Assembly (NCBI GenBank): GCA_026401075.1 | Contig: JAPLNQ010000243.1 | Coordinates: 1 to 50,067 of the forward strand | Origin: Planctomycetia bacterium | Lineage (GTDB): Bacteria; Planctomycetota; Planctomycetia; Pirellulales; UBA1268 | Direction of reading: 5' to 3' | Length of the DNA: 50,067 nt | Shown: one piece after another, positions 1 through 50,067 of the stretch | Position numbering within the stretch: the first letter of the stretch is position 1 | How the letters are laid out: each line of letters begins with the position of its first letter | Program-made: the position numbers and the translations under genes | The notes under the pieces: generated by a model | What the model saw: the letters and a program-made list of their open reading frames with translations, nothing else | What the model was told of the DNA's origin: nothing | Databases searched by the model: none

Positions 1-843
1 TCCTATGCCAACAGCACGCAGAGCATCACGCAGTCTCCACTCTACGATCAGATCGATGACGACACGATCAATCAATACCGCCGCAACATTCCCTACTGGG
101 ATTACGGTGCCATCCCGGGGCAGGCCACGCCGCTGGGGTCACCGTATGTCTTCGGTCCGAGCAATAAGTATGACCCGCGGACCTACGCCGTCCGCCGTGG
201 CATGGGCGGCTGGGTAACCGGTCCGACGGAGATCGCCAACGACCTGACGGCCTTCCGGCTCGGGGCACGGCAGCGGTGGCAGACGAAACGTGGGCCGATG
301 GGCAACCGCCGGATCATCGACTGGATCGTCTTCGACGTGGATGGCGAACTCTTTCCGACGACGGGCCAAAACTTCGGCCAGACGCTCGGCCTCTGGCAGT
401 ATGACTTCCGTTGGCACGTGGGCGACCGCACCACGCTGCTCTCGACCGCCGACGTCGACTTCTTCACCGGCGGCCAGCAACTCTACACCGTCGGCGCGCT
501 GCTCAACCGCACGCCCCGCGGCAGCTTCTACCTCGGCTTCAACGAATTCGGCGGTCCGATCCAGGCCAGCGTGCTCACCGGCTCCTACACCTACCGCATG
601 AGCCCAAAGTGGGCGAGCTCTTTCGGCACGGCGCTCAACCTCAAGGGAATGAACATCGGGCAGAATTTCCAGCTCGTGCGGATTGGCGAGTCGTTCCTGA
701 TGACGTTTGGCTTCAACGTCGACTACAGCCGCAACAACGTCGGCTTCACGTTCAACCTCGAACCGCGGTTCCTGTCGCGGACGCAGTTCGCCAGTCGCAC
801 CGGCCTCGACATTCCGATGGCGGGTGCCTACGGCCTCGAGTGA
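1..843 (+). CDS. C-terminal part of an outer-membrane beta-barrel protein, LptD/OstA-like (5' end outside window)
   Basis: The reading frame is open from base 1 to a TGA at 841-843, so about 280 residues of a longer protein are present and the start lies outside the window. The sequence alternates polar and hydrophobic residues with many aromatic and glycine residues (for example SFYLGFNEFGG, SYTYRMSPKWASSFG, FGFNVDYSRNNVGF), the pattern of outer-membrane beta strands. The closing strands, with 'RIGESF' and 'DYSRNNVG', resemble the C-terminal barrel of LptD/OstA, which inserts lipopolysaccharide into the outer membrane. An LptF-type permease lies about 9 kb away, which fits but does not prove it. 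The protein ends in GLE rather than the usual aromatic residue. Barrel is well supported; LptD identity is an inference. Confidence 0.55.
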   Translation, partial: SYANSTQSITQSPLYDQIDDDTINQYRRNIPYWDYGAIPGQATPLGSPYVFGPSNKYDPRTYAVRRGMGGWVTGPTEIANDLTAFRLGARQRWQTKRGPMGNRRIIDWIVFDVDGELFPTTGQNFGQTLGLWQYDFRWHVGDRTTLLSTADVDFFTGGQQLYTVGALLNRTPRGSFYLGFNEFGGPIQASVLTGSYTYRMSPKWASSFGTALNLKGMNIGQNFQLVRIGESFLMTFGFNVDYSRNNVGFTFNLEPRFLSRTQFASRTGLDIPMAGAYGLE

Positions 844-858
844 TTTCTGCCGTCATGG

Positions 859-984
859 GTAGCCGGGGATCGGCTGAAGCTCGAGGAGCTTTTGGATTTT
901 TCGACCTTCTGGGGAATGAGCTGTCGTAGGTCGTGGAAGGAGAAAAAGCCACTGCGACGAGACTTCTGCCGTCCCCGGCGGTTG
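859..984 (+). repeat. dispersed repeat family 3, copy A
   Basis: This is a roughly 125-bp unit just after the barrel gene. It begins with GTAGCCGGGGATCGGC and ends with CGACGAGACTTCTGCCGTCC. The same two ends recur, with a variable middle, at 13071-13191 (inverted) and at 25537-25649. Copies A and B also share the inner sequences GAGGAGCTTTTGGATTTTTCG and GAAAAAGCCACTGCGACGAG. It has no coding capacity of its own that I recognise. Confidence 0.75.
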
Positions 985-987
985 GGC

Positions 988-2628
988 TCAGAGACCTTCG
1001 CCGGACCCGTCTGAACGCGGTGCGTCTTCTCGGCCCCGCAGGGCCACGTGCCAGGCGGCGAAGAGCGCGGCCAGCAGGGCGTAGGCCGCCGTGAGCGTGA
1101 GCGGGCCTCGGCCGACAGCCTCGGCGGGAAGCTGTCCGATGTCCCAGGGCAGGAAGAGCCGGCCGTCTGCAAACGGGGAATGGATCACGCCGCAGAGCGT
1201 GCAGGCAGCGGCGGCCAGACACCAGCCGGCGGCCGCCAGAAGTTTCCGGTCGATGAGCGCCGCCAGCATGCCAGCCCAGAGCAGGCTCGTGACGATGAAG
1301 CCCGAGGAGAGGAGCCGGATCGAGAAGAGTTCACGGGCCAGCGAGCCGGTCGGCACGGCCCCTGCGGCGAGCAGCTTGTCGGCCTGGATCGTCACGAGCG
1401 CGGCGAGCGCCGGCACGCAGGCGATCGCCACCGCCGGATAGTGTCGCTGCGGCGTGGCATGGAAACTCTGGGCCGTGATCTCCAGGCCGATGAAGACGAG
1501 GATCGGCAGGATCGCCGGGCCGGGAATCGCCTGGTAGAGGTAGGCAAACGTGCCGGTGAGGCCGGCAACGCCGATGAAGGCCGCCGTGGCGAGCGTGTAG
1601 GCCGCGCGGCCCCCCATCGCCTTGTAGGCGGGGTGGCCAATGTAGGGCGTGGTCTGGATCACGCCACCGCAGGCACCGGCGACGATCGTTGCGATCCCCT
1701 CGACGCCGATGATGGAGCCGGTGTCGTATTCATCACCGGCCGCCGCGGCGCTCTCGGTGCAGTCGATCCCCCCGACGACCGTGCCGAGTGCGAAGGGGAT
1801 CACGATCGGCAGATATTTTACGGTGTCGCTCCAGGCCTCCAGCCACTCGAGTCGGAGGGCCGACAGCCATTCCACCGGCCAGAGCGCGGCCCGGGGGTCG
1901 ATCGCGGCATGCGCGGCACCCGCGGGGATCCAGCCGGTGGCGGTGCCAATCGCATGGATCACGCCACCGATCACGAGGGCGGCCAGCGCGCCGGGGATCC
2001 GTGCCGGAAACGGAATCCGCGCCGTCAGCGCCGCCAGCACGATGCCCAGTGAGGCGAGGCCCACGAGTGGCGAGTCGAAGATTTCCAGAAGCGGCAGAAA
2101 CGTGATCAAGGCCAGCGCAATGGCCGCGAGGCTGCCGAGCAGGCCCGCGCGGGGCACGATCCGGCGGATGGAGCCGGCGACGAAGCTACAGAGCACCTTG
2201 AAAATCCCGCTGGCGACGATCGCACACATGCCGACGTGCCAGGCATGGCGGGCGGCGGCCTCCTGTTCCATGCCGCCGGCCAGCGACGCGGCATAGGCCG
2301 GCCCAAGGACAAAGAAGACCATGCCGAACGTGCTCGGTGTGTCGAGCCCCAGCGGCATGGCGGTGATGTCGGAACGGCCTGTTCGCCGCGCCAGCCGGAA
2401 GGCCATCCATGTAAAGATCAGGTCGCCCACCACCACACCCACTGCCGTCCCCGGCACGAAGTGGGAAAGGGCGAACTGGGCCGGATAGTCGAAGACGGCG
2501 GCCAGCAGGGACACTGCCAGCACCAGGTCGGCGAGATTGTCGAGCGAGAGGCCAAAAAAGGCGTTTATATCGCCGGGAGTGGCCCATTGGTAGGGCTGTG
2601 CTGGGGCGGGTGACAATCGCTGTTCCAT
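988..2628 (-). CDS. NCS2-type (xanthine/uracil/guanine permease-like) membrane transporter
   Basis: A 546-residue polytopic membrane protein with about 12 or more hydrophobic segments. It has the NCS2/COG2252 layout: an N-terminal 'NAFFGLSLDNLADLVL' segment, 'DITAMPLGLDTPS' near residue 100, and a mid-protein 'GGIDCTESAAAAGDEYD' segment followed by 'ACGGVIQTTPYIGHPAYKAMGGR', where family members carry substrate-contacting residues. The probable role is proton-coupled uptake of a purine or related compound across the inner membrane; the substrate cannot be read from sequence. The frame is open upstream to 2919, but that extension has no transporter character and runs into the divergent sigma-factor gene, so the ATG at 2628 (MEQRLSPAP) is preferred. 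No strong Shine-Dalgarno is seen. Confidence 0.8.
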   Translation of the reverse strand: MEQRLSPAPAQPYQWATPGDINAFFGLSLDNLADLVLAVSLLAAVFDYPAQFALSHFVPGTAVGVVVGDLIFTWMAFRLARRTGRSDITAMPLGLDTPSTFGMVFFVLGPAYAASLAGGMEQEAAARHAWHVGMCAIVASGIFKVLCSFVAGSIRRIVPRAGLLGSLAAIALALITFLPLLEIFDSPLVGLASLGIVLAALTARIPFPARIPGALAALVIGGVIHAIGTATGWIPAGAAHAAIDPRAALWPVEWLSALRLEWLEAWSDTVKYLPIVIPFALGTVVGGIDCTESAAAAGDEYDTGSIIGVEGIATIVAGACGGVIQTTPYIGHPAYKAMGGRAAYTLATAAFIGVAGLTGTFAYLYQAIPGPAILPILVFIGLEITAQSFHATPQRHYPAVAIACVPALAALVTIQADKLLAAGAVPTGSLARELFSIRLLSSGFIVTSLLWAGMLAALIDRKLLAAAGWCLAAAACTLCGVIHSPFADGRLFLPWDIGQLPAEAVGRGPLTLTAAYALLAALFAAWHVALRGREDAPRSDGSGEGL

Positions 2629-2898
2629 GGGGGCTGTCCGTACCGGAGGGGCGGCATCACGCGGCAGAGGCTGCCATCGGTTCCGTGCCGGAATGTCGGA
2701 AGAGCAGCCGGAAAAGTCAAATCGGATCGGCCACAGCGCCTCTTCGGAAGCCTGTCCGGTGGTGGCGGAAATTCCCCGTACCCACGTCCCGGTAGCTATA
2801 CTCCGATCTGGGCGGGCGACCTCTGTGGGGTCGCCGAGCGATCTGTCGGCATCGGGGTTTTCCCCGCGAACCTTTCCTGTTGTGCCCGCGTAGGACAG
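2629..2898. promoter_or_regulatory. divergent intergenic region between the NCS2 permease and the ECF sigma factor
   Basis: These 270 bases separate two divergently read genes and must hold both promoters. I see no convincing -35/-10 pair and no repeat copy here. The apparent open frames across it are extensions of the neighbouring genes. Confidence 0.4.
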
Positions 2899-3594
2899 AT
2901 GGAATTGCACGATTCCCACTCCAGTTCAAGGCATGACAACCGGTCCGGCGGCGGATCGGCTGTCGAACCGTTCACGCAAACCTTGGGAGTGGGGGCGGGC
3001 ACGACCGATGAGGAACTGTTTGGTCGGGTTCGGGCAGGGGACGATGCGGCCGCATTCGAGTCGCTCGTTCACCGTTACGAACACGAATTGTTCAGCTACC
3101 TGCGACGCTACCTCGGCAGTGCGGAGATGGCCGAGGATGTGTTTCAGGCAACGTTTTTACAGGTTCACCTGAAGCGGGAGAATTTCGAGGACGGCCGGCG
3201 GTTTCGCCCCTGGCTCTACACGATCGCAACGAATCAAGCCATCGATGCCCAGCGTCGCAATCGTCGCCACCGGATGGTGAGCCTCGATCATCGCACGGGT
3301 GGCGACGATGACATCGGTTCGCTCGTGGAGATGCTGTCGGGGCGCGAGCAGACAGCCGATCAGAAGATGGAGGATGAGGAGGCGAAGAACTGGGTGCGGT
3401 CGGCGGTCAATGAACTCGCCGACCCGCTCAAGAGCGCGCTGGTTCTCGTGTACCACCAAGGCATGAAGTATCGAGAGGCGGCGGATGTGCTCGGCATTCC
3501 GGTGGGAACCGTGAAGAGTCGGTTGCATGCCGCCTTGCTCAAACTCAACGAATCGTGGCAGGAAAGTGGCCATGGCGTTGGGGGACCGGATTGA
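2899..3594 (+). CDS. RNA polymerase ECF-type sigma factor
   Basis: A 231-residue sigma-70 family protein. Region 2 spans about residues 51-125 (AFESLVHRYEHELFSYLRRY, then AEDVFQATFLQVH and RPWLYTIATNQAIDAQRR). Region 4 spans about 165-218, with the helix-turn-helix 'YREAADVLGIPVGTVKSRLH'. Regions 1.1 and 3 are missing, as expected for an ECF factor. The N-terminal 35 residues are a polar tail. It directs RNA polymerase to a specific promoter set. The next gene, 74 bases downstream on the same strand, has one membrane helix and an anti-sigma-like N terminus, so the two probably form a sigma/anti-sigma pair. An ATG with CAGAT just upstream sets the start; there is no obvious Shine-Dalgarno. Confidence 0.92.
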   Translation: MELHDSHSSSRHDNRSGGGSAVEPFTQTLGVGAGTTDEELFGRVRAGDDAAAFESLVHRYEHELFSYLRRYLGSAEMAEDVFQATFLQVHLKRENFEDGRRFRPWLYTIATNQAIDAQRRNRRHRMVSLDHRTGGDDDIGSLVEMLSGREQTADQKMEDEEAKNWVRSAVNELADPLKSALVLVYHQGMKYREAADVLGIPVGTVKSRLHAALLKLNESWQESGHGVGGPD

Positions 3595-3668
3595 TTGAAT
3601 GCGATGAAAACGAACCTGACGCCCCACTGACGGTTCGTCGTGAATCACGAATGATGTGAGTATTTGTC

Positions 3669-4664
3669 ATGCGAGAAGACCTAGTTGGCCACCTCCTCGG
3701 GGCCCTTGAGCCCTCCGAGTCGAAAGCGATTGAGATGGCGTTGGCCGATCCGCACAGCGGACTTGGGCTGCGCAACGATCTCGAGCGGTTACGACTGGCG
3801 CTCAAACCGCTGGCGGGTGATCGCGACGTCCTGCCGGCGCCGTCCGGCTTGGCAGGCCGCACGATGCGGTTCATCGTTGAGCAGGAAGCAGCAGCCAAAG
3901 CGGCGGCCGACCAGACGCTTCCGATGCCGCGGGGCCTCTCGGCGGAGGATGCGCCGCCGCGGGGCCGCGGGACCAGGGCCAGTTCGCGGGCCTGGATCGA
4001 TCGCACCATCATGGCCGCTACAGCGCTCGCAGCCTGCGTGCTCGTGGCGCCGCTGCTGCTCGATTCGATCGCGCAGTCCCGCGCCCGGCGGGCGGAGCGG
4101 AATCTGCTCAAGACGTCGGGGGCGCTCCAGGGCTACGCCGATGCCCATCGGGTCTTCCCCACGCCGCCTGGTTCAGGGCCGCTGTCGCGGGCCGGTCTCT
4201 ATGCCCCCACGCTCGTCTCGGAGCAGCGCCTTGTGGCCGACGACGGCACGCTCATCTGTCCCGATACGGCGCTTTCAAAAAGCGGCACCTTCCGAGTGCC
4301 GACGCTGGAGGAACTCAATGCGGCCGTCGGTAAGCCGCAGTTCGAGGAGATGGTGAGGACGATGGGGGGCGATTTCGGCTACACGCTCGGCCATCGTGAT
4401 GCGTCGGGCACGCTGCAGCCGAATCTCGATCGCCGCCGTGCCCATCATCCGCTCATGGCGGATGCCCCGAATGACGGAGGCGAGCGGAGCAGCAACCATC
4501 CCGACGGCATTCATCACGTGCTCTACGAAGATGGCCGCGTGAAGCGAGTCGCGCCGACAGACCTGCATCGCGACGACCATCTCTTCAAGAATCACGAAGG
4601 CAAGGTTGCCGCCGGCATCGATGAAGAAGACGCCGTCATCGGCGACTCGGAAGACCAGCCGTAG
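3669..4664 (+). CDS. single-pass membrane protein, probable anti-sigma factor with a pseudopilin-like outer domain
   Basis: A 331-residue protein. Residues 1-50 (MREDLVGHLLGALEPSES...) match the usual opening of cytoplasmic anti-sigma domains, although no zinc-binding HxxxCxxC motif is present. A hydrophobic helix at about 113-133 is followed directly by 'RRAERNLLKTSGALQGYADA', which resembles the region after the N-terminal helix of planctomycete DUF1559 pseudopilin-like proteins. The extracytoplasmic part of about 195 residues ends with an acidic tail. The position right after an ECF sigma gene suggests that it holds the sigma factor at the membrane and senses an envelope signal. The anti-sigma role rests on context and the N-terminal match; no structure-level evidence is available here. 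Confidence 0.6.
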   Translation: MREDLVGHLLGALEPSESKAIEMALADPHSGLGLRNDLERLRLALKPLAGDRDVLPAPSGLAGRTMRFIVEQEAAAKAAADQTLPMPRGLSAEDAPPRGRGTRASSRAWIDRTIMAATALAACVLVAPLLLDSIAQSRARRAERNLLKTSGALQGYADAHRVFPTPPGSGPLSRAGLYAPTLVSEQRLVADDGTLICPDTALSKSGTFRVPTLEELNAAVGKPQFEEMVRTMGGDFGYTLGHRDASGTLQPNLDRRRAHHPLMADAPNDGGERSSNHPDGIHHVLYEDGRVKRVAPTDLHRDDHLFKNHEGKVAAGIDEEDAVIGDSEDQP

Positions 4665-4676
4665 AGGCTTGGCGAT

Positions 4677-4703
4677 GGGCAAGTTAAAAACTTGCCCCCA
4701 CGG
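4677..4703. repeat. dispersed repeat family 1, single palindromic copy
   Basis: The core is GGGCAAGTT-AAA-AACTTGCCC (4677-4697), followed by CCACGGG. It is a 9-bp perfect inverted repeat around an AAA loop and occurs 13 bases after the anti-sigma gene. Related copies lie at 13353-13425, 32386-32504 and 40592-40653. It could fold in RNA, but no U-tract follows, so a classical terminator is not supported. Confidence 0.75.
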
Positions 4704-4757
4704 GAAGACGAGGGCGGCGTCTGTGCTGCGGGTTCTTGAGCCCTGACGCATCCGTGA

Positions 4758-4847
4758 GGGGCTGCCCATGTCCCGAGAGCCGGCGTTGCTGACAAGCGCA
4801 GGCAGGATGCCGTAGCGAACGTCCGGCGACGGGGCATGGGCAGCCCC
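4758..4847. repeat. dispersed repeat family 2, full inverted-repeat copy
   Basis: This 90-bp unit is bounded by GGGGCTGCCCATG (4758-4770) and its exact reverse complement CATGGGCAGCCCC (4835-4847). The right half, GCGAACGTCCGGCGACGGGG and the terminus, recurs at 13465-13498. Another terminus occurs at 26764-26776. It lies between the converging anti-sigma and transketolase genes and is probably a small non-coding mobile or REP-like element. Confidence 0.7.
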
Positions 4848-4881
4848 GAACCGCTGCCAGTGTTCTCACGCAAGCTTCGGC

Positions 4882-6990
4882 CTACTTGGCCGCGATCGAC
4901 TGCTTTGCGGCGGCGGCGATCGCCTCGGCCGTGATGCCGAAGTGCTTGTAGAGCGCCGGGGCAGGGCCCGATGCGCCGAAGCTCGTCATGCCGACGAACC
5001 GGCCCCGCGGGCCGATCCAGCGATCCCACCCAAAGCCGCAGGCCGCCTCGCAGGCGACTCTTGCAGTCACTGCCTTGGGGAGCACGCTCTCCCGGTAGGC
5101 CTCGTCCTGCGCCTCGAAGTGATCCCAGCTCGGCATGCTCACGATGCGGGCCTGCACGCCCTCGGCGGCGAGCTTCTCGGCAGCCTCGATGCAGAGCTGT
5201 ACCTCGCTGCCGGTGCCGATCAGGATGCACTGCGGCTTGCCGTCGGCGGCGTCCTTCAGCACGTAAGCACCCTTGGCGACGCCTGCTGCCGAGCCATAGG
5301 CGGCGCGATCGAGCGTGGGGAGGTTCTGCCGGGAGAGCACGATCACCGCGGGGCGGTCGGCCTGCCGGATGACCTCACGGTAGGTCTCCGAAACCTCATT
5401 GGCGTCAGCCGGTCGGAACACGCTCAGGCCGGGCACGGCTCGGGCGCTGGCGAGCTGCTCGATCGGCTGGTGTGTCGGGCCATCCTCGCCCAGGCCAATC
5501 GAGTCGTGCGTGAGCACGTAGATCACACCCAGGTTGCCGATCGCGGAGAGACGCAGGGCCGGCTTGAGGTAGTCAAAGAAGACGAAGAAGGTGGCGCAGT
5601 AGGGTCGCAGGCCGGAGAGCGCCATGCCATTGCATGCCGAGGCCATGCCATGCTCGCGAATGCCGAAGTGAAAGTTGCGGCCGGAGAAGGAGCCGTGACC
5701 AAAGTCGCCGGCCCCCGGCACGAGCGTCATCGTCGAAGGTGCCAGGTCGGCCGAGCCGCCGAGGAACCACGGGATGACGCCGCTGAGCGCCTGGATCACC
5801 TTGCCGCTCGACACGCGGCTGGCGAGCCCCTTGGCATCGGCGGGGAAGCAGGGGATCGCCGATTCCCAGCCCGCGGGGGCCTGGCCGGCGAGGAAGACTG
5901 CCAGTTCCGTCGCCACCGCGGCGTGCGCCTTGGCCTGGTCGGCCACCGTCTTCCGCCATGTCTCGCGAGCCTTGTGGCCGCGGTCTCCCATCGTTCTGGC
6001 GAATCGCTCCGGCACCTCCGGCGGCACCAGGAACTGGGCGTCGACCGGCCAGCCATAGGCCGCCTTGGCCCCCTTGATCTCGTCCGCGCCCAGGGGCGCA
6101 CCGTGTGACTCGTGCGACCCCGCCTTCTTCGGCGCACCGTAGCCGATCACGCTCTTCACGATCACGAGCGTCGGCTTGTGCTGCTCGCTCTTGAAAGCCT
6201 GCAGGGCCTGCTTGAGGGCGGCCGTATCATTGGCGTCGGCGACGTGTTCGACCCGCCAGCCCATCCCCTCGAACTTCTTCGCGACGTTCTCACTGAAGGC
6301 GAGATGGGTCTCCCCCTCGATCGTGATCGAGTTGTCGTCGTAGATCCAGCAGAGATTCGCGAGGCCGAGGTGGCCGGCGATGGAGGCGGCTTCCGTGGCC
6401 ACGCCCTCCATCAGGTCGCCGTCGCTACAGAGCACGTAGGTGTCGTAGTCGAAGACGGCATGGCCGGGCGTGTTGTAGTGGGCGGCCAGCCAGCGTGACG
6501 CCATCGCCATGCCGACGGAGTTACCGCAGCCCTGTCCGAGCGGGCCGGTGGTTGTCTCGATGCCGGAGGTCATGTGGTGCTCGGGATGGCCCGCGCAGAC
6601 GCTGTCCAATTGACGGAACTTCTTGATCGATTCGAGCGACACGGCCGGCTCGCTGACAGAGCTGCTCCCGGCATCACCATGCGTTTTGGCATGGGCTGCT
6701 GCCCGGCGGATGCCGGCCAGATGAATGAGCGAATAGAGCAGCATCGACGCGTGGCCGCAGGAGAGCACGAACCGGTCGCGGTTGGGCCAGAGGGGATCGG
6801 CCGGGTCGTACCGCAGGAAATCGGTCCACACGGTGTAGGCCACGGGCGCCAGCGCCATGGGCGTGCCGGGATGGCCGCTCTTGGCGGCCTCGACCGCGTC
6901 CATCGAGAGGGTGCGGATCGTGTCGATTGCGAGGCGGTCGACGTCGGCGGCGTGGGACGTGCGCGCGGCGGGGGCGGAGGGGGCAGCCAT
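4882..6990 (-). CDS. tkt: transketolase
   Basis: A 702-residue transketolase, close to the usual 660-700. The thiamine diphosphate domain has SGHPGTPM (38-45), GPLGQG (149-154), GDLMEG (191-196) and DDNSITIEG (218-226). The pyrimidine domain has the catalytic glutamate in FGIREHGM (E446), preceded by GGSADLAPST and followed by 'THDSIGLGEDGPTHQP'. It moves two-carbon units between ketose donors and aldose acceptors in the cytoplasmic non-oxidative pentose phosphate pathway. Compared with typical enzymes there is a small extra loop around residues 95-117 (RRAAAHAKTHGDAGSSSVSE). All catalytic motifs are intact. It ends near a nest of repeats, and the next minus-strand gene upstream is 79 bases away. 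Confidence 0.97.
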   Translation of the reverse strand: MAAPSAPAARTSHAADVDRLAIDTIRTLSMDAVEAAKSGHPGTPMALAPVAYTVWTDFLRYDPADPLWPNRDRFVLSCGHASMLLYSLIHLAGIRRAAAHAKTHGDAGSSSVSEPAVSLESIKKFRQLDSVCAGHPEHHMTSGIETTTGPLGQGCGNSVGMAMASRWLAAHYNTPGHAVFDYDTYVLCSDGDLMEGVATEAASIAGHLGLANLCWIYDDNSITIEGETHLAFSENVAKKFEGMGWRVEHVADANDTAALKQALQAFKSEQHKPTLVIVKSVIGYGAPKKAGSHESHGAPLGADEIKGAKAAYGWPVDAQFLVPPEVPERFARTMGDRGHKARETWRKTVADQAKAHAAVATELAVFLAGQAPAGWESAIPCFPADAKGLASRVSSGKVIQALSGVIPWFLGGSADLAPSTMTLVPGAGDFGHGSFSGRNFHFGIREHGMASACNGMALSGLRPYCATFFVFFDYLKPALRLSAIGNLGVIYVLTHDSIGLGEDGPTHQPIEQLASARAVPGLSVFRPADANEVSETYREVIRQADRPAVIVLSRQNLPTLDRAAYGSAAGVAKGAYVLKDAADGKPQCILIGTGSEVQLCIEAAEKLAAEGVQARIVSMPSWDHFEAQDEAYRESVLPKAVTARVACEAACGFGWDRWIGPRGRFVGMTSFGASGPAPALYKHFGITAEAIAAAAKQSIAAK

Positions 6991-7069
6991 GAGACGGTCT
7001 TCTCCAAGAGATTCGTTGCTAATTGCGAAGAAGTGTAGAAGCCCGCGAGAACCGCCGTCAACGCGGGCC

Positions 7070-8620
7070 TCATCTGGCCATGTGGTGCCGATACTCGTCG
7101 TCCAGTTCGGCGTAGCTCTTCCGGCAGAGGCGGGACAGCGTGTCGGCGTCGACCGTGCCGGTGTAGATGCGGACGAGATACTCGACGAAGGCCTCGCGGT
7201 ACCGCGCCCGCTGCCCGTTCATGAAGAAGTCGGCGAGGCCGGAGATTTCGCTGTAGATCTGCGGCAGGCGGTCGTCGGTTTGGAAGCCGCTTCGACCCAG
7301 TGCCGTGAGTTCTGCCAGCGGCACATGAAAGCCGTCGTCGAGCAGCCGTTCACGTGCTGCGGGAGCCCGCCCTGCCTCGCGGCCGCCCACGGTCCAGCCC
7401 CACGGTGTCGGCCCCAGACTCTCCAGGTAGCAGGCAGCCGCCTCGATCGCCCAGAAGCCGCATCGCTCACCTGCGAGCAGGCTTGTGCGACGCTTCTCGG
7501 CAAACAGTTGGTGCGCGGCCTCGTGATGCACTGTCGTCGGTTCCTGCCCCTCGCCCTCGAAGAACCAGGCCGTGCGTGTGGGCGTCCAGTAGATGCCCTG
7601 CGTGCGGGCGATCAGCGGCTCGAGCGGTTCCAGCGACAGAATGTATTCCTGCCGGTTGGCCGCAAGCTTGGCCTCGAAGGCATCGAGGGCCTTCGGCCGT
7701 CCGCGGCCCTCCAGTCGCTGCTCCCACTCTGCCGGCTCGTACTGAAATCCACCAAAGATCTGAAGCCAGACGGTATGGGCCTCCTCCAGTTGCACGGCCA
7801 GGCTCGCGGCAGCCTTCTCTTCGGCGGTGGTGGTGATCTGCCAGTGATCGGAGGCGAACCTTGAGCCCTGCTTGTCGATATCGCCGGGCGCCGTGATCGG
7901 ACGGCGTGCTGCGTCGGCCTTCGTCCAGCGGCCGTGGGCGTAGCGTTCGCCGGCGGCGTAGCGCTTCTGTCGGCCCGGTGGCAGCCAGCCGAACTCGGGC
8001 GAATACTGCTCCCCCTTGTCGAGCCGCCGCGCTGCCTCCGGCCACACCCACTGTCCATCCCGCTTCACCCAGCCGCCCGCCTCCCGCGCCCGCTCGTGGT
8101 CGGGATCGTCGCGGAGGGTGCGATAGAGGAGCCGGATGGCCCCGGCCGTCTGGTGTTCGAGCGCGGTCCTTTCGGTGGCGGTTGGATCGGCGCGGCGTGC
8201 CGGCGTGGTCTGCGACTGGGCTGCTGCCACCGCGAGGGCGAACGTGCCTGCAGCGCGGGTTCGCCGGGCCGCCAGAAAGTCTTCCCAGATCGACTGTTCG
8301 GCCGGTGTGTCGAGCCAGTCGGGCGGCGTGGGCGTGGGAAACACGCTGGGAATGGCGAGGATGAACTGGCGATCGCCCTCATCGGGGAGCTGCCAGGCGC
8401 GGATGAACGCGGCGAGGTCAGCGTGGCCGCCGGCTTCGGCTCGACGCATGAGGCCGGCCACGACGACCATCCACTCCTCGTTGAGTTGAGACTCCGTCTT
8501 CACAGCCACCGGTTCGGCCGCGATCCCGGCCCGTGACCCGTACCGAGACCATGATGGCAGCAGCACCGCTGCAGCCGCCAGGAGCAGGGTGAGGACACGG
8601 CAACGTTGCAGCGTCAGCAT
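7070..8620 (-). CDS. secreted HExxH protein, DUF1570-like putative metallopeptidase
   Basis: A 516-residue protein with an N-terminal signal peptide (hydrophobic core at about 8-24) and then a mature region rich in Trp, Arg and Glu. Residues 366-370 read HEAAH within 'TTVHHEAAHQLF', a zinc-peptidase HExxH motif. A further glutamate at 393 (WAIEAAACYLES) sits about 23 residues later, where gluzincins place their third ligand. Before this comes a helical region with 'DDPDHERAREAGGWVKRDGQWVWPE', a motif common in secreted planctomycete proteins of this kind. Peptidase activity is an inference from the motif. The stop of this gene lies 79 bases before the transketolase start, and the 5' neighbour gene is only 12 bases away on the same strand. 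Confidence 0.6.
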   Translation of the reverse strand: MLTLQRCRVLTLLLAAAAVLLPSWSRYGSRAGIAAEPVAVKTESQLNEEWMVVVAGLMRRAEAGGHADLAAFIRAWQLPDEGDRQFILAIPSVFPTPTPPDWLDTPAEQSIWEDFLAARRTRAAGTFALAVAAAQSQTTPARRADPTATERTALEHQTAGAIRLLYRTLRDDPDHERAREAGGWVKRDGQWVWPEAARRLDKGEQYSPEFGWLPPGRQKRYAAGERYAHGRWTKADAARRPITAPGDIDKQGSRFASDHWQITTTAEEKAAASLAVQLEEAHTVWLQIFGGFQYEPAEWEQRLEGRGRPKALDAFEAKLAANRQEYILSLEPLEPLIARTQGIYWTPTRTAWFFEGEGQEPTTVHHEAAHQLFAEKRRTSLLAGERCGFWAIEAAACYLESLGPTPWGWTVGGREAGRAPAARERLLDDGFHVPLAELTALGRSGFQTDDRLPQIYSEISGLADFFMNGQRARYREAFVEYLVRIYTGTVDADTLSRLCRKSYAELDDEYRHHMAR

Positions 8621-8632
8621 GTCGGCCGTGAT

Positions 8633-9634
8633 TCAACTCTCCTCGGCGAACGCGGAGTCGAACTGCCGCTTGCTCGGCGCGAAGTCGAGCTGCTGCACGA
8701 ACGCGCATGCCTCGGCGGCGCCGTGCTCGCGGTCCATGCCACAATCCTCCCACTCCACCGAGAGCGGGCCCTCGTAGCCGATCTGGTTGAGGGCGCGGAT
8801 GATCTCTTCGAAGTCCACGCCGCCGCGGCCCGGCGACCGGAAGTCCCAGCCCCGGCGTGGGTCGCCGAAGTTGAGGTGGCTGCCGAGGGTGCCGTTGCGG
8901 CCGTTCAACAGCGTGACGGCATCCTTCACGTGGACGTGATAGATGCGGTCATGGAAGGTGCGAATGAACTCCACCGAATCGATGCCCTGCCAGTGGAGGT
9001 GGCTGGGATCGAAGTTGAACCCAAACTCCTCGCGGCGGCCGATCGCCTCGAGGGCCCGCTGGGCCGTGATCGTGTCGAACGCGATTTCCGTCGGGTGCAC
9101 CTCGAGCGCAAACCGCACGCCGCACTCCGCGAACACGTCGAGGATCGGGTGCCAGCGATCGGCGAACTCCTGGAACCCGGCACTGAGCATCGATTCGGTC
9201 ACGGGCGGGAAGGAATAGAGGAGATGCCAGATGCTCGAGCCAGTGAACCCGTTGACCACCGACACGCCGAGCTTCTGGGCGGCGCGGGCGGTGCGCTTCA
9301 TCTCCTCGGCGGCCCGTTTGTTCACGCCGGCCGGATTGCCGTCGCCCCACACGTGCGGTGGCAGGATCGACTTGTGCCGTTCGTCGATGCGGTCGCAGAC
9401 GGCCTGGCCCACGAGGTGGTTGGAAATGGCATGCACGGAAAGGTCATGCCGCTCGAGGGTGTCGCGCTTGGCGGCGCAGTAGCCGCTCTCTTCGAGGGCA
9501 CGCGTCACGTCGAAGTGGTCGCCCCAGCAGGCGAGTTCGAGGCCGCCGTAGCCAAACTCACGGGCCTTGCGGGCCAGGTCTTCCAGTGGCATGTCGGCCC
9601 ACTGGCCGGTGAACAGGGTGACAGGACGAGGCAT
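8633..9634 (-). CDS. sugar phosphate isomerase/epimerase, xylose-isomerase-like TIM barrel
   Basis: A 333-residue member of the AP-endonuclease-2/xylose isomerase-like TIM barrel family. Expected metal-ligand strands are visible: [13 protein letters not shown] (Glu), [14 protein letters not shown] (Asp, His), YHVHVKDAV (His) and [13 protein letters not shown] (Glu). Members convert or epimerise sugars or cyclitols in the cytoplasm; the substrate is not predictable. A start at 9649 is possible, but ATG GAG GAG there itself supplies a GGAGGAG Shine-Dalgarno placed correctly for the ATG at 9634 (MPRPVTLF), so the later start is chosen. It is flanked closely by same-strand genes and may be co-transcribed with the LptF-like gene (40 bases upstream). 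Confidence 0.85.
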
Positions 9635-9674
9635 GGGGGACTCCTCCATGAACAGAGCGACGGAGAGTGAAAGG

Positions 9675-10859
9675 TTACCGGCGGATGACGCTGCGGAGGA
9701 GCCACAGGCCCCAGAGGGCGACGAGCACGTTCCCCATCCAGACAGCCGGCGCAGGAAGCGAACCCGACTTCACGCGGGAAACGCCCAGCATGAAGACGGG
9801 GTAGTAGACGAGGAGGATCGGCAGGAAGCAGAGGAAGAAGCTGGTCAGGAAGTCTGCATTCCGCATGCGGATCGCCATTGGTGCACCCACCAGCACAAAA
9901 CACAGACAGCTGAACCCGTTGGCCCAGCGACGCCAGGGCTCCATGATGATCCGGGTGAGCCGGGACTTCGCCCATGTGGCCTGCTGGCGGTCGGGCTCCA
10001 CGGAGGCGGGCACCGTCTGCTCCATGTGGCCGGTGACGATCCCCATGGCGATCTTTCCCGCCGCCACTTGCTCGAATTGATCGATCTTTGCGATCTGGTC
10101 GGTGCGAGCCTTGGTGAACTCGGCCATGGCGATCTCGGAAGGGCTCGTCGAGGTGCTGCCTTTTCGACTGACGGCGTCGAGCGGCACGACCCGCTCGATC
10201 GTGTCGGGGAACACCGCTTTCACGTCGCCGACATGCACGGTGCCGTCGCGGCAGATGATGGTCAGTGTGCCAGCGGCCGCATCGGCACGCAGCGAGGCCT
10301 CGGCAGCCGACACCGTCACGGGGGGGCTCGACCCGCCCGGCTGGAACGAGAGCGTGGGGCGGATCAGTCGCCTGCCGTCGACTCCCTTCACGTTGATCGA
10401 GAGCTGCGACGTGCTGTACGAACGCTGCTGCCGCAGACGGCCGTAGATGATGTCTTCGACGCTGCTGATGACCACCCGCCGCACGCCGTCGCGGCCCCAC
10501 GACACGGCGATGTCATTGAGCCACACCGACACGAGGCTTACCACGATGGCAAGCGCCGCCGCGGGCCAGATCACCGCCATCGGCGTGATGCCCGCCGCCT
10601 TGAGGGCGGTGATCTCGTTCGAGGCAGACATCCTTCCAAACACGCTGGCCACGGCGAACAGCATCGTCCCCGGCACCGCGAATCGCATCGCCTCCGGCAG
10701 CACGTAGGGGATGAGCGCAAGAATCTGCATCAACCCCAGCCCCTGCTGCTGAGCCTCTTTGACCAGACCGATGACGAGCATGAAGAGCGTGAGGGCGGAG
10801 AGCGCCACGAGAAAGACCTGCAGCAGTTCGCTCAACACGTAGCGGGTGATGATTTTCAT
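9675..10859 (-). CDS. LptF/LptG (YjgP/YjgQ) family permease
   Basis: A 394-residue protein with the LptF/G layout: one membrane helix at the N terminus ([20 protein letters not shown]), two more up to about residue 125, a roughly 140-residue periplasmic beta-jellyroll-like domain, and three C-terminal helices. '[29 protein letters not shown]' is the family hallmark, a coupling helix region that contacts the LptB ATPase. LptFG extracts lipopolysaccharide from the inner membrane and passes it to LptC/A. Only one of the two permeases is here, and LptB is not in the window. It lies upstream of the sugar isomerase on the same strand and 24 bases downstream of the PP2C gene. Confidence 0.88.
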
Positions 10860-10883
10860 GGTGGGCTCTGGCAGGAATTATGG

Positions 10884-12248
10884 TCAGGCGGGATTGTGAG
10901 GCGAGGTATGGGCGGGGGGCTTCGGGGTGATGAGTGTGTCATCCCCCCGCGTCGCCTCGACGGCCTGTGAAAAAATGGCGAGGGCCTCGGCCGCGGCGAC
11001 CGTCGCCTCGTGGAAGGCCCCGCCTGCGGCGTGCTGCCTCACTCGAGCCAGGATGGCAACCGTGCGGTCGCGATCGGTGGCGGGCAATTCCTCGGCGGCA
11101 CGCTCGATGCTCGTCACGATGCCCTCCACCAATTGCTCCGTCGGGGTGCAGTCGTAGCGGCGATAAGGGCCCTTGCCGAGGAAGTCACCGGAGTGGAGCC
11201 TTCGCCCCTGCGACGAGGCTGGCATCAGGAATCCCTGCATGGAAAACAGGATCGCAATGAAGAACGCCAGCAGCGCGCCCGTGCTGCCAAACATGCACAC
11301 CGCGTGCATCAGTTCCGAGTCGCGGCACAGATCCTTCGTGAGCATGCTGAAGGGATTGAACATGAGGGCCGCCAGCAGGCATGCGGCGGCGAATCCCAAG
11401 GCGATCCAGGCGCGGGTGGCCTTGCGCTGGGTCGTCGTGCCCTCCTCGGTCATTGGCCACGGATCGTCCTTGCGAGACGGTTTCGAAGCCTCCTCCTCAC
11501 CGGCCCGCGCGACGATCACGGTGACGTTGTCGGGGGCGCCCCGCACCAATGCCAGACCGATCAGGGCCGGCACGGCCTCCGCCGGTTCCAACTCGGCAGT
11601 GAGCAGGCCAATCTCCTCGTCCGACACCTGGCCGGAGAGGCCGTCGCTGCAGAGCAGGAATGCGTCGCCTGACGTCACCGGAAACGGTCCTTCCAGATCG
11701 ACCTCAACGCGGGCATGCGGGCCCATCGAACGCGTGATGATGTTCTTCGGGGCAGCATCGTTTGCCTGTTCACGCGACATACCGCCGGCCGATTCCAATT
11801 CCCAGACGAGAGAATGGTCGCGCGACAACTGTTCGATCGTTCGGCCCCGGATCCGGTAGCAGCGGCTGTCGCCAATGTGACCAATGATCGCGCCACGCGG
11901 GAGGAGCACGAGCGTGGTGCAGGTCGTCCCCATGCCCTTGAACTCGTGCCCGCTCTCACCCTTCGCGTGAATCTCGCCGTTGGCCCGTTGCAGACTCAGT
12001 CTGAGGGCGAGGGGCGGTGAATATTGGGAGTGTTGTTCGTAGATCTTCGGCACGCGGTCGGCCGCGATCGCGCTGGCCAGCTCGCCGGCGGCATGGGCTC
12101 CCATGCCATCGGCCACCATGAACAACCAGCCCCGCGTGCGGAACTGCTGTGGGTTCGCCGGCAGCACCGACCTGCCGTCTTGGTTGCTCGAGCGACGGCG
12201 GCCGATATCGGTGCGGTCGCAATAAACCAGGCTTGTGACTTTTCCCAC
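10884..12248 (-). CDS. PP2C-type serine/threonine phosphatase with C-terminal membrane region
   Basis: A PP2C/PPM phosphatase of about 454 residues. The catalytic domain has the metal-binding motifs SSNQDGRS (about residues 21-28), VADGMGAHAAGE (45-56), GHIGDSRCYRIRG, LLCSDGLSGQVSDEE and GAPDNVTVIV, all intact. After a linker come two hydrophobic segments (AWIALGFAAACLLAALM and a second near 'GALLAFFIAILFSM'), so it is membrane-anchored with a cytoplasmic catalytic head and a helical C-terminal tail. It removes phosphate from Ser/Thr proteins. The frame stays open to 12506, but that part is unlike any phosphatase and overlaps the divergent lipoprotein gene. The GTG at 12248 with GAGGT about 11 bases upstream is the likeliest start. 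It may be co-transcribed with the LptF gene. Confidence 0.85.
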   Translation of the reverse strand: MGKVTSLVYCDRTDIGRRRSSNQDGRSVLPANPQQFRTRGWLFMVADGMGAHAAGELASAIAADRVPKIYEQHSQYSPPLALRLSLQRANGEIHAKGESGHEFKGMGTTCTTLVLLPRGAIIGHIGDSRCYRIRGRTIEQLSRDHSLVWELESAGGMSREQANDAAPKNIITRSMGPHARVEVDLEGPFPVTSGDAFLLCSDGLSGQVSDEEIGLLTAELEPAEAVPALIGLALVRGAPDNVTVIVARAGEEEASKPSRKDDPWPMTEEGTTTQRKATRAWIALGFAAACLLAALMFNPFSMLTKDLCRDSELMHAVCMFGSTGALLAFFIAILFSMQGFLMPASSQGRRLHSGDFLGKGPYRRYDCTPTEQLVEGIVTSIERAAEELPATDRDRTVAILARVRQHAAGGAFHEATVAAAEALAIFSQAVEATRGDDTLITPKPPAHTSPHNPA

Positions 12249-12424
12249 GCGTCGACATACCTCGGGCGGGTGGCGGAAAAGAGCGGATTCTAGCCGGATG
12301 ACGCGGTCCGGGCGAGACACGATTGGTCGGGCAGGATACGCAAGGCTCGGCTGGTCTGGCGGCGGGCAGGCCGGAAGTCTATGGTTTCCGCCCGCTGGGC
12401 CTCGGTCGCCAAGGACCCCTTCCG

Positions 12425-13051
12425 ATGCATGCCAAAACTGCCAAAATTCGACCGCCGGGCGGCTTTTCGGCCGGTGTGTGCGGCTGCCTGCTGGCGGTTG
12501 CGGCATTGGTGCCGTCCTGGGGCTGCGTGCAGCGGAGAATGACGATCCGCAGCAGTCCGCCGGGGGCCCTCGTCTATGTCGACGATTACCAGATCGGCAC
12601 CACGCCGGTGTCGACCGACTTCATCTACTACGGCACGCGGAAGATCCGGCTCATCAAGGACGGCTACGAAACCCTGACGGTTCGGCAGCCGTTTCCGATT
12701 CCTTGGTACGAGATTTTCCCGCTCGACTTCGTCACCGAAAACCTCTGGCCCTGGGAAATTCGCGACGAGCGGGTCGTCGATCTGGCCATGAGCACCACGG
12801 CGTCGATGCCGCCGGAGTCGGTCGTCGCCCGGGCCGAACAGGCCCGGCTGTCTGCGGGCAGTCTGCCCGCCCCGCCGCCGGTTCCTGTCGTGCAGCAGCC
12901 GATGGTGGCCCAGCCGATTCCCGCGCTGCCCCCGCAGCCGTTGCCACCACCGGGCGGCGGACTCGTGCTGCCGCCCCCGTCGCCATCGCCGATGCAGGGA
13001 CTGCAGGCCCCGCGGCAAAACGCGCCGGCCCAGGGCATCCCGGGACTGTAG
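12425..13051 (+). CDS. PEGA-domain lipoprotein
   Basis: A 208-residue protein. Residues 14-34 form a lipoprotein-type signal ending in SWGC, with Cys34 as the probable lipid-modified residue. A PEGA beta-domain follows at about 38-88 (IRSSPPGALVYVDDYQIGTT, then 'KIRLIKDGYETLTVRQPF'). A conserved 'PWYEIFPLDFVTENLWPWEI' segment precedes a proline-rich tail (PPPVPVVQQPMVAQPIPALP). PEGA domains bind envelope or peptidoglycan partners, so it is probably an outer-envelope anchored protein. The start at 12425 puts the signal peptide at the N terminus; the open frame reaches back to 12323 but would bury it. It is divergent from the PP2C gene across 176 bases. Confidence 0.8.
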   Translation: MHAKTAKIRPPGGFSAGVCGCLLAVAALVPSWGCVQRRMTIRSSPPGALVYVDDYQIGTTPVSTDFIYYGTRKIRLIKDGYETLTVRQPFPIPWYEIFPLDFVTENLWPWEIRDERVVDLAMSTTASMPPESVVARAEQARLSAGSLPAPPPVPVVQQPMVAQPIPALPPQPLPPPGGGLVLPPPSPSPMQGLQAPRQNAPAQGIPGL

Positions 13052-13070
13052 GGGAGTCAACTGAATCGCA

Positions 13071-13191
13071 CCGCCGGGACGGCAGAAGTCTCGTCGCAGT
13101 GGCTTTTTCGCCATCACGCGATGCGATAGTGCTTTGCCGGGCAGGGGCGAAAAATCCAAAAGCTCCTCGAGCTTCCGCCGATCCCGGCTAC
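13071..13191 (-). repeat. dispersed repeat family 3, copy B (inverted)
   Basis: The reverse complement begins GTAGCCGGGATCGGCGGAAG and ends CGACGAGACTTCTGCCGTCC, matching copy A at both ends. The central 40 or so bases differ from copy A. Confidence 0.75.
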
Positions 13192-13352
13192 GCGTACGAC
13201 TGCTTCGCAGGATGCGAAGCGCAGCACCAGCCGGCGGATGCCGGCCAAGAAACTGGCCAAGGACGGGCATCCGCCCGTCAGGGCGACAGGATGTCGTGTT
13301 TTTCGTGAAGCAGCCTCGCTACGGTGTTCGGGGAGCCCGCCCTCGTTGATTT

Positions 13353-13425
13353 GTGGCCACGAGTTTTTAACTTGTGGAATCCGTGCCCGGGCACCGGACA
13401 AGTTAAAAACTTGCCGCCACGGGGG
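13353..13425. repeat. dispersed repeat family 1, inverted double copy
   Basis: Two arms face each other: GTGGCCACGAGTTTTTAACT (13354-13373), continuing TTGTGGAATC, then GGACAAGTTAAAAACTTGCC, continuing GCCACGGGG. The spacer is CGTGCCCGGGCAC, itself palindromic. The same two-arm arrangement, reversed, is found at 32431-32504. Confidence 0.75.
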
Positions 13426-13440
13426 GCAACACGTGCCGTG

Positions 13441-13498
13441 CCGAACAGGATTGCAGGATACGAAAGCGAACGTCCGGCGACGGGGCATGGGCAGCCCC
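13441..13498. repeat. dispersed repeat family 2, right half only
   Basis: It shares GCGAACGTCCGGCGACGGGG and the terminus CATGGGCAGCCCC with the complete copy at 4758-4847. The left terminus is missing. Confidence 0.65.
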
Positions 13499-13517
13499 GT
13501 CCTCAGGTCGTTCATGG

Positions 13518-13523
13518 CATAAT
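13518..13523 (+). promoter_or_regulatory. possible -10 element directly before the PaaK-like gene
   Basis: CATAAT ends six bases before the ATG at 13530, and there is no Shine-Dalgarno between them. If transcription starts the usual 6-7 bases after the -10, the mRNA would begin at the start codon (leaderless). No matching -35 is seen. Confidence 0.25.
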
Positions 13524-13529
13524 AGTTCC

Positions 13530-14840
13530 ATGACCGTCCCGTCTTCCTTTTCAGCGTCGCCGTCGCGTGAGCAGCTCGATGCGCTCAAGCTCGAGCGGCT
13601 GCGCGGGCTCGTGCGGGCGATCCTGCCGCACAACCGCTTCTATGCGGGGAAGCTCGCACGGGAGTCGCACGAACTGGCGTCGCTCGATGCCCTTGAACAA
13701 TGGCCCTTCACCTTCAAGGAAGAACTGGTCGAAGCGGCCGCAGCGGCCGGCATCCCCGGCAACCTCACCTGGCCGCCCGATCGCTACGTGCGATTTCACC
13801 AGACCAGCGGCACGCACGGCCGGCCGATTCCTGTCTTCGACACGGCCGAGGACTGGGCATGGTGGATGGCGTGCTGGGAGTCGATCCTCGACCGCGGCGG
13901 CGTGCGGCCGGGCGATCGAGTGCTCGTGGCCTCTTCGTTTGGACCCTTTGCAGGCTTTTGGAGCTGTTTCGACGCGCTGCTCTCCCGGCAGGTGATGGCG
14001 ATTCCCACCGGGGGGATGACAACGCTCGCGCGGCTCGAAATGGCGAGATCCATCGGGGCGACGGTGCTTGTGGCCACGCCGAGCTACAGCCTGCATCTGG
14101 CGGAGGTCGCAGCCGACCACAAACTCGACCTGAAGCATGTGCCGATTCGTCTGGTCATCGTGGCAGGGGAGCCCGGCGGCTCGGTGCCTGCGGTGCGGTC
14201 GAGAATTCGCGAGGCGTGGGGGGCGGATCTGCTCGATCATGCCGGCGCGACCGAGGTGGGGCCGTGGGGCGTGGGCGATCTGGCGGGCCAGGGCCTCGAC
14301 GTGATCGAGCCGTGGTTTCATGCCGAGTTTCTGTCGGTGAAGACGGGGCAGGCCGCCGAACCGGGCGAGTTGTCGGAGTTGGTGCTCACGACGCTCGGCC
14401 GCGTGGGGGCGCCCCTGATCCGCTACCGCACCGGCGATCTCGTGCGGCCGCGGTGGCCGACGCCGGATGCGATCGAGGCGGGGGCGTGTGCGTGGGTGCG
14501 GCTCGAAGGTGGCGTCCTCGGGCGCACCGATGACATGCTCGTGGTCCGTGGCGTGAACATTTTCCCCGGCGCGATCGACGACATCGTGCGCAGCTTTCCC
14601 GAGGTCGTCGAATACCGGCTGACTGTCGCCACGCACGAAAGCCTTGACGTGTTGAAGTTAGAGATAGAGGATCGCCTCGCCGACCCTGGGCGCGTGGCCC
14701 GGGAGATGCAGGTGCGGCTTGGGCTGCGGGTGGATGTGGTCACCGTTTCGGCGGGCAGCCTGCCGCGGTTTGAGGGCAAGGGGCGACGAATCGTCGACCG
14801 GCGCGACACGCGGCGAAAAGAAGACCGAAAAGAAGGTTGA
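13530..14840 (+). CDS. PaaK-like adenylate-forming ligase (phenylacetate-CoA ligase family)
   Basis: A 436-residue ANL-superfamily enzyme of the PaaK type. The ATP-binding P-loop is RFHQTSGTHGRP (88-99). The central motif AGATEVGPWG replaces the YGxTE motif, and LIRYRTGDLVRPRW carries the ribose-binding Asp. The hinge GRTDDMLVVRGVNIFP leads into the C-terminal cap. It should activate an aromatic or other carboxylic acid as an acyl-adenylate and then a CoA thioester in the cytoplasm; the substrate is unknown. A DUF971 gene follows after a 2-base gap, so the two form an operon. No phenylacetate-degradation genes are nearby, which argues against a classical Paa pathway. Confidence 0.85.
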   Translation: MTVPSSFSASPSREQLDALKLERLRGLVRAILPHNRFYAGKLARESHELASLDALEQWPFTFKEELVEAAAAAGIPGNLTWPPDRYVRFHQTSGTHGRPIPVFDTAEDWAWWMACWESILDRGGVRPGDRVLVASSFGPFAGFWSCFDALLSRQVMAIPTGGMTTLARLEMARSIGATVLVATPSYSLHLAEVAADHKLDLKHVPIRLVIVAGEPGGSVPAVRSRIREAWGADLLDHAGATEVGPWGVGDLAGQGLDVIEPWFHAEFLSVKTGQAAEPGELSELVLTTLGRVGAPLIRYRTGDLVRPRWPTPDAIEAGACAWVRLEGGVLGRTDDMLVVRGVNIFPGAIDDIVRSFPEVVEYRLTVATHESLDVLKLEIEDRLADPGRVAREMQVRLGLRVDVVTVSAGSLPRFEGKGRRIVDRRDTRRKEDRKEG

Positions 14841-14842
14841 AC

Positions 14843-15181
14843 ATGACGCAGCCCGTTCCGCAATCCATTCGACGCATCGGCCACGGCATCGAGATCGTGT
14901 GGAGTGACGGCGCGACGGGCAGCTACTCGCCGCGGCTCCTGCGAGACGCCTGCCCGTGTGCGACCTGCCGCGAGCAACGGGTGCAGCCGGCTGTGCCGGC
15001 GCTGCTTCCCGTGCTCAGGGCGGAAGAGGTGGCACCGCTTACGATCGCGGGGATGAAGCCCGTGGGCCAATACGCCTACTCGATCGAATTCTCCGACGGC
15101 CACTCGAGCGGCATCTATACGCTCGAGTATCTGCGCGAACTCGGCGGACCGGCGGCCGGATCCGCCTTGCCCGTGCCCTGA
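14843..15181 (+). CDS. DUF971 / GBBH-like N-terminal domain protein
   Basis: A 112-residue protein consisting of one DUF971 domain: 'GIEIVWSDGATGSYSPRLLR', the cysteine pair in DACPCATCREQ, and 'GQYAYSIEFSDGHSSGIYTLEYLREL'. The domain is the N-terminal part of gamma-butyrobetaine hydroxylase and also occurs alone, often near iron-sulfur or Mrp genes; the stand-alone function is not settled. The ATG at 14843 has AGAAGG six bases upstream and follows the PaaK stop by two bases, so translation is probably coupled. Its last 67 bases overlap the convergent RND gene. Confidence 0.85.
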   Translation: MTQPVPQSIRRIGHGIEIVWSDGATGSYSPRLLRDACPCATCREQRVQPAVPALLPVLRAEEVAPLTIAGMKPVGQYAYSIEFSDGHSSGIYTLEYLRELGGPAAGSALPVP

Positions 15182-18100
15182 CCGCCGTGCGAGCCGCCCC
15201 GGCCGAGCCACGCGGGAAGACGTTGAATTGCCACCGTCAGATCATCCCAGAGCGAGTAGGCCACTGGGGTCAGCAGGAGCGTCAGCAGCAGCGACAACAG
15301 CTGGCCACCAAGGATCACCTTGGCCATGCCGGCCCGTGAGGCTGCGCCCGGCCCCTCGCCCATCGCCATGGGGATCATCGCCGCCACGAGCATGACCGTC
15401 GTCATCAGGATCGGCCGCAGTCGCACGGCGTTGGCCTCGAGGATCGCCTGATCCCGCGGCACGCCCCTCTCGCGGAGCACGTTCGTGTAGTCGACCTGCA
15501 GGATGCCGTTCTTCTTGACGATGCCGAACACGAGGTTCGTCCGCAACAGGATCAGCGACAGGATCGCGAAGGGGATCGTCAGCGGTAGTGCCAGCAGGAT
15601 CGTGATCGGGTGCACGAAGCTCTCGAACTGGGCCGCGAGAATCATGTACATGAACAGGAATGCCAGACCAAACGCGATGAGGAAATTCGTATTCGTTTCC
15701 TTGAGGCTCTTGGCCTGCCCGATGAACTCCCAGCGGTAATCCGCAGGCAGATCCAGCGTGTTGACGTACTCTCCCAGTTCCGCGACAGCCTCACCCAGGG
15801 CCTTGCCATCGAGGTTGGCGGAGACGACGACCTGCCGCTGCCGCGAAAAACGTTCGATGGTGCTCGGTCCCTGGGCATCCTCGAAGGCGGCGACGCTCCC
15901 GAGTTCGACGACGCCCACCCCAGGCTTGCTCGAGGGCACCGTCAGCCTGGCGATCTGCGCGGAGTCGTCGCGGAACGAACGGTCGGCGCGAAGCCAGACG
16001 TCGTATTGTTGGTCCGCCTCCTTGTATTTGCTGACCGGATCGCCCCCCACGAGCACGTTGGTCGTCGATGAGATCGCCTGGATCGACACACCCAGTTCGC
16101 TCGCCCGCTCGCGATTCGGCACGATCCGCACCTCCGGCTTGCGGAACGAGAGGCTCGTGTCGACGTCGACAAAGTGCCCCTCCGCCTTCATCCACGCGCA
16201 GATCTTTTCCGAATAGTCCTGCAACCGCTCCATGTCGGGGCCACGCAGGTTCAGGTCGACCATCACCTGCCGGAAACCGGCACCGGAGAAGGCGGCGACG
16301 TCCTGCACCGCGGCCCGCAGGTCGGGATAGTCGAGCAGGATCTGCCGGGCATCGGCCATCACGTCGAACTGGCTGTACTCGCGTTCGCGGAGGCGAACGG
16401 TCCTGCCGGTCGTGTCACCGATGGTGATGAGCGTCTTTCGCACTCCCCGCAGGTCCCGGAGCTGCGACTCGACCTCCGAGAGCACCTCGTCGGCCCGTTC
16501 GAGTGAGCACCCCTCCGGCAAGGTCACCGCCACCTCGAACTCGCTCGTGTCGTCGCGCGGCACGAAATCCTTTCCGACGATGCGCATCAGGGAGGGCGTC
16601 GAGGCGAGCACGCCGACGGTCACCAGCACGACGAGCCAGCGGTGCCGCAGCGAAAACCGCAGGCAGAGCATGGAGAAGCCCTCGACCGCCCGCCAGACAA
16701 AGCCCGACTTGCTCGAGTGGGCGGCGGCGTCCTCGGCCTTGAGGAACCGGGAGCAGAGCATGGGCGTCATCGTAAACGAGACGAACATGCTCATCAGGAT
16801 CGAGAACGACACCACGTAGCCGAAGCTGCTGAAGAAGCGGCCGACCCGCCCGCCCATGAAGACCACCGGGATGAAAATGACCAGGAGCGAGAAGGTCGTG
16901 GCGACGACCGCCAGCGCGATCTCCTGGGTGGCGCTCGCGGCGGCCTCGCGGGCCCCCAGCCCATATTCCTCCATGTGACGGAAGATGTTTTCGTGGACGA
17001 CCACGGCGTCGTCGACCACGATGCCGATCGCGAGGATCAGCCCCAGCATGGTGATGTTGTTGAGCGTGAAGCCCATCGCATCCATGAACGCGAAGGTGGC
17101 GATCATCGATGTCGGGATGGAGAGCGTGGCGATGAGCGTCGTGCGCCAGTCGCGCATGAAGAGCAGGATCGTCAAGCTGACGAGGACGGCGGCCAGCAGC
17201 AGGTGGGTCTGGACCTCGTGGATCGAGTTCTCGATGAACCGCGACTGGTCGCGGATGATCTGCACGTCGATGTCGTCGGGCAGGATGTCCCGGATCTCCT
17301 CCAACCGGTGTTTGACCCGCTCGACCACGGCGACGGTGTTGGTGCCCGACTGCTTCTGCACGATCAGGCTCACGGCCAGGTCGCCCGGCCGCCCGGCGCC
17401 GCGGGCATCTGCCAGTTCGGCGGGGCCGGCCGTCCACAGGCGGCTCAGCCCCCGAGGCTCCTCGAACGAATCGCTGACTGTTCCGATGTCCTTGATGCGG
17501 ATCGGCTGACCATGACGGTTGGCGACGATCAGTTCGGCGAAGTCGGCCGGCTCGCGGACCCGGCCCATCGTGCGGAGCACGAGTTCCCGCGGGCCCTGAT
17601 CGATCCGGCCGCCGGGCTGCTCCTGGTTTTCGCGGACGAGGGCCTGTCGCACGTCGTCGATGGTGAGCTGCTCGTACTTCTGCAGGCGGTCGGTGTCGAT
17701 GGAGATCTGGATCGCCCGCTGCCGGCCGCCGACCAGAATCACGGCGCCGACACCGGGCAGGGATTCGAGGTCTTCCTTGATCCGGCGACGGGCGATCTCG
17801 GTGATTTCCCTCGCGTCGCGACGTCCCGAGACCGCCACCGTCAGCACCGGTGCGGCATCGAGCGCGAACTTGTCGATGATCGGGGCATCGGTGCCCTCGG
17901 GCAACTGGCTGAGGATCGTCCGCACCTTGGCATCGACCTCCTGGGCCGCCACCGCGCCATTTTTCTCGAGTTCGAACTCGATCGTCAGCTGCGAGATCCC
18001 CTCCTTGGTCGTGGATCGCAACTGTTCGATGCCCGACACCGTGTTGACGATCTCCTCGATCGGCTTGGTCACACCCGTTTCCATCTCCTCGACGCTTGCT

Positions 18101-18258
18101 CCGCGGAGCGTCGTCGTGACAGTGACGAGCGGCAGGTCGACGTTCGGGAACAGTTCGACACCCAGACGCGGGTAACTTGCCAGCCCGAGCACGATCGGCG
18201 CCGAGACGAGCATGACCGTGAAGATCGGCCGCTGGATGCACAGATCCCAGATCTTCAT
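15115..18258 (-). CDS. RND efflux transporter, AcrB/HAE1-like inner-membrane pump
   Basis: A 1047-residue RND pump. It opens with MKIWDLCIQRPIFTVMLVSA, has a first periplasmic loop with 'PNVDLPLVTVTTTLRGAS', the proton-relay helix 'ILAIGIVVDDAVVVHENIFR' (two adjacent Asp), the second loop, and a C-terminal bundle with 'FGIVKKNGILQVDYTNVL'. It pumps small molecules out of the inner leaflet or periplasm using the proton gradient, working with the adaptor encoded just upstream (ATGA overlap at 18255-18258). No outer-membrane TolC gene is here. About ten residues expected before FGIVKKNG are missing (after LLRTNL, around residue 909), shortening one C-terminal helix. A second shortfall may exist after TIGDTTGR. 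The C terminus overlaps the DUF971 gene by 67 bases. Confidence 0.92.
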   Translation of the reverse strand: MKIWDLCIQRPIFTVMLVSAPIVLGLASYPRLGVELFPNVDLPLVTVTTTLRGASVEEMETGVTKPIEEIVNTVSGIEQLRSTTKEGISQLTIEFELEKNGAVAAQEVDAKVRTILSQLPEGTDAPIIDKFALDAAPVLTVAVSGRRDAREITEIARRRIKEDLESLPGVGAVILVGGRQRAIQISIDTDRLQKYEQLTIDDVRQALVRENQEQPGGRIDQGPRELVLRTMGRVREPADFAELIVANRHGQPIRIKDIGTVSDSFEEPRGLSRLWTAGPAELADARGAGRPGDLAVSLIVQKQSGTNTVAVVERVKHRLEEIRDILPDDIDVQIIRDQSRFIENSIHEVQTHLLLAAVLVSLTILLFMRDWRTTLIATLSIPTSMIATFAFMDAMGFTLNNITMLGLILAIGIVVDDAVVVHENIFRHMEEYGLGAREAAASATQEIALAVVATTFSLLVIFIPVVFMGGRVGRFFSSFGYVVSFSILMSMFVSFTMTPMLCSRFLKAEDAAAHSSKSGFVWRAVEGFSMLCLRFSLRHRWLVVLVTVGVLASTPSLMRIVGKDFVPRDDTSEFEVAVTLPEGCSLERADEVLSEVESQLRDLRGVRKTLITIGDTTGRTVRLREREYSQFDVMADARQILLDYPDLRAAVQDVAAFSGAGFRQVMVDLNLRGPDMERLQDYSEKICAWMKAEGHFVDVDTSLSFRKPEVRIVPNRERASELGVSIQAISSTTNVLVGGDPVSKYKEADQQYDVWLRADRSFRDDSAQIARLTVPSSKPGVGVVELGSVAAFEDAQGPSTIERFSRQRQVVVSANLDGKALGEAVAELGEYVNTLDLPADYRWEFIGQAKSLKETNTNFLIAFGLAFLFMYMILAAQFESFVHPITILLALPLTIPFAILSLILLRTNLVFGIVKKNGILQVDYTNVLRERGVPRDQAILEANAVRLRPILMTTVMLVAAMIPMAMGEGPGAASRAGMAKVILGGQLLSLLLTLLLTPVAYSLWDDLTVAIQRLPAWLGRGGSHGGQGTGKADPAAGPPSSRRYSSV

Positions 18259-19712
18259 CGGCCGCTCTCCGCAGCCGGAGCCTGGTCCGGCTGCCCTGCC
18301 TTCGGCGCCACGCCTTCGGGGGCGGTCGTCGCTTTCCCAGAAGTCTCGCGGACCCGCACGGCCGCGCCGTCACTGAGCTGGGAATGGCCGGTCGTCACGA
18401 CGGGCACACCGACTGCGAGCGGACCAGACACCTCCACCCAGCGATGGACCGCCCCGGCCGATCCCGAAATGTCGAGCCGTGATCCGAGTTCGACCGGAAC
18501 GACGACCGCCTTGTCGTCCACGACGGTGAAGAGTTTCGTGACGCCTGCGTAGCGGACGATCGCCTCCTCCGGCACCGTCACGGCACCGTCATCGGCGCCG
18601 AGCAGAATCGAAGCCGTCGCGAACGAGCCAGACTTGAGCAGGCGTTCCCGGTTGGGCACCCAGACCTCGACTTCGAACGTGCGATTGGCCGTGTCGACGG
18701 TCGGATTGACGCGGGCGACGCGTCCGCCGATGGTTCGCCCGGGCAGGCTCTCGACCGCCAGATCCACCTCCTGGCCGGGTCGCACCTGCGACGCATACCG
18801 CTCCGGCACGGCGGCCTTCAGCTTGAGAACACTGTCCACGACCAGTCGGAAGAGCTTCGTGGGCGGCGCGGCACGGACGATCTCCCCCTCCGACACGAAC
18901 CGTTCGGCGACGGTGTAGGCCAGAGCGGGCTCGGCGTCCGTGGCGGGGACCGCGAGGACGGACGTGCCGGCCGCCTGCTTCAGGACGGGGGGCGTTCGCA
19001 CGGTGATGGCCGGTGCGAGGATGCGTGTGTCACGCAGTCGTTTGCCCGCCGTCTCCAGCACGGCCTGCCGATGCCGCACGGTGGCGAGCGTCTGCTCCGC
19101 CTCGAGGAGTCGCTGCTTCGTGTCGAGCCTGGCCGTCTGCAGGTTCAGCTCGGCTTTCTCGTAGTCGTCCTTGGTCATGACGCCCCGGGCGGTCAGGGCC
19201 TTGTAGCGATCGAACGTATCCGCGGCATTTCGCTCCACGAGCCTGGCCCGCTCGACGCTCGGCAGTGTTTCGGTGGAGAACAACGCATCGGGAACCTTGC
19301 TCAGTCCGAGGCGTGCGAGTTCGAGTTCGAGGCTGCGGGCATTCTCCTGGACCGCGAGCTGGAAATCGGTGGCGTCGATTTCCAGCAGCAGGTCACCGGG
19401 CGACACCAGATCGCCGACGTCGCGGGCCACCCGGTGCACGTTGCCATCGACCTGAGGGCTGATCTCGATCTCCTCGAACCCGTGCAACGTGCCCACGGTG
19501 CGGACACGCCGCTCGACCGTTCGCGGCACGGCGGCGGTCACCGTCACGGCGATCGCCTCGGGATGTCTGGCCGTGTGAAGGGCTGGTGGATGAGTCGCGG
19601 CTGCCGGCTCCGCCGGGCGTTTCCAGCCGGGAATCAGGCCGAAGAAGGCCGCTGCCACGACGCCGCCGCCGACGACCGCCAGGAGGCCCACCGTTTTCAT
19701 CCATCGCAGCAT
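18255..19712 (-). CDS. RND periplasmic adaptor (membrane fusion protein)
   Basis: A 485-residue adaptor. An N-terminal membrane anchor (about 7-27) is followed by a lipoyl half (VGTLHGFEEIEISPQVDGNV, then 'GDLVSPGDLLLEIDATDF'), a long helical hairpin (about 100-200), the second lipoyl half, a beta-barrel (AYTVAERFVSEGEIVRAAPP through 'GGRVARVNPTVDTANRTFEV') and a membrane-proximal domain. It links the RND pump to an outer-membrane channel. The start ATG at 19712 has AGAGGCG upstream; the open frame back to 20129 overlaps the AhpD gene and lacks adaptor features. Its stop overlaps the pump's start by four bases, so the two are translationally coupled. Confidence 0.9.
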   Translation of the reverse strand: MLRWMKTVGLLAVVGGGVVAAAFFGLIPGWKRPAEPAAATHPPALHTARHPEAIAVTVTAAVPRTVERRVRTVGTLHGFEEIEISPQVDGNVHRVARDVGDLVSPGDLLLEIDATDFQLAVQENARSLELELARLGLSKVPDALFSTETLPSVERARLVERNAADTFDRYKALTARGVMTKDDYEKAELNLQTARLDTKQRLLEAEQTLATVRHRQAVLETAGKRLRDTRILAPAITVRTPPVLKQAAGTSVLAVPATDAEPALAYTVAERFVSEGEIVRAAPPTKLFRLVVDSVLKLKAAVPERYASQVRPGQEVDLAVESLPGRTIGGRVARVNPTVDTANRTFEVEVWVPNRERLLKSGSFATASILLGADDGAVTVPEEAIVRYAGVTKLFTVVDDKAVVVPVELGSRLDISGSAGAVHRWVEVSGPLAVGVPVVTTGHSQLSDGAAVRVRETSGKATTAPEGVAPKAGQPDQAPAAESGR

Positions 19713-19744
19713 GATGTGTGTTTCGCCTCTCTGTGCCTTTGGCG

Positions 19745-20284
19745 TCAGACGGGCAGGCCACAGGCGACGGCGTTGATCACGGCGGCGATGCGGACGGCGT
19801 CGTGGCAGGCCTCCTCGCTCACGCCCAGATGCACGAGGCTCGCCTCGTGGTTCTTGATGCACAGTTCGCAGCCGGCGAGCGCCGCGCAGCCCAGGCTCAT
19901 CAGTTCGAAGTCGGCCTTGGAGGTGGCCGGCTGGGCCATGCGGCTCATCCGCAGCCGCGGGGAACGGGCCTCGTAGCTCTCCTTGCCCAGCATGTGGCGG
20001 AAGCGGTAATAGACGGTGTTCATCGCCATCAGACCGGCGGCGGCGGCGGCATCGGAGATCACCGGGGCTGCTGCGGCCGCGTCGACAGCCCGCAGATCCG
20101 CCTCGATCGCCTCGGCGAGCGGCCGGCACCGCACGAACGCGGCGGCGGCCAGGGCCACGCCCAGGCTCTGGAGCGGCTGGAGGTTTTCGCCGACGAGGAC
20201 GCTCGAAAGATTGAGCCGGATGTCTTTCAGTTCGTCGGAGAGTGTGTCACGGAGGGCGTCGATCGAGGGGGTGGCGATGGACAT
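19745..20284 (-). CDS. AhpD-like alkylhydroperoxidase / carboxymuconolactone decarboxylase family protein
   Basis: A 179-residue all-helical protein of the AhpD type. The redox motif is C139-E-L-C142 with H146 (GCELCIKNH), placed near the C-terminal third as in AhpD. The family reduces peroxiredoxin AhpC or peroxides through the CxxC pair. No ahpC is present nearby; instead it lies 32 bases upstream of the RND adaptor on the same strand, so it may be part of that operon and act against oxidants linked to exported compounds (inference). The ATG at 20284 is chosen because family similarity starts there. Confidence 0.8.
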   Translation of the reverse strand: MSIATPSIDALRDTLSDELKDIRLNLSSVLVGENLQPLQSLGVALAAAAFVRCRPLAEAIEADLRAVDAAAAAPVISDAAAAAGLMAMNTVYYRFRHMLGKESYEARSPRLRMSRMAQPATSKADFELMSLGCAALAGCELCIKNHEASLVHLGVSEEACHDAVRIAAVINAVACGLPV

Positions 20285-20417
20285 GGCAAAAGGCTCCCGT
20301 GCGCCGTGGACGGCAGGTGGAAAATGATACGGAGTGCGAGGATTGTAGCTGTTCGTTGAAGCCAGGGCGGTTGGAATGCTAGTCTGTGGCAGTTTTGCGC
20401 GCACCTCAGGTTTTTCC
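20285..20417. promoter_or_regulatory. divergent promoter region ahpD-like / carB
   Basis: A 133-base gap between divergent genes. TTGAAG (20356-20361) and TAGTCT (20380-20385), 18 bases apart, form a weak sigma-70-like pair pointing towards carB. No attenuator-like or PurR/ArgR-like site is recognised. Confidence 0.3.
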
Positions 20418-23400
20418 ATGCCCCGTCGCGACGATCTTCACACGATTCTGCTGATCGGTTCCGGGCCCATCGTCATCGGGCAGGCCTGCGAATTCGATTA
20501 TTCAGGCACCCAGGCATGCAAGGCGCTCCGCGAGGACGGCTACCGCGTCGTGCTGGTGCATTCAAACCCGGCCACGATCATGACCGATCCGGGCACGGCC
20601 GACCGCACCTACATCGAGCCGCTCACCTGGCAGATGTTGGAGAAGGTGATCGAGGTGGAGAAGCCCGACGCCGTGCTCCCCACGCTCGGCGGCCAGACGG
20701 CCCTCAATCTCGCTCTGGAGTTGGAACGCCACGGCGTGCTCGCAAAACATGGCGTCGAGATGATCGGTGCCCGGAGCGATGCGATCCGCCGCGGTGAGGA
20801 CCGCGAGATTTTCAAGCAGACGATGCGGAAGATCGGCCTCGAGACCTGCCGCGGTCGGATCGTGAAGAGTTTGCCAGAGGCGCGAGAGGTGCTCTCCGAG
20901 ATCGGCCTGCCCGCCGTGATCCGCCCCAGCTTCACGCTCGGCGGCTCGGGTTCCGGAATCGCGTTCAATCGCGAGGAGTTCGACCAGAAGGTGCAGCGAG
21001 GCCTCGATCTCTCGCCGGTCGGCGAAGTGCTCGTCGAGGAGTCGATCCTCGGTTGGAAGGAATATGAGATGGAGGTGATGCGCGACGCGGACGACAACGC
21101 CGTCGTGATCTGCTCCATCGAAAACTTCGACCCCTGCGGCGTGCACACCGGCGACTCGATCACGGTCGCCCCGGCACTGACGCTCACCGACCGGCAGTAT
21201 CAGCGGATGCGAGACGCCAGCTTCGCCGTCATCCGGGCGATCGGCGTCGAGACGGGCGGTTCGAACATCCAGTTCGCCGTGCATCCCGAGAACGGCCGCA
21301 TGATCGTGATCGAGATGAATCCGCGCGTGAGCCGGTCAAGCGCGCTGGCGAGCAAGGCCACCGGCTTTCCAATCGCGAAGATCGCCGCGAAGCTGGCGGT
21401 GGGCTGGCGGCTCCACGAGCTCCCCAACGACATCACGCGGCGGACGAAGGCCTGCTTCGAGCCCTCGATCGACTACGTCGTCGTGAAGGTGCCGCGGTTC
21501 GCGTTCGAGAAATTCCCTGAGGCCGACAGCAGGCTCACCACGCAGATGAAGAGCGTCGGGGAGACGATGGCGATCGGCCGCACGTTCAAGGAGGCCTTCC
21601 AGAAGTCGCTCCGCGGCCTGGAGGTCGGCAGCTTCGGCTTCGGCTGCGACGGCAAGGATCTCTGGGGCACCGCGGCTGAGCCGTCGCTCGATGACATTCG
21701 CGCTCGCGTGGCGACGGCCGACCCCGACCGCGTCTGGTATCTCCGGTATGCGTTCAAGGCGGGCATGACGGTCGAGGAAGTCCATGAGCTCACGGCCATC
21801 GATCGCTGGTTCCTCGACCAGCTCCAGCAGATCGTGGAGATCGAGAGCCTGATTCGCACCGTCGGCACGCTCGCGGCGATCGACGATGGCCTGATGCGGC
21901 ACGCCAAGCAGGCGGGCTTCTCCGACCGGCAGCTGGCCGTGATGCTCGGCGCCTCGGAAATGGAGGTGCGCGACGATCGCAAGCGGCGTGGGATCCTGGC
22001 CACCTACAAGTCGGTCGACACCTGCGCCGCCGAGTTCGAGGCCCAGACGCCCTACTACTATTCCACCTGGGAAGATGAGGACGAGATCAGGCCCAAGGAG
22101 CCGGGCAAGAAACGGGTGATGATCCTCGGTGGAGGACCCAACCGCATCGGGCAGGGCATCGAGTTCGACTACTGCTGCTGCCATGCGAGCTTCGCGCTCC
22201 GCGAGATGGGGATCGAGAGCGTGATGGTCAACTCGAACCCGGAGACGGTGAGCACCGACTACGACACGAGTGACATGCTCTTCTTCGAGCCGCTGACGTG
22301 CGAAGACGTGCTCAACATCGCCGACCGCATCCAGCCCGACGGCGTGATCGTGCAACTCGGTGGGCAGACACCGCTGAACCTGGCCCGGGCGCTTTTTGCC
22401 GCCGGCCTGCCGATCATCGGCACGAGTGTCGACACGATCGAAATGGCGGAGGATCGGGAGAAGTTTCGCGAACTGCTCGACCGCGTCGGTCTCAAGCAGC
22501 CCGCCAGCGGCATCGCGCGAACGCTGGAGCAGGCCCGCCGCGAGGTGGCCAGGATCGGCTTCCCGTCGCTCGTGCGACCCAGCTTCGTGCTCGGCGGACG
22601 GGCCATGGAGATCTGCTACGACCACGTGCAGTTCGAGCGGTATGTGGCCGAGGCCTTTGCCGTGGCGCAGGGGCAGCCAGTGCTGATCGACCGGTTTCTC
22701 GAGGATGCGATCGAGGTCGACGTCGACTGCATCGGCGACGGCCGCGACGTGATCGTCGCCGGCGTGATGGAGCACATCGAGGAGGCGGGGGTTCACTCCG
22801 GCGACTCGGCCTGCTGCATCCCGCCGCACAGTCTGTCGGTGGAGGTGGTCGGCGAGATCAAGAAGGCTGCGATCAGCAGGGCGCGGGCCCTGAGTGTGGT
22901 CGGCCTCATGAACGTGCAGTTTGCGGTCAAGAAGGAGGATGGAAAGCCGACGCTGTATGTGATCGAAGTGAACCCACGGGCCAGTCGCACCGTGCCGTTT
23001 GTCGCCAAGGCCACGGGCCTGCCGGTGGCGAAGGTGGCGGTGAAGGCGATGGCGGGCATGACGCTGGCGGAGCAGGGAATCGACTCCGATCCGGTGCCGG
23101 CACACGTGAGCGTGAAGGAGAGCGTGTTCCCGTTCGTGAAGTTCGCCGGCGTCGACATCGCGCTGGGGCCCGAGATGCGGAGCACTGGCGAAGTGATGGG
23201 CGTGAGTGACCGCTTCAGCATCGCCTTTGCCAAGAGCCAGATCGCGGCCGGCATTCTGCTGCCGCAGAAAGGAAGGATCTTCCTCAGCGTGGCGAGTCCG
23301 CAGGCCAAGGAGATGATGGTGGGTCTGGCCCGCCGGCTCGTGGCGATGGGCTTCGAGCTGATCGCCACCTCCGGCACGGCGCGGGCGCTCACCGAGGCGG

Positions 23401-23684
23401 GCATCGCCGTCGAGATCGTGAAAAAGCTGCAGGAGGGGCATCCGAACCTGATCGATTCACTCATCGACGGTCGCGTGCAGTTGATCTTCAACACACCGCG
23501 GGGCAAGGGGGCGAGGACCGACGAGGGTCGCATCCGGGCCGCGAGTGTGCAGTATGGCGTGCCCTGCATCACGACGCTGCCGGCAGCAGAGGCCTGCGTG
23601 CTGGCGATGGAGGCCCTCCGCACCGAGCAGCTGGAAGTGCAGGCGATCCAGGACCGGTTTCCGGCGAGCGTTACGGCTCGGTAG
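20418..23684 (+). CDS. carB: carbamoyl-phosphate synthase large subunit
   Basis: A complete 1088-residue CarB, near the standard 1073. It makes carbamoyl phosphate from bicarbonate, ATP and ammonia delivered by the small subunit, for pyrimidine and arginine synthesis. The N-terminal ATP-grasp half begins [20 protein letters not shown] and contains [13 protein letters not shown]. The oligomerisation region follows. The second ATP-grasp half begins [20 protein letters not shown], with '[13 protein letters not shown]'. The last 130 residues are the MGS-like allosteric domain ([18 protein letters not shown]...). The second half resembles the first, reflecting the known internal duplication. ATG 20418 is preferred over 20376 because it begins the conserved [17 protein letters not shown]. 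carA is not in the window. Confidence 0.97.
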
Positions 23685-23769
23685 CGACAGCGGAATTCGA
23701 CAGGCGGTGCTGCTTCGCGTAAGGTTGCTGGTGAGTCAACGCCAACGTGGGCCATGGAGATCCTCCTCG

Positions 23770-23994
23770 ATGACGAAGCATCATTTCACCGTCGTTCTCG
23801 AACGTGATCCTGAGGGCGGATTTCATGCGTCCTGCCCCGCCCTCAAAGGCTGCCACTCCGAGGGCGACACAGTCGACGAGGCTGTGGCGAACGTCCGCGA
23901 GGCGATCGAGGTGTATTTGGAAAGCATGGCCGCCAAGGGGGAAACGATTCCGGTGGAGGATCTGCTGATCAAGCCGGTCGAGGTCGCGATATGA
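23770..23994 (+). CDS. hicB: HicB family antitoxin
   Basis: A 74-residue HicB-type protein with a partial RNase H fold: FTVVLERDPEGGFHASCPAL, then 'GCHSEGDTVDEAVANVREAI' and 'EVYLES'. It lacks an added DNA-binding C-terminal domain. It should neutralise the adjacent HicA toxin by direct binding. The ATG at 23770 has GGAG nine or so bases upstream. The stop overlaps the hicA start by four bases (ATGA), giving coupled synthesis. The antitoxin comes first, the reverse of the commonest hicAB order. Confidence 0.9.
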   Translation: MTKHHFTVVLERDPEGGFHASCPALKGCHSEGDTVDEAVANVREAIEVYLESMAAKGETIPVEDLLIKPVEVAI

Positions 23995-24224
23995 CGCGGC
24001 TGCCGGCGGTGACTGCCCGGGAACTGGTTGTCGTGGCCGAAAAGCTCGGATTCGTTTTGGATCGGCAAAAGGGCAGCCATGCCGTGTTCATCCGGGCAGC
24101 GGGAGACGAACGGCAGCGGATTGTGGTGCCGATCCACAAGGGACGCACCTTGAAGCGGGGAACGCTGCACGGTCTCATTGCGGACATGGGCATCACGGTC
24201 GAAGAATTCGTGGAGATGCTGTGA
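23991..24224 (+). CDS. hicA: HicA family mRNA interferase toxin
   Basis: A 77-residue HicA with the dsRNA-binding-like fold: 'TARELVVVAEKLGFVLDRQK', the active-site histidine in GSHAVF (His30), 'RIVVPIHKGRTLKRGTLHGL' and a C-terminal helix. The toxin cleaves mRNA, halting translation when HicB is lost. The catalytic motif is intact, so the pair looks functional. It sits between carB and rlmKL; a 22-base gap separates it from rlmKL. Confidence 0.9.
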   Translation: MTRLPAVTARELVVVAEKLGFVLDRQKGSHAVFIRAAGDERQRIVVPIHKGRTLKRGTLHGLIADMGITVEEFVEML

Positions 24225-24246
24225 CCTTCGACCGATCGAGAGCGTG

Positions 24247-26679
24247 ATGGACGTGGTGCGATTTCCTGCAGTGCCTCCCACCCCCCGGCCGTTGCCGGCG
24301 CCGTCGCCTGACGAGCCGCCGCGGATGACCGCGCGGACGCTTGAAGGCCTCGAGTGGATCCTCGCGCAGGAGTTGGAGCGTGTGGGGGCGCAGGACCTCC
24401 GCATCGGTCGGCGGACAATCGAGTTCTCGGCCGCTCCCGGGGCTGAAAAGGAGACGCTCTACCGGGCGGTGCTCGAGAGCCGCGCGGCGATCCGCGTGCT
24501 CGAGCCGCTCGGACGGTTTCGCGTCGACTCGCCCGACTCGCTCTATCACGCGATGCAGGAGGTCGACTGGACGGAACAGCTGAAGATCTCCGACACGCTG
24601 CGGGTCGATGCCGCGATCCACGACACGTTTCTGACGCACTCGCTCTACGCCGCCCAGATCGTCAAGGATGCGATCGTCGACCAGCTCCGCACGCCGAGTG
24701 GCAAGCGTCCGAGCGTGCAGCTGCGGGGAGCGACGCTCCGGCTCGGGCTCCATTTGGTAGGCGACGTGGCGACGATCTTCCGCGACGCCGCTGGTCGGTC
24801 GCTCCACCAACGGGGCTGGCGGATGGGGGAGGTTGACGCGCCGCTCTCCGAAGTGCTCGCCGCCGGCATCCTCGGGATCACGGGCTGGTGGCACGCTGGC
24901 GAGCGTGCCCAGGAGTCGTCAAACGACGAGCCATTGTTAGACCCGATGTGTGGCTCCGGCACGCTCGTCATCGAGGCGGCCACGATCGCCGCGCGGATCG
25001 CGCCGGGGTTGTATCGCGCGAGGCGGAAGGCGCACGGCTTCTATAAGTTTCGCGACTGCGACCGCGGCCTCTTTGACCGGCTGGTGGCGGAACTCGAGGC
25101 CCGCGTCCGGCAGCCGGCCGGAGGCTTTCAGGCCAGCGATCTCGATCCCAATGCTGTCGCTGCGGCGAAGGCCTGCGCCGAGGCGGCGGGCGTGGCAGCG
25201 TGCATCACGATCGACGTGAAACACTTCGAGCAAGCCAGGCCGGCGGGGGCGGGCGGGCTCGTGGTCACCAATCCTCCGTATGGCGAACGCCTGCCGCTGC
25301 CGCGGTCCGCCGCCTTCTTCAGGCGGTTTGGCGACTGGCTCGTGCAGCAGTGCGGTGGCTGGCGGGCGGCCATCCTCTCGGCCGACACGCCTGCGGCCGG
25401 CCAGCTCGGCCTGCGGCCCACGTATCGCGTGCCGCTCTTCAACGGTCCGATCGCCTGCCGACTTTTGGAACTGGAGATCAAGCGGCGCGATGTTCCGCCT
25501 CCCCCGGGAGACACAGGCACCCCCGACGCTGAGCGACGGGATCGGCGGAAGCTCGACGAGCATGGGAGCTTTCGCCCTGAGGAGGAAAGCGGCTCCGTAG
25601 AGGGTGACGGCGAAAGATCCCCGCGAGGAGACTTCTGCCGTCCCGGCGACAATCCGGACGGCTTCAATGCCCCGGCTCAGGCCCCTGCATCGGCCTCCGG
25701 CCGCCCGCACATGCGCACGACCGACGATCAGATCGGCGACTTCCGCCGGCGGCTCGCCAAGCGGTTCAAACATCTTTCCAAGTGGGCCCGCCGCCAAGGG
25801 ATCGAAGCGTTTCGTGTCTACGACCGCGACATTCCCGAGATCCCGCTGGTGATCGACTGGTATGCCGGCTGGCTCCACGCCGCCGAGTATGAGCGGCCGC
25901 ACGAACGCACCGACATCGAGCACGACGTCTGGCTCGACAAGATGATCGAGGCGGCGGCGTTGGAACTTGGCGTGCCGTCGATGCAGACCTTCCTGAAGGT
26001 TCGCCGCCGCCAGCGAGATGGTGGGCAGTATGAAAAAGTCGACCAGCGGCAGGCGGTGCTTGCGGTGAAGGAGGGAGATCTGTCGTTCGAGGTCAACCTC
26101 TCCGACTATCTCGATACGGGACTGTTCCTCGACCACCGTCAGACGCGGGCCATGGTCCGCGGCGAAGCCGAGGGGAAGCGGATGCTCAACCTCTTCTGCT
26201 ACACCGGAAGTTTTTCGGTCTATGCGGCCGCGGGCGGGGCCAAGGAGACGGTGAGCGTCGATCTCTCAAACACCTATCTCGAGTGGACGCGGACGAACCT
26301 CGCGAAGAATGGCTTCAAGGACGCGGGCCGCCACCGGATCGTGCGGGACGAAGCCCGCGCTTTCCTCGAGCACCGGGCCAATCGCGGCGAGCCGCCGTTC
26401 GATCTGGTGGTGGTCGATCCGCCGACCTACTCGCGGTCGGCGAAGAGCGAGACGCCGTGGGACATCGAGCGCGACCATGCCGAATTCCTGGAATTGGTGG
26501 CCAGGAATCTCATCACCGGGGGCATCGTCTATTTTTCGACCAACTTTCGCCGGTTTCATCTCGCCGAGGAGCGGCTGTCGGCCCTCTACACCTTCCGCGA
26601 GATCACCAATCGCACGATCCCCGAGGACTTCCGGAACGAACGCATTCACAGAGCCTGGCGGCTGGTGAAGCGGGGGTAA
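24247..26679 (+). CDS. rlmL: bifunctional 23S rRNA methyltransferase RlmKL
   Basis: An 810-residue fusion of RlmL and RlmK. The RlmL half has a THUMP domain (about 30-175), SAM motif LLDPMCGSGTLVIEAA (230-245) and the catalytic NPPYGE (342-347), and makes m2G2445. The RlmK half has LNLFCYTGSFSVYAAAGGA (647-665) and DPPTYSRS, and makes m7G2069; both act on the large-subunit rRNA. The linker of about 80 residues is low-complexity, and bases 25537-25649 (residues about 431-468) are a copy of dispersed repeat family 3, read in frame as RKLDEHGSFRPEEE...RGDFCRPGD. ATG 24247 starts the protein; an earlier in-frame start would overlap hicA. A strong hairpin follows the gene. Confidence 0.92.
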   Translation: MDVVRFPAVPPTPRPLPAPSPDEPPRMTARTLEGLEWILAQELERVGAQDLRIGRRTIEFSAAPGAEKETLYRAVLESRAAIRVLEPLGRFRVDSPDSLYHAMQEVDWTEQLKISDTLRVDAAIHDTFLTHSLYAAQIVKDAIVDQLRTPSGKRPSVQLRGATLRLGLHLVGDVATIFRDAAGRSLHQRGWRMGEVDAPLSEVLAAGILGITGWWHAGERAQESSNDEPLLDPMCGSGTLVIEAATIAARIAPGLYRARRKAHGFYKFRDCDRGLFDRLVAELEARVRQPAGGFQASDLDPNAVAAAKACAEAAGVAACITIDVKHFEQARPAGAGGLVVTNPPYGERLPLPRSAAFFRRFGDWLVQQCGGWRAAILSADTPAAGQLGLRPTYRVPLFNGPIACRLLELEIKRRDVPPPPGDTGTPDAERRDRRKLDEHGSFRPEEESGSVEGDGERSPRGDFCRPGDNPDGFNAPAQAPASASGRPHMRTTDDQIGDFRRRLAKRFKHLSKWARRQGIEAFRVYDRDIPEIPLVIDWYAGWLHAAEYERPHERTDIEHDVWLDKMIEAAALELGVPSMQTFLKVRRRQRDGGQYEKVDQRQAVLAVKEGDLSFEVNLSDYLDTGLFLDHRQTRAMVRGEAEGKRMLNLFCYTGSFSVYAAAGGAKETVSVDLSNTYLEWTRTNLAKNGFKDAGRHRIVRDEARAFLEHRANRGEPPFDLVVVDPPTYSRSAKSETPWDIERDHAEFLELVARNLITGGIVYFSTNFRRFHLAEERLSALYTFREITNRTIPEDFRNERIHRAWRLVKRG
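25537..25649 (+). repeat. dispersed repeat family 3, copy C, inside the rlmKL coding region
   Basis: The unit starts CGGGATCGGCGGAAGCTCGA and ends GAGACTTCTGCCGTCCCGGC, the same ends as copies A and B. The interior has diverged but keeps GGCGAAA before the right end. It lies wholly in the interdomain linker and keeps the frame open. Confidence 0.7.
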
Positions 26680-26711
26680 GTGGTTGACGGTATCCGCTGC
26701 AGACCCGGAGT

Positions 26712-26737
26712 CCCCCGGCTTCCGCCGGGGGCTTTTA
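26712..26737 (+). terminator. rho-independent terminator after rlmKL
   Basis: An 8-bp perfect GC stem, CCCCCGGC (26712-26719) with GCCGGGGG (26724-26731), has a TTCC loop and is followed by CTTTTA. It sits 33 bases after the rlmKL stop and before the liv operon. It would end the hicBA-rlmKL transcript. Confidence 0.7.
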
Positions 26738-26750
26738 TGGGAGTCGGCAT

Positions 26751-26776
26751 CATCCGTGAGGGACATGGGCAGCCCC
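26751..26776. repeat. dispersed repeat family 2, fragment
   Basis: ATCCGTGAGGG is joined directly to the terminus CATGGGCAGCCCC (26764-26776). Both motifs occur at the two ends of the full copy at 4751-4847, so this looks like an internally deleted copy. Confidence 0.55.
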
Positions 26777-26813
26777 GAACCGTAGCAGCCTCGGGTCTGC
26801 TAAGGTATCAGCC

Positions 26814-28085
26814 ATGACGCCACGAATCTCCGCCATACTGCTCATCGGCCTATTTTTCGCCGGCTGCCGTCCGGCTGATCCCACGCTCGTCACCATCGTC
26901 TCCAGCCTGCCGCGGACAGGCAGCGCGAAGCAGCAGTCCGACACGATCGTGCGGGGCATCCGCATGGCAGTCGAGGAGGCCGGGGGTAGGGTCGGGCCCT
27001 ATCGCGTCGAGTATCTCGACCTCGACGACTCGACCGCCGCCGCCGGCCAGTGGACGAGCGAAGCCGAGGCGGCCAATGCCCGCCGCGCGCTTCAGGATCC
27101 CGACGTGGTTGCCTACATCGGCACCTTCAATTCCGGCGCCGCGAAGGTGTCGATGCCGATCTTGAACCTCGGCGACCTGTTGATGGTGTCGCCGGCCAAC
27201 ACGGCCGTGGGGCTGACGAAGCCCGGCCTCGGCGAGCCGGGGGAGCCCGGCGTCTACCGGCCCACCGGGCGACTCAACTACACGCGGGTCGTGCCCGCCG
27301 ACGACCTGCAGGGGCCGTTGTCGGCCGACTGGGCCAAGCGCCGCGGCGTGAAGACCGTCTGCATCCTCGACGACAACGAGGTCTACGGCAAAGGCCTCGC
27401 CGATCTCTTCGACGAGCGGTGCCGGGAGATCGGCATCGAGGTGCTGGATCACGACTCGATCGACGCCAAGGCGCAAGAGTTCAAGTCGTTGATGGCGAGC
27501 ATCAAGGCGGCAAAGCCCGACCTCGTCTACTTTGGCGGCACCACGCAGAGCAAGGGTGGCCAGCTCGCCAAGGACATGGCCAGCGCCGGCATCACTGCGA
27601 TCCTGATGGTGCCCGACGGCTGTCGCGAGCAGGTGTTCATCGATTCGGCAGGGGCCGCCAACCTGGAGGGGCGATGCTTCGTGACGTTTGGAGGGCTGCC
27701 TCCGGAGAAGCTCACCGGCAAGGGGCACACCTTCGTGGAACGCTACCGGGAAAAGTATCACGAACTCCCGGAAGCCTACGCCGTCTATGGTTATGAGGCC
27801 GCCTGCGTGGCGCTCGAGGCGATCCGTCGGGCCGGCACGAAAGATCGTCGCGCGATCTCCGATGCGGCCCTGGCGATCCGCGACTTCGATGGAGCCCTCG
27901 GGCACTGGGGGTTCGACGCCAACGGCGACACCACCATGCGGACGCTCACCGTCAGCGTCGTGAAAAACGGCCGATTCGAGTTCGAGGAGGTCCTGGATGC
28001 CAGTGCCGAAGACGGCGGCGCTGACGGGCAGCCCGTCGGTGCCAACGCCGCAGATGGCGCTGCACCAGCAGAGGCTGCGCGGTAA
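26814..28085 (+). CDS. branched-chain amino acid-type ABC transporter substrate-binding lipoprotein (LivK-like)
   Basis: A 423-residue periplasmic-binding protein of the Leu/Ile/Val type (type I fold). The signal peptide ends LFFAGC, with Cys18 as the probable lipid anchor. Lobe features are visible: 'VTIVSSLPRTGSAKQQSD', 'VVAYIGTFNSGAAKVSMPIL', 'VSPANTAVGLTKPG', 'KTVCILDDNEVYGKGLADLF' and 'KPDLVYFGGTTQSKGGQLAK'. It captures an amino acid, amide or urea-like ligand for the LivHMGF complex encoded next. An Ala/Gly/Asp-rich tail of about 30 residues is probably disordered. It is the first gene of the operon; livH starts 72 bases later. Confidence 0.9.
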   Translation: MTPRISAILLIGLFFAGCRPADPTLVTIVSSLPRTGSAKQQSDTIVRGIRMAVEEAGGRVGPYRVEYLDLDDSTAAAGQWTSEAEAANARRALQDPDVVAYIGTFNSGAAKVSMPILNLGDLLMVSPANTAVGLTKPGLGEPGEPGVYRPTGRLNYTRVVPADDLQGPLSADWAKRRGVKTVCILDDNEVYGKGLADLFDERCREIGIEVLDHDSIDAKAQEFKSLMASIKAAKPDLVYFGGTTQSKGGQLAKDMASAGITAILMVPDGCREQVFIDSAGAANLEGRCFVTFGGLPPEKLTGKGHTFVERYREKYHELPEAYAVYGYEAACVALEAIRRAGTKDRRAISDAALAIRDFDGALGHWGFDANGDTTMRTLTVSVVKNGRFEFEEVLDASAEDGGADGQPVGANAADGAAPAEAAR

Positions 28086-28157
28086 AACTCCGGCTCCACC
28101 GGTCGTCCCGGTGTTCGGAAGACAGTGTCCTGAAGCCAGCTTCCTGAAAGCCCGCCC

Positions 28158-29075
28158 GTGTCCGCCCAGTTTTTCCTCCAGCAGTGCCTGATCGGACTGA
28201 CCAACGGGGCACTCGTGGCACTCGTGGCGCTGGGCTACACGATGGTCTACGGGATCATCGGCCTGATCAACTTCGCGCACGGCGACCTGATCATGCTGGG
28301 GGCCTGCCTGGCCCTGTCGCTGGTGACCGCATTCGGTCTGGCGACGGCGGGGCCGACGGCCACGTGGCTAGGCATTGCGCTGTTGATCGTGGCCTGCGGC
28401 CTGTTCTGCGGCAGCTTGAATGTCTGTGTCGCCAGAATCGTCTACAAGCCGCTGCGGAATGCGCCGAAGCGCGCGCCGCTCGTCTCCGCGATCGGCGTGT
28501 CGTTCATCTTCATGAATATCGGACTGTTCTGGATCGGATCCTCCGACCGTTCGTTTCCCGAACTGCTTCCCTCCACCAACCTGTTGCCCGTTGAGGGACT
28601 GCAGTTCACCTGGAAGGATCTGCTTGTTTTGGTCGTCGTCGTGCCGCTCATGCTGGGCCTGTCGCTCCTGGTGCAGACAACCCGCATGGGCAGGGCAATG
28701 CGGGCGGTGTCGCAGGATCCGACGGCGGCGGCGCTGGTGGGCGTGGACGTCGATCGTGTCATCGCGGCGACCTTCTTCATCGGCGGGGCGCTGGGTGGGG
28801 CGGCGAGCGTGATCTACGGGCTCTACATCAACACCATCGGCTTTCAGATGGGATTCCAGAACGGCCTCTATGCCTTCACCGCCGCGGTGCTCGGCGGCAT
28901 CGGCAGCATCCCGGGGGCGGTCGTGGGCGGACTCGTGATCGGGCTCGTGCGGTCGTTGTCGAGCGCGTATGTCGGTGAACGCTGGACCGGCGCGATCGTG
29001 TTCGCGATCCTGATCGTGATCCTCGTGTTCCGGCCGGAAGGCCTGCTGGGACGCCGGACGAAGGAGAAGGTATGA
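28158..29075 (+). CDS. livH: branched-chain amino acid ABC transporter permease LivH-like
   Basis: A 305-residue permease with about eight membrane helices. Family motifs are GLTNGALVALVALGYTMVYG, 'GLINFAHGDLIMLGA', 'MRAVSQDPTAAALVGVDVDR' (the coupling loop that touches the ATPases) and 'AVLGGIGSIPGAVVGGLVIG'. It forms the translocation path together with LivM. The start is GTG at 28158. Its stop codon overlaps an ATG (ATGA, 29072-29075) with GGAG five bases upstream, which appears to be the original livM start now separated from livM by an inserted element. Confidence 0.92.
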   Translation: MSAQFFLQQCLIGLTNGALVALVALGYTMVYGIIGLINFAHGDLIMLGACLALSLVTAFGLATAGPTATWLGIALLIVACGLFCGSLNVCVARIVYKPLRNAPKRAPLVSAIGVSFIFMNIGLFWIGSSDRSFPELLPSTNLLPVEGLQFTWKDLLVLVVVVPLMLGLSLLVQTTRMGRAMRAVSQDPTAAALVGVDVDRVIAATFFIGGALGGAASVIYGLYINTIGFQMGFQNGLYAFTAAVLGGIGSIPGAVVGGLVIGLVRSLSSAYVGERWTGAIVFAILIVILVFRPEGLLGRRTKEKV

Positions 29076-29094
29076 CGCACGCTCCGTCCGAGGG

Positions 29095-29215
29095 AAAAAG
29101 GGGACGCGACTCATTTCCGCGAAGCACCTCGGCTGGTGAAACGCACCTCGGCTGGTGAAACCAGCCAAGGCCGTTCTGTCTCCGGCGGCCTGGAAATGAG
29201 TCGCGTCCCCTTTTT
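29095..29215. mobile_element. 121-bp miniature inverted-repeat element inserted at the start of livM
   Basis: The ends are perfect 24-bp inverted repeats: 29095-29118 begins AAAAAGGGGACGCGACTC and 29192-29215 is its exact reverse complement. Inside are two adjacent 19-bp direct repeats, GCACCTCGGCTGGTGAAAC (29124-29142 and 29143-29161), and a small hairpin GGCTGGTGAAACCAGCC (29150-29166, with a GAAA-containing loop). There is no coding capacity. Removing exactly these 121 bases joins ATG ACG CAC GCT CCG TCC GAG GG (from 29072) to C GTG CGA GAG CGA TGG in frame. No target duplication is seen. The form resembles REP/MITE elements moved in trans. Confidence 0.85.
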
Positions 29216-30257
29216 CGTGCGAGAGCGATGGGAACTGGTCGCGCTCGCGGTGCTGGCGGTGGCACCGCTTGTGGTGCCGGCGCTCGGCGGTGCGCTCGGC
29301 GGGCAGGTGACCACGCTCTTCATTTATTGCATCCTGGCACTCGGGCTCAATGTGATGGTGGGCTACACGGGGCTGGTCCATCTTGGGATCGCGGCGTTCT
29401 TCGGCATCGGTGCCTACCTGGTGGCGATCCTCACGGTGCCGATGTATCCGTTTCAGATCGGGTTTCTGGCGGCGACGATCGTGAGCGTGCTGGCCACGGC
29501 CGGCATCGGGCTGGCGCTCGGTGCGCCGACGCTCCGCCTCCGCGGCGACTATCTGGCCATCGTCACGCTCGGCTTCGGAGAGGTGGTGAAGGTGACGCTC
29601 CGCAACCTCGAGCAGATCACCGGCGGCATGAAGGGACTGAATCCTGTGCCGCCCCCGGGGGCCGGAGTGAAGATTGGCGGCCTCGATCTCGGGCTGGCAT
29701 TCGCCATCGATCCACGGTGGTTCTACTACCTCGCGCTGCTGGCGCTCGCCGGTGTCGTGGTGGCGATGCGGCGGCTCGAGCAGTCGCGGCTCGGCCGGGC
29801 TTGGGTGGCGGTTCGCGAGGATGAACTGGCCGCTTCGGCGATGGGCATTTCGGCGACGCGGGTGAAGCTGTCGGCGTTTGCGATGTCGTCGGCGGTGGCT
29901 GGGCTGGCCGGCTGCCTCTACGCCGCCAGTCTCTCCACCACGGCCGATCCCAATGCCTACGACTTCAATCGCTCGATCATGGTGCTCTGCGCCGTGATCC
30001 TCGGAGGGCTTGGCAGCATCCCGGGCACGATCCTGGGCGTGGCGATCCTCGTCGGCTTCGACACGGTGCTGGCGCCGTGGGCCGATTCCTGGATCCAGCA
30101 GATGAACATCAACCCGACGGGGTCGAGCCTGCTCTCCTTCAGCGGCTGGCGGCTGGCGATCTTTGGGCTGGCGCTCGTGCTCGTGATGCGATATCGGCCT
30201 GAGGGGCTCGTGCCCTCGCGGCGTCTCGCTGCCGAACTCCACGAGGATCACGCATGA
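29196..30257 (+). CDS. livM: branched-chain amino acid ABC transporter permease LivM-like
   Basis: A 353-residue permease with about ten membrane helices. Motifs are ILALGLNVMVGYTGLVHLGI, 'FFGIGAYLVAILTVPMYPFQ', 'TLRLRGDYLAIVTLGFGEVV' and 'VREDELAASAMGISATRVKL'. It pairs with LivH in the pore. The first seven residues (MSRVPFF) are encoded by the right inverted repeat of the 121-bp element; the native protein resumes at V8 (GTG 29217), RERWEL. The original start was most likely ATG 29072, overlapping the livH stop. The current start has only a weak ribosome site, so expression may be reduced. Its stop overlaps livG by four bases. Confidence 0.9.
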   Translation: MSRVPFFVRERWELVALAVLAVAPLVVPALGGALGGQVTTLFIYCILALGLNVMVGYTGLVHLGIAAFFGIGAYLVAILTVPMYPFQIGFLAATIVSVLATAGIGLALGAPTLRLRGDYLAIVTLGFGEVVKVTLRNLEQITGGMKGLNPVPPPGAGVKIGGLDLGLAFAIDPRWFYYLALLALAGVVVAMRRLEQSRLGRAWVAVREDELAASAMGISATRVKLSAFAMSSAVAGLAGCLYAASLSTTADPNAYDFNRSIMVLCAVILGGLGSIPGTILGVAILVGFDTVLAPWADSWIQQMNINPTGSSLLSFSGWRLAIFGLALVLVMRYRPEGLVPSRRLAAELHEDHA

Positions 30258-31612
30258 ATCGGCAGCCCGAAACATCGTCGCCGTCGTCGTCGTCTGCCGC
30301 CGGCACGTCCCTGCGTGACGCGGCCGGTTTGCCGCTGCTCGACCTGGATCGGCTGACGGTCAGGTTTGGCGGTCTGGTGGCGGTGTCGGAACTTGATCTG
30401 GCAGTCCCGGCGGGAAGCATCGTCTCGGTCATCGGCCCCAACGGCGCCGGCAAGACGACCGCCTTCAACACGATCAGCGGCATCTACTCGCCCACGAGCG
30501 GGTCGGTGCGGTTCGAGGGCCACCGGCTGGAACGGTCGTTCACGGCTGGCACGTTCTGGTCGGCGATCGGTATCGGGCTGCTCACCGGTCTGCTCTTCGC
30601 CGCAGCGGCCGTAGACGTTGACCGGCTCTGGCTGGCGGTGGTGAAGCGGGGCATGATCTCGGGCGACCGGTTCACGCTCTCCGGCGCCGCGGAGCGGCTG
30701 CGTGGCTACTTCCGGGCCGAACTGGCGATCGATCAGATGGCGGGCAAGTGGCGCGTGGTCAGTGCCGACGGCACCGACGTGCTGGCGATCAAGCGCGACC
30801 TCGCGGAGGCCAAGGCCGTTCGCGATGCGCTGCAGGCGGAGGTGACGGCCCGTCGGGCCGGGCCGGGCACCGTGCCCGACACGACCGATCTGGCCGGAGT
30901 GGCGGACGCTGCGGCAGGCAGACCGCACGTGAAGGAGGAAGTGCTCGATCGGCTGGCGGCTGGCAAGGCGAAGGTGCGACGCCGGGGCTGGACGGGGCTG
31001 ATCGCCGGCTGGCTGCTCGGCACCGCCGGAACGCTCGCTGTCTGGAACCGTGGCCGCCGGTCGCCGAACGTCGTCGCCCGTGCCGGCATCTCCCGAACCT
31101 TCCAGAACATCCGCCTCTTCTCCAACATGACGGTGCTCGAAAACGTGCTCGTCGGCCTCGATCGCACGATTCCCGGCGGCGTGCCGGCGATGCTCTTGCG
31201 CTCACCCGCGAATCGACGGGCCGAGGCGGCGGCCCAGCGACGGGCCATCGAGAGCCTGGAGTTCGTGGGACTGGCAGGCGACGCCAACCGGATCGCCGGC
31301 CAGCTTCCTTACGGCGATCAGCGGCGGCTGGAGATCGCGAGGGCCGTTGCTACCGGCGCGAAGCTGCTCCTGCTCGACGAACCGGCGGCCGGCATGAATC
31401 CCTCCGAGACCGACGACCTGGCCCGCTTGATCGAGCGGATCCGCGATCGCGGCGTGACGGTCGTTCTCATCGAGCATCACATGAACGTGGTGATGCGGAT
31501 CAGCGACCGCGTGGCCGTGCTCGACCATGGTGTGAAGATCGCCGAGGGCACGCCGGCCGAGGTGCGACGGGACGAGAAGGTGATCGAGGCCTACCTGGGC
31601 AGTGAGTCATGA
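30254..31612 (+). CDS. livG: LivG-like ABC ATPase with a large membrane-spanning insertion
   Basis: A 452-residue ABC ATPase, about 190 longer than the usual LivG of about 255. Walker A is GPNGAGKTT (61-69), the Q-loop is SRTFQNIRLF (Gln284), the signature is the variant LPYGDQRR (351-358), Walker B is LLLLDEP (371-377) and the switch His is in IEHHMN (408). All catalytic elements are present. Between residues about 92 and 270, where normal LivG has only a short loop before the Q-loop, lies an insertion. It carries two hydrophobic helices (101-120, FWSAIGIGLLTGLLFAAAAV; 246-264, WTGLIAGWLLGTAGTLAVW) and a 125-residue soluble stretch between them. It energises import with LivF. ATGA overlaps join it to livM and livF. 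Confidence 0.9.
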   Translation: MNRQPETSSPSSSSAAGTSLRDAAGLPLLDLDRLTVRFGGLVAVSELDLAVPAGSIVSVIGPNGAGKTTAFNTISGIYSPTSGSVRFEGHRLERSFTAGTFWSAIGIGLLTGLLFAAAAVDVDRLWLAVVKRGMISGDRFTLSGAAERLRGYFRAELAIDQMAGKWRVVSADGTDVLAIKRDLAEAKAVRDALQAEVTARRAGPGTVPDTTDLAGVADAAAGRPHVKEEVLDRLAAGKAKVRRRGWTGLIAGWLLGTAGTLAVWNRGRRSPNVVARAGISRTFQNIRLFSNMTVLENVLVGLDRTIPGGVPAMLLRSPANRRAEAAAQRRAIESLEFVGLAGDANRIAGQLPYGDQRRLEIARAVATGAKLLLLDEPAAGMNPSETDDLARLIERIRDRGVTVVLIEHHMNVVMRISDRVAVLDHGVKIAEGTPAEVRRDEKVIEAYLGSES

Positions 31613-32376
31613 GTAATCCGCTTCACACCTTGCGCGTCACGTTGGGAGATGCCAAGATGCAACCGCCGATGCTCGAGGTCGAGAACCTCGAGGCGGGCTA
31701 CGGCCCGATTCGGGCGCTCGATAAAGTTTCGCTCGAAGTGGCCGCGGGAGAACTCGTGGCGATCATCGGTGCCAACGGCGCCGGCAAGACGACACTGCTC
31801 ATGGCGATTTCGGGTGTCGTGCCCGTGCGTGGTGGGCAGGTGCGATTCGAGGGCCGCCCGATCAAGGGCCTCGAGCCACACGAGATCGTGCGGCTCGGCA
31901 TCGGCCATTCGCCGGAGGGACGACGGATCTTTCCCCGACTCTCGGTGCGGGAGAATCTCGAACTCGGCGGCTTCACGCGATCCGACCGGTCGGAGGTGCG
32001 TCGCGATATCGACGAGGTGTGTGGTCTCTTTCCCGTGCTTGGCAGCCGGATGGGGCAGATGGGAGGCACGCTTTCGGGCGGCGAGCAGCAGATGCTGGCG
32101 CTGGGTCGAGCGCTCGTGGGCCGGCCGCGGCTGTTGCTGCTCGACGAGCCGTCGCTGGGCCTGGCGCCGCTGGTGGTCGCGAAGATCTTCGAGGTAATCG
32201 CGGGGCTGTCGGCCCGCGGCATCGCTGTGGTGCTCGTGGAGCAGAATGCCCGCGCGGCCTTGAAGCTCGCCTCCCGGGGCTACGTCCTCGAAACCGGCCG
32301 CATCACGCTCACCGGCAGCGGCACGGAACTGGCCCACGATCGCCGCGTCCGTGACGCGTATCTCGGCGAAGGTTGA
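31609..32376 (+). CDS. livF: branched-chain amino acid ABC transporter ATPase LivF-like
   Basis: A 255-residue ABC ATPase of normal LivF size. Walker A is GANGAGKTT (54-62), then 'GIGHSPEGRRIFPRLSVREN' (Q-loop region with the family's PEGR), signature LSGGEQQMLALGRAL, Walker B LLLLDEPSLGLAP, and the switch His region reads VLVEQNA, in which the usual histidine is replaced by Gln/Asn as is common in LivF. It drives substrate import together with LivG. The start overlaps the livG stop by four bases. It is the last gene of the operon and is followed by a triple family 1 repeat. Confidence 0.93.
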   Translation: MSNPLHTLRVTLGDAKMQPPMLEVENLEAGYGPIRALDKVSLEVAAGELVAIIGANGAGKTTLLMAISGVVPVRGGQVRFEGRPIKGLEPHEIVRLGIGHSPEGRRIFPRLSVRENLELGGFTRSDRSEVRRDIDEVCGLFPVLGSRMGQMGGTLSGGEQQMLALGRALVGRPRLLLLDEPSLGLAPLVVAKIFEVIAGLSARGIAVVLVEQNARAALKLASRGYVLETGRITLTGSGTELAHDRRVRDAYLGEG

Positions 32377-32385
32377 GGCGATCTT

Positions 32386-32504
32386 CTCCCATCGTGGCGG
32401 CAAGTTTTTAACTTGTCCGTGTCCCTCTCCCATCGTGGCGGCAAGTTTTTAACTTGTCCGTGTCCCGGCATCGATTCCACAAGTTAAAAACTCGTGGCCA
32501 CGGG
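32386..32504. repeat. dispersed repeat family 1, triple array between livF and recQ
   Basis: Two direct copies of TCTCCCATCGTGGCGGCAAG continue TTTTTAACTTGTCCGTGTCC (32386-32424 and 32426-32464). They are followed by one inverted arm, CCACAAGTTAAAAACTCGTG, continuing GCCACGGG (32477-32504). It fills the gap between two converging genes, where palindromes of this kind could serve both transcripts as end structures. A further motif, GGTGCCTGGCAC (32510-32521), follows. Confidence 0.75.
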
Positions 32505-32538
32505 AAACGGTGCCTGGCACTGCATGTCCGTCCCCGAC

Positions 32539-34334
32539 TTACTCGGAGCGGGCCTCGCGGCCGGCGACGAGGTCGAGGACCGCGGCGCCGAAGTCGGCGA
32601 GCCGCTTCTCGCCGATGCCCTTGCACCGCAAGAGGGCGGCTGGCGATGACGGCTTCTCGCGGGCGATTGCCCGGAGCGACTTGTCGTCGAGAATCGTCCA
32701 GGCCGGCTTGCCGCGGGCATCGGCCACCCGCCGCCGCCACTTGCGGAGCCGCTCGAAGAGATCGCGATCGACCCCCTGCCAGTCGTCCACGTCGGCCTTG
32801 GCCTTGCGAGTGGTGCCCGCCCGCGGTTCGAGTAGCACGACAGCCCGTTCACCCCGCATCACCTCCCAGGAACGAGGATTGAGGGCGACCACGGGGCGGT
32901 CGCCGCCGCTCCGCGAGAGCAGGTCCTGATCGAGCAGTTGGTGCACGAGGTTTTCGGCGGCCCGCTGGTCGAGCGTGGCAAGGAGCCCAAACGTGGAGAG
33001 CCGTTCGTGGCCATGCCGTTGGATGCCCTCGGTCTTCGCGCCTCGTAGCACCTCGCAGACGTGCCGCACGCCAAACCGTTCACCGACTCTCGCAACGCAG
33101 GAAAGGATCTTCTGGGCGGTGACCGTCGAATCAGGCAGGCTCTCCGTCTCATCGAGGCAGACATCGCAGGCCCCGCAGGGCTCGGTGCCGTAGGCCTGCC
33201 CAAAATATTCGGAGAGTGCGGCATGGCGGCAGCGGGCGGCCTGCGCGTAGCGGCGCATGGCGTGGAGGTGGCCAACCTGGCCGGCGATCAGTTTCTCCGC
33301 CTCGGCCTGTTCCAGGTCCGACTCCTCGGCGCTCTTTCGCACGAGCGACTCCCAGCTGAAGACGTCGGCCGAGGAATAGAGCAGCACGCATTCCGCGGCG
33401 AGCCCGTCGCGGCCGGCGCGGCCCGTCTCCTGCTGGTAGGCCTCCAGGCTCTTGGGGAGCGAGGTATGGAGCACGAGCCGCACGTCGGAGCGATCGATGC
33501 CCATGCCGAAGGCGACGGTGGCGACGACGACGTCGATCGTTTCCCGCGAGAAGGCCTCCTGCGTCTTGTGCCGCTCTTTGGTGTCGAGGCCCGCATGGTA
33601 GGGGCGAGCCAGAATTCCCTCGGCCGCGAGCCTGGCCGCGAGCCGTTCCGTTTCCTTTCGCGAGATGCAGTAGACGATCGATGCTTCGCCCGCATGCCGA
33701 CCGAGCACCTGCAACGTCTGGGCGATGCGGTCGGTCCGCGGCACGACGCGGTAGACGAGATTGGGCCTGTCGAAGATGCCGATGAGCACCTCGGGCTCGC
33801 GAAGCTGGAGTTGATTGACGATGTCGTCGCGGACGCGTGGCGTGGCGGTGGCGGTGAAGGCATGGATGCTGGCCGACGGAAACCGTTCACGGAGGAGGGC
33901 CAGCTGGCGGTATTCGGGCCGGAAGTCATGGCCCCACTGGCTGACAGTCGCTCCGGGGCTGTGAAGAGCAGCCGGAGTTCACCGGCGGCCAACCGATCTC
34001 GGATCTGCCGTCGCTCGTCCGGCGACAGTCCCGAGTGAAGTGCCGCGGCAGGATAGCCGATCGCCTCCAGGGCATCGACCTGGTCTTTCATGAGCGCCAC
34101 CAGCGGCGAGACGACGACGTCGGTCGTCTCGTTCACGAGCGGCGGCAGTTGGTAGCAGAGGCTTTTTCCTCCTCCGGTCGGCATCACGACGAGCGAGTCG
34201 TGGCCGGCGAGACCAGCGCGGATGGCGTCAGCCTGGAGCGGCCGCAACGTCTCGAAGCCCCACCAGCGGGAGAGGATCTCGCGGATGCGGACGTCGTCGA
34301 TCGGCTCTGCGGCAGTGTCGGCCGGCCCTGGCAC
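32539..34334 (-). pseudogene. recQ: recQ DNA helicase, disrupted by an internal deletion with frameshift
   Basis: The N-terminal part starts at about 34334 (GTG) and runs to about 33980. It has 'WWGFETLRPLQADAIRAGL', Walker A MPTGGGKSLCYQLP, VVVSPLVALMKDQ and LLFTAPERL. The rest is in another frame, from SQWGHDFRPEYRQL (about 33940) through 'HAFTATATPRVRDD', 'QETGRAGRDG', the zinc-binding cysteines (RCRHAALSEYFG...CGACDVC), the RQC region and an HRDC-like end. Between PERL and SQWGH, the 25 or so residues that hold the DEAH box are absent, and the frame changes at the junction. No start exists in the second frame before 33789. A functional helicase cannot be made unless this is a sequencing error. 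Confidence 0.85.
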
Positions 34335-34346
34335 AGGTGCACCTGC
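34320..34346 (+). repeat. 27-bp direct repeat, left copy
   Basis: GGCCGGCCCTGGCACAGGTG followed by CACCTGC. It matches 35739-35765 at 25 of 27 positions and contains the palindrome CAGGTGCACCTG. The presumed recQ start lies inside it. Confidence 0.65.
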
Positions 34347-34449
34347 GGGAACGCGTGTATGGTGCGGCCAACATACCAAATACGAGGCCGACCGCCGTCC
34401 AGCGGACTGGCTGCCGGAACTTCCGAGGGCTTCACCCAGATATCGATGT

Positions 34450-34680
34450 TCAGGGTAGCCCGCACTGGCCATGAGCGGCCAAGGCATGGGCGCCGATGAC
34501 GAGGTGCTCAACCCCCTCGTCGCGAAAGGCTTTCAGAATCTCGACGCAATGCGGATTCATCCAGTTCTGTTCCAGTGACCGCCCAAGCCTGCTTGGTCGC
34601 CTCCCAGCAGAGGGCTATCCGCTGCGACGGCGTGAGATCGGAGTAGTCGGCTTTGGGTCGCGGTTCGCCGACCCGGCCGA
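34450..34680 (-). pseudogene. remnant of a small-protein / nucleotidyltransferase gene pair
   Basis: Two overlapping frames are visible. From 34560 to 34450, a 36-residue frame reads MNPHCVEILKAFRDEGVEHL then VIGAHALAAHG and ends in GQCGLP-stop. This matches the first 30 residues of the bacterial nucleotidyltransferase-like family that continues ...RATxDLDIWV, so it is truncated. Overlapping its start, a second frame ending at 34508 reads YSDLTPSQRIALCWEATKQA then WAVTGTELDESALRRDSESL. It resembles the small protein usually encoded just before that enzyme, but no start codon is found in frame back to a stop near 34785. Together they look like a decayed toxin-antitoxin-like pair. The family match is from memory. 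Confidence 0.5.
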
Positions 34681-34881
34681 CCCAGACGGGCCACGACGAA
34701 CGGTCGCACGCTGGTGAAACGTCGCTCTCCCGCGGCTGGTCAGTCGGCTGGGATATCGAGTCTCGCGTGGTATCAGTCTACATCGGCGCGAGTCGACGGG
34801 GCAGTTATCGCCTCCCGCTGATTACGACCAGCCGTGAGGACTGCGAGTCAGGATGCCCGACGCATTCAGCCTCTCAATCCA
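34561..34881. other. intergenic stretch with only the 5' part of the remnant
   Basis: Apart from the small-protein remnant up to about 34680, no gene, hairpin terminator or repeat copy is recognised. Composition looks less GC-rich than the flanking housekeeping genes. Confidence 0.4.
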
Positions 34882-35787
34882 CTATTCGCCACACCGAATC
34901 CACACCGCCGGGTTCACAAGGCGGCAAACCTGCCTCAAGAAGATGCCAACGGCTCTCCGTGCGAGGGCAAGGGATGAGATGGCACGCAGTCGCCCCGGCT
35001 GGAATCCCGCGAAGAGACTGGCGTTGAAAGCGCACGGGTAGCCCGCAAAGAGCTCCGGGTGATCACGCCAGACTATCGCCCACGTGTTGATCTCCCAGGT
35101 GAGACGCCCACGCTCGATCAGCCTCGCCGTTGTCTGTTCCACCAACAACGCGAATCGATCCGCCAGCCAACGTGGCACGATCAACACACCACCGACAGCG
35201 TGCCACGCCGGGGAGTCGAGGCTTACCGGCATGATCGGCGGTCCCCACATGGACGCTACCGTGATTACGTCCCGTCGGGCGTACGGTAGCCGGGAGTAAA
35301 ACGCTGCCACTTCCTGCGGTCCGACGCAGGGGACATGCATACAACCAAAGTCAATCCACACCACGAGATCGGCTTCGGTGTGCCCAAAGGCATCGGCTAT
35401 CCACCGGCTTTTCTGATGCATAAGGATCAGATAGTCGAGCGTGTCCTTGGCTGCGTTGGCTCCCGCCGGAAGCCTGATTCCCTTCGGCACTCGTCCTGCC
35501 AGCCAGCAATCGGCGAAGCGGGTGGGGATCACGGTAGTCTGCGGCGGAGCGTCGACGGTGAGCGATTCGTCGAGATAGAGAACTGTCGGCAAGCCGAGTT
35601 GGAGTAACTGTTCGCCAAGGGCGACGTACTCAGCCGTGGATCGCACCTGACTGCCAATGTCGATGAATCCGGTCACGATCGCCGGAGCATGAGGGGGGGG
35701 GCAACTGCGATCCTCTACCTGAAGGAATAGGTTCCACCGGCCGGCCTTGGCACGGGTGCACCTGCTTGTGGAGGCTGCGAATGCCAC
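34882..35787 (-). CDS. HtrL/YibB-like putative glycosyltransferase
   Basis: About 300 residues. The core 'IVTGFIDIGSQVRSTAEYVA', 'PTVLYLDESL' and 'ADLVVWIDFGCMHV' fits the HtrL/YibB (WlaTC) family, which is associated with surface-glycan loci and thought to transfer sugars; activity is not proven. The start is uncertain. GTG 35787 begins the open frame, but there is no ribosome site, and family similarity starts only at about residue 40. A run of nine G on the plus strand (35693-35701) encodes part of SCPPPH just before the conserved region. Loss or gain of one base there would switch the frame. It is the last gene of a minus-strand set with GT4 and GT32 genes. Confidence 0.6.
   Translation of the reverse strand: MAFAASTSRCTRAKAGRWNLFLQVEDRSCPPPHAPAIVTGFIDIGSQVRSTAEYVALGEQLLQLGLPTVLYLDESLTVDAPPQTTVIPTRFADCWLAGRVPKGIRLPAGANAAKDTLDYLILMHQKSRWIADAFGHTEADLVVWIDFGCMHVPCVGPQEVAAFYSRLPYARRDVITVASMWGPPIMPVSLDSPAWHAVGGVLIVPRWLADRFALLVEQTTARLIERGRLTWEINTWAIVWRDHPELFAGYPCAFNASLFAGFQPGRLRAISSLALARRAVGIFLRQVCRLVNPAVWIRCGE
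35693..35701. repeat. nine-base G/C homopolymer near the 5' end of the HtrL-like gene
   Basis: G9 on the plus strand (C9 in the coding strand). It is placed within the first 35 codons, where length changes would abolish or restore translation. Confidence 0.7.
35739..35765 (+). repeat. 27-bp direct repeat, right copy
   Basis: GGCCGGCCTTGGCACGGGTG followed by CACCTGC, differing from 34320-34346 at two positions and in the same orientation. The two copies bracket the HtrL-like gene and the nucleotidyltransferase remnant. Confidence 0.65.
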
Positions 35788-35826
35788 AAGATAGCAGACG
35801 AATAGGGGCCGAAGCCGCCCCGGCCG

Positions 35827-36975
35827 TCAGCGGGCCAGAATATCGCGATACATGTCGAGGTGGAGTCGGGCGATGTTTGCGGGAGAAAAGGTGGCGGCGT
35901 ACTGGAGAGCCTGCTTGCACAGACTTTCGCGGCGATCCGGGTCAGCCAGAAGGCGTTCGATCTGCCAGGCGCAGTCAACGGGGTCTTCACTGGCGAAGAA
36001 GGCTAGCGTGTCGGGCACCCGTTCATTGATCTCCCTGTTGAGCGGCAGATCCGACGCCAGGACCGGGGCCCCGCGGGCCAGCGCCTGAACGAGCGAGCCA
36101 GAGCCGGTCGTCACACGAAATGGTGCCACGACGAGGTCGGACTCGTCGTAGATGCGGGAGATCTCCGCATCGGGCACATACCCCGTCACCTCCACCCGAC
36201 CGCCAAGCCCAAGTCGGTCGATGGCTTCTTCGCAGCGGCGCTTGTACGCGACATTGGCTGGATGCCCCACTCCGCCGGCCAGCCTGAGCCGTGCGGGAAT
36301 TTGCAGGTGCCGCATCGCCTCGATCACGATGTCCTGACCCTTTCCAGGTGTGAAGTATCCGAACACGATCAGCGTAGGCATCGGCCCGACCTCGCGTTCC
36401 TGCCGAGGTGGCGTTATGGTCGGAACGACGTGAGGGATCTCGGCCACCACGGGAAATCCGTCCGCGTGCAGGCTCTCACGCTGACGTCGGGAATGGACGA
36501 TCACGGCGTCGAATTTCCCCAGGGTTCCCATGCCCCAGCGATGCCGGAGCCACGTCAGGGCGAATCGGTTCACCAAGCGGTGCAACGAACTCCGCCACCC
36601 TTCGGCGGCGGTGTCGAACCGGTAATCGTTGAGCACGGAATGAGCCGTGGCGACGATGCGGGCGCCGGGGGGCATTGCTTGTCGCAACCGGCGCATCCAG
36701 CCTGGGAAACGGTCTCGCGCGGGATTCAGGCCGCCGAATAGGCCGTATTCATGCTGCACGTGCACGAGGTCGGGTTTGAGTTCCCTGGCCGCCGAGATCG
36801 CCTCTTCGCTCTTGCCGGTTGGAGTCTGCACGAGCGCGAGCGGTTGAAAGTCGCCTGCGGCATTCGACGCTTCGGCGATGGCGGTCCAAAGCATGTGGGA
36901 GTAGGACGCAATCCCTCCCTGTACCTCAGGGGTAATCCAAAGCAGGCGACAGGGTTTGGTGCTCGGGGCGGTCAT
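35827..36975 (-). CDS. glycosyltransferase family 4 protein
   Basis: A 382-residue GT-B glycosyltransferase. The N-terminal Rossmann half has 'LLWITPEVQGGIASYSHML' and 'DLVHVQHEYGLFGG'. The C-terminal half has LIVFGYFTPGKGQDIVIEAM, 'GRVEVTGYVPDAEISRIYDE' and 'SGSLVQALARGAPVLASDLP', the nucleotide-sugar-binding motifs of GT4. It adds a sugar to a lipid- or glycan-linked acceptor at the cytoplasmic face. Start ATG 36975 overlaps the stop of the GT32 gene by four bases, so the two are coupled. The HtrL-like gene follows after 39 bases. Confidence 0.9.
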   Translation of the reverse strand: MTAPSTKPCRLLWITPEVQGGIASYSHMLWTAIAEASNAAGDFQPLALVQTPTGKSEEAISAARELKPDLVHVQHEYGLFGGLNPARDRFPGWMRRLRQAMPPGARIVATAHSVLNDYRFDTAAEGWRSSLHRLVNRFALTWLRHRWGMGTLGKFDAVIVHSRRQRESLHADGFPVVAEIPHVVPTITPPRQEREVGPMPTLIVFGYFTPGKGQDIVIEAMRHLQIPARLRLAGGVGHPANVAYKRRCEEAIDRLGLGGRVEVTGYVPDAEISRIYDESDLVVAPFRVTTGSGSLVQALARGAPVLASDLPLNREINERVPDTLAFFASEDPVDCAWQIERLLADPDRRESLCKQALQYAATFSPANIARLHLDMYRDILAR

Positions 36976-37733
36976 GACAAGCAGCGTTGGACGAGCGCGC
37001 GACCGTGGTTGACCAGCCGGGCCAGCGGCGTACGCCAGGAGTTTTCGTAGTGATGGATGCCGTAGGAGCCTTTCGCGGTGGCATCCCGCCTGCGATGGTC
37101 GGCGATCCGTTCCGTGGGCGGCGAGGGGTAGAAGGCATTGGGCGGGAGGATGACCACATCGCCATGGCTCCGGAATCGGCGCTCGGCGTGGTCGTCCAAG
37201 ATCGCGATCGCCATGCGCATCACGTGCGCAGTGTGCCGCTCCAGAATCCTGCGGGGGCGATAGGCCCGCACCATGCCGTGCATCACCTCGAGCCAGACTG
37301 GATTGCCAGGAGGCGAGGCCATGAGCGCGTTGATGATGTAGTCGCGTCCCCGTAACACCCGGCCGATGCCGTGCTGCTCCCGGCCGATGATCGCTTGGGT
37401 CGTGTCGAGCAGGTCATCGAGCGGCCGGATCACTTCGTAATCGAGATCGGCATAGACGCCCCCATGGCGGTGCAGATACGCCAACCGCACCAGATCGATC
37501 CGGAGAATGTTCGGTGTTGCGGTCCGAAAGTATTCAAGAAATTGCGGGTAGTGCTCGGCGAGCAGGGCCTCATTGGCCGCGTCATCCCAGAAACGGTATT
37601 CCCATCCTGGGTGATGGTGCCGCCATGAAACCTGGAAGCCGCGCAGATGAGGCGGGATGTCAGCCGACTTCCAGGTTTGGTGGATGATCTTGGGGATCGT
37701 GCTTGTGGCGTGACGGATGGAGTGGCTTCCCAA
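36972..37733 (-). CDS. GT32 family glycosyltransferase (OCH1-like, DXD motif)
   Basis: A 253-residue GT32 enzyme. It starts 'STIPKIIHQTWKSADIPPH', continues with WEYRFWDDA, then 'ILRIDLVRLAYLHRHGGVYA' and the metal-binding DLD in GVYADLDYEV. The C-terminal part has conserved histidines (YGIHHYENSWR). Such enzymes transfer mannose, galactose or related sugars. The start is TTG at 37733 with AAGG six bases upstream. It is the first gene of the minus-strand GT32-GT4-HtrL set and is divergent from fkbM. Confidence 0.88.
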   Translation of the reverse strand: MGSHSIRHATSTIPKIIHQTWKSADIPPHLRGFQVSWRHHHPGWEYRFWDDAANEALLAEHYPQFLEYFRTATPNILRIDLVRLAYLHRHGGVYADLDYEVIRPLDDLLDTTQAIIGREQHGIGRVLRGRDYIINALMASPPGNPVWLEVMHGMVRAYRPRRILERHTAHVMRMAIAILDDHAERRFRSHGDVVILPPNAFYPSPPTERIADHRRRDATAKGSYGIHHYENSWRTPLARLVNHGRALVQRCLS

Positions 37734-37931
37734 CAGCTACCTTGCTTCCGGGGGGAGGGGGGGGATTTCCATTACTGCGGGGAGTGCGAATTGCCGTTGG
37801 TACAATAGAGCACCGGGTGGTCATCGTCCACCACCGTCCCTCCCTCGCCGATGGCCGCCATGTCCCATTCAGGTTCCAGGTCATCTTGTACCAGACGGCA
37901 AAGTCCTTGGTCGGACGGGGGGCTGCGGGGG
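37734..37931. promoter_or_regulatory. divergent promoter region GT32 / fkbM with G-tracts
   Basis: G6-A-G8 occurs at 37750-37764 on the plus strand. TACAAT (37801-37806) is a good -10 candidate towards fkbM without a clear -35. Variation of the G-tract length would change spacing near the GT32 start (17 bases away) and upstream of the fkbM promoter. Confidence 0.4.
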
Positions 37932-38753
37932 ATGCTGCGTCGTCTTGTTTCGCAGAGCGGTCTTCTGAACAGGACGCCCGTCCCGCAGGACGACGAAGCG
38001 AAGAAGAGTTTCTGGAGAGAGGTGGAACAGGATATCTGCCACTGTCTCGTCAGGGCCGGCGACACCACGATCGACGTCGGCGCAAACGCCGGCGGCTATC
38101 TGCAGACGCTGCTTGACGCCGGGTGCCGATGCATCGCATTCGAATGCAATCCTCGGCTGCACCGTGTGTTGGAGGCGAAGTACTGCGGAAACGATCGCGT
38201 CACCGTGCGGGGGGAGGCCCTGTCGAGTGAGAAGGGCATCGTATCGCTGCGGATTCCGATGCGTTGGTGGTCGGAGTCGGACGGCGGTTCGACGATCGAG
38301 CCTGCTAACCGCGTGGCGATCGGCTTCTGGCCAGTGAGGCGAGTCGCGGTCCAACGGTGCACGCTCGACTCGGTCGTTCACGACCCCGTGGCTCTCATCA
38401 AAATCGATGTCGAAGGCCATGAATTGGACGTGCTGAAAGGGGCGACCGCCGTCTTGGAGAAGGATCGCCCGGGCCTCATTGTCGAATGCGAGGATCGACA
38501 CCGTGCCGGTGCGACTTCGGAGATGTTTCATTTCCTGGAAAGCCTCGGCTACAAGGGCTTTTTCATCCTCGATGCGAGGCTTCATCCGTTGCGGGAGTTC
38601 ACGCTCGCGCTCCAGAATCCCGCCGAACTGGCCAGGGGACTCCCGCGTCGGACGATCAGGTATGTCAACAACTTCATCTTCCTGCACGACAGCCGTGATC
38701 CGCACGGCACCCTTCGCCGGATTGAAGAGTCGTTGCAACAGCTTTACGCGTGA
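37932..38753 (+). CDS. FkbM family methyltransferase
   Basis: A 273-residue SAM-dependent methyltransferase. Motif I is DTTIDVGANAGGYLQTLLDA (44-63), then 'CIAFECNPRLHRVLEAKY', 'LIKIDVEGHELDVLKGA' (the FkbM hallmark) and 'RPGLIVECEDRH'. The family O-methylates sugars and polyketides; here, between glycosyltransferase genes, it probably caps or decorates a surface glycan. ATG 37932 is chosen as it begins just before the conserved domain; an in-frame ATG at 37851 would add a 27-residue basic tail. It converges with the next GT4 gene, 35 bases apart. Confidence 0.88.
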   Translation: MLRRLVSQSGLLNRTPVPQDDEAKKSFWREVEQDICHCLVRAGDTTIDVGANAGGYLQTLLDAGCRCIAFECNPRLHRVLEAKYCGNDRVTVRGEALSSEKGIVSLRIPMRWWSESDGGSTIEPANRVAIGFWPVRRVAVQRCTLDSVVHDPVALIKIDVEGHELDVLKGATAVLEKDRPGLIVECEDRHRAGATSEMFHFLESLGYKGFFILDARLHPLREFTLALQNPAELARGLPRRTIRYVNNFIFLHDSRDPHGTLRRIEESLQQLYA

Positions 38754-38788
38754 CGTGCATGTCGGGCCGTCGGCATGAGGGCCTCATC

Positions 38789-39964
38789 TCAGCCGAGCGG
38801 ACCAGCGGTATCGGACACAAGCCGGGCCGCGATCTCTCGGCACGCGAAGTGTTCCATCGCCCGGCGACGGCCCTCGTCGCCCATCCGCTGGCGTAAACTC
38901 GGGTCGTGGATGAGTGTGGAGAGAGCATCGCGGACCGCCTGCGGATCCGCCCGCACGCCATGCACGAGGCAATCCGAGGAATTACGCCATGTGAACGGCG
39001 TGCTTGGTGCGATGAATCCCGTGACGCCGTCGATGGAAGTCTCCTCTGCTGCGGTTCCCCGGCAGGTGACCACCGGCTTCGCGCAGCTCATGGCCTGAAC
39101 GTTCGGCAGGCCGAAGCCCTCGTGCCTCGACGGTGCGGCGTAGATCGTGGACCAACGAATCAGATCACGGACGAAAGTCCGCCGATACCGGCCCACGATG
39201 TATACGATCCTCGCGGTCAGACCGAGTTCTGCAGCGAGTTCCACCTCCCGGGGAACATGGAGCCTCGAGCAAGGAGTGTTGAGGATCTTGGCGACATGGA
39301 TCACGTTCGCCTGATCTGTGTCGGCCAGCCCGCGAAGAACCTCCTGAAATCCCTTGGACGTCGCGTCCTGGCCGATGGTCAGCAGCCGCACCTGCGATGG
39401 ATTCGCGAGCAGGCGGGCGGTAGCGAAGAGGCTGTGTCCGTCGCTCGCCACGCCTGCGCCCGGCCGTCGGGATAGTGCCTCAAGGCGGAGCCGGTTGACA
39501 TGGCGAGATCTCCACAGAGGCACGATCCAGTTCCGCCAGTCGTCGAGGAGTGTGGGTCCGCTCGGTGACCAGAAGCGGGTGTCGACAACCCCGTGAAGGA
39601 TTCGCATCCGATGGGACTGCACGCCAGCTTCCTCGAAGGTGCGTCGGCACCATTCACTGGTCACGTAAAACCATTCAAGCTCGTTGAGTCGACATGCGGC
39701 CTCGGCGGTGACCGTGTCATCGGAAACGAGCCAGGGCACGACCGTGGCCCCCACGCTGCGTGGCTGATCATAGATGACCGGCAGACTTCTCCACGAGCCG
39801 ATGCCGATGCATACCGACCGTCGGCTGACTGCTCGTCGGGTTGCCAGCCGGATGAATCGGCCTGCAACCCGGCAGGGAATACCGAGTTCCGCGAACCCGC
39901 GGGCGAGGCCGAGTCCCAGGTCGTAGAACGATGCCGTCCCGTGCGTGATGATCGTGTAGTGCAT
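38789..39964 (-). CDS. glycosyltransferase family 4 protein
   Basis: A 391-residue GT-B enzyme. The N-terminal half begins HYTIITHGTASFYDLGLGLA and contains 'WFYVTSEWCRRTFEEAGV'. The C-terminal half has RLLTIGQDATSKGFQEVLRG, 'RIVYIVGRYRRTFVRDLIRW', 'YAAPSRHEGFGLPNVQAMSC' (the catalytic EGFGLP region) and 'CRGTAAEETSIDGVTGFIAP'. It is probably a sugar transferase of the glycan island. ATG 39964 is taken as the start; the longer open frame upstream is antisense-type sequence overlapping the neighbour gene. Confidence 0.88.
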   Translation of the reverse strand: MHYTIITHGTASFYDLGLGLARGFAELGIPCRVAGRFIRLATRRAVSRRSVCIGIGSWRSLPVIYDQPRSVGATVVPWLVSDDTVTAEAACRLNELEWFYVTSEWCRRTFEEAGVQSHRMRILHGVVDTRFWSPSGPTLLDDWRNWIVPLWRSRHVNRLRLEALSRRPGAGVASDGHSLFATARLLANPSQVRLLTIGQDATSKGFQEVLRGLADTDQANVIHVAKILNTPCSRLHVPREVELAAELGLTARIVYIVGRYRRTFVRDLIRWSTIYAAPSRHEGFGLPNVQAMSCAKPVVTCRGTAAEETSIDGVTGFIAPSTPFTWRNSSDCLVHGVRADPQAVRDALSTLIHDPSLRQRMGDEGRRRAMEHFACREIAARLVSDTAGPLG

Positions 39965-40013
39965 GGAGGAAGACGCGGACCTGCCGGAGTTGTCTTGGCG
40001 CACGGCCCGCGGC

Positions 40014-40511
40014 TCACGGCTTCGTGGGGATGGCCGACGCGTGGCCGCTGACGCACTGCCAGGCACCGTCCTTGAGCACCCAGACGTTCGTGAACCGCGA
40101 CGCGCGCTCGAAGGGCTTGCCGTCCTTGTCTTTGCCGCCCTCTTTGTAGTCGCCGATGTCCACGGCCACTGTGCCGCCGCCATACACCCGCACGTCGATC
40201 GAACTGGCCTCCGAGACGGTGTGCCGCTCGCCGCCCGCCTTGAGCGCGGCGATCCCCTCCGCCTTCGTGAAGCGGTGGCCCGAGGGCTCGACGTAGACGA
40301 AATCAGGAGCCCAGATCCGTTCGAGGATCGACGTGTCATTCTTCAAGTAGGCGGTCGACCACTGCGAGGAGAGATCCTTGATGCCCGCCTCGATGGCGGA
40401 TTGCTGGGCCGGGGTGACCGCCGTGGCCGATTGGGCCAGGGCCACGCTGCCGCAGGCAAAGGCGATCGAGAGGGACAGAAGGCCGCGGGTGATGATCTGT
40501 GAATGCACCAT
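40014..40511 (-). CDS. secreted SnoaL/DUF4440-like protein
   Basis: A 165-residue protein with a signal peptide (hydrophobic core 8-24, cleavage likely after SVALA near 25) and one NTF2/SnoaL-like fold: 'ALKAGIKDLSSQW'-type opening helix (QQSAIEAGIKDLSSQWSTAY), 'LERIWAPDFVYVEPSG' and 'RASRFTNVWVLKDGAWQCVS'. Many such proteins are annotated as SgcJ/EcaC-type; ligand and reaction are unknown. ATG 40511 has AAAGGAG nine bases upstream, which decides it over the earlier in-frame start at 40553. Confidence 0.8.
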   Translation of the reverse strand: MVHSQIITRGLLSLSIAFACGSVALAQSATAVTPAQQSAIEAGIKDLSSQWSTAYLKNDTSILERIWAPDFVYVEPSGHRFTKAEGIAALKAGGERHTVSEASSIDVRVYGGGTVAVDIGDYKEGGKDKDGKPFERASRFTNVWVLKDGAWQCVSGHASAIPTKP

Positions 40512-40591
40512 GACGATCGACTCCTTTGCGAGGAAAGATTGGATCGGCGCCAAGATAGCAGAAAAGAAGTGCGGCTCGGGACTTCAACTAT

Positions 40592-40653
40592 CGGACAAGT
40601 TGGAAACTTGCCGCCACGAGAGAACGGACAAGTTGGAAACTTGCCGCCACGAG
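40592..40653. repeat. dispersed repeat family 1, tandem pair
   Basis: Two direct copies of CGGACAAGTTGGAAACTTGC followed by CGCCACGAG (40592-40620 and 40625-40653). The loop is GGA instead of AAA while the stem CAAGTT/AACTTG is kept. The pair lies between the SnoaL-like gene and the end of the solute-binding protein gene. Confidence 0.75.
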
Positions 40654-40689
40654 GGGACTCGTGCACGTGTCGTGACGCCCGGGTCGCGG

Positions 40690-42162
40690 TTACTGCTTGG
40701 CTAGAAACGCCACGGTCTTTTTCTGGATCGCCTCGAGGGTTTCGTCCACGCCCTGCTTTCCGGTCGTCATTCGCCCGAGTTCGGCGGCGTTGACCTCCGA
40801 GGCGAGTGTCACCCAGGCAGGCAGGTGGGGTGACGTGCCCATGCGGTTTTCAATCGCCCGCCGCGTCACGTCGAAGTGGCGGGTCGTTCCGCGCACCGGC
40901 CGCTTCTTGGCCAGCACGCGAGGATCGGTGTAGTTGCTGCGGCGAATGGGCGTGTCGGCTCCGTCGGCATTGGCCCGGGCGGTCACGTCGGCGCTTGTCG
41001 CCCACTGCATGAAGACCCAGGCCGCGTCGGCGTTCGGGGCGTGTTTGCTCAGCGCGAGGCACGATCCTCCCTGACGGCTGATCCCCGGCGTCTCGTGGAA
41101 GCCGCACTGGTCGGGGGTCAGTCTCGCATCCTCGAGCGGGCAATCGGCCGCCTCCACCAGGCCGACGACCCGGCTGCTGTCGGGATCGTCGCATGCAGGG
41201 AAGAACTCGCTCCAGGAGATGACGATCCCGGCCCGGCCCTGGGTGAGCGCAGCGGCCTGTCCGTTCCAGTCCCATTCGCGGACATCCGGGCTCATGTGCT
41301 TGCCCAGCTGCAGCATGTAGCGGAGCCCCTTCGCGTTGCCCTCTGTGACGTAGTCGGGGCGATTCTCGGCGCTAAAGTGGTGGCCACCGTGCGCCCACGT
41401 CCACGCCGAGGCATCGCACTGCAGGGAGAAGTGTCCGGTCTTCCACTGGCCGACAGTGCCGTGGATGCCCTGGCCGCGTTTGGCCTCGTCGATCGCCCGG
41501 ACCGTGTCGAGATACTCGCCCATCGTCTTCGGCACCGCGAGCCTGAGTTCATCGAGGATGTCCTTACGGTACATCATGATGAAGATCGGGATGTCGAATG
41601 GCACTCCGATGATCCGGCCATCGTGACTGGCGGTTGCCTCCACCAGTTGCGCGAGCAGTTCCTCGACCCCGATGCTCTCGTTCGCGAAGCGGGCCAGCCA
41701 GGCCTGGTCCCAGTAGAAGATGTCGTGGTGCCCCTTGGTGCCGTCGGCACCGGTGATCGTGTCCTGCACGGTTTTGGCAAGCACTTGGTCGAGCGGCACC
41801 ATCGGCCAGTCGACCTCGATGCCGGTCAGCGGCGTAAACTCCTCGCGGATCATCCTGCCGATCGAAAGCCCCGGCGGCGTGTTCTCCGAGACCACCTTGA
41901 TTCGGGTTCCCTTGAACCGTTTTCCTGCATCGACGAGGAACTGTCGCTGCTCTTTCGTTACGCCGCTTTCGGTGATCGACGGCTCTGCGGCATGGAGCCT
42001 GGCTCCGGCCGGGGAGTGGCCCGCGAGATACCGCGCCGAGGCGAAGCCGAAGCCCGCGCTGGCGGCGGCGCGAAGAAACCCCCGGCGGCCGATGCCGCCC
42101 AGCCGCAGCTTCTCGGCCATGGCCGCCACGAAGAGTCGCTGCTGGCGATCAAGATCGTTCAT
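40690..42162 (-). CDS. Tat-exported extracellular solute-binding protein (family 1)
   Basis: A 490-residue ABC-importer binding protein of the sugar-type family 1. The N terminus carries a twin-arginine signal (GRRGFLRAAASAG at 25-37), so it is exported folded. The mature part has 'TRIKVVSENTPPGLSIGRMI', 'TGIEVDWPMVPLDQVLAKTV', 'DIFYWDQAWLARFAN' and 'AWVFMQWATSADVTARANAD', typical of carbohydrate-binding members. No cognate sugar permease is adjacent; the next genes are a divergent MacB/DevC-type pair of a different ABC class. AGGA lies nine bases before ATG 42162. Confidence 0.85.
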   Translation of the reverse strand: MNDLDRQQRLFVAAMAEKLRLGGIGRRGFLRAAASAGFGFASARYLAGHSPAGARLHAAEPSITESGVTKEQRQFLVDAGKRFKGTRIKVVSENTPPGLSIGRMIREEFTPLTGIEVDWPMVPLDQVLAKTVQDTITGADGTKGHHDIFYWDQAWLARFANESIGVEELLAQLVEATASHDGRIIGVPFDIPIFIMMYRKDILDELRLAVPKTMGEYLDTVRAIDEAKRGQGIHGTVGQWKTGHFSLQCDASAWTWAHGGHHFSAENRPDYVTEGNAKGLRYMLQLGKHMSPDVREWDWNGQAAALTQGRAGIVISWSEFFPACDDPDSSRVVGLVEAADCPLEDARLTPDQCGFHETPGISRQGGSCLALSKHAPNADAAWVFMQWATSADVTARANADGADTPIRRSNYTDPRVLAKKRPVRGTTRHFDVTRRAIENRMGTSPHLPAWVTLASEVNAAELGRMTTGKQGVDETLEAIQKKTVAFLAKQ

Positions 42163-42286
42163 CGGTTCGCTTCCTCGTGAGGCTTCGATAGGTGTGCTCT
42201 CGACGGCCGAAGCATGGGCTCTGGCCCAGGACGCGTCAACTGATAAGAAAAGAGTTGCATCCCCTTTTTCCGGCTACAATTCCAGC
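42163..42286. promoter_or_regulatory. divergent promoter region with possible leaderless start for the permease
   Basis: TACAAT (42275-42280) ends six bases before the permease ATG at 42287, and no Shine-Dalgarno lies between. The arrangement is the same as that before the PaaK-like gene at 13518-13530. Confidence 0.3.
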
Positions 42287-43376
42287 ATGCTCTGGGTTGC
42301 CTGGAAAATGCTGATCGGAAACCGGGTGAAATACCTCGGCATCGTGTTCGGTGTGATGTTCGCCGCGCTGCTCATCGCGCAGCAGTCGTCGATCTTCTGC
42401 GGCCTGATGTCGCTCACGGTCAGTCAGATCCGCGACGTTGAGGGGCCTGGCATCTGGGTGATGGACAAGAACGTCCAGTTCGTCGACGACATCAAGCCGT
42501 TGGCCGACACCTGCCTGTTTCGCGTCAAAGGAGTGTCGGGCGTCGAGTGGGCGGTGCGGTTTTACAAGGGTCTCGCGCGGGCGCGGATGGAGGAGGGTGA
42601 TTATCACCAGATGATCCTCTTGGGCATGGATGACGCCACGCTCGTCGGTGCACCGGAAGGAGTGTTCATGGGATCGATCGCCGACCTCCGCAAGCCCGAT
42701 GCCGTGATCATGGATGACGCCGGCTACCAGCTGATCTGGCCGGGCGAGCCCTACCGGCTCGGCCGTGTATTCGAGATGAACGACCGCCGCGCGGTGCTCG
42801 TGGGAATCACCAAGGCGCTCCGCACGTTCCAGAGCTTTCCGATCATCTACACGCGATACAGCCAGGCCGTGCTCTTTGCGCCGCCGGAGCGGAAGGTGCT
42901 TTCGTTCGTGCTCGCGCAGCCGCGGCCCGGCATGGATCCGCAGGAAGTCTGCCGGCAGATCGAGGAGCAGACCGGCCTGCAGGCGCTCACCCGCAACCAG
43001 TTCATGTGGAAGACGATCCGTCATTTTCTGATGAAGACCGGCATCCCGGTCAACTTTGCGATCACCGTATTCCTCGGGTTTCTCGTCGGTACGGCGATCG
43101 CAGGGCAGACCTTTTATCTCTTCACGGTGGAGAACATCCGCCAGTTCGGGGCGCTCAAGGCGATGGGCACGAGCAACTGGACGATCCTGCTGATGGTGCT
43201 ATCCCAGGCAGTGCAGGTGGGCGTGGTGGGCTATGGCATCGGCGTCGGGCTGGCCGCGCTCCTGGCAGGTGCTGGCCATCACGGCCGTGGCGGTGTTTTT
43301 CATCGTGCTGCTGGCGAGCCTCTTGTCGATCCGCAAGGTGCTCGTGGTCGACCCGGCGATCGTGTTCCGCGGATGA
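42287..43376 (+). pseudogene. FtsX/DevC-type ABC permease, disrupted near the C terminus
   Basis: It starts MLWVAWKMLIGNRVKYLGIV and carries a first membrane helix, a roughly 220-residue MacB-type extracytoplasmic domain and the helices 'FAITVFLGFLVGTAIAGQTF' and 'NIRQFGALKAMGTSNWTILL'. The frame is lost at about 43260: GVGLAAL leads into unrelated residues, while the next frame continues WQVLAITAVAVFFIVLLASL and ends SIRKVLVVDPAIVFRG at a TGA (43374-43376), the normal FtsX ending. About 15 residues expected between the two parts are missing. Such permeases work with the ATPase encoded next, in lipid or small-molecule export. Confidence 0.8.
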
Positions 43377-43396
43377 ATGCAGGAGCATCGGAATCC

Positions 43397-44048
43397 ATGT
43401 CCATGACAGACCCGAGCCCCACGCAGCCCAGCGATGGCATGCCCGCTATCGATGCAGCCGTGCGGGTCCGCGGCGTGACGAAGGAATTCGGGACGGGTGG
43501 TTCGCTGACGCGGGCCCTGCGGGGCGTCGATTTGGATGTGCCCTATGGCGAACTGCTGATCCTCGCGGGCCCCAGCGGCTGCGGAAAGACGACGCTCGTC
43601 TCGATCGTGGCGGGCACACTCGAGCCGTCGGACGGCGAGGTGGTGGTGCTCGGCAAAGACCTTGTGGTGATGAGCAACGGCCGCAAGGTGAAATTCCGCC
43701 GCGAGAATGTCGGCTTCGTCTTCCAGTCCTACAACCTGCTGCCCTCGCTCACGGCTGCGGAGAACGCCGCCGTGCCGTTGTTGATCGCCGGCTGGCATCG
43801 CGCGCGGGCGGTGGAGGCGGCCAGCGACGTGCTCGACAAGCTCGGCCTCGGCGACCGGCTCGGAGAACGGCCGGATCACGATGGAGCTGATCTCGAACAT
43901 CGCCGTGCAGCCCGACCGGGCCGTGATCGTGGTCACGCACGATTCGCGGGTTTATTCGTTCGCCGACCGGATCGCGAACATGGAAGACGGCCGCATCGAG
44001 AGCGTGGAAGCAGGACCGCTGCGGACCGGATCGACGGGCGGGCGGTGA
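43397..44048 (+). pseudogene. MacB/DevA-type ABC ATPase, disrupted: signature motif and Walker B deleted
   Basis: The N-terminal part (ATG 43397, AGGAG 11 bases upstream) has Walker A GPSGCGKTT and the Q-loop region 'NVGFVFQSYNLLPSLTAAEN', ending GLGDRLGERP at about 43873. The next frame resumes RITMELISNIAVQPDRAVIV and 'THDSRVYSFADRIANMEDGR', the switch histidine and C-terminal end, to a TGA at 44046-44048. The roughly 40 residues between them, which must hold LSGGQ, Walker B and the D-loop, are absent and the frame shifts. ATP hydrolysis would be impossible. It is 20 bases after the permease, which carries its own lesion. Confidence 0.82.
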
Positions 44049-44074
44049 TGGCAGGGCAGCAATTTGAGCTCAGC

Positions 44075-45262
44075 TCAAGCTCTGGGCGAATCGATGCCTG
44101 GGGCGTTCAGGCACTCGCCCAGGATCCGGCGTACGGTGTCGATGGAGTGGTGCTGCACGACCCACGCGTGGGCATTGTCGGAGAGCCGTCGGCAGAGGTC
44201 ATGGTCGGTTGAGAGCCGCAGGCAGGCGGCCGCAAACTCCTCCGCCGTGTCTGCAATGAGGAGATGCTCGCCGTTGGTCACGGTCAAGCCTTCTGCACCC
44301 TTGGTCGTGGAGACGACGGGAGTGCGATGTTGGAACGCCTCCAGAATCTTGATGCGGGTGCCGCTGCCGGCCCGCAGTGGCACCACGAGCATGCCGGCGG
44401 AGGCATATTCTGTCGCGAGGTTCGCAACGGCGCCGATCAGTTGCACGCCCGGGAGACTTCTGACCGCGACGATCGACTCCGACTGGCCGACGCCCACGAT
44501 GCGGAAGGTCATCCGATCGTCCTGCTCCCGGATGAGCGGCAGGATGGAGCGGGCAAAGAAGGCCACGGCGTCGGCATTGGGCAGGTAATCAAGTGAGCCG
44601 ACGAAGAGGATCGACCGTGGCTCGCGGACGCCGGCGGTCGCCGATGAGTGCGGTGCCCGGACGGCATTGGGCACGTGGACGAACGAATGGCCCGGATGGC
44701 GTGACCGCAGCGTCTTGCAGTCGTCCTCACTGGCGAGCAGAAGATGGTTGAACCGTGGCATCAGCATGGTGCGAAAAAGGTTCATCTTCGGAATCTCGGC
44801 CCGGATCTTGGCCGCGACGGCCGCTTCGCCGGCGGCTTCGTGCAGTGGCACGAACTGCTCGTTGCGGGCGCACTCGTCATCGTCGAGATCGAGGATGGTG
44901 ACGCGGGGGCGGGGTCCCACCGCGTTGACGCAGTTGATCGCCAGCGGTGCAACGACCTGCCGGAATGCATAGACCACATCCAGCTGCGCGCCGCCCGGCT
45001 CGCCAGTCAGGAAGTCCTCCACCAGCGGTCGGATGTCTTGCAAGCGATGGGGCTGAATTCGAAAAAACGCGGCGGAGTGGGCTCGCACCCAGTCGTCGTG
45101 GAAGATGCCTTCGCGGCTGGCCCAGAGTTCCGGGTGCACCACGATCACGGAGTAGAGCGACGCCAGTACCTCCAGGGCGATGCTGGCTCGCATCGCGGAG
45201 CCACCGCCGGTGGGATACGGCAGAAACGGCGTGACGAACAGGCAGTAAGGCTTGGGTGTCAT
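44075..45262 (-). CDS. glycosyltransferase family 4 protein
   Basis: A 395-residue GT-B enzyme. It opens 'YCLFVTPFLPYPTGGGSAMR', has 'RVTILDLDDDECARNEQFVP' in the middle, then RSILFVGSLDYLPNADAVAF, 'PGVQLIGAVANLATEYASAG' and 'VVPLRAGSGTRIKILEAFQH'. This is the usual arrangement of GT4 proteins that act on polysaccharides. It is the last gene of the PqqD-kinase cluster; its start overlaps the nucleotidyltransferase-family gene by four bases. Confidence 0.88.
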   Translation of the reverse strand: MTPKPYCLFVTPFLPYPTGGGSAMRASIALEVLASLYSVIVVHPELWASREGIFHDDWVRAHSAAFFRIQPHRLQDIRPLVEDFLTGEPGGAQLDVVYAFRQVVAPLAINCVNAVGPRPRVTILDLDDDECARNEQFVPLHEAAGEAAVAAKIRAEIPKMNLFRTMLMPRFNHLLLASEDDCKTLRSRHPGHSFVHVPNAVRAPHSSATAGVREPRSILFVGSLDYLPNADAVAFFARSILPLIREQDDRMTFRIVGVGQSESIVAVRSLPGVQLIGAVANLATEYASAGMLVVPLRAGSGTRIKILEAFQHRTPVVSTTKGAEGLTVTNGEHLLIADTAEEFAAACLRLSTDHDLCRRLSDNAHAWVVQHHSIDTVRRILGECLNAPGIDSPRA

Positions 45263-46200
45263 GGGTGCGCGGCTGTCGGGGGAGCGGAGGGGAGCGATGT
45301 TCGATGAAGTGTGGGGGATCGGAGTCTTCCGGCCTTGGTCACTAGGCTCCGCGCCGCTCCATGGACGAGCGACTCAACACGGCCCGTCCACCGGCAGTGC
45401 GGCCGCATGGCCGGCACCCGCATGCCGGCCTGTCGCAGTTCCGCCAAACGGTCGAACGCCGCAGGGGCGTAGCAGGCGGCGAGTTCCCGGAAAGACTCCC
45501 ACTGGTGGGCCGTAAGCGGGAGGAGTACTGCATCGACCTGCCAGGGTATCAATGAATCGCCGGCATTCGTCGTGCCGAGAAGCGAGAGCATGAGGTGCTC
45601 CGCCGGCATGACGGGCTCGGCATTGGCGAACAGATCGGCCTCGCAGCGACGGGCCCGCCAGGGCGCTACAGACAGGTGTCGCCAGAGAAGTTTCAGTGGG
45701 ATCCCGTTGCGTAGGAAATTCGTGTGGCTCACCCAGTCGAGAGCCTTCAATTCTGGAGCGGTACCTTCGAGGAGCCAGCCGGATGCCTGGAGGATTTGAT
45801 GGGCGGCCGCCTGCTGGTGCCTGGGCACGGCAAGATGGATCGCCGTCAGCGGCCTCACGGAGCCAGGGCGTTGGTTTCGCAGGAAGACTGCTGATGGACC
45901 GGCCACCATCACTGGCCCCACGCCGCCGGCTTCGAACATGGCTGTGCATTCCTGCAGCACCTGCCGACGCATCTGCGCCTCGGTCCAGCCGCGGCGGACG
46001 ATACCCATGAGAATCCCGGCATCGGGATCACCTACGAGCCACGGCTGAAGCTGCTGCTGGCCGAGAACCGGCAGGAGATGGAGCGCCGACCACGAGAGCT
46101 TCTGCACGTCGACCTCGCGACGCCATTGTCGCCAGGCCGCGGCCGCCGTGCCGGCGGAGCGGGCCAGGATCGCCTGCACCAGGAACGCGGTGTCGTTCAT
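45259..46200 (-). CDS. nucleotidyltransferase-family protein (NTP_transf_5-like)
   Basis: A 313-residue protein. Features such as 'VMVAGPSAVFLRNQRPGSVR', 'LTAIHLAVPRHQQAAAHQIL', 'WVSHTNFLRNGIPLKLLWRH' and 'EPVMPAEHLMLSLLGT' match the family annotated as putative nucleotidyltransferase that accompanies PqqD and HPr-kinase-like genes in peptide- and glycan-modification loci. The GS and DxD residues of active nucleotidyltransferases are weak or replaced here (the expected acidic pair is not clear), so activity is doubtful. ATG 46200 overlaps the GT2 stop, and its own stop overlaps the GT4 start, both as ATGA. Confidence 0.6.
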   Translation of the reverse strand: MNDTAFLVQAILARSAGTAAAAWRQWRREVDVQKLSWSALHLLPVLGQQQLQPWLVGDPDAGILMGIVRRGWTEAQMRRQVLQECTAMFEAGGVGPVMVAGPSAVFLRNQRPGSVRPLTAIHLAVPRHQQAAAHQILQASGWLLEGTAPELKALDWVSHTNFLRNGIPLKLLWRHLSVAPWRARRCEADLFANAEPVMPAEHLMLSLLGTTNAGDSLIPWQVDAVLLPLTAHQWESFRELAACYAPAAFDRLAELRQAGMRVPAMRPHCRWTGRVESLVHGAARSLVTKAGRLRSPTLHRTSLPSAPPTAAHP

Positions 46201-46889
46201 CGACCGGCGGCTCCGGCGGCATGTGCGCGGCGGCGTTCCATCAGCCAATGCATCGCCTGCGTGTATTCGGCGCGTGCCTGGCGGTTGCGGGTGGTGTTGT
46301 CGCCGTGCACGCGGCGGCGGACGAACGAGCCGGGCACGACGAGCGACTTGAGCCCGAGCGTCTGTGCCCAGCCATACCAGGCGATGAACTCGCCGCAGCG
46401 AAATTCCGGGAGCGGCCCCGCGACGTCAAACACGTCGCGGCGGGCGAGCAGACCAGATGGTCCCATGAAAGGACGCGACTCTGGATTGCATGGGAAAGCG
46501 GCTGGTGGATCGGAGAACTCCTCGCCGTAGCAGAATGCGAGCGACACATCGGGCTGGGCACTCAGTGCGGCGCACTGGTCCGCGAGCTTTCCCGGTAGCC
46601 AGAGGTCATCGGCATCGAGAAATGCGATGAGCGGCGCTGTGGCGGCCGCGATGCCGGTATTGCGGGCGCACGCCGCGCCGGGCTTGGGCTCGTGCATGAG
46701 CCGCACCTTCGAGCCGAAGTCTCGCTGCACGCAGTCGCAGGTGGCGTCGGTGGAGTCGTTGTCCACCACGATCACGTCCAGATCGAAGTCCGCGGCGGCT
46801 TCACGCTGCAGAAAGACGCTCTCGAGGGCCTGCCCGATGAACCGGGCGGCGTTGTGGGCCGGCATGACGACGCTGACGGAGGTGTTCAC
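46197..46889 (-). CDS. glycosyltransferase family 2 protein
   Basis: A 230-residue GT-A enzyme. It starts SVSVVMPAHNAARFIGQALE, has 'DVIVVDNDSTDATCDCVQRD', 'GAACARNTGIAAATAPLIAF' and the metal-binding LDADDLWLPGKL. It is on the short side, lacking any C-terminal membrane or lectin domain. It probably adds one sugar to a cytoplasmic acceptor. It lies 10 bases after the PqqD-kinase gene and overlaps the following gene by four bases. Confidence 0.9.
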   Translation of the reverse strand: MNTSVSVVMPAHNAARFIGQALESVFLQREAAADFDLDVIVVDNDSTDATCDCVQRDFGSKVRLMHEPKPGAACARNTGIAAATAPLIAFLDADDLWLPGKLADQCAALSAQPDVSLAFCYGEEFSDPPAAFPCNPESRPFMGPSGLLARRDVFDVAGPLPEFRCGEFIAWYGWAQTLGLKSLVVPGSFVRRRVHGDNTTRNRQARAEYTQAMHWLMERRRAHAAGAAGR

Positions 46890-46899
46890 GGGGCAGCCT

Positions 46900-48660
46900 T
46901 CACCCGTTTAAAAGCGTGGTGAGCGCCGCCGGAATCCCGCGGATGTCGGTACCGAGGTGCAACAGGTAGGCCGGCAGCTTCTCGGCCAGCGCCACCATGC
47001 GGTCGCAGTCTTCGTTCGACGCCGCAGGAAGCTGCGCGACGGTGCTCGGCAGCATCGCCACGAGCGCATCGAACGGAGGGCAGGGCTCGACGTAAGAGGC
47101 TAGCTGGCCTGTGATCCGCGGCACGATGATGGCCCGTAGGGGCATGCCCGCCACGACGCGATGGGGCCAGATCTCGTCGAGGAAGTAGACCGCCTTGTCG
47201 GCACCGCCCCGTTCGAAGCTGTCGGGATTGGTGGAGAGGCCTTTCAGCTCCGGCAGTCGGGCGTAGTCTTCCGGTCCCTTGAGCTTGCCGGTGTTGTAGA
47301 GGCTATGGGCCCATGCGCGAGCGGGGTCGATCAGGCAGTAGTCGTCGCCGGCATACTGCATGCCGGCGGCGGCGCAGAGCAGGGCGGTGGTCGACTTGCC
47401 GGAGCCGCCCTTGCCCACCAGGAGCACGCCGCCCTTTTCCGTGCCGACCGCGGCGCCGTGCACATACTGCAGTCCCCTCGCCGCAAACCATTCGTGCAGC
47501 AGGAACCGGAAGGGGGATCCGACTTCCCAGTAGGGGAAGGTGACGTCATCGAGCTTCAGCAGCCAGCCCCGGTTCTGGTCGAAGTCGACCACTGTGAGCA
47601 CGTTGGGCCCAGCGTTGTAGATCGCGGAGATCCCAACGGAATGCAGCTCAAGGACCTCGCCCCGAGGACCGCACTCCGCGCACCAATTGGCCCGCAACCG
47701 CCGCAGCAGGTCGGCCAGCACGGGCGGAGCAGATGGCGTGGCACCGTTCCAAGCACTGATGGTGAGGCCGGCCGCCGAGGCCGTTGCCTCGGGGAGCGCC
47801 AGATGCCCCAGGGCGGGCCGGAGCCGCCGCGCATCCTGCTCCGGGATCGTCCGCACGCAGACGTCGTGGCCACCGATCCGATACCACTGCTGGACGGGGC
47901 CACCAGCCGAGGCTGCGTCGTCCAGAAACGACTGCTCCAGTCGATCCAGGAGCTGCCGACCCTGGGCGGTGGCGGCACGACGCATCGGGCGATCGGCTTC
48001 GATCCACGGTCGCATGAGTGCTTCGAGGTCGTGATGCACGGTGGTGCCGCGGTCCGCATCGAGCGTGGAATAGACTCCGGTATCGCGGTTGACAAGCAGC
48101 GTGTGGCCACCGAGTTTGGCGGTGAGAACGTCGCCGCCCGTGGCGGCTCGGTCGATGTCGGTGATCGCCTGCTTGGCTGCCGGCGCAGCGGGCGGGGGCT
48201 CTGCCGGCCCTCCAGCCGCGGCATTGGGCCATCCCGCCGCGGCATCGACTTCGTGCACCGGGTCGAGCAGGAACAGCTCCTGCAGATCGTTGTTCGACCG
48301 TAGCTCGGGGGGCGAGTAGGCCGCTGCGGGCGTTGCTATGCGTGCCACGTCCACCGCCACCCCGCCCGACGGACAGGTGACGATCAGATCGCGGGCGGTG
48401 AGTTCGGCGATGAAGGATTGCAGGTCGCGGGCAGCCACGTCGTGAGGGAGTGCGTAGACGGCGGTCAACAGCTGAGCAACATCGGCGACCGCCGCGCCGC
48501 CGGAGCCAAACGCCAGCCACGCGGTGCCGCCGGATTCGGAGAGGCTGTAGTAACTCCCGTTGCGCAGATCGACGACCACCACCTCGCGGTCGAAGAGTTG
48601 ATGAATGACGTCGGGCTCATTGACCCGGTAGGACTGCTTGGAAAATATTGTGGCTGCCAA
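46900..48660 (-). CDS. PqqD-domain / HPr-kinase-like fusion protein
   Basis: A 586-residue fusion. Residues 1-98 are a PqqD-type peptide-binding domain (REVVVVDLRNGSYYSLSESG, then 'TARDLIVTCP'). A linker (about 100-175) contains 'NDLQELFLLDPVHEVDAAAG'. A second stretch resembling part of PqqD (GGHTLLVNRDTGVYSTLDAD) follows at 184-203. From about 330 it is HPr-kinase-like: the P-loop VGKGGSGKST (415-424), 'MQYAGDDYCLIDPARAW' and 'GLSTNPDSFERGGADKAVYF'. PqqD domains present leader peptides to modifying enzymes; HPr-kinase-like domains phosphorylate serine in some peptide pathways. The start is TTG 48660 with GGAG eight bases upstream. No precursor peptide is obvious next to it. Confidence 0.8.
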   Translation of the reverse strand: MAATIFSKQSYRVNEPDVIHQLFDREVVVVDLRNGSYYSLSESGGTAWLAFGSGGAAVADVAQLLTAVYALPHDVAARDLQSFIAELTARDLIVTCPSGGVAVDVARIATPAAAYSPPELRSNNDLQELFLLDPVHEVDAAAGWPNAAAGGPAEPPPAAPAAKQAITDIDRAATGGDVLTAKLGGHTLLVNRDTGVYSTLDADRGTTVHHDLEALMRPWIEADRPMRRAATAQGRQLLDRLEQSFLDDAASAGGPVQQWYRIGGHDVCVRTIPEQDARRLRPALGHLALPEATASAAGLTISAWNGATPSAPPVLADLLRRLRANWCAECGPRGEVLELHSVGISAIYNAGPNVLTVVDFDQNRGWLLKLDDVTFPYWEVGSPFRFLLHEWFAARGLQYVHGAAVGTEKGGVLLVGKGGSGKSTTALLCAAAGMQYAGDDYCLIDPARAWAHSLYNTGKLKGPEDYARLPELKGLSTNPDSFERGGADKAVYFLDEIWPHRVVAGMPLRAIIVPRITGQLASYVEPCPPFDALVAMLPSTVAQLPAASNEDCDRMVALAEKLPAYLLHLGTDIRGIPAALTTLLNG

Positions 48661-48854
48661 CGGACAATCTCCATGGAGAGCGAGTCCCGCGCGCTTGATG
48701 AATGCGGCGTCATATCGACTTTACCCCACCCTATATTACGTCCGGTCACGGGAAACAAAAATGTTCTTTCGGATCGATTTGCTCCACGAGCACGCCCACC
48801 TTGTGAGCGGGTCGTTGCGGCCGGTCACAGAAGTGATTGTTGTGGCATCCCCAA
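48661..48854. other. 194-bp gap upstream of the PqqD-kinase gene
   Basis: I searched both strands for a small precursor-peptide gene and found no convincing start plus ribosome site. The stretch is AT-richer than its surroundings (GGAAACAAAAATGTTCTTTC near 48750), which may mark a promoter for the downstream genes. Confidence 0.4.
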
Positions 48855-49631
48855 TCAACCGGGGGCCTTGCCGGAGTAGTCGATCCAAGGGACGGCAGGC
48901 GTGGGCAGCGGCGCGCTCCGGGCCTGCCCGCGGTTGATGCGTCGCTTATAGATCTTGAGCAGCCCAAAGTGGACAAGATTCCGTTGCTCCAGCGTCATGT
49001 TGCGGTCGTGCTTGCGGTAAAACATCACCACCTCCGGCAGGACTGCCTTGGGAACGTTGTGCTCCCAGGCACGAATGAACCAGTCGATATCTTCAGCGAG
49101 GTGAAACCCGGGATCGAACAGGCCGACCGTGTCAAACACCGTCTTGCGGTAGACCGCACTGCCGATATTGATGAACTGATAGGGCTGGAACACCGGCGTG
49201 AAGGTCCTCGGCTGGGTCTCGGGGACGGAGCGGTCGAGATGCATCTGCTGGATCATTCCCTGGGCGATGCCGACCTCGGGATGAGCCTGGAGATGATCCA
49301 CGAGTTGATGCAGCACACGGTCGGCCCAGAGGTCGTCGACGTCGAGAAATGCAAGGAATTCTCCCCGGGCGATCTCGATGCCCCGATTGCGGGCGGCTGC
49401 CGGTCCCTGGTTCGGCTGTCTGACGGAGCGGATGTCGTCCGAGAAGGCTGCAGCGATGTCGGCGGTGCCATCGGTCGAGCCATCATCGACGACGATGAAT
49501 TCGAGCGGTTGGTAGTGCTGCGCCAAGACGTGGCGAATGGCCTCCGCCAGAAAGGCCTCGCCGTTGTAGACGGGCATGACTACGGTCAGCAGCGGACGAG
49601 GGTCGTCAGCGGGAGGAGCGGGCGTGGTCAT
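48855..49631 (-). CDS. glycosyltransferase family 2 protein
   Basis: A 258-residue GT-A enzyme. It has LLTVVMPVYNGEAFLAEAIR, 'LEFIVVDDGSTDGTADIAAA', 'GPAAARNRGIEIARGEFLAF' and the DXD region LDVDDLWADRVL, then 'FHLAEDIDWFIRAWEHNVPK' (the ED acceptor motif). It is probably one of the sugar transferases of this cluster. ATG 49631 is preferred because family similarity begins there; it overlaps the stop of the small upstream gene by four bases. Confidence 0.9.
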   Translation of the reverse strand: MTTPAPPADDPRPLLTVVMPVYNGEAFLAEAIRHVLAQHYQPLEFIVVDDGSTDGTADIAAAFSDDIRSVRQPNQGPAAARNRGIEIARGEFLAFLDVDDLWADRVLHQLVDHLQAHPEVGIAQGMIQQMHLDRSVPETQPRTFTPVFQPYQFINIGSAVYRKTVFDTVGLFDPGFHLAEDIDWFIRAWEHNVPKAVLPEVVMFYRKHDRNMTLEQRNLVHFGLLKIYKRRINRGQARSAPLPTPAVPWIDYSGKAPG

Positions 49632-49987
49632 GGGCGATTTTTGCTGTGAGGCGTGGCGATGCCGGCGGGACTGGACCACTGGTTCAGGCAACCGCGTCGG
49701 AGCAGATGCTCCACGCCGACGGGGAAGAACTGGTTATGGTTGGCATCGCTGATGTAGTGGATCATCGCGGTTTTTTTCATGATGGGGGTGTTGGTGAACT
49801 GATGGGTCTCGTCCATGGGATGGAACGGTCTCCAGAGCGACCAAGGCCGCAGTGGGCAATGCCCCGGGTCGCGGCCCATGAGAAGTGCGTAGATCGTCTG
49901 TTCCATCACCCACCAGCAGAGCGTGGCACGCACATCTTCGGAGTTGATGTCGACGTAGGCATCGACGTAGCCGACGGAACGTGTCAA
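49628..49987 (-). CDS. small unknown protein coupled to the GT2 gene
   Basis: A 119-residue frame that I do not recognise. It starts at TTG 49987 (or slightly upstream; a stop lies in frame near 50010). It is rich in Trp, His and Pro (ATLCWWVMEQTIYALLMGRD, PLRPWSLWRPFHPMDETHQF) and ends ATPHSKNRP. Its stop overlaps the GT2 start as ATGA, the same coupling used across this cluster, which supports it being translated. No signal peptide is seen. It could be the C-terminal remnant of a longer cluster gene. Confidence 0.4.
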   Translation of the reverse strand: MTRSVGYVDAYVDINSEDVRATLCWWVMEQTIYALLMGRDPGHCPLRPWSLWRPFHPMDETHQFTNTPIMKKTAMIHYISDANHNQFFPVGVEHLLRRGCLNQWSSPAGIATPHSKNRP

Positions 49988-50067
49988 TGACTTTGAGACA
50001 ACTGCGGAACGAATTTAGTGTCGCGGGGTAGTTCAAGTGTGCGGACTGTTGGCCGGTTTTCGGGTGG

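Follow-up and report, generated by a model that had tools for sequence, protein, structure and literature searches.

A dispersed hairpin repeat of one planctomycete family occurs in frame within the interdomain linker of RlmKL and is conserved at silent positions of its stem arms

Palindromic repeats read as part of proteins are known from Rickettsia, where RPEs of 105-146 or about 150 bp lie in frame in many genes (PMC2229807, PMC10969869), and from Wolbachia, where WPE-like insertions are likewise found in frame (PMC4224334). In the parts of these accounts that were consulted, the elements measure 100-150 bp, form a long stem-loop, occur both between genes and in frame in conserved genes, and are tolerated by the protein; such coding palindromes have usually been read as tolerated selfish DNA. 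The consulted parts of the REP/BIME literature (GTAG and CGTC super-families) describe palindromic, mainly intergenic repeats that at times occur within ORFs and are also known in planctomycetes (PMC3733652). The MITEs ERIC, Correia/NEMIS and RUP are small, non-autonomous-looking elements with inverted ends and long stem-loop transcripts, some of them in frame, according to the sections consulted of PMC2229807 and PMC10969869. A literature search, conducted mostly at the level of search results, found no earlier account of the repeat, either for planctomycetes or for RlmKL.

Here, we analyzed a palindromic repeat found in a stretch of 50,067 nucleotides, the window, from a Planctomycetia bacterium (contig JAPLNQ010000243.1). 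This repeat has a short form of about 80 bp and a long form of about 120-125 bp, folds as a covarying hairpin and has inverted ends, as do RPEs and WPEs; unlike them, it does not enter many unrelated genes, and among 160 copies tested it clearly spans essentially one. It also belongs to another phylum, and the likeness refers to descriptive features. By analogy, it would work like an RPE and is at most a putative member of that class. Two further differences are the presence of two subfamilies in one linker and the near-frozen silent sites of the stem arms, a point absent from the consulted parts of the RPE and WPE accounts. With 80-124 bp, the repeat is larger than REPs (20-40 bp), the GTAG/CGTC tag is not constant, GTAG preceding the stem in some copies only, and Y1/RAYT genes do not appear to follow its copy number in the incomplete drafts compared. 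Terminal inverted repeats are shared with MITEs, but no target-site duplication was evident by eye at the one empty site compared.

The first-pass annotation of the window had proposed three copies of one repeat that are well conserved at the ends and vary in the middle, two of them intergenic and one within rlmKL, between its methyltransferase domains, and all of this held. A covariance model (CM), built from 23 copies of the same genome with the rlmKL copy among them, placed the three at 859-983 (+), 13069-13192 (−) and 25531-25651 (+), and their alignment displayed the conserved ends and the variable middle. One conserved end, GAGACTTCTGCCGTCC, was matched exactly at 959, 13077 (−) and 25628, with a chance expectation of 0.67 matches in the window even when up to three mismatches are allowed; the other, GGGATCGGCGGAAGCTCGA, had three matches with at most one mismatch, and 0.10 were expected with up to three. 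Copies 1 and 2 are long forms and were judged intergenic from the ORF list; the site of copy 1 is empty in the relatives G001, G002 and G004, and the copy of G002 at the site of copy 2 has a different middle. The rlmKL copy is also a long form, of the subfamily here called type A, occupies 25531-25653 (+) and reads ERRDRRKLDEHGSFRPEEESGSVEGDGERSPRGDFCRPGDN, with orthologues in G002, G003, G004 and G061. Its open frame was as annotated, while the proposed gain of about 38 residues was an underestimate, the homologous stretch spanning 41 codons. The copy probably extends about 10 bp more on either side, because dispersed copies of G061, a sister lineage, share the flanks GATGCTGAG...GACCAATGCGG. 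Given the E-values and the chance controls, we rejected a coincidental similarity of the linker to the repeat and regard it as practically negligible: the rlmKL copy scored 112.8 bits in the CM search (E 1.1e-19, the copy itself being in the model), it matched copy 2 by blastn, independently of the model, with an E-value of 8e-15, and the ends are above chance. Other dispersed palindromic repeats, e.g., AAACGCAGTTTGCTGGTGCTGCG...CATCCTGCGAAGCAGTC and ACAAGTTGAAAACTTGCCGCCAC, were observed at 13190-13300 of the window and at many loci, where they repeatedly adjoin the hairpin repeat and give rise to mosaics. Just 3' of rlmKL, at 26700-26760, T-rich sequence follows a strong GC hairpin (CCCCCGGCTTCCGCCGGGGGCTTTT), and a hairpin resembling it was found at the copy-1 site of G003.

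The gene rlmKL, for the bifunctional 23S rRNA methyltransferase, was assigned at 24178-26679 (+) from NF008748, PF01170, PF10672 and sequence similarity to 3v97. Its ORF of 833 aa reached 662 bits with NF008748, the RlmKL model of NCBIfam (cut-off 466), and the TTG at 24178 is probably upstream of the true start. The repeat copy is situated between the PF01170 and PF10672 domains and encodes about 41 charged residues, their translation being suggested by the open and conserved frame. In an AlphaFold2 model based on a 22-sequence alignment, the entire interdomain linker (25480-25710 (+); model residues 391-462) had pLDDT values below 50 and is predicted to be disordered, and the flanking domains were mostly confident. 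On this model, the linker looks like a tolerant landing place for the repeat. Mimicry of 23S rRNA helix H74, the target of RlmK, was considered and rejected: against the G007 23S locus with flanks, the repeat scored below its shuffles, 197 of 200 of which equalled or exceeded it. For a stretch of at most 100 bases around the helix, 11 of 500 shuffles did so, but this test was chosen after seeing the sequence and was therefore discounted.

In the genome of the window (G000; 301 contigs, 4.16 Mb), at least 31 copies were collected by CM search. With up to 60 candidates scored per genome, the CM was positive in 33 of the 36 genomes of the same family, the negative ones being G005, G006 and G030, and in none of 23 genomes from other families of the order. 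In a phylum-wide sample of 199 genomes, at least two of which overlap the previous survey, the own genome was the sole positive and none of the 198 others had a match; here 17 candidates were scored per genome, so that weak relatives may escape. Positive genomes carried from 1 to at least 107 copies, the latter in G017. The relatives named here are planctomycete MAGs, some of them of freshwater origin to judge from record titles, e.g., the Lac Pavin record. In G003, a different insert occupies the copy-1 site, and the insert of G000 at this site is longer than the repeat itself. Since there are empty orthologous sites and, in genomes such as G017 and G004, equal-scoring copies at several places, the repeat moves or once moved. 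Genes for a Y1 transposase/RAYT (PF01797) were present in G000 and absent in G017 and G004, with no tie to copy number in these incomplete drafts. A switch between long and short forms was observed in 2 of 16 pairs of orthologous intergenic sites. The dispersal of the repeat and its presence or absence at orthologous sites indicate that it entered rlmKL, in agreement with the annotation, which had read the locus as a non-coding repeat recruited into protein.

We scored a subset of 160 copies, among them 25 of the at least 31 in G000, for an ORF that runs across the copy and has coding-like codon use in both flanks, a crude test in which 5% of true coding windows fell below −0.25 and 10% of non-coding windows exceeded 0.11. 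Clear spanning on the coding strand was found only in six rlmKL copies (G000, G002, G003, G004, G061 and G059), all in the same frame. Three other cases, L228, L109 and L209, were antisense and marginally over the threshold, which the antisense frames of rlmKL also pass. Two copies, L003 and L238, lie at the end of an ORF. The first of them (1399-1522; G000:C49:1599-1722), a long form, is read in the frame used in rlmKL and gives its gene a new C-terminal tail, and four orthologues of this gene in the genus end in a conserved NVAF/NLAF tail. Open frames alone were rejected as an explanation for the choice of frame, as 68 of 104 dispersed copies have the rlmKL frame open, and as many as 96 have one of the antisense frames open.

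The history of the insertion was followed on a tree of the two RlmKL domains without the linker, with 50 tips, 39 of them in the group; the partial genes of G021 and G032 were omitted from the 52 gene sets, and the gene of G002 is partial. Early-branching members of the family have linkers of 21-35 residues with no repeat, and the other repeat-free linkers are unrelated in sequence and of varied length, so the linker is not conserved by amino acid in species that lack the repeat. Copies were found in the linkers of 12 of the 39 group tips; they belong to two subfamilies, and the frame is kept in all 12. Type A (long; ERRDRRKLDE...RGDFCRPGD) is present in G000, G002, G003, G004 and G061, and type B (SRDRxEDxER...) in G059, as a long form, and in G001, G024, G060, G062 (L128), G063 (L138) and G007. 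The motifs RDR and RP/RPG recur in the repeat-bearing linkers. CM support was strong for all five type A genomes as well as G059 (E 6e-21 to 5e-12), less strong for G001 (4e-5), G024 (0.001) and G060 (0.006), and weak for G062 (0.095); G063 and G007 had no CM match in their linkers. The copies of G062, G063 and G007 were counted from similarity to the G001 copy (1.1e-9 for G062 and 1.6e-10 for G063) and from the palindrome seen directly. Not counted as carriers were G017, whose similarity is partial (E 1.1), and G015, which retains a remnant at most. In G007, the linker (L287, G007:C12) carries in-frame tandem units of 117 bp (39 residues) that contain the type B repeat and run across an assembly gap. 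In the tree, G001 falls within the type A species, and its domains are close to theirs, both being 85-97% alike to those of G002 outside the junction windows, but its linker has been replaced and is of type B. From this type B linker within type A-like domains and tree position, the linker of G001 appears to have been exchanged between subfamilies. Both types are dispersed families, type B having 25 matches in G059. Taken as sequence comparison, these data indicate that the recruitment into rlmKL is old and common to several species. In another relative (L127, JAIXPT010000353.1), a unit of about 14 residues (HEARSGSDGTNGHH) is repeated in frame five times, almost identically, in the same rlmKL linker, with no clear link to the hairpin repeat.

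The repeat folds as one long hairpin with imperfect inverted ends. Its outer stem has about 16-20 pairs and a T bulge that is nearly constant, followed by an internal loop and a copy-specific tip; z-scores ranged from −2.8 to −4.5 in the nine sequences folded. In the rlmKL copy, the 5' arm spans 25531-25569 (+; 13 codons) and the 3' arm, predicted to pair with it, 25612-25653 (+; 14 codons), and the variable middle between them, 25570-25611 (+), is the apical part of the hairpin, with pS 0.22 and pN 0.20 over 10 pairs of genomes. In an alignment of 82 distinct copies from several genera, which is fitted to the model and hence biased towards it, 95.9% of the stem cells were paired and 17 of the 21 stem pairs had changed on both sides. 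None of 500 shuffles matched this alignment on any of five measures, and slid controls had at most 57% paired. In the distant genus represented by G024, the stems are very different in sequence and pairing is retained. When only the 12 in-gene copies were analyzed, 93.2% of the stem cells paired, versus 33-48% for slid versions, and 7 of 16 pairs had changed on both sides; of the five measures, the one for further pair types was not above the shuffles (377 of 500). This set mixes types A and B, possibly separate insertions or linker swaps, and part of its covariation may have arisen in dispersed copies before insertion. Quasi-palindrome correction during replication could maintain stem pairing without selection. 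The Rfam covariance models gave no match at E-values up to 1 in the six loci scanned.

Synonymous and nonsynonymous differences were compared among the five type A genomes, in 10 pairs that represent few lineages, as four of the five genomes are from one genus. The arms of the rlmKL copy had a pS of 0.021 and a pN of 0.024, the two RlmKL domains had pS values of 0.487 and 0.411 and pN values of 0.083 and 0.045, and the linker beside the repeat was diverged on both sides (pS 0.43-0.49). None of 2000 random blocks of 27 domain codons was as low in pS as the arms, and the lowest four of 129 windows of 12 codons were all inside the repeat. Of the 27 arm codons, 1 had undergone purely synonymous change, compared with 249 of the 506 codons in the domains (Fisher p 9e-7, indicative only, as codons share a tree and are not independent). 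Over the whole rlmKL repeat, pN and pS were both 0.085. Because pN is about equal to pS, these comparisons indicate that nucleotides rather than peptide are conserved in the arms, and that the silent sites there are conserved more than the protein requires. This goes beyond the first-pass annotation, as do the covarying hairpin, the old shared recruitment and the two subfamilies in one linker. The rlmKL copies are 88-98% alike mutually, and none of the dispersed own-genome copies compared comes closer to them than 80-84%; in the arms, the best own-genome match covers 55-57 of 62 positions. Recent conversion from own-genome copies was not seen, the in-gene copies being nearest to each other among the copies compared. 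The arms of orthologous intergenic copies are also conserved (16 pairs, 906 of 974 positions; four rlmKL pairs, 243 of 248), so that conserved arms may be typical of the repeat family as a whole and not specific to rlmKL.

The explanation that we consider reasonably probable is that a dispersed repeat was recruited into the tolerant RlmKL linker and that its stem has been kept as nucleic acid by selection on the hairpin. A family of hairpin repeats (about 80 or 124 bp, with a variable tip) spread within one planctomycete family, and one copy, to judge from the comparison of relatives, would have landed in frame in the linker, whose predicted disorder would tolerate the change in length. The copy has since persisted through several speciations, and, as the comparison shows, the linker has been swapped between the two subfamilies and amplified in some lineages. 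Near-frozen silent positions in the arms and, across in-gene copies, paired changes that preserve pairing show that the stem is maintained as nucleic acid, and selection on the hairpin in rlmKL mRNA or DNA would be the most likely reason. The hairpin may act as a translational pause between the domains or as a site for a factor that recognizes the dispersed copies. We tentatively put forward, as a possibility, that a once-selfish hairpin is now a regulatory stem in the coding sequence, e.g., a programmed pause at the domain border, with the peptide as a free by-product; if this were true, the two subfamilies would be interchangeable, as the stem alone would matter.

The same insertion could be a neutral passenger, a selfish hairpin repeat that is harmless in a disordered linker, with neither peptide nor hairpin being functional. 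The predicted disorder, the variation of the linker in length and sequence across the family, the loss or reduction of the repeat in relatives such as G015 and the precedents in Rickettsia and Wolbachia all fit, but silent change in the arms should then proceed at the rate of the domains, and 0.02 was observed versus 0.41-0.49, which makes this explanation rather unlikely. We give about the same, low weight to the arms being kept alike by homogenization, i.e., by short conversion from dispersed copies, interspecies recombination of the linker or repeated insertion. The linker of G001, replaced between domains that stay similar to those of G002, the switch of form at orthologous intergenic sites and the dispersal of both types speak for such events; against them, the rlmKL copies resemble each other more than any own-genome copy compared, even the best own-genome arm match falls short of identity, and the adjoining linker stretches are diverged. 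Selection on the encoded peptide, with the approximately 41 residues being functional in RlmKL, appears improbable: the intact frame in 12 of 12 repeat-bearing linkers and the recurrent motifs would agree with it, but pN is not lower than pS in the repeat, the residues are quite different between types A and B, and the segment is predicted to be disordered. The silent sites point to conservation of the nucleic acid and not of the peptide. What is new with respect to the coding palindromes known before is the comparison across a whole family, in another phylum, with presence, absence, subfamily exchange and tandem growth traceable at one site; it thus becomes directly testable if insertions of this kind remain passengers or have been put to use.

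Two observations concern individual copies of the repeat. A small hairpin (CCGCCGTTGGACCGGCGG and variants) was found nested at one shared point of the 3' arm in L196, L198, L199, L201 and L044. At L038 (G000:C80:19977-20096) and in L197, L170, L177 and L213, an intergenic copy lies at an orthologous place; the arms and the middle of the L038 copy are identical between G000 and G061 over the 110 positions compared, a further inverted repeat encloses it, and this is possibly a functional RNA locus.

Follow-up and report, generated by a model that had tools for sequence, protein, structure and literature searches.

The window analysed here, i.e. the entire contig JAPLNQ010000243.1 (50,067 nucleotides), carries a gene cluster on its minus strand, in which a PqqD-type and an HPr-kinase-like domain are joined in a single protein. 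The following features are referred to below:

49628..49987, minus strand: 3' end of a longer gene interrupted by the contig end; no Pfam match
48855..49691, minus strand: GT2 glycosyltransferase upstream of the fusion (PF00535, 122.1 bits)
46900..48660, minus strand: 586-aa fusion protein, in which a PqqD/RRE domain is followed by a tail with leader-like and core-like parts, a truncated second PqqD-like domain and an HprK-like kinase
48382..48585, minus strand: PqqD (RRE) domain (PF05402, 48.8 bits)
48274..48318, minus strand: leader-like segment YSPPELRSNNDLQEL with YxxPxL motif (register analysis)
48226..48270, minus strand: core-like conserved motif LLDPVHEVDAAAGWP (conservation across homologues)
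48052..48138, minus strand: second, truncated PqqD-like stretch GGDVLTAKLGGHTLLVNRDTGVYSTLDAD (profile of relatives)
47332..47466, minus strand: HprK-like catalytic region with HG, P-loop GKGGSGKST and GDD
46197..46889, minus strand: GT2 glycosyltransferase, GTG start 10 bases past the fusion stop (PF00535, 84.9 bits)
45259..46200, minus strand: degenerate relative of NTP_transf_5 without the D-x-D; its start codon, ATG at 46200, lies within the ATGA overlap with GT2
44075..45262, minus strand: GT4 glycosyltransferase (PF13692, 87.2 bits), ATGA overlap with the preceding gene

Genes and domains of the fusion cluster

The close linkage described in the first-pass annotation is borne out by two ATGA overlaps, at 46200-46197 (GT2/NTP_transf_5 relative) and 45262-45259 (NTP_transf_5 relative/GT4), and by the short gap between the fusion and the GT2 gene. 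Upstream of the fusion gene 1.4 kb remain. Since the contig stops at position 50067, the absence of genes farther upstream cannot be read here; within the contig, neither a cyclase nor a protease nor a separate precursor can be seen. The gene interrupted by the contig end has the C-terminus YISDANHNQFFPVG, which by eye resembles that of a 344-aa gene adjoining HprK in one related locus (L110).

Both parts of the fusion lie in one frame, as had been annotated. A Pfam scan of the protein places PF05402 at residues 26-93 with 45 bits, exceeding the curated cut-off of 23.4, and together with the wHTH fold this identifies an RRE/PqqD domain. Structure comparison of a stand-alone PqqD homologue yields the lasso RRE TbiB1 as closest fold (Z 14.7), and the best PDB folds for the PqqD-tail protein are RREs solved with leaders; the VIA-align listing contains RREs along with some unrelated wHTH proteins, and the absence of a family from it is uninformative. 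The second PqqD-like stretch noted earlier could likewise be substantiated. A profile of five fused relatives, which excludes the shorter copy of the window itself, matches the PqqD profile with a probability of 96.6 and an E of 5.5e-10 (hhalign), and the stretch in the window aligns with the same stretch in the fused relatives. A truncated second RRE on the same chain as the kinase is found in this genome and a clade of relatives.

The kinase region scores 18.1 bits against PF07475, below the cut-off of 33.3, and is supported by its fold: the best PDB folds are PEPCK (E 4e-9) and HprK/P (E 8e-6), and the HprK-type His, P-loop Gly-Lys and Asp are invariant across 10 aligned rows, as expected of an HprK/PEPCK fold. 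We take the His, the P-loop Lys and the Asp to be the catalytic residues of HprK-type kinases. A function as HPr kinase/phosphatase in sugar regulation finds no support in the locus; the PDB folds do not separate it from other HprK-like kinases. The neighbouring gene annotated as nucleotidyltransferase-family is indeed an NTP_transf_5 relative, but with 13.3 bits it falls below the cut-off of PF14907 (31.2) and has lost the D-x-D kept in active relatives, leaving an active enzyme unsupported. The best match to this family in the window's own genome, at 30.5 bits, is also below the cut-off. Two relatives, G001 and L025, have an active NTP_transf_5 upstream.

A conserved tail with a fixed register

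Contrary to the earlier description of a repeated linker, LLDPVHEVD occurs once in the window and is thus not a repeat there; what recurs is a conserved tail shared by the homologues. In relatives, this tail forms the C-terminus of a stand-alone PqqD protein of ~150 aa and reads [Y/F]xxPxLxxYxDMQELLLLDPIHEVDxxGWP. Such relatives occur in planctomycete-phylum genomes, in cyanobacteria and in small AT-rich genomes of the cyanobacterial phylum, perhaps Vampirovibrionia ('Melainabacteria'). D-P-x-H and G-W-P are invariant in 17/17 alignment rows chosen with the motif pattern, compared to a mean column identity of 29%, making the tail the best-conserved part. A motif pattern was also used to gather 53 tails, so that it is partly a matter of selection that D, P, H, G and W do not vary among them. 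One relative that the pattern did not catch (L133) has DPIHETD.

Less subject to this bias, a profile of PqqD plus tail (A5) extends through the tail, to position 138 or beyond, in at least 28 of 386 genomes of a cyanobacterial-phylum sample and in at least 8 of 392 genomes of the window's phylum, the counts being lower bounds because only 4 or 10 candidates were scored per genome. Throughout 17 genomes, the tail peptide occurs solely inside PqqD frames (23/23 places with E<0.01). The core-like motif is internal in fused forms yet still conserved, and it contains no conserved Ser/Thr/Tyr: among 24 stand-alone tails outside the AT-rich group, 16 have none of these residues between DP and GW, and four have none anywhere in the tail. 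Two loci (L032 and L120) keep the leader-like part and have a changed core, LDPPSPVLIDGAW and LDPPMPDAGEIPW.

The leader-like part carries the RRE-binding motif [YFW]xxPx[LIVMFA] in 27/33 tails outside the AT-rich group, compared to 7.5% in shuffles. The distance from its Pro to an invariant Asp is 15 in all 27 motif-bearing tails; in the AT-rich genomes the Pro is missing in 20/20 tails. The same distance of 15, here from Pro to Ser, is found in the consensus YxxPxVLxHQxIxFETxxS of LPP, a published RiPP family that has no cyclase and combines an RRE with HprK and an NTP transferase; its leader motif and the phosphorylation of S3 are described in PMC13381572 (Nat Commun May 2026).

AlphaFold2, run with 50 rows, folds the leader segment (111-130) confidently, with pLDDT values of 93 and 86, while the linker (66) and the core-like part (61) stay loose. 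The predicted leader strand spans Pro+3 to Pro+5, as does that of PbaA in the solved PbaB1 complex, and the model of the fusion shows the strand at the same offset from the Pro. A 36-aa tail query against the PDB gave no match up to E 10, i.e. no leader chain was identified by sequence. Judged from model confidence and DSSP, the leader motif is predicted to dock in cis onto its own PqqD domain.

Gene partners and the search for a precursor

To define the surroundings of the relatives we used our own ORF picks and counted GT2, ABC and Asn-synthetase genes by motif across 34 loci. HprK is found in all 34, NTP_transf_5 in 32, GT2 in 30 and an Asn-synthetase-like motif in none. Of these, the 20 loci fetched by the PqqD-tail profile alone have HprK in 20 cases and NTP_transf_5 in 18. 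NTP_transf_5 exceeds its cut-off in most relatives, whereas the window has a fused RRE and kinase and a degenerate NTP_transf_5 relative. GT2/GT4, sulfotransferase, carbamoyltransferase and SDR genes are abundant in these loci. An ABC signature motif, counted as motif only in a check for MsbA-like exporters, lies within 10 kb in 6/34 loci; PF00664 was found in L126, outside these six. One AT-rich relative (L122) has a radical SAM gene nearby. The stand-alone PqqD gene with its tail is a conserved small gene, and these neighbourhoods thus differ from the plain polysaccharide locus that the first-pass annotation had named as counting against a peptide system. Among plasmid records, only a Crinalium plasmid carries the kinase; PqqD matched three, two of them over only half the length. 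In Crinalium epipsammum PCC 9333, the stand-alone PqqD-tail protein is encoded at 5896-6360 of NC_019735.1 and is accompanied by HPr kinase and nucleotidyltransferase genes.

The search for a separate precursor covered 907 small intergenic ORFs in the 34 loci and gave no conserved family, neither with the LPP-type leader consensus nor otherwise; the six small groups obtained comprise two loci each, none fittingly related to the tail. No second protein carrying the tail was found in the 17 genomes, and the SpI-like leader peptidase TIGR02228 exceeds its cut-off in 0/17, with no match in the window's own genome. The latter also lacks a PF13471 protease, and its Asn-synthetase matches sit on other contigs. 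A search of the open PMC literature yielded no work dealing with the tail motif, none naming PF14907 and none describing a natural fusion of RRE and precursor.

Interpretation and comparison with known systems

Domain order, tail, fixed register and gene partners can be read from the sequences themselves, whereas the core-like motif would be what gets modified. With a probability of roughly 0.4, we interpret the module as being of the phospho-glyco-peptide type, related to the LPP and paeninodin-type tailoring sets, with the RRE being its own precursor. Past a flexible linker, the PqqD domain would bear a leader motif of the lasso/LPP type and bind it in cis, thereby presenting LLDPIHEVDxxGWP to the HprK-like kinase, the NTP_transf_5 enzymes and the small GT2 enzymes encoded next door. 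Candidate acceptors are the invariant Asp, which stands in the register of the Ser phosphorylated by LppK, as well as the His and Trp. The earlier proposal of a phospho-glyco peptide system lacking lasso machinery fits the recurring RRE, HprK, NTP_transf_5 and glycosyltransferase genes, the missing cyclase-like motif and the LPP precedent (PMC13381572), while the peptide modification itself is what we infer.

Several observations speak against this reading. HprK-type kinases are known for acting on Ser, and the core-like motif offers no conserved hydroxyl residue. In fused forms the motif is internal, so that release of a product would take two cuts, and neither leader peptidase searched for was found (SpI in 17 genomes, PF13471 in the window's own genome). 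Moreover, the core is near-invariant, unlike most RiPP cores, the leader Pro is lost in the AT-rich tails, and the window's NTP_transf_5 relative is degenerate in a genome with no family match over the cut-off.

Several of these points count for the main alternative, doubtful but serious, in which the tail is never modified or cut. Here, the built-in leader would keep the RRE groove permanently occupied, and DPIHEV..GWP would serve to dock the kinase, NTP_transf_5 or GT2. Once recruited or activated in this way, the enzymes would act elsewhere, be it on a lipid-linked sugar, on a polysaccharide or on some other protein. Near-invariance, even of an internal motif, fits a binding site, and the lack of a hydroxyl acceptor and of a peptidase as well as the wealth of glycosyltransferase, sulfotransferase, carbamoyltransferase and SDR genes are in line with it too. 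However, the motif occupies the core position of LPP and lasso precursors with its Asp at the phospho-Ser register, and the changed cores of L032 and L120 behind an unchanged leader-like part are unexpected for a fixed docking site.

The peptide reading can also be put as a one-polypeptide RiPP class, in which an RRE with a cis-docking C-terminal leader presents a near-invariant core LDPIHEVDxxGWP, on which a kinase, a nucleotidyltransferase and glycosyltransferases would act at Asp, His or Trp rather than Ser, yielding a defined glyco-/phospho-peptide or a covalent glycan carrier common to planctomycete-phylum bacteria and cyanobacteria; in this specific form we regard it as rather unlikely. 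A factor for assembly or regulation at an ordinary capsule or exopolysaccharide locus, re-using the PqqD fold without peptide chemistry, would suit the glycosyltransferase-rich surroundings of window and relatives and the lack of a separate precursor. It is improbable, given the lasso RRE TbiB1 as closest fold, the fixed register of the RRE-binding motif and the pairing of kinase and NTP_transf_5, the two enzymes that do the tailoring in paeninodin-type lasso peptide and LPP systems (PMC8498205, PMC13381572). More improbable still is a true LPP-like system whose precursor is encoded at another genomic site or outside the contig, the RRE tail being a competitor or regulator: the nearby contig end and the very variable, easily missed C-termini of LPP precursors would allow for it, but neither a conserved small-ORF family (34 loci) nor a second tail protein or SpI peptidase (17 genomes) was found. 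Finally, a lasso peptide cluster interrupted by the contig end deserves next to no credence, as the resemblance of the PqqD profile to lasso B1 models (31.6 bits, cut-off 80) is set against a cyclase motif in 0/34 loci, no PF13471 in the own genome and Asn-synthetase matches only on other contigs.

RiPP genome mining starts from the RRE and then looks for a small precursor gene separate from it; systems with the precursor inside the RRE would thus be passed over. According to a 2025 RRE survey, 21% of PF05402 proteins exceed the length of a discrete RRE without other annotation (PMC12710340), and the conserved tail may explain some of these. As the candidate substrate is a single near-invariant peptide, amenable to expression and mass measurement, the question of the product is directly testable. 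For RRE/HprK/NTP-transferase loci near capsule genes, final products and role are left open in the LPP paper (PMC13381572), and the annotated Crinalium plasmid cluster is one suitable system for testing the product of such loci.

Among known systems, HPr-rel-A (TIGR04352 kinase, TIGR04353 PqqD) likewise pairs PqqD with an HprK-related kinase; the relatives reach up to 42.8 and 22.7 bits against curated cut-offs of 200 and 35, which places them outside this family, for which the open PMC literature yielded no paper. The SynChlorMet cassette (ScmC HprK-like, ScmD PqqD; NCBIfam) shares the kinase/PqqD pairing, but scores remain under the curated cut-offs, and none of the window proteins covered by the profile scan has a radical SAM domain. 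Paeninodin/pseudomycoidin-type lasso tailoring (PMC8498205) employs a kinase K and a nucleotidyltransferase N; it is alike in that an HprK homologue and a nucleotidyltransferase work with a PqqD-type B1 protein, whereas the present system lacks cyclase, B2 protease and lasso precursor, and its tail a conserved C-terminal Ser. Closest is LPP, exemplified by lppAKBSDN of Paenibacillus alginolyticus, with which it shares a lasso-type RRE, an HprK-like kinase (fused to the RRE in the window), an NTP transferase (degenerate in the window), the lack of a cyclase and a capsule-type neighbourhood (PMC13381572). LPP has a separate precursor gene, an SpI-like peptidase (none found here in 17 genomes) and mostly Bacillota hosts. 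The present system, in planctomycete-phylum and cyanobacterial-phylum genomes, carries leader-like and core-like parts on the RRE itself, places an Asp instead of a Ser 15 residues after the Pro, and adds several GT2/GT4 genes.

Gene cluster and domain architecture

The contig, present here in its entirety, stems from a 4.16 Mb assembly and carries the following genes:

48855-49691, minus strand: GT2
46900-48660, minus strand: 586-aa fusion
46197-46889, minus strand: second GT2
45259-46200, minus strand: 314-aa gene, NTP_transf_5 relative
44075-45262, minus strand: GT4

Two ATGA overlaps join the second GT2, the 314-aa gene and GT4, and a 10-base gap separates the fusion from the second GT2, in agreement with the coupling described in the first-pass annotation. 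Next to GT4, both here and in the relative's genome G001, lies a MacB/FtsX-type ABC transporter (41720-44212, plus strand), which seems to be frameshifted in the window; its single 830-aa frame contains FtsX and a partial ABC_tran match, and the G001 counterpart is an intact 411-aa permease. Two small ORFs side by side at 23545-24221 (plus strand), with similar ORFs in the relative's locus L114, are by eye presumably a HicB-like and HicA-like toxin-antitoxin pair.

The PqqD/HPr-kinase fusion proposed earlier holds. Hereby, the N-terminal PqqD domain lies above the Pfam cut-off, while the C-terminal HprK-like domain falls below it and is assigned by its HprK/PEPCK fold (AlphaFold2 model, mean pLDDT 85.9; PDB search) and the His, P-loop and Asp of this fold, invariant across ten aligned relatives. 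The second, shortened PqqD-like stretch between both domains, likewise reported before, was proven using five fused relatives. The third gene (314 aa) does belong to the nucleotidyltransferase family, as an NTP_transf_5 relative, but has lost the D-x-D. The same loss is seen in its counterparts in G001, in two further relatives' genomes (G024, G143) and in a 354-aa Crinalium gene; in all four, NTP_transf_5 copies that appear active from their sequence adjoin or lie near the degenerate ones. In G001, whose fusion is 84% identical to that of the window, such a copy is located immediately upstream, and thus the active copy of the window may lie past the contig end.

A leader-like and core-like tail

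Relatives of the fusion occur in two forms, with PqqD and kinase either fused or encoded by separate genes. In the latter, the 'LLDPVHEVD' stretch, formerly regarded as a linker, forms the tail at the C-terminus of a ~150-aa PqqD protein (consensus [Y/F]xxPxLxxYxDMQELLLLDPIHEVDxxGWP). All columns invariant in 17/17 rows of the first alignment, whose rows were chosen with the motif pattern, fall into this tail except for one Leu. Of 53 collected tails, 44 stop 16 to 37 residues past the motif Asp; in nine, partial frames among them, >40 residues continue in frame. The seven fused loci form a single clade in the kinase tree (support 98/100), covering planctomycete-phylum and cyanobacterial genomes (the record titles of L024 and L026 are Cyanobium and Synechococcus). 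The start of this fusion gene is also present on two contigs, L021 and L025, from a single bin with the label Gemmatimonadetes; on one it follows GT2, an arrangement shared with the window, and on the other it follows NTP_transf_5 and a different long gene. This would reflect two gene copies, the presence of two strains, or mixing within the bin.

According to PMC13381572, leaders bind the solved peptide-leader-binding domains (RREs) of lasso and linear polyphosphorylated peptide (LPP) systems via [Y/W]xxPx[L/V/I/F/A]. Outside the group of small AT-rich genomes of the cyanobacterial phylum such a motif is present in 27 of 33 tails (shuffled tails: 7.5%), and in all 27 the Asp follows the Pro at a distance of exactly 15 residues. 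Likewise, the LppK-phosphorylated Ser of the LPP consensus stands 15 residues past the Pro, as counted on the motif printed in that source (PMC13381572). In the AlphaFold2 model of a stand-alone PqqD homologue (50 aligned rows), the leader-like part shows pLDDT values of 93 and 86, the preceding linker 66, and a short strand spans Pro+3 to Pro+5; the corresponding leader residues are added to the RRE sheet in the experimental structure of the PbaB1 complex. The strand offset is identical in the fusion model, and the core-like part is of low confidence in both models. The top PDB matches, TbiB1 and TfuB1, were each solved together with a leader peptide. The modelled leader-like part and these matches are the best evidence for the predicted docking in cis, against which counts that the Pro is absent from 20/20 AT-rich tails.

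Gene neighbourhood and precursor search

Within 10 kb, the 34 loci with flanks, 14 of which entered through kinase-containing queries or a plasmid hit, contain HprK (34/34), NTP_transf_5 (32/34), GT2-like genes (30/34) and an ABC signature (6/34). For the 20 loci retrieved by the PqqD-tail profile alone, the values are 20/20 (HprK), 18/20 (NTP_transf_5) and 16/20 (GT2-like). Sulfotransferase, carbamoyltransferase and SDR genes are also present at relatives' loci. At the AT-rich locus L122, a radical SAM gene (PF04055; 16386-17372, plus strand) shares one gene run with the PqqD-tail, kinase, NTP_transf_5 and glycosyltransferase genes. The kinase of AT-rich genomes bears an additional PqqD domain at its C-terminus, apparently a duplicate of the PqqD-tail protein. 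At L122, L126, L128 and other loci of this group (L121-L128), the HprK gene encodes ~505 aa, and its PqqD domain has a degenerate leader-like end and no core.

When 17 whole genomes were searched with a 39-aa tail sequence, 23 places matched (E<0.01), all inside already-found PqqD frames, and the small ORFs of the 34 loci comprise no common family able to be a precursor. Searches for lasso and LPP peptidases in the own genome, extended to 17 genomes for the LPP peptidase, found none.

Proposed mechanism and relation to known systems

The most likely mechanism, to which we assign a probability of roughly 0.4, is that the RRE grips its own leader, whereby the conserved peptide behind it would be offered to the kinase, nucleotidyltransferase and glycosyltransferases and would receive a phosphate or sugar group, perhaps on the Asp standing in place of the LPP Ser. 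Somewhat less likely, a tethered leader could keep the enzymes recruited for another substrate. Such a scaffold would explain why the core-like motif contains no conserved hydroxyl residue and why it is non-terminal in the fusions, yet it leaves unexplained the relatives' loci L032 and L120, whose PqqD tails combine an unchanged leader-like part with different cores, LDPPSPVLIDGAWSSSDGE and LDPPMPDAGEIPWELSDDD; their kinases cluster with moderate support (94/76). Weighing these points, we therefore slightly favor modification of the tail itself over the scaffold.

A lasso locus was rejected, as the Asn-synthetase motif occurs within 10 kb in 0/34 loci with flanks and the lasso peptidase was not found in the own genome; HPr-rel-A was rejected by cut-off. 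The system of the window is related to LPP and paeninodin-type tailoring and would work in a similar way. A separate precursor and the SpI peptidase, two testable defining features of LPP, were not found here, and hence the system is classed not as LPP itself but as a new variant related to LPP and paeninodin-type tailoring.
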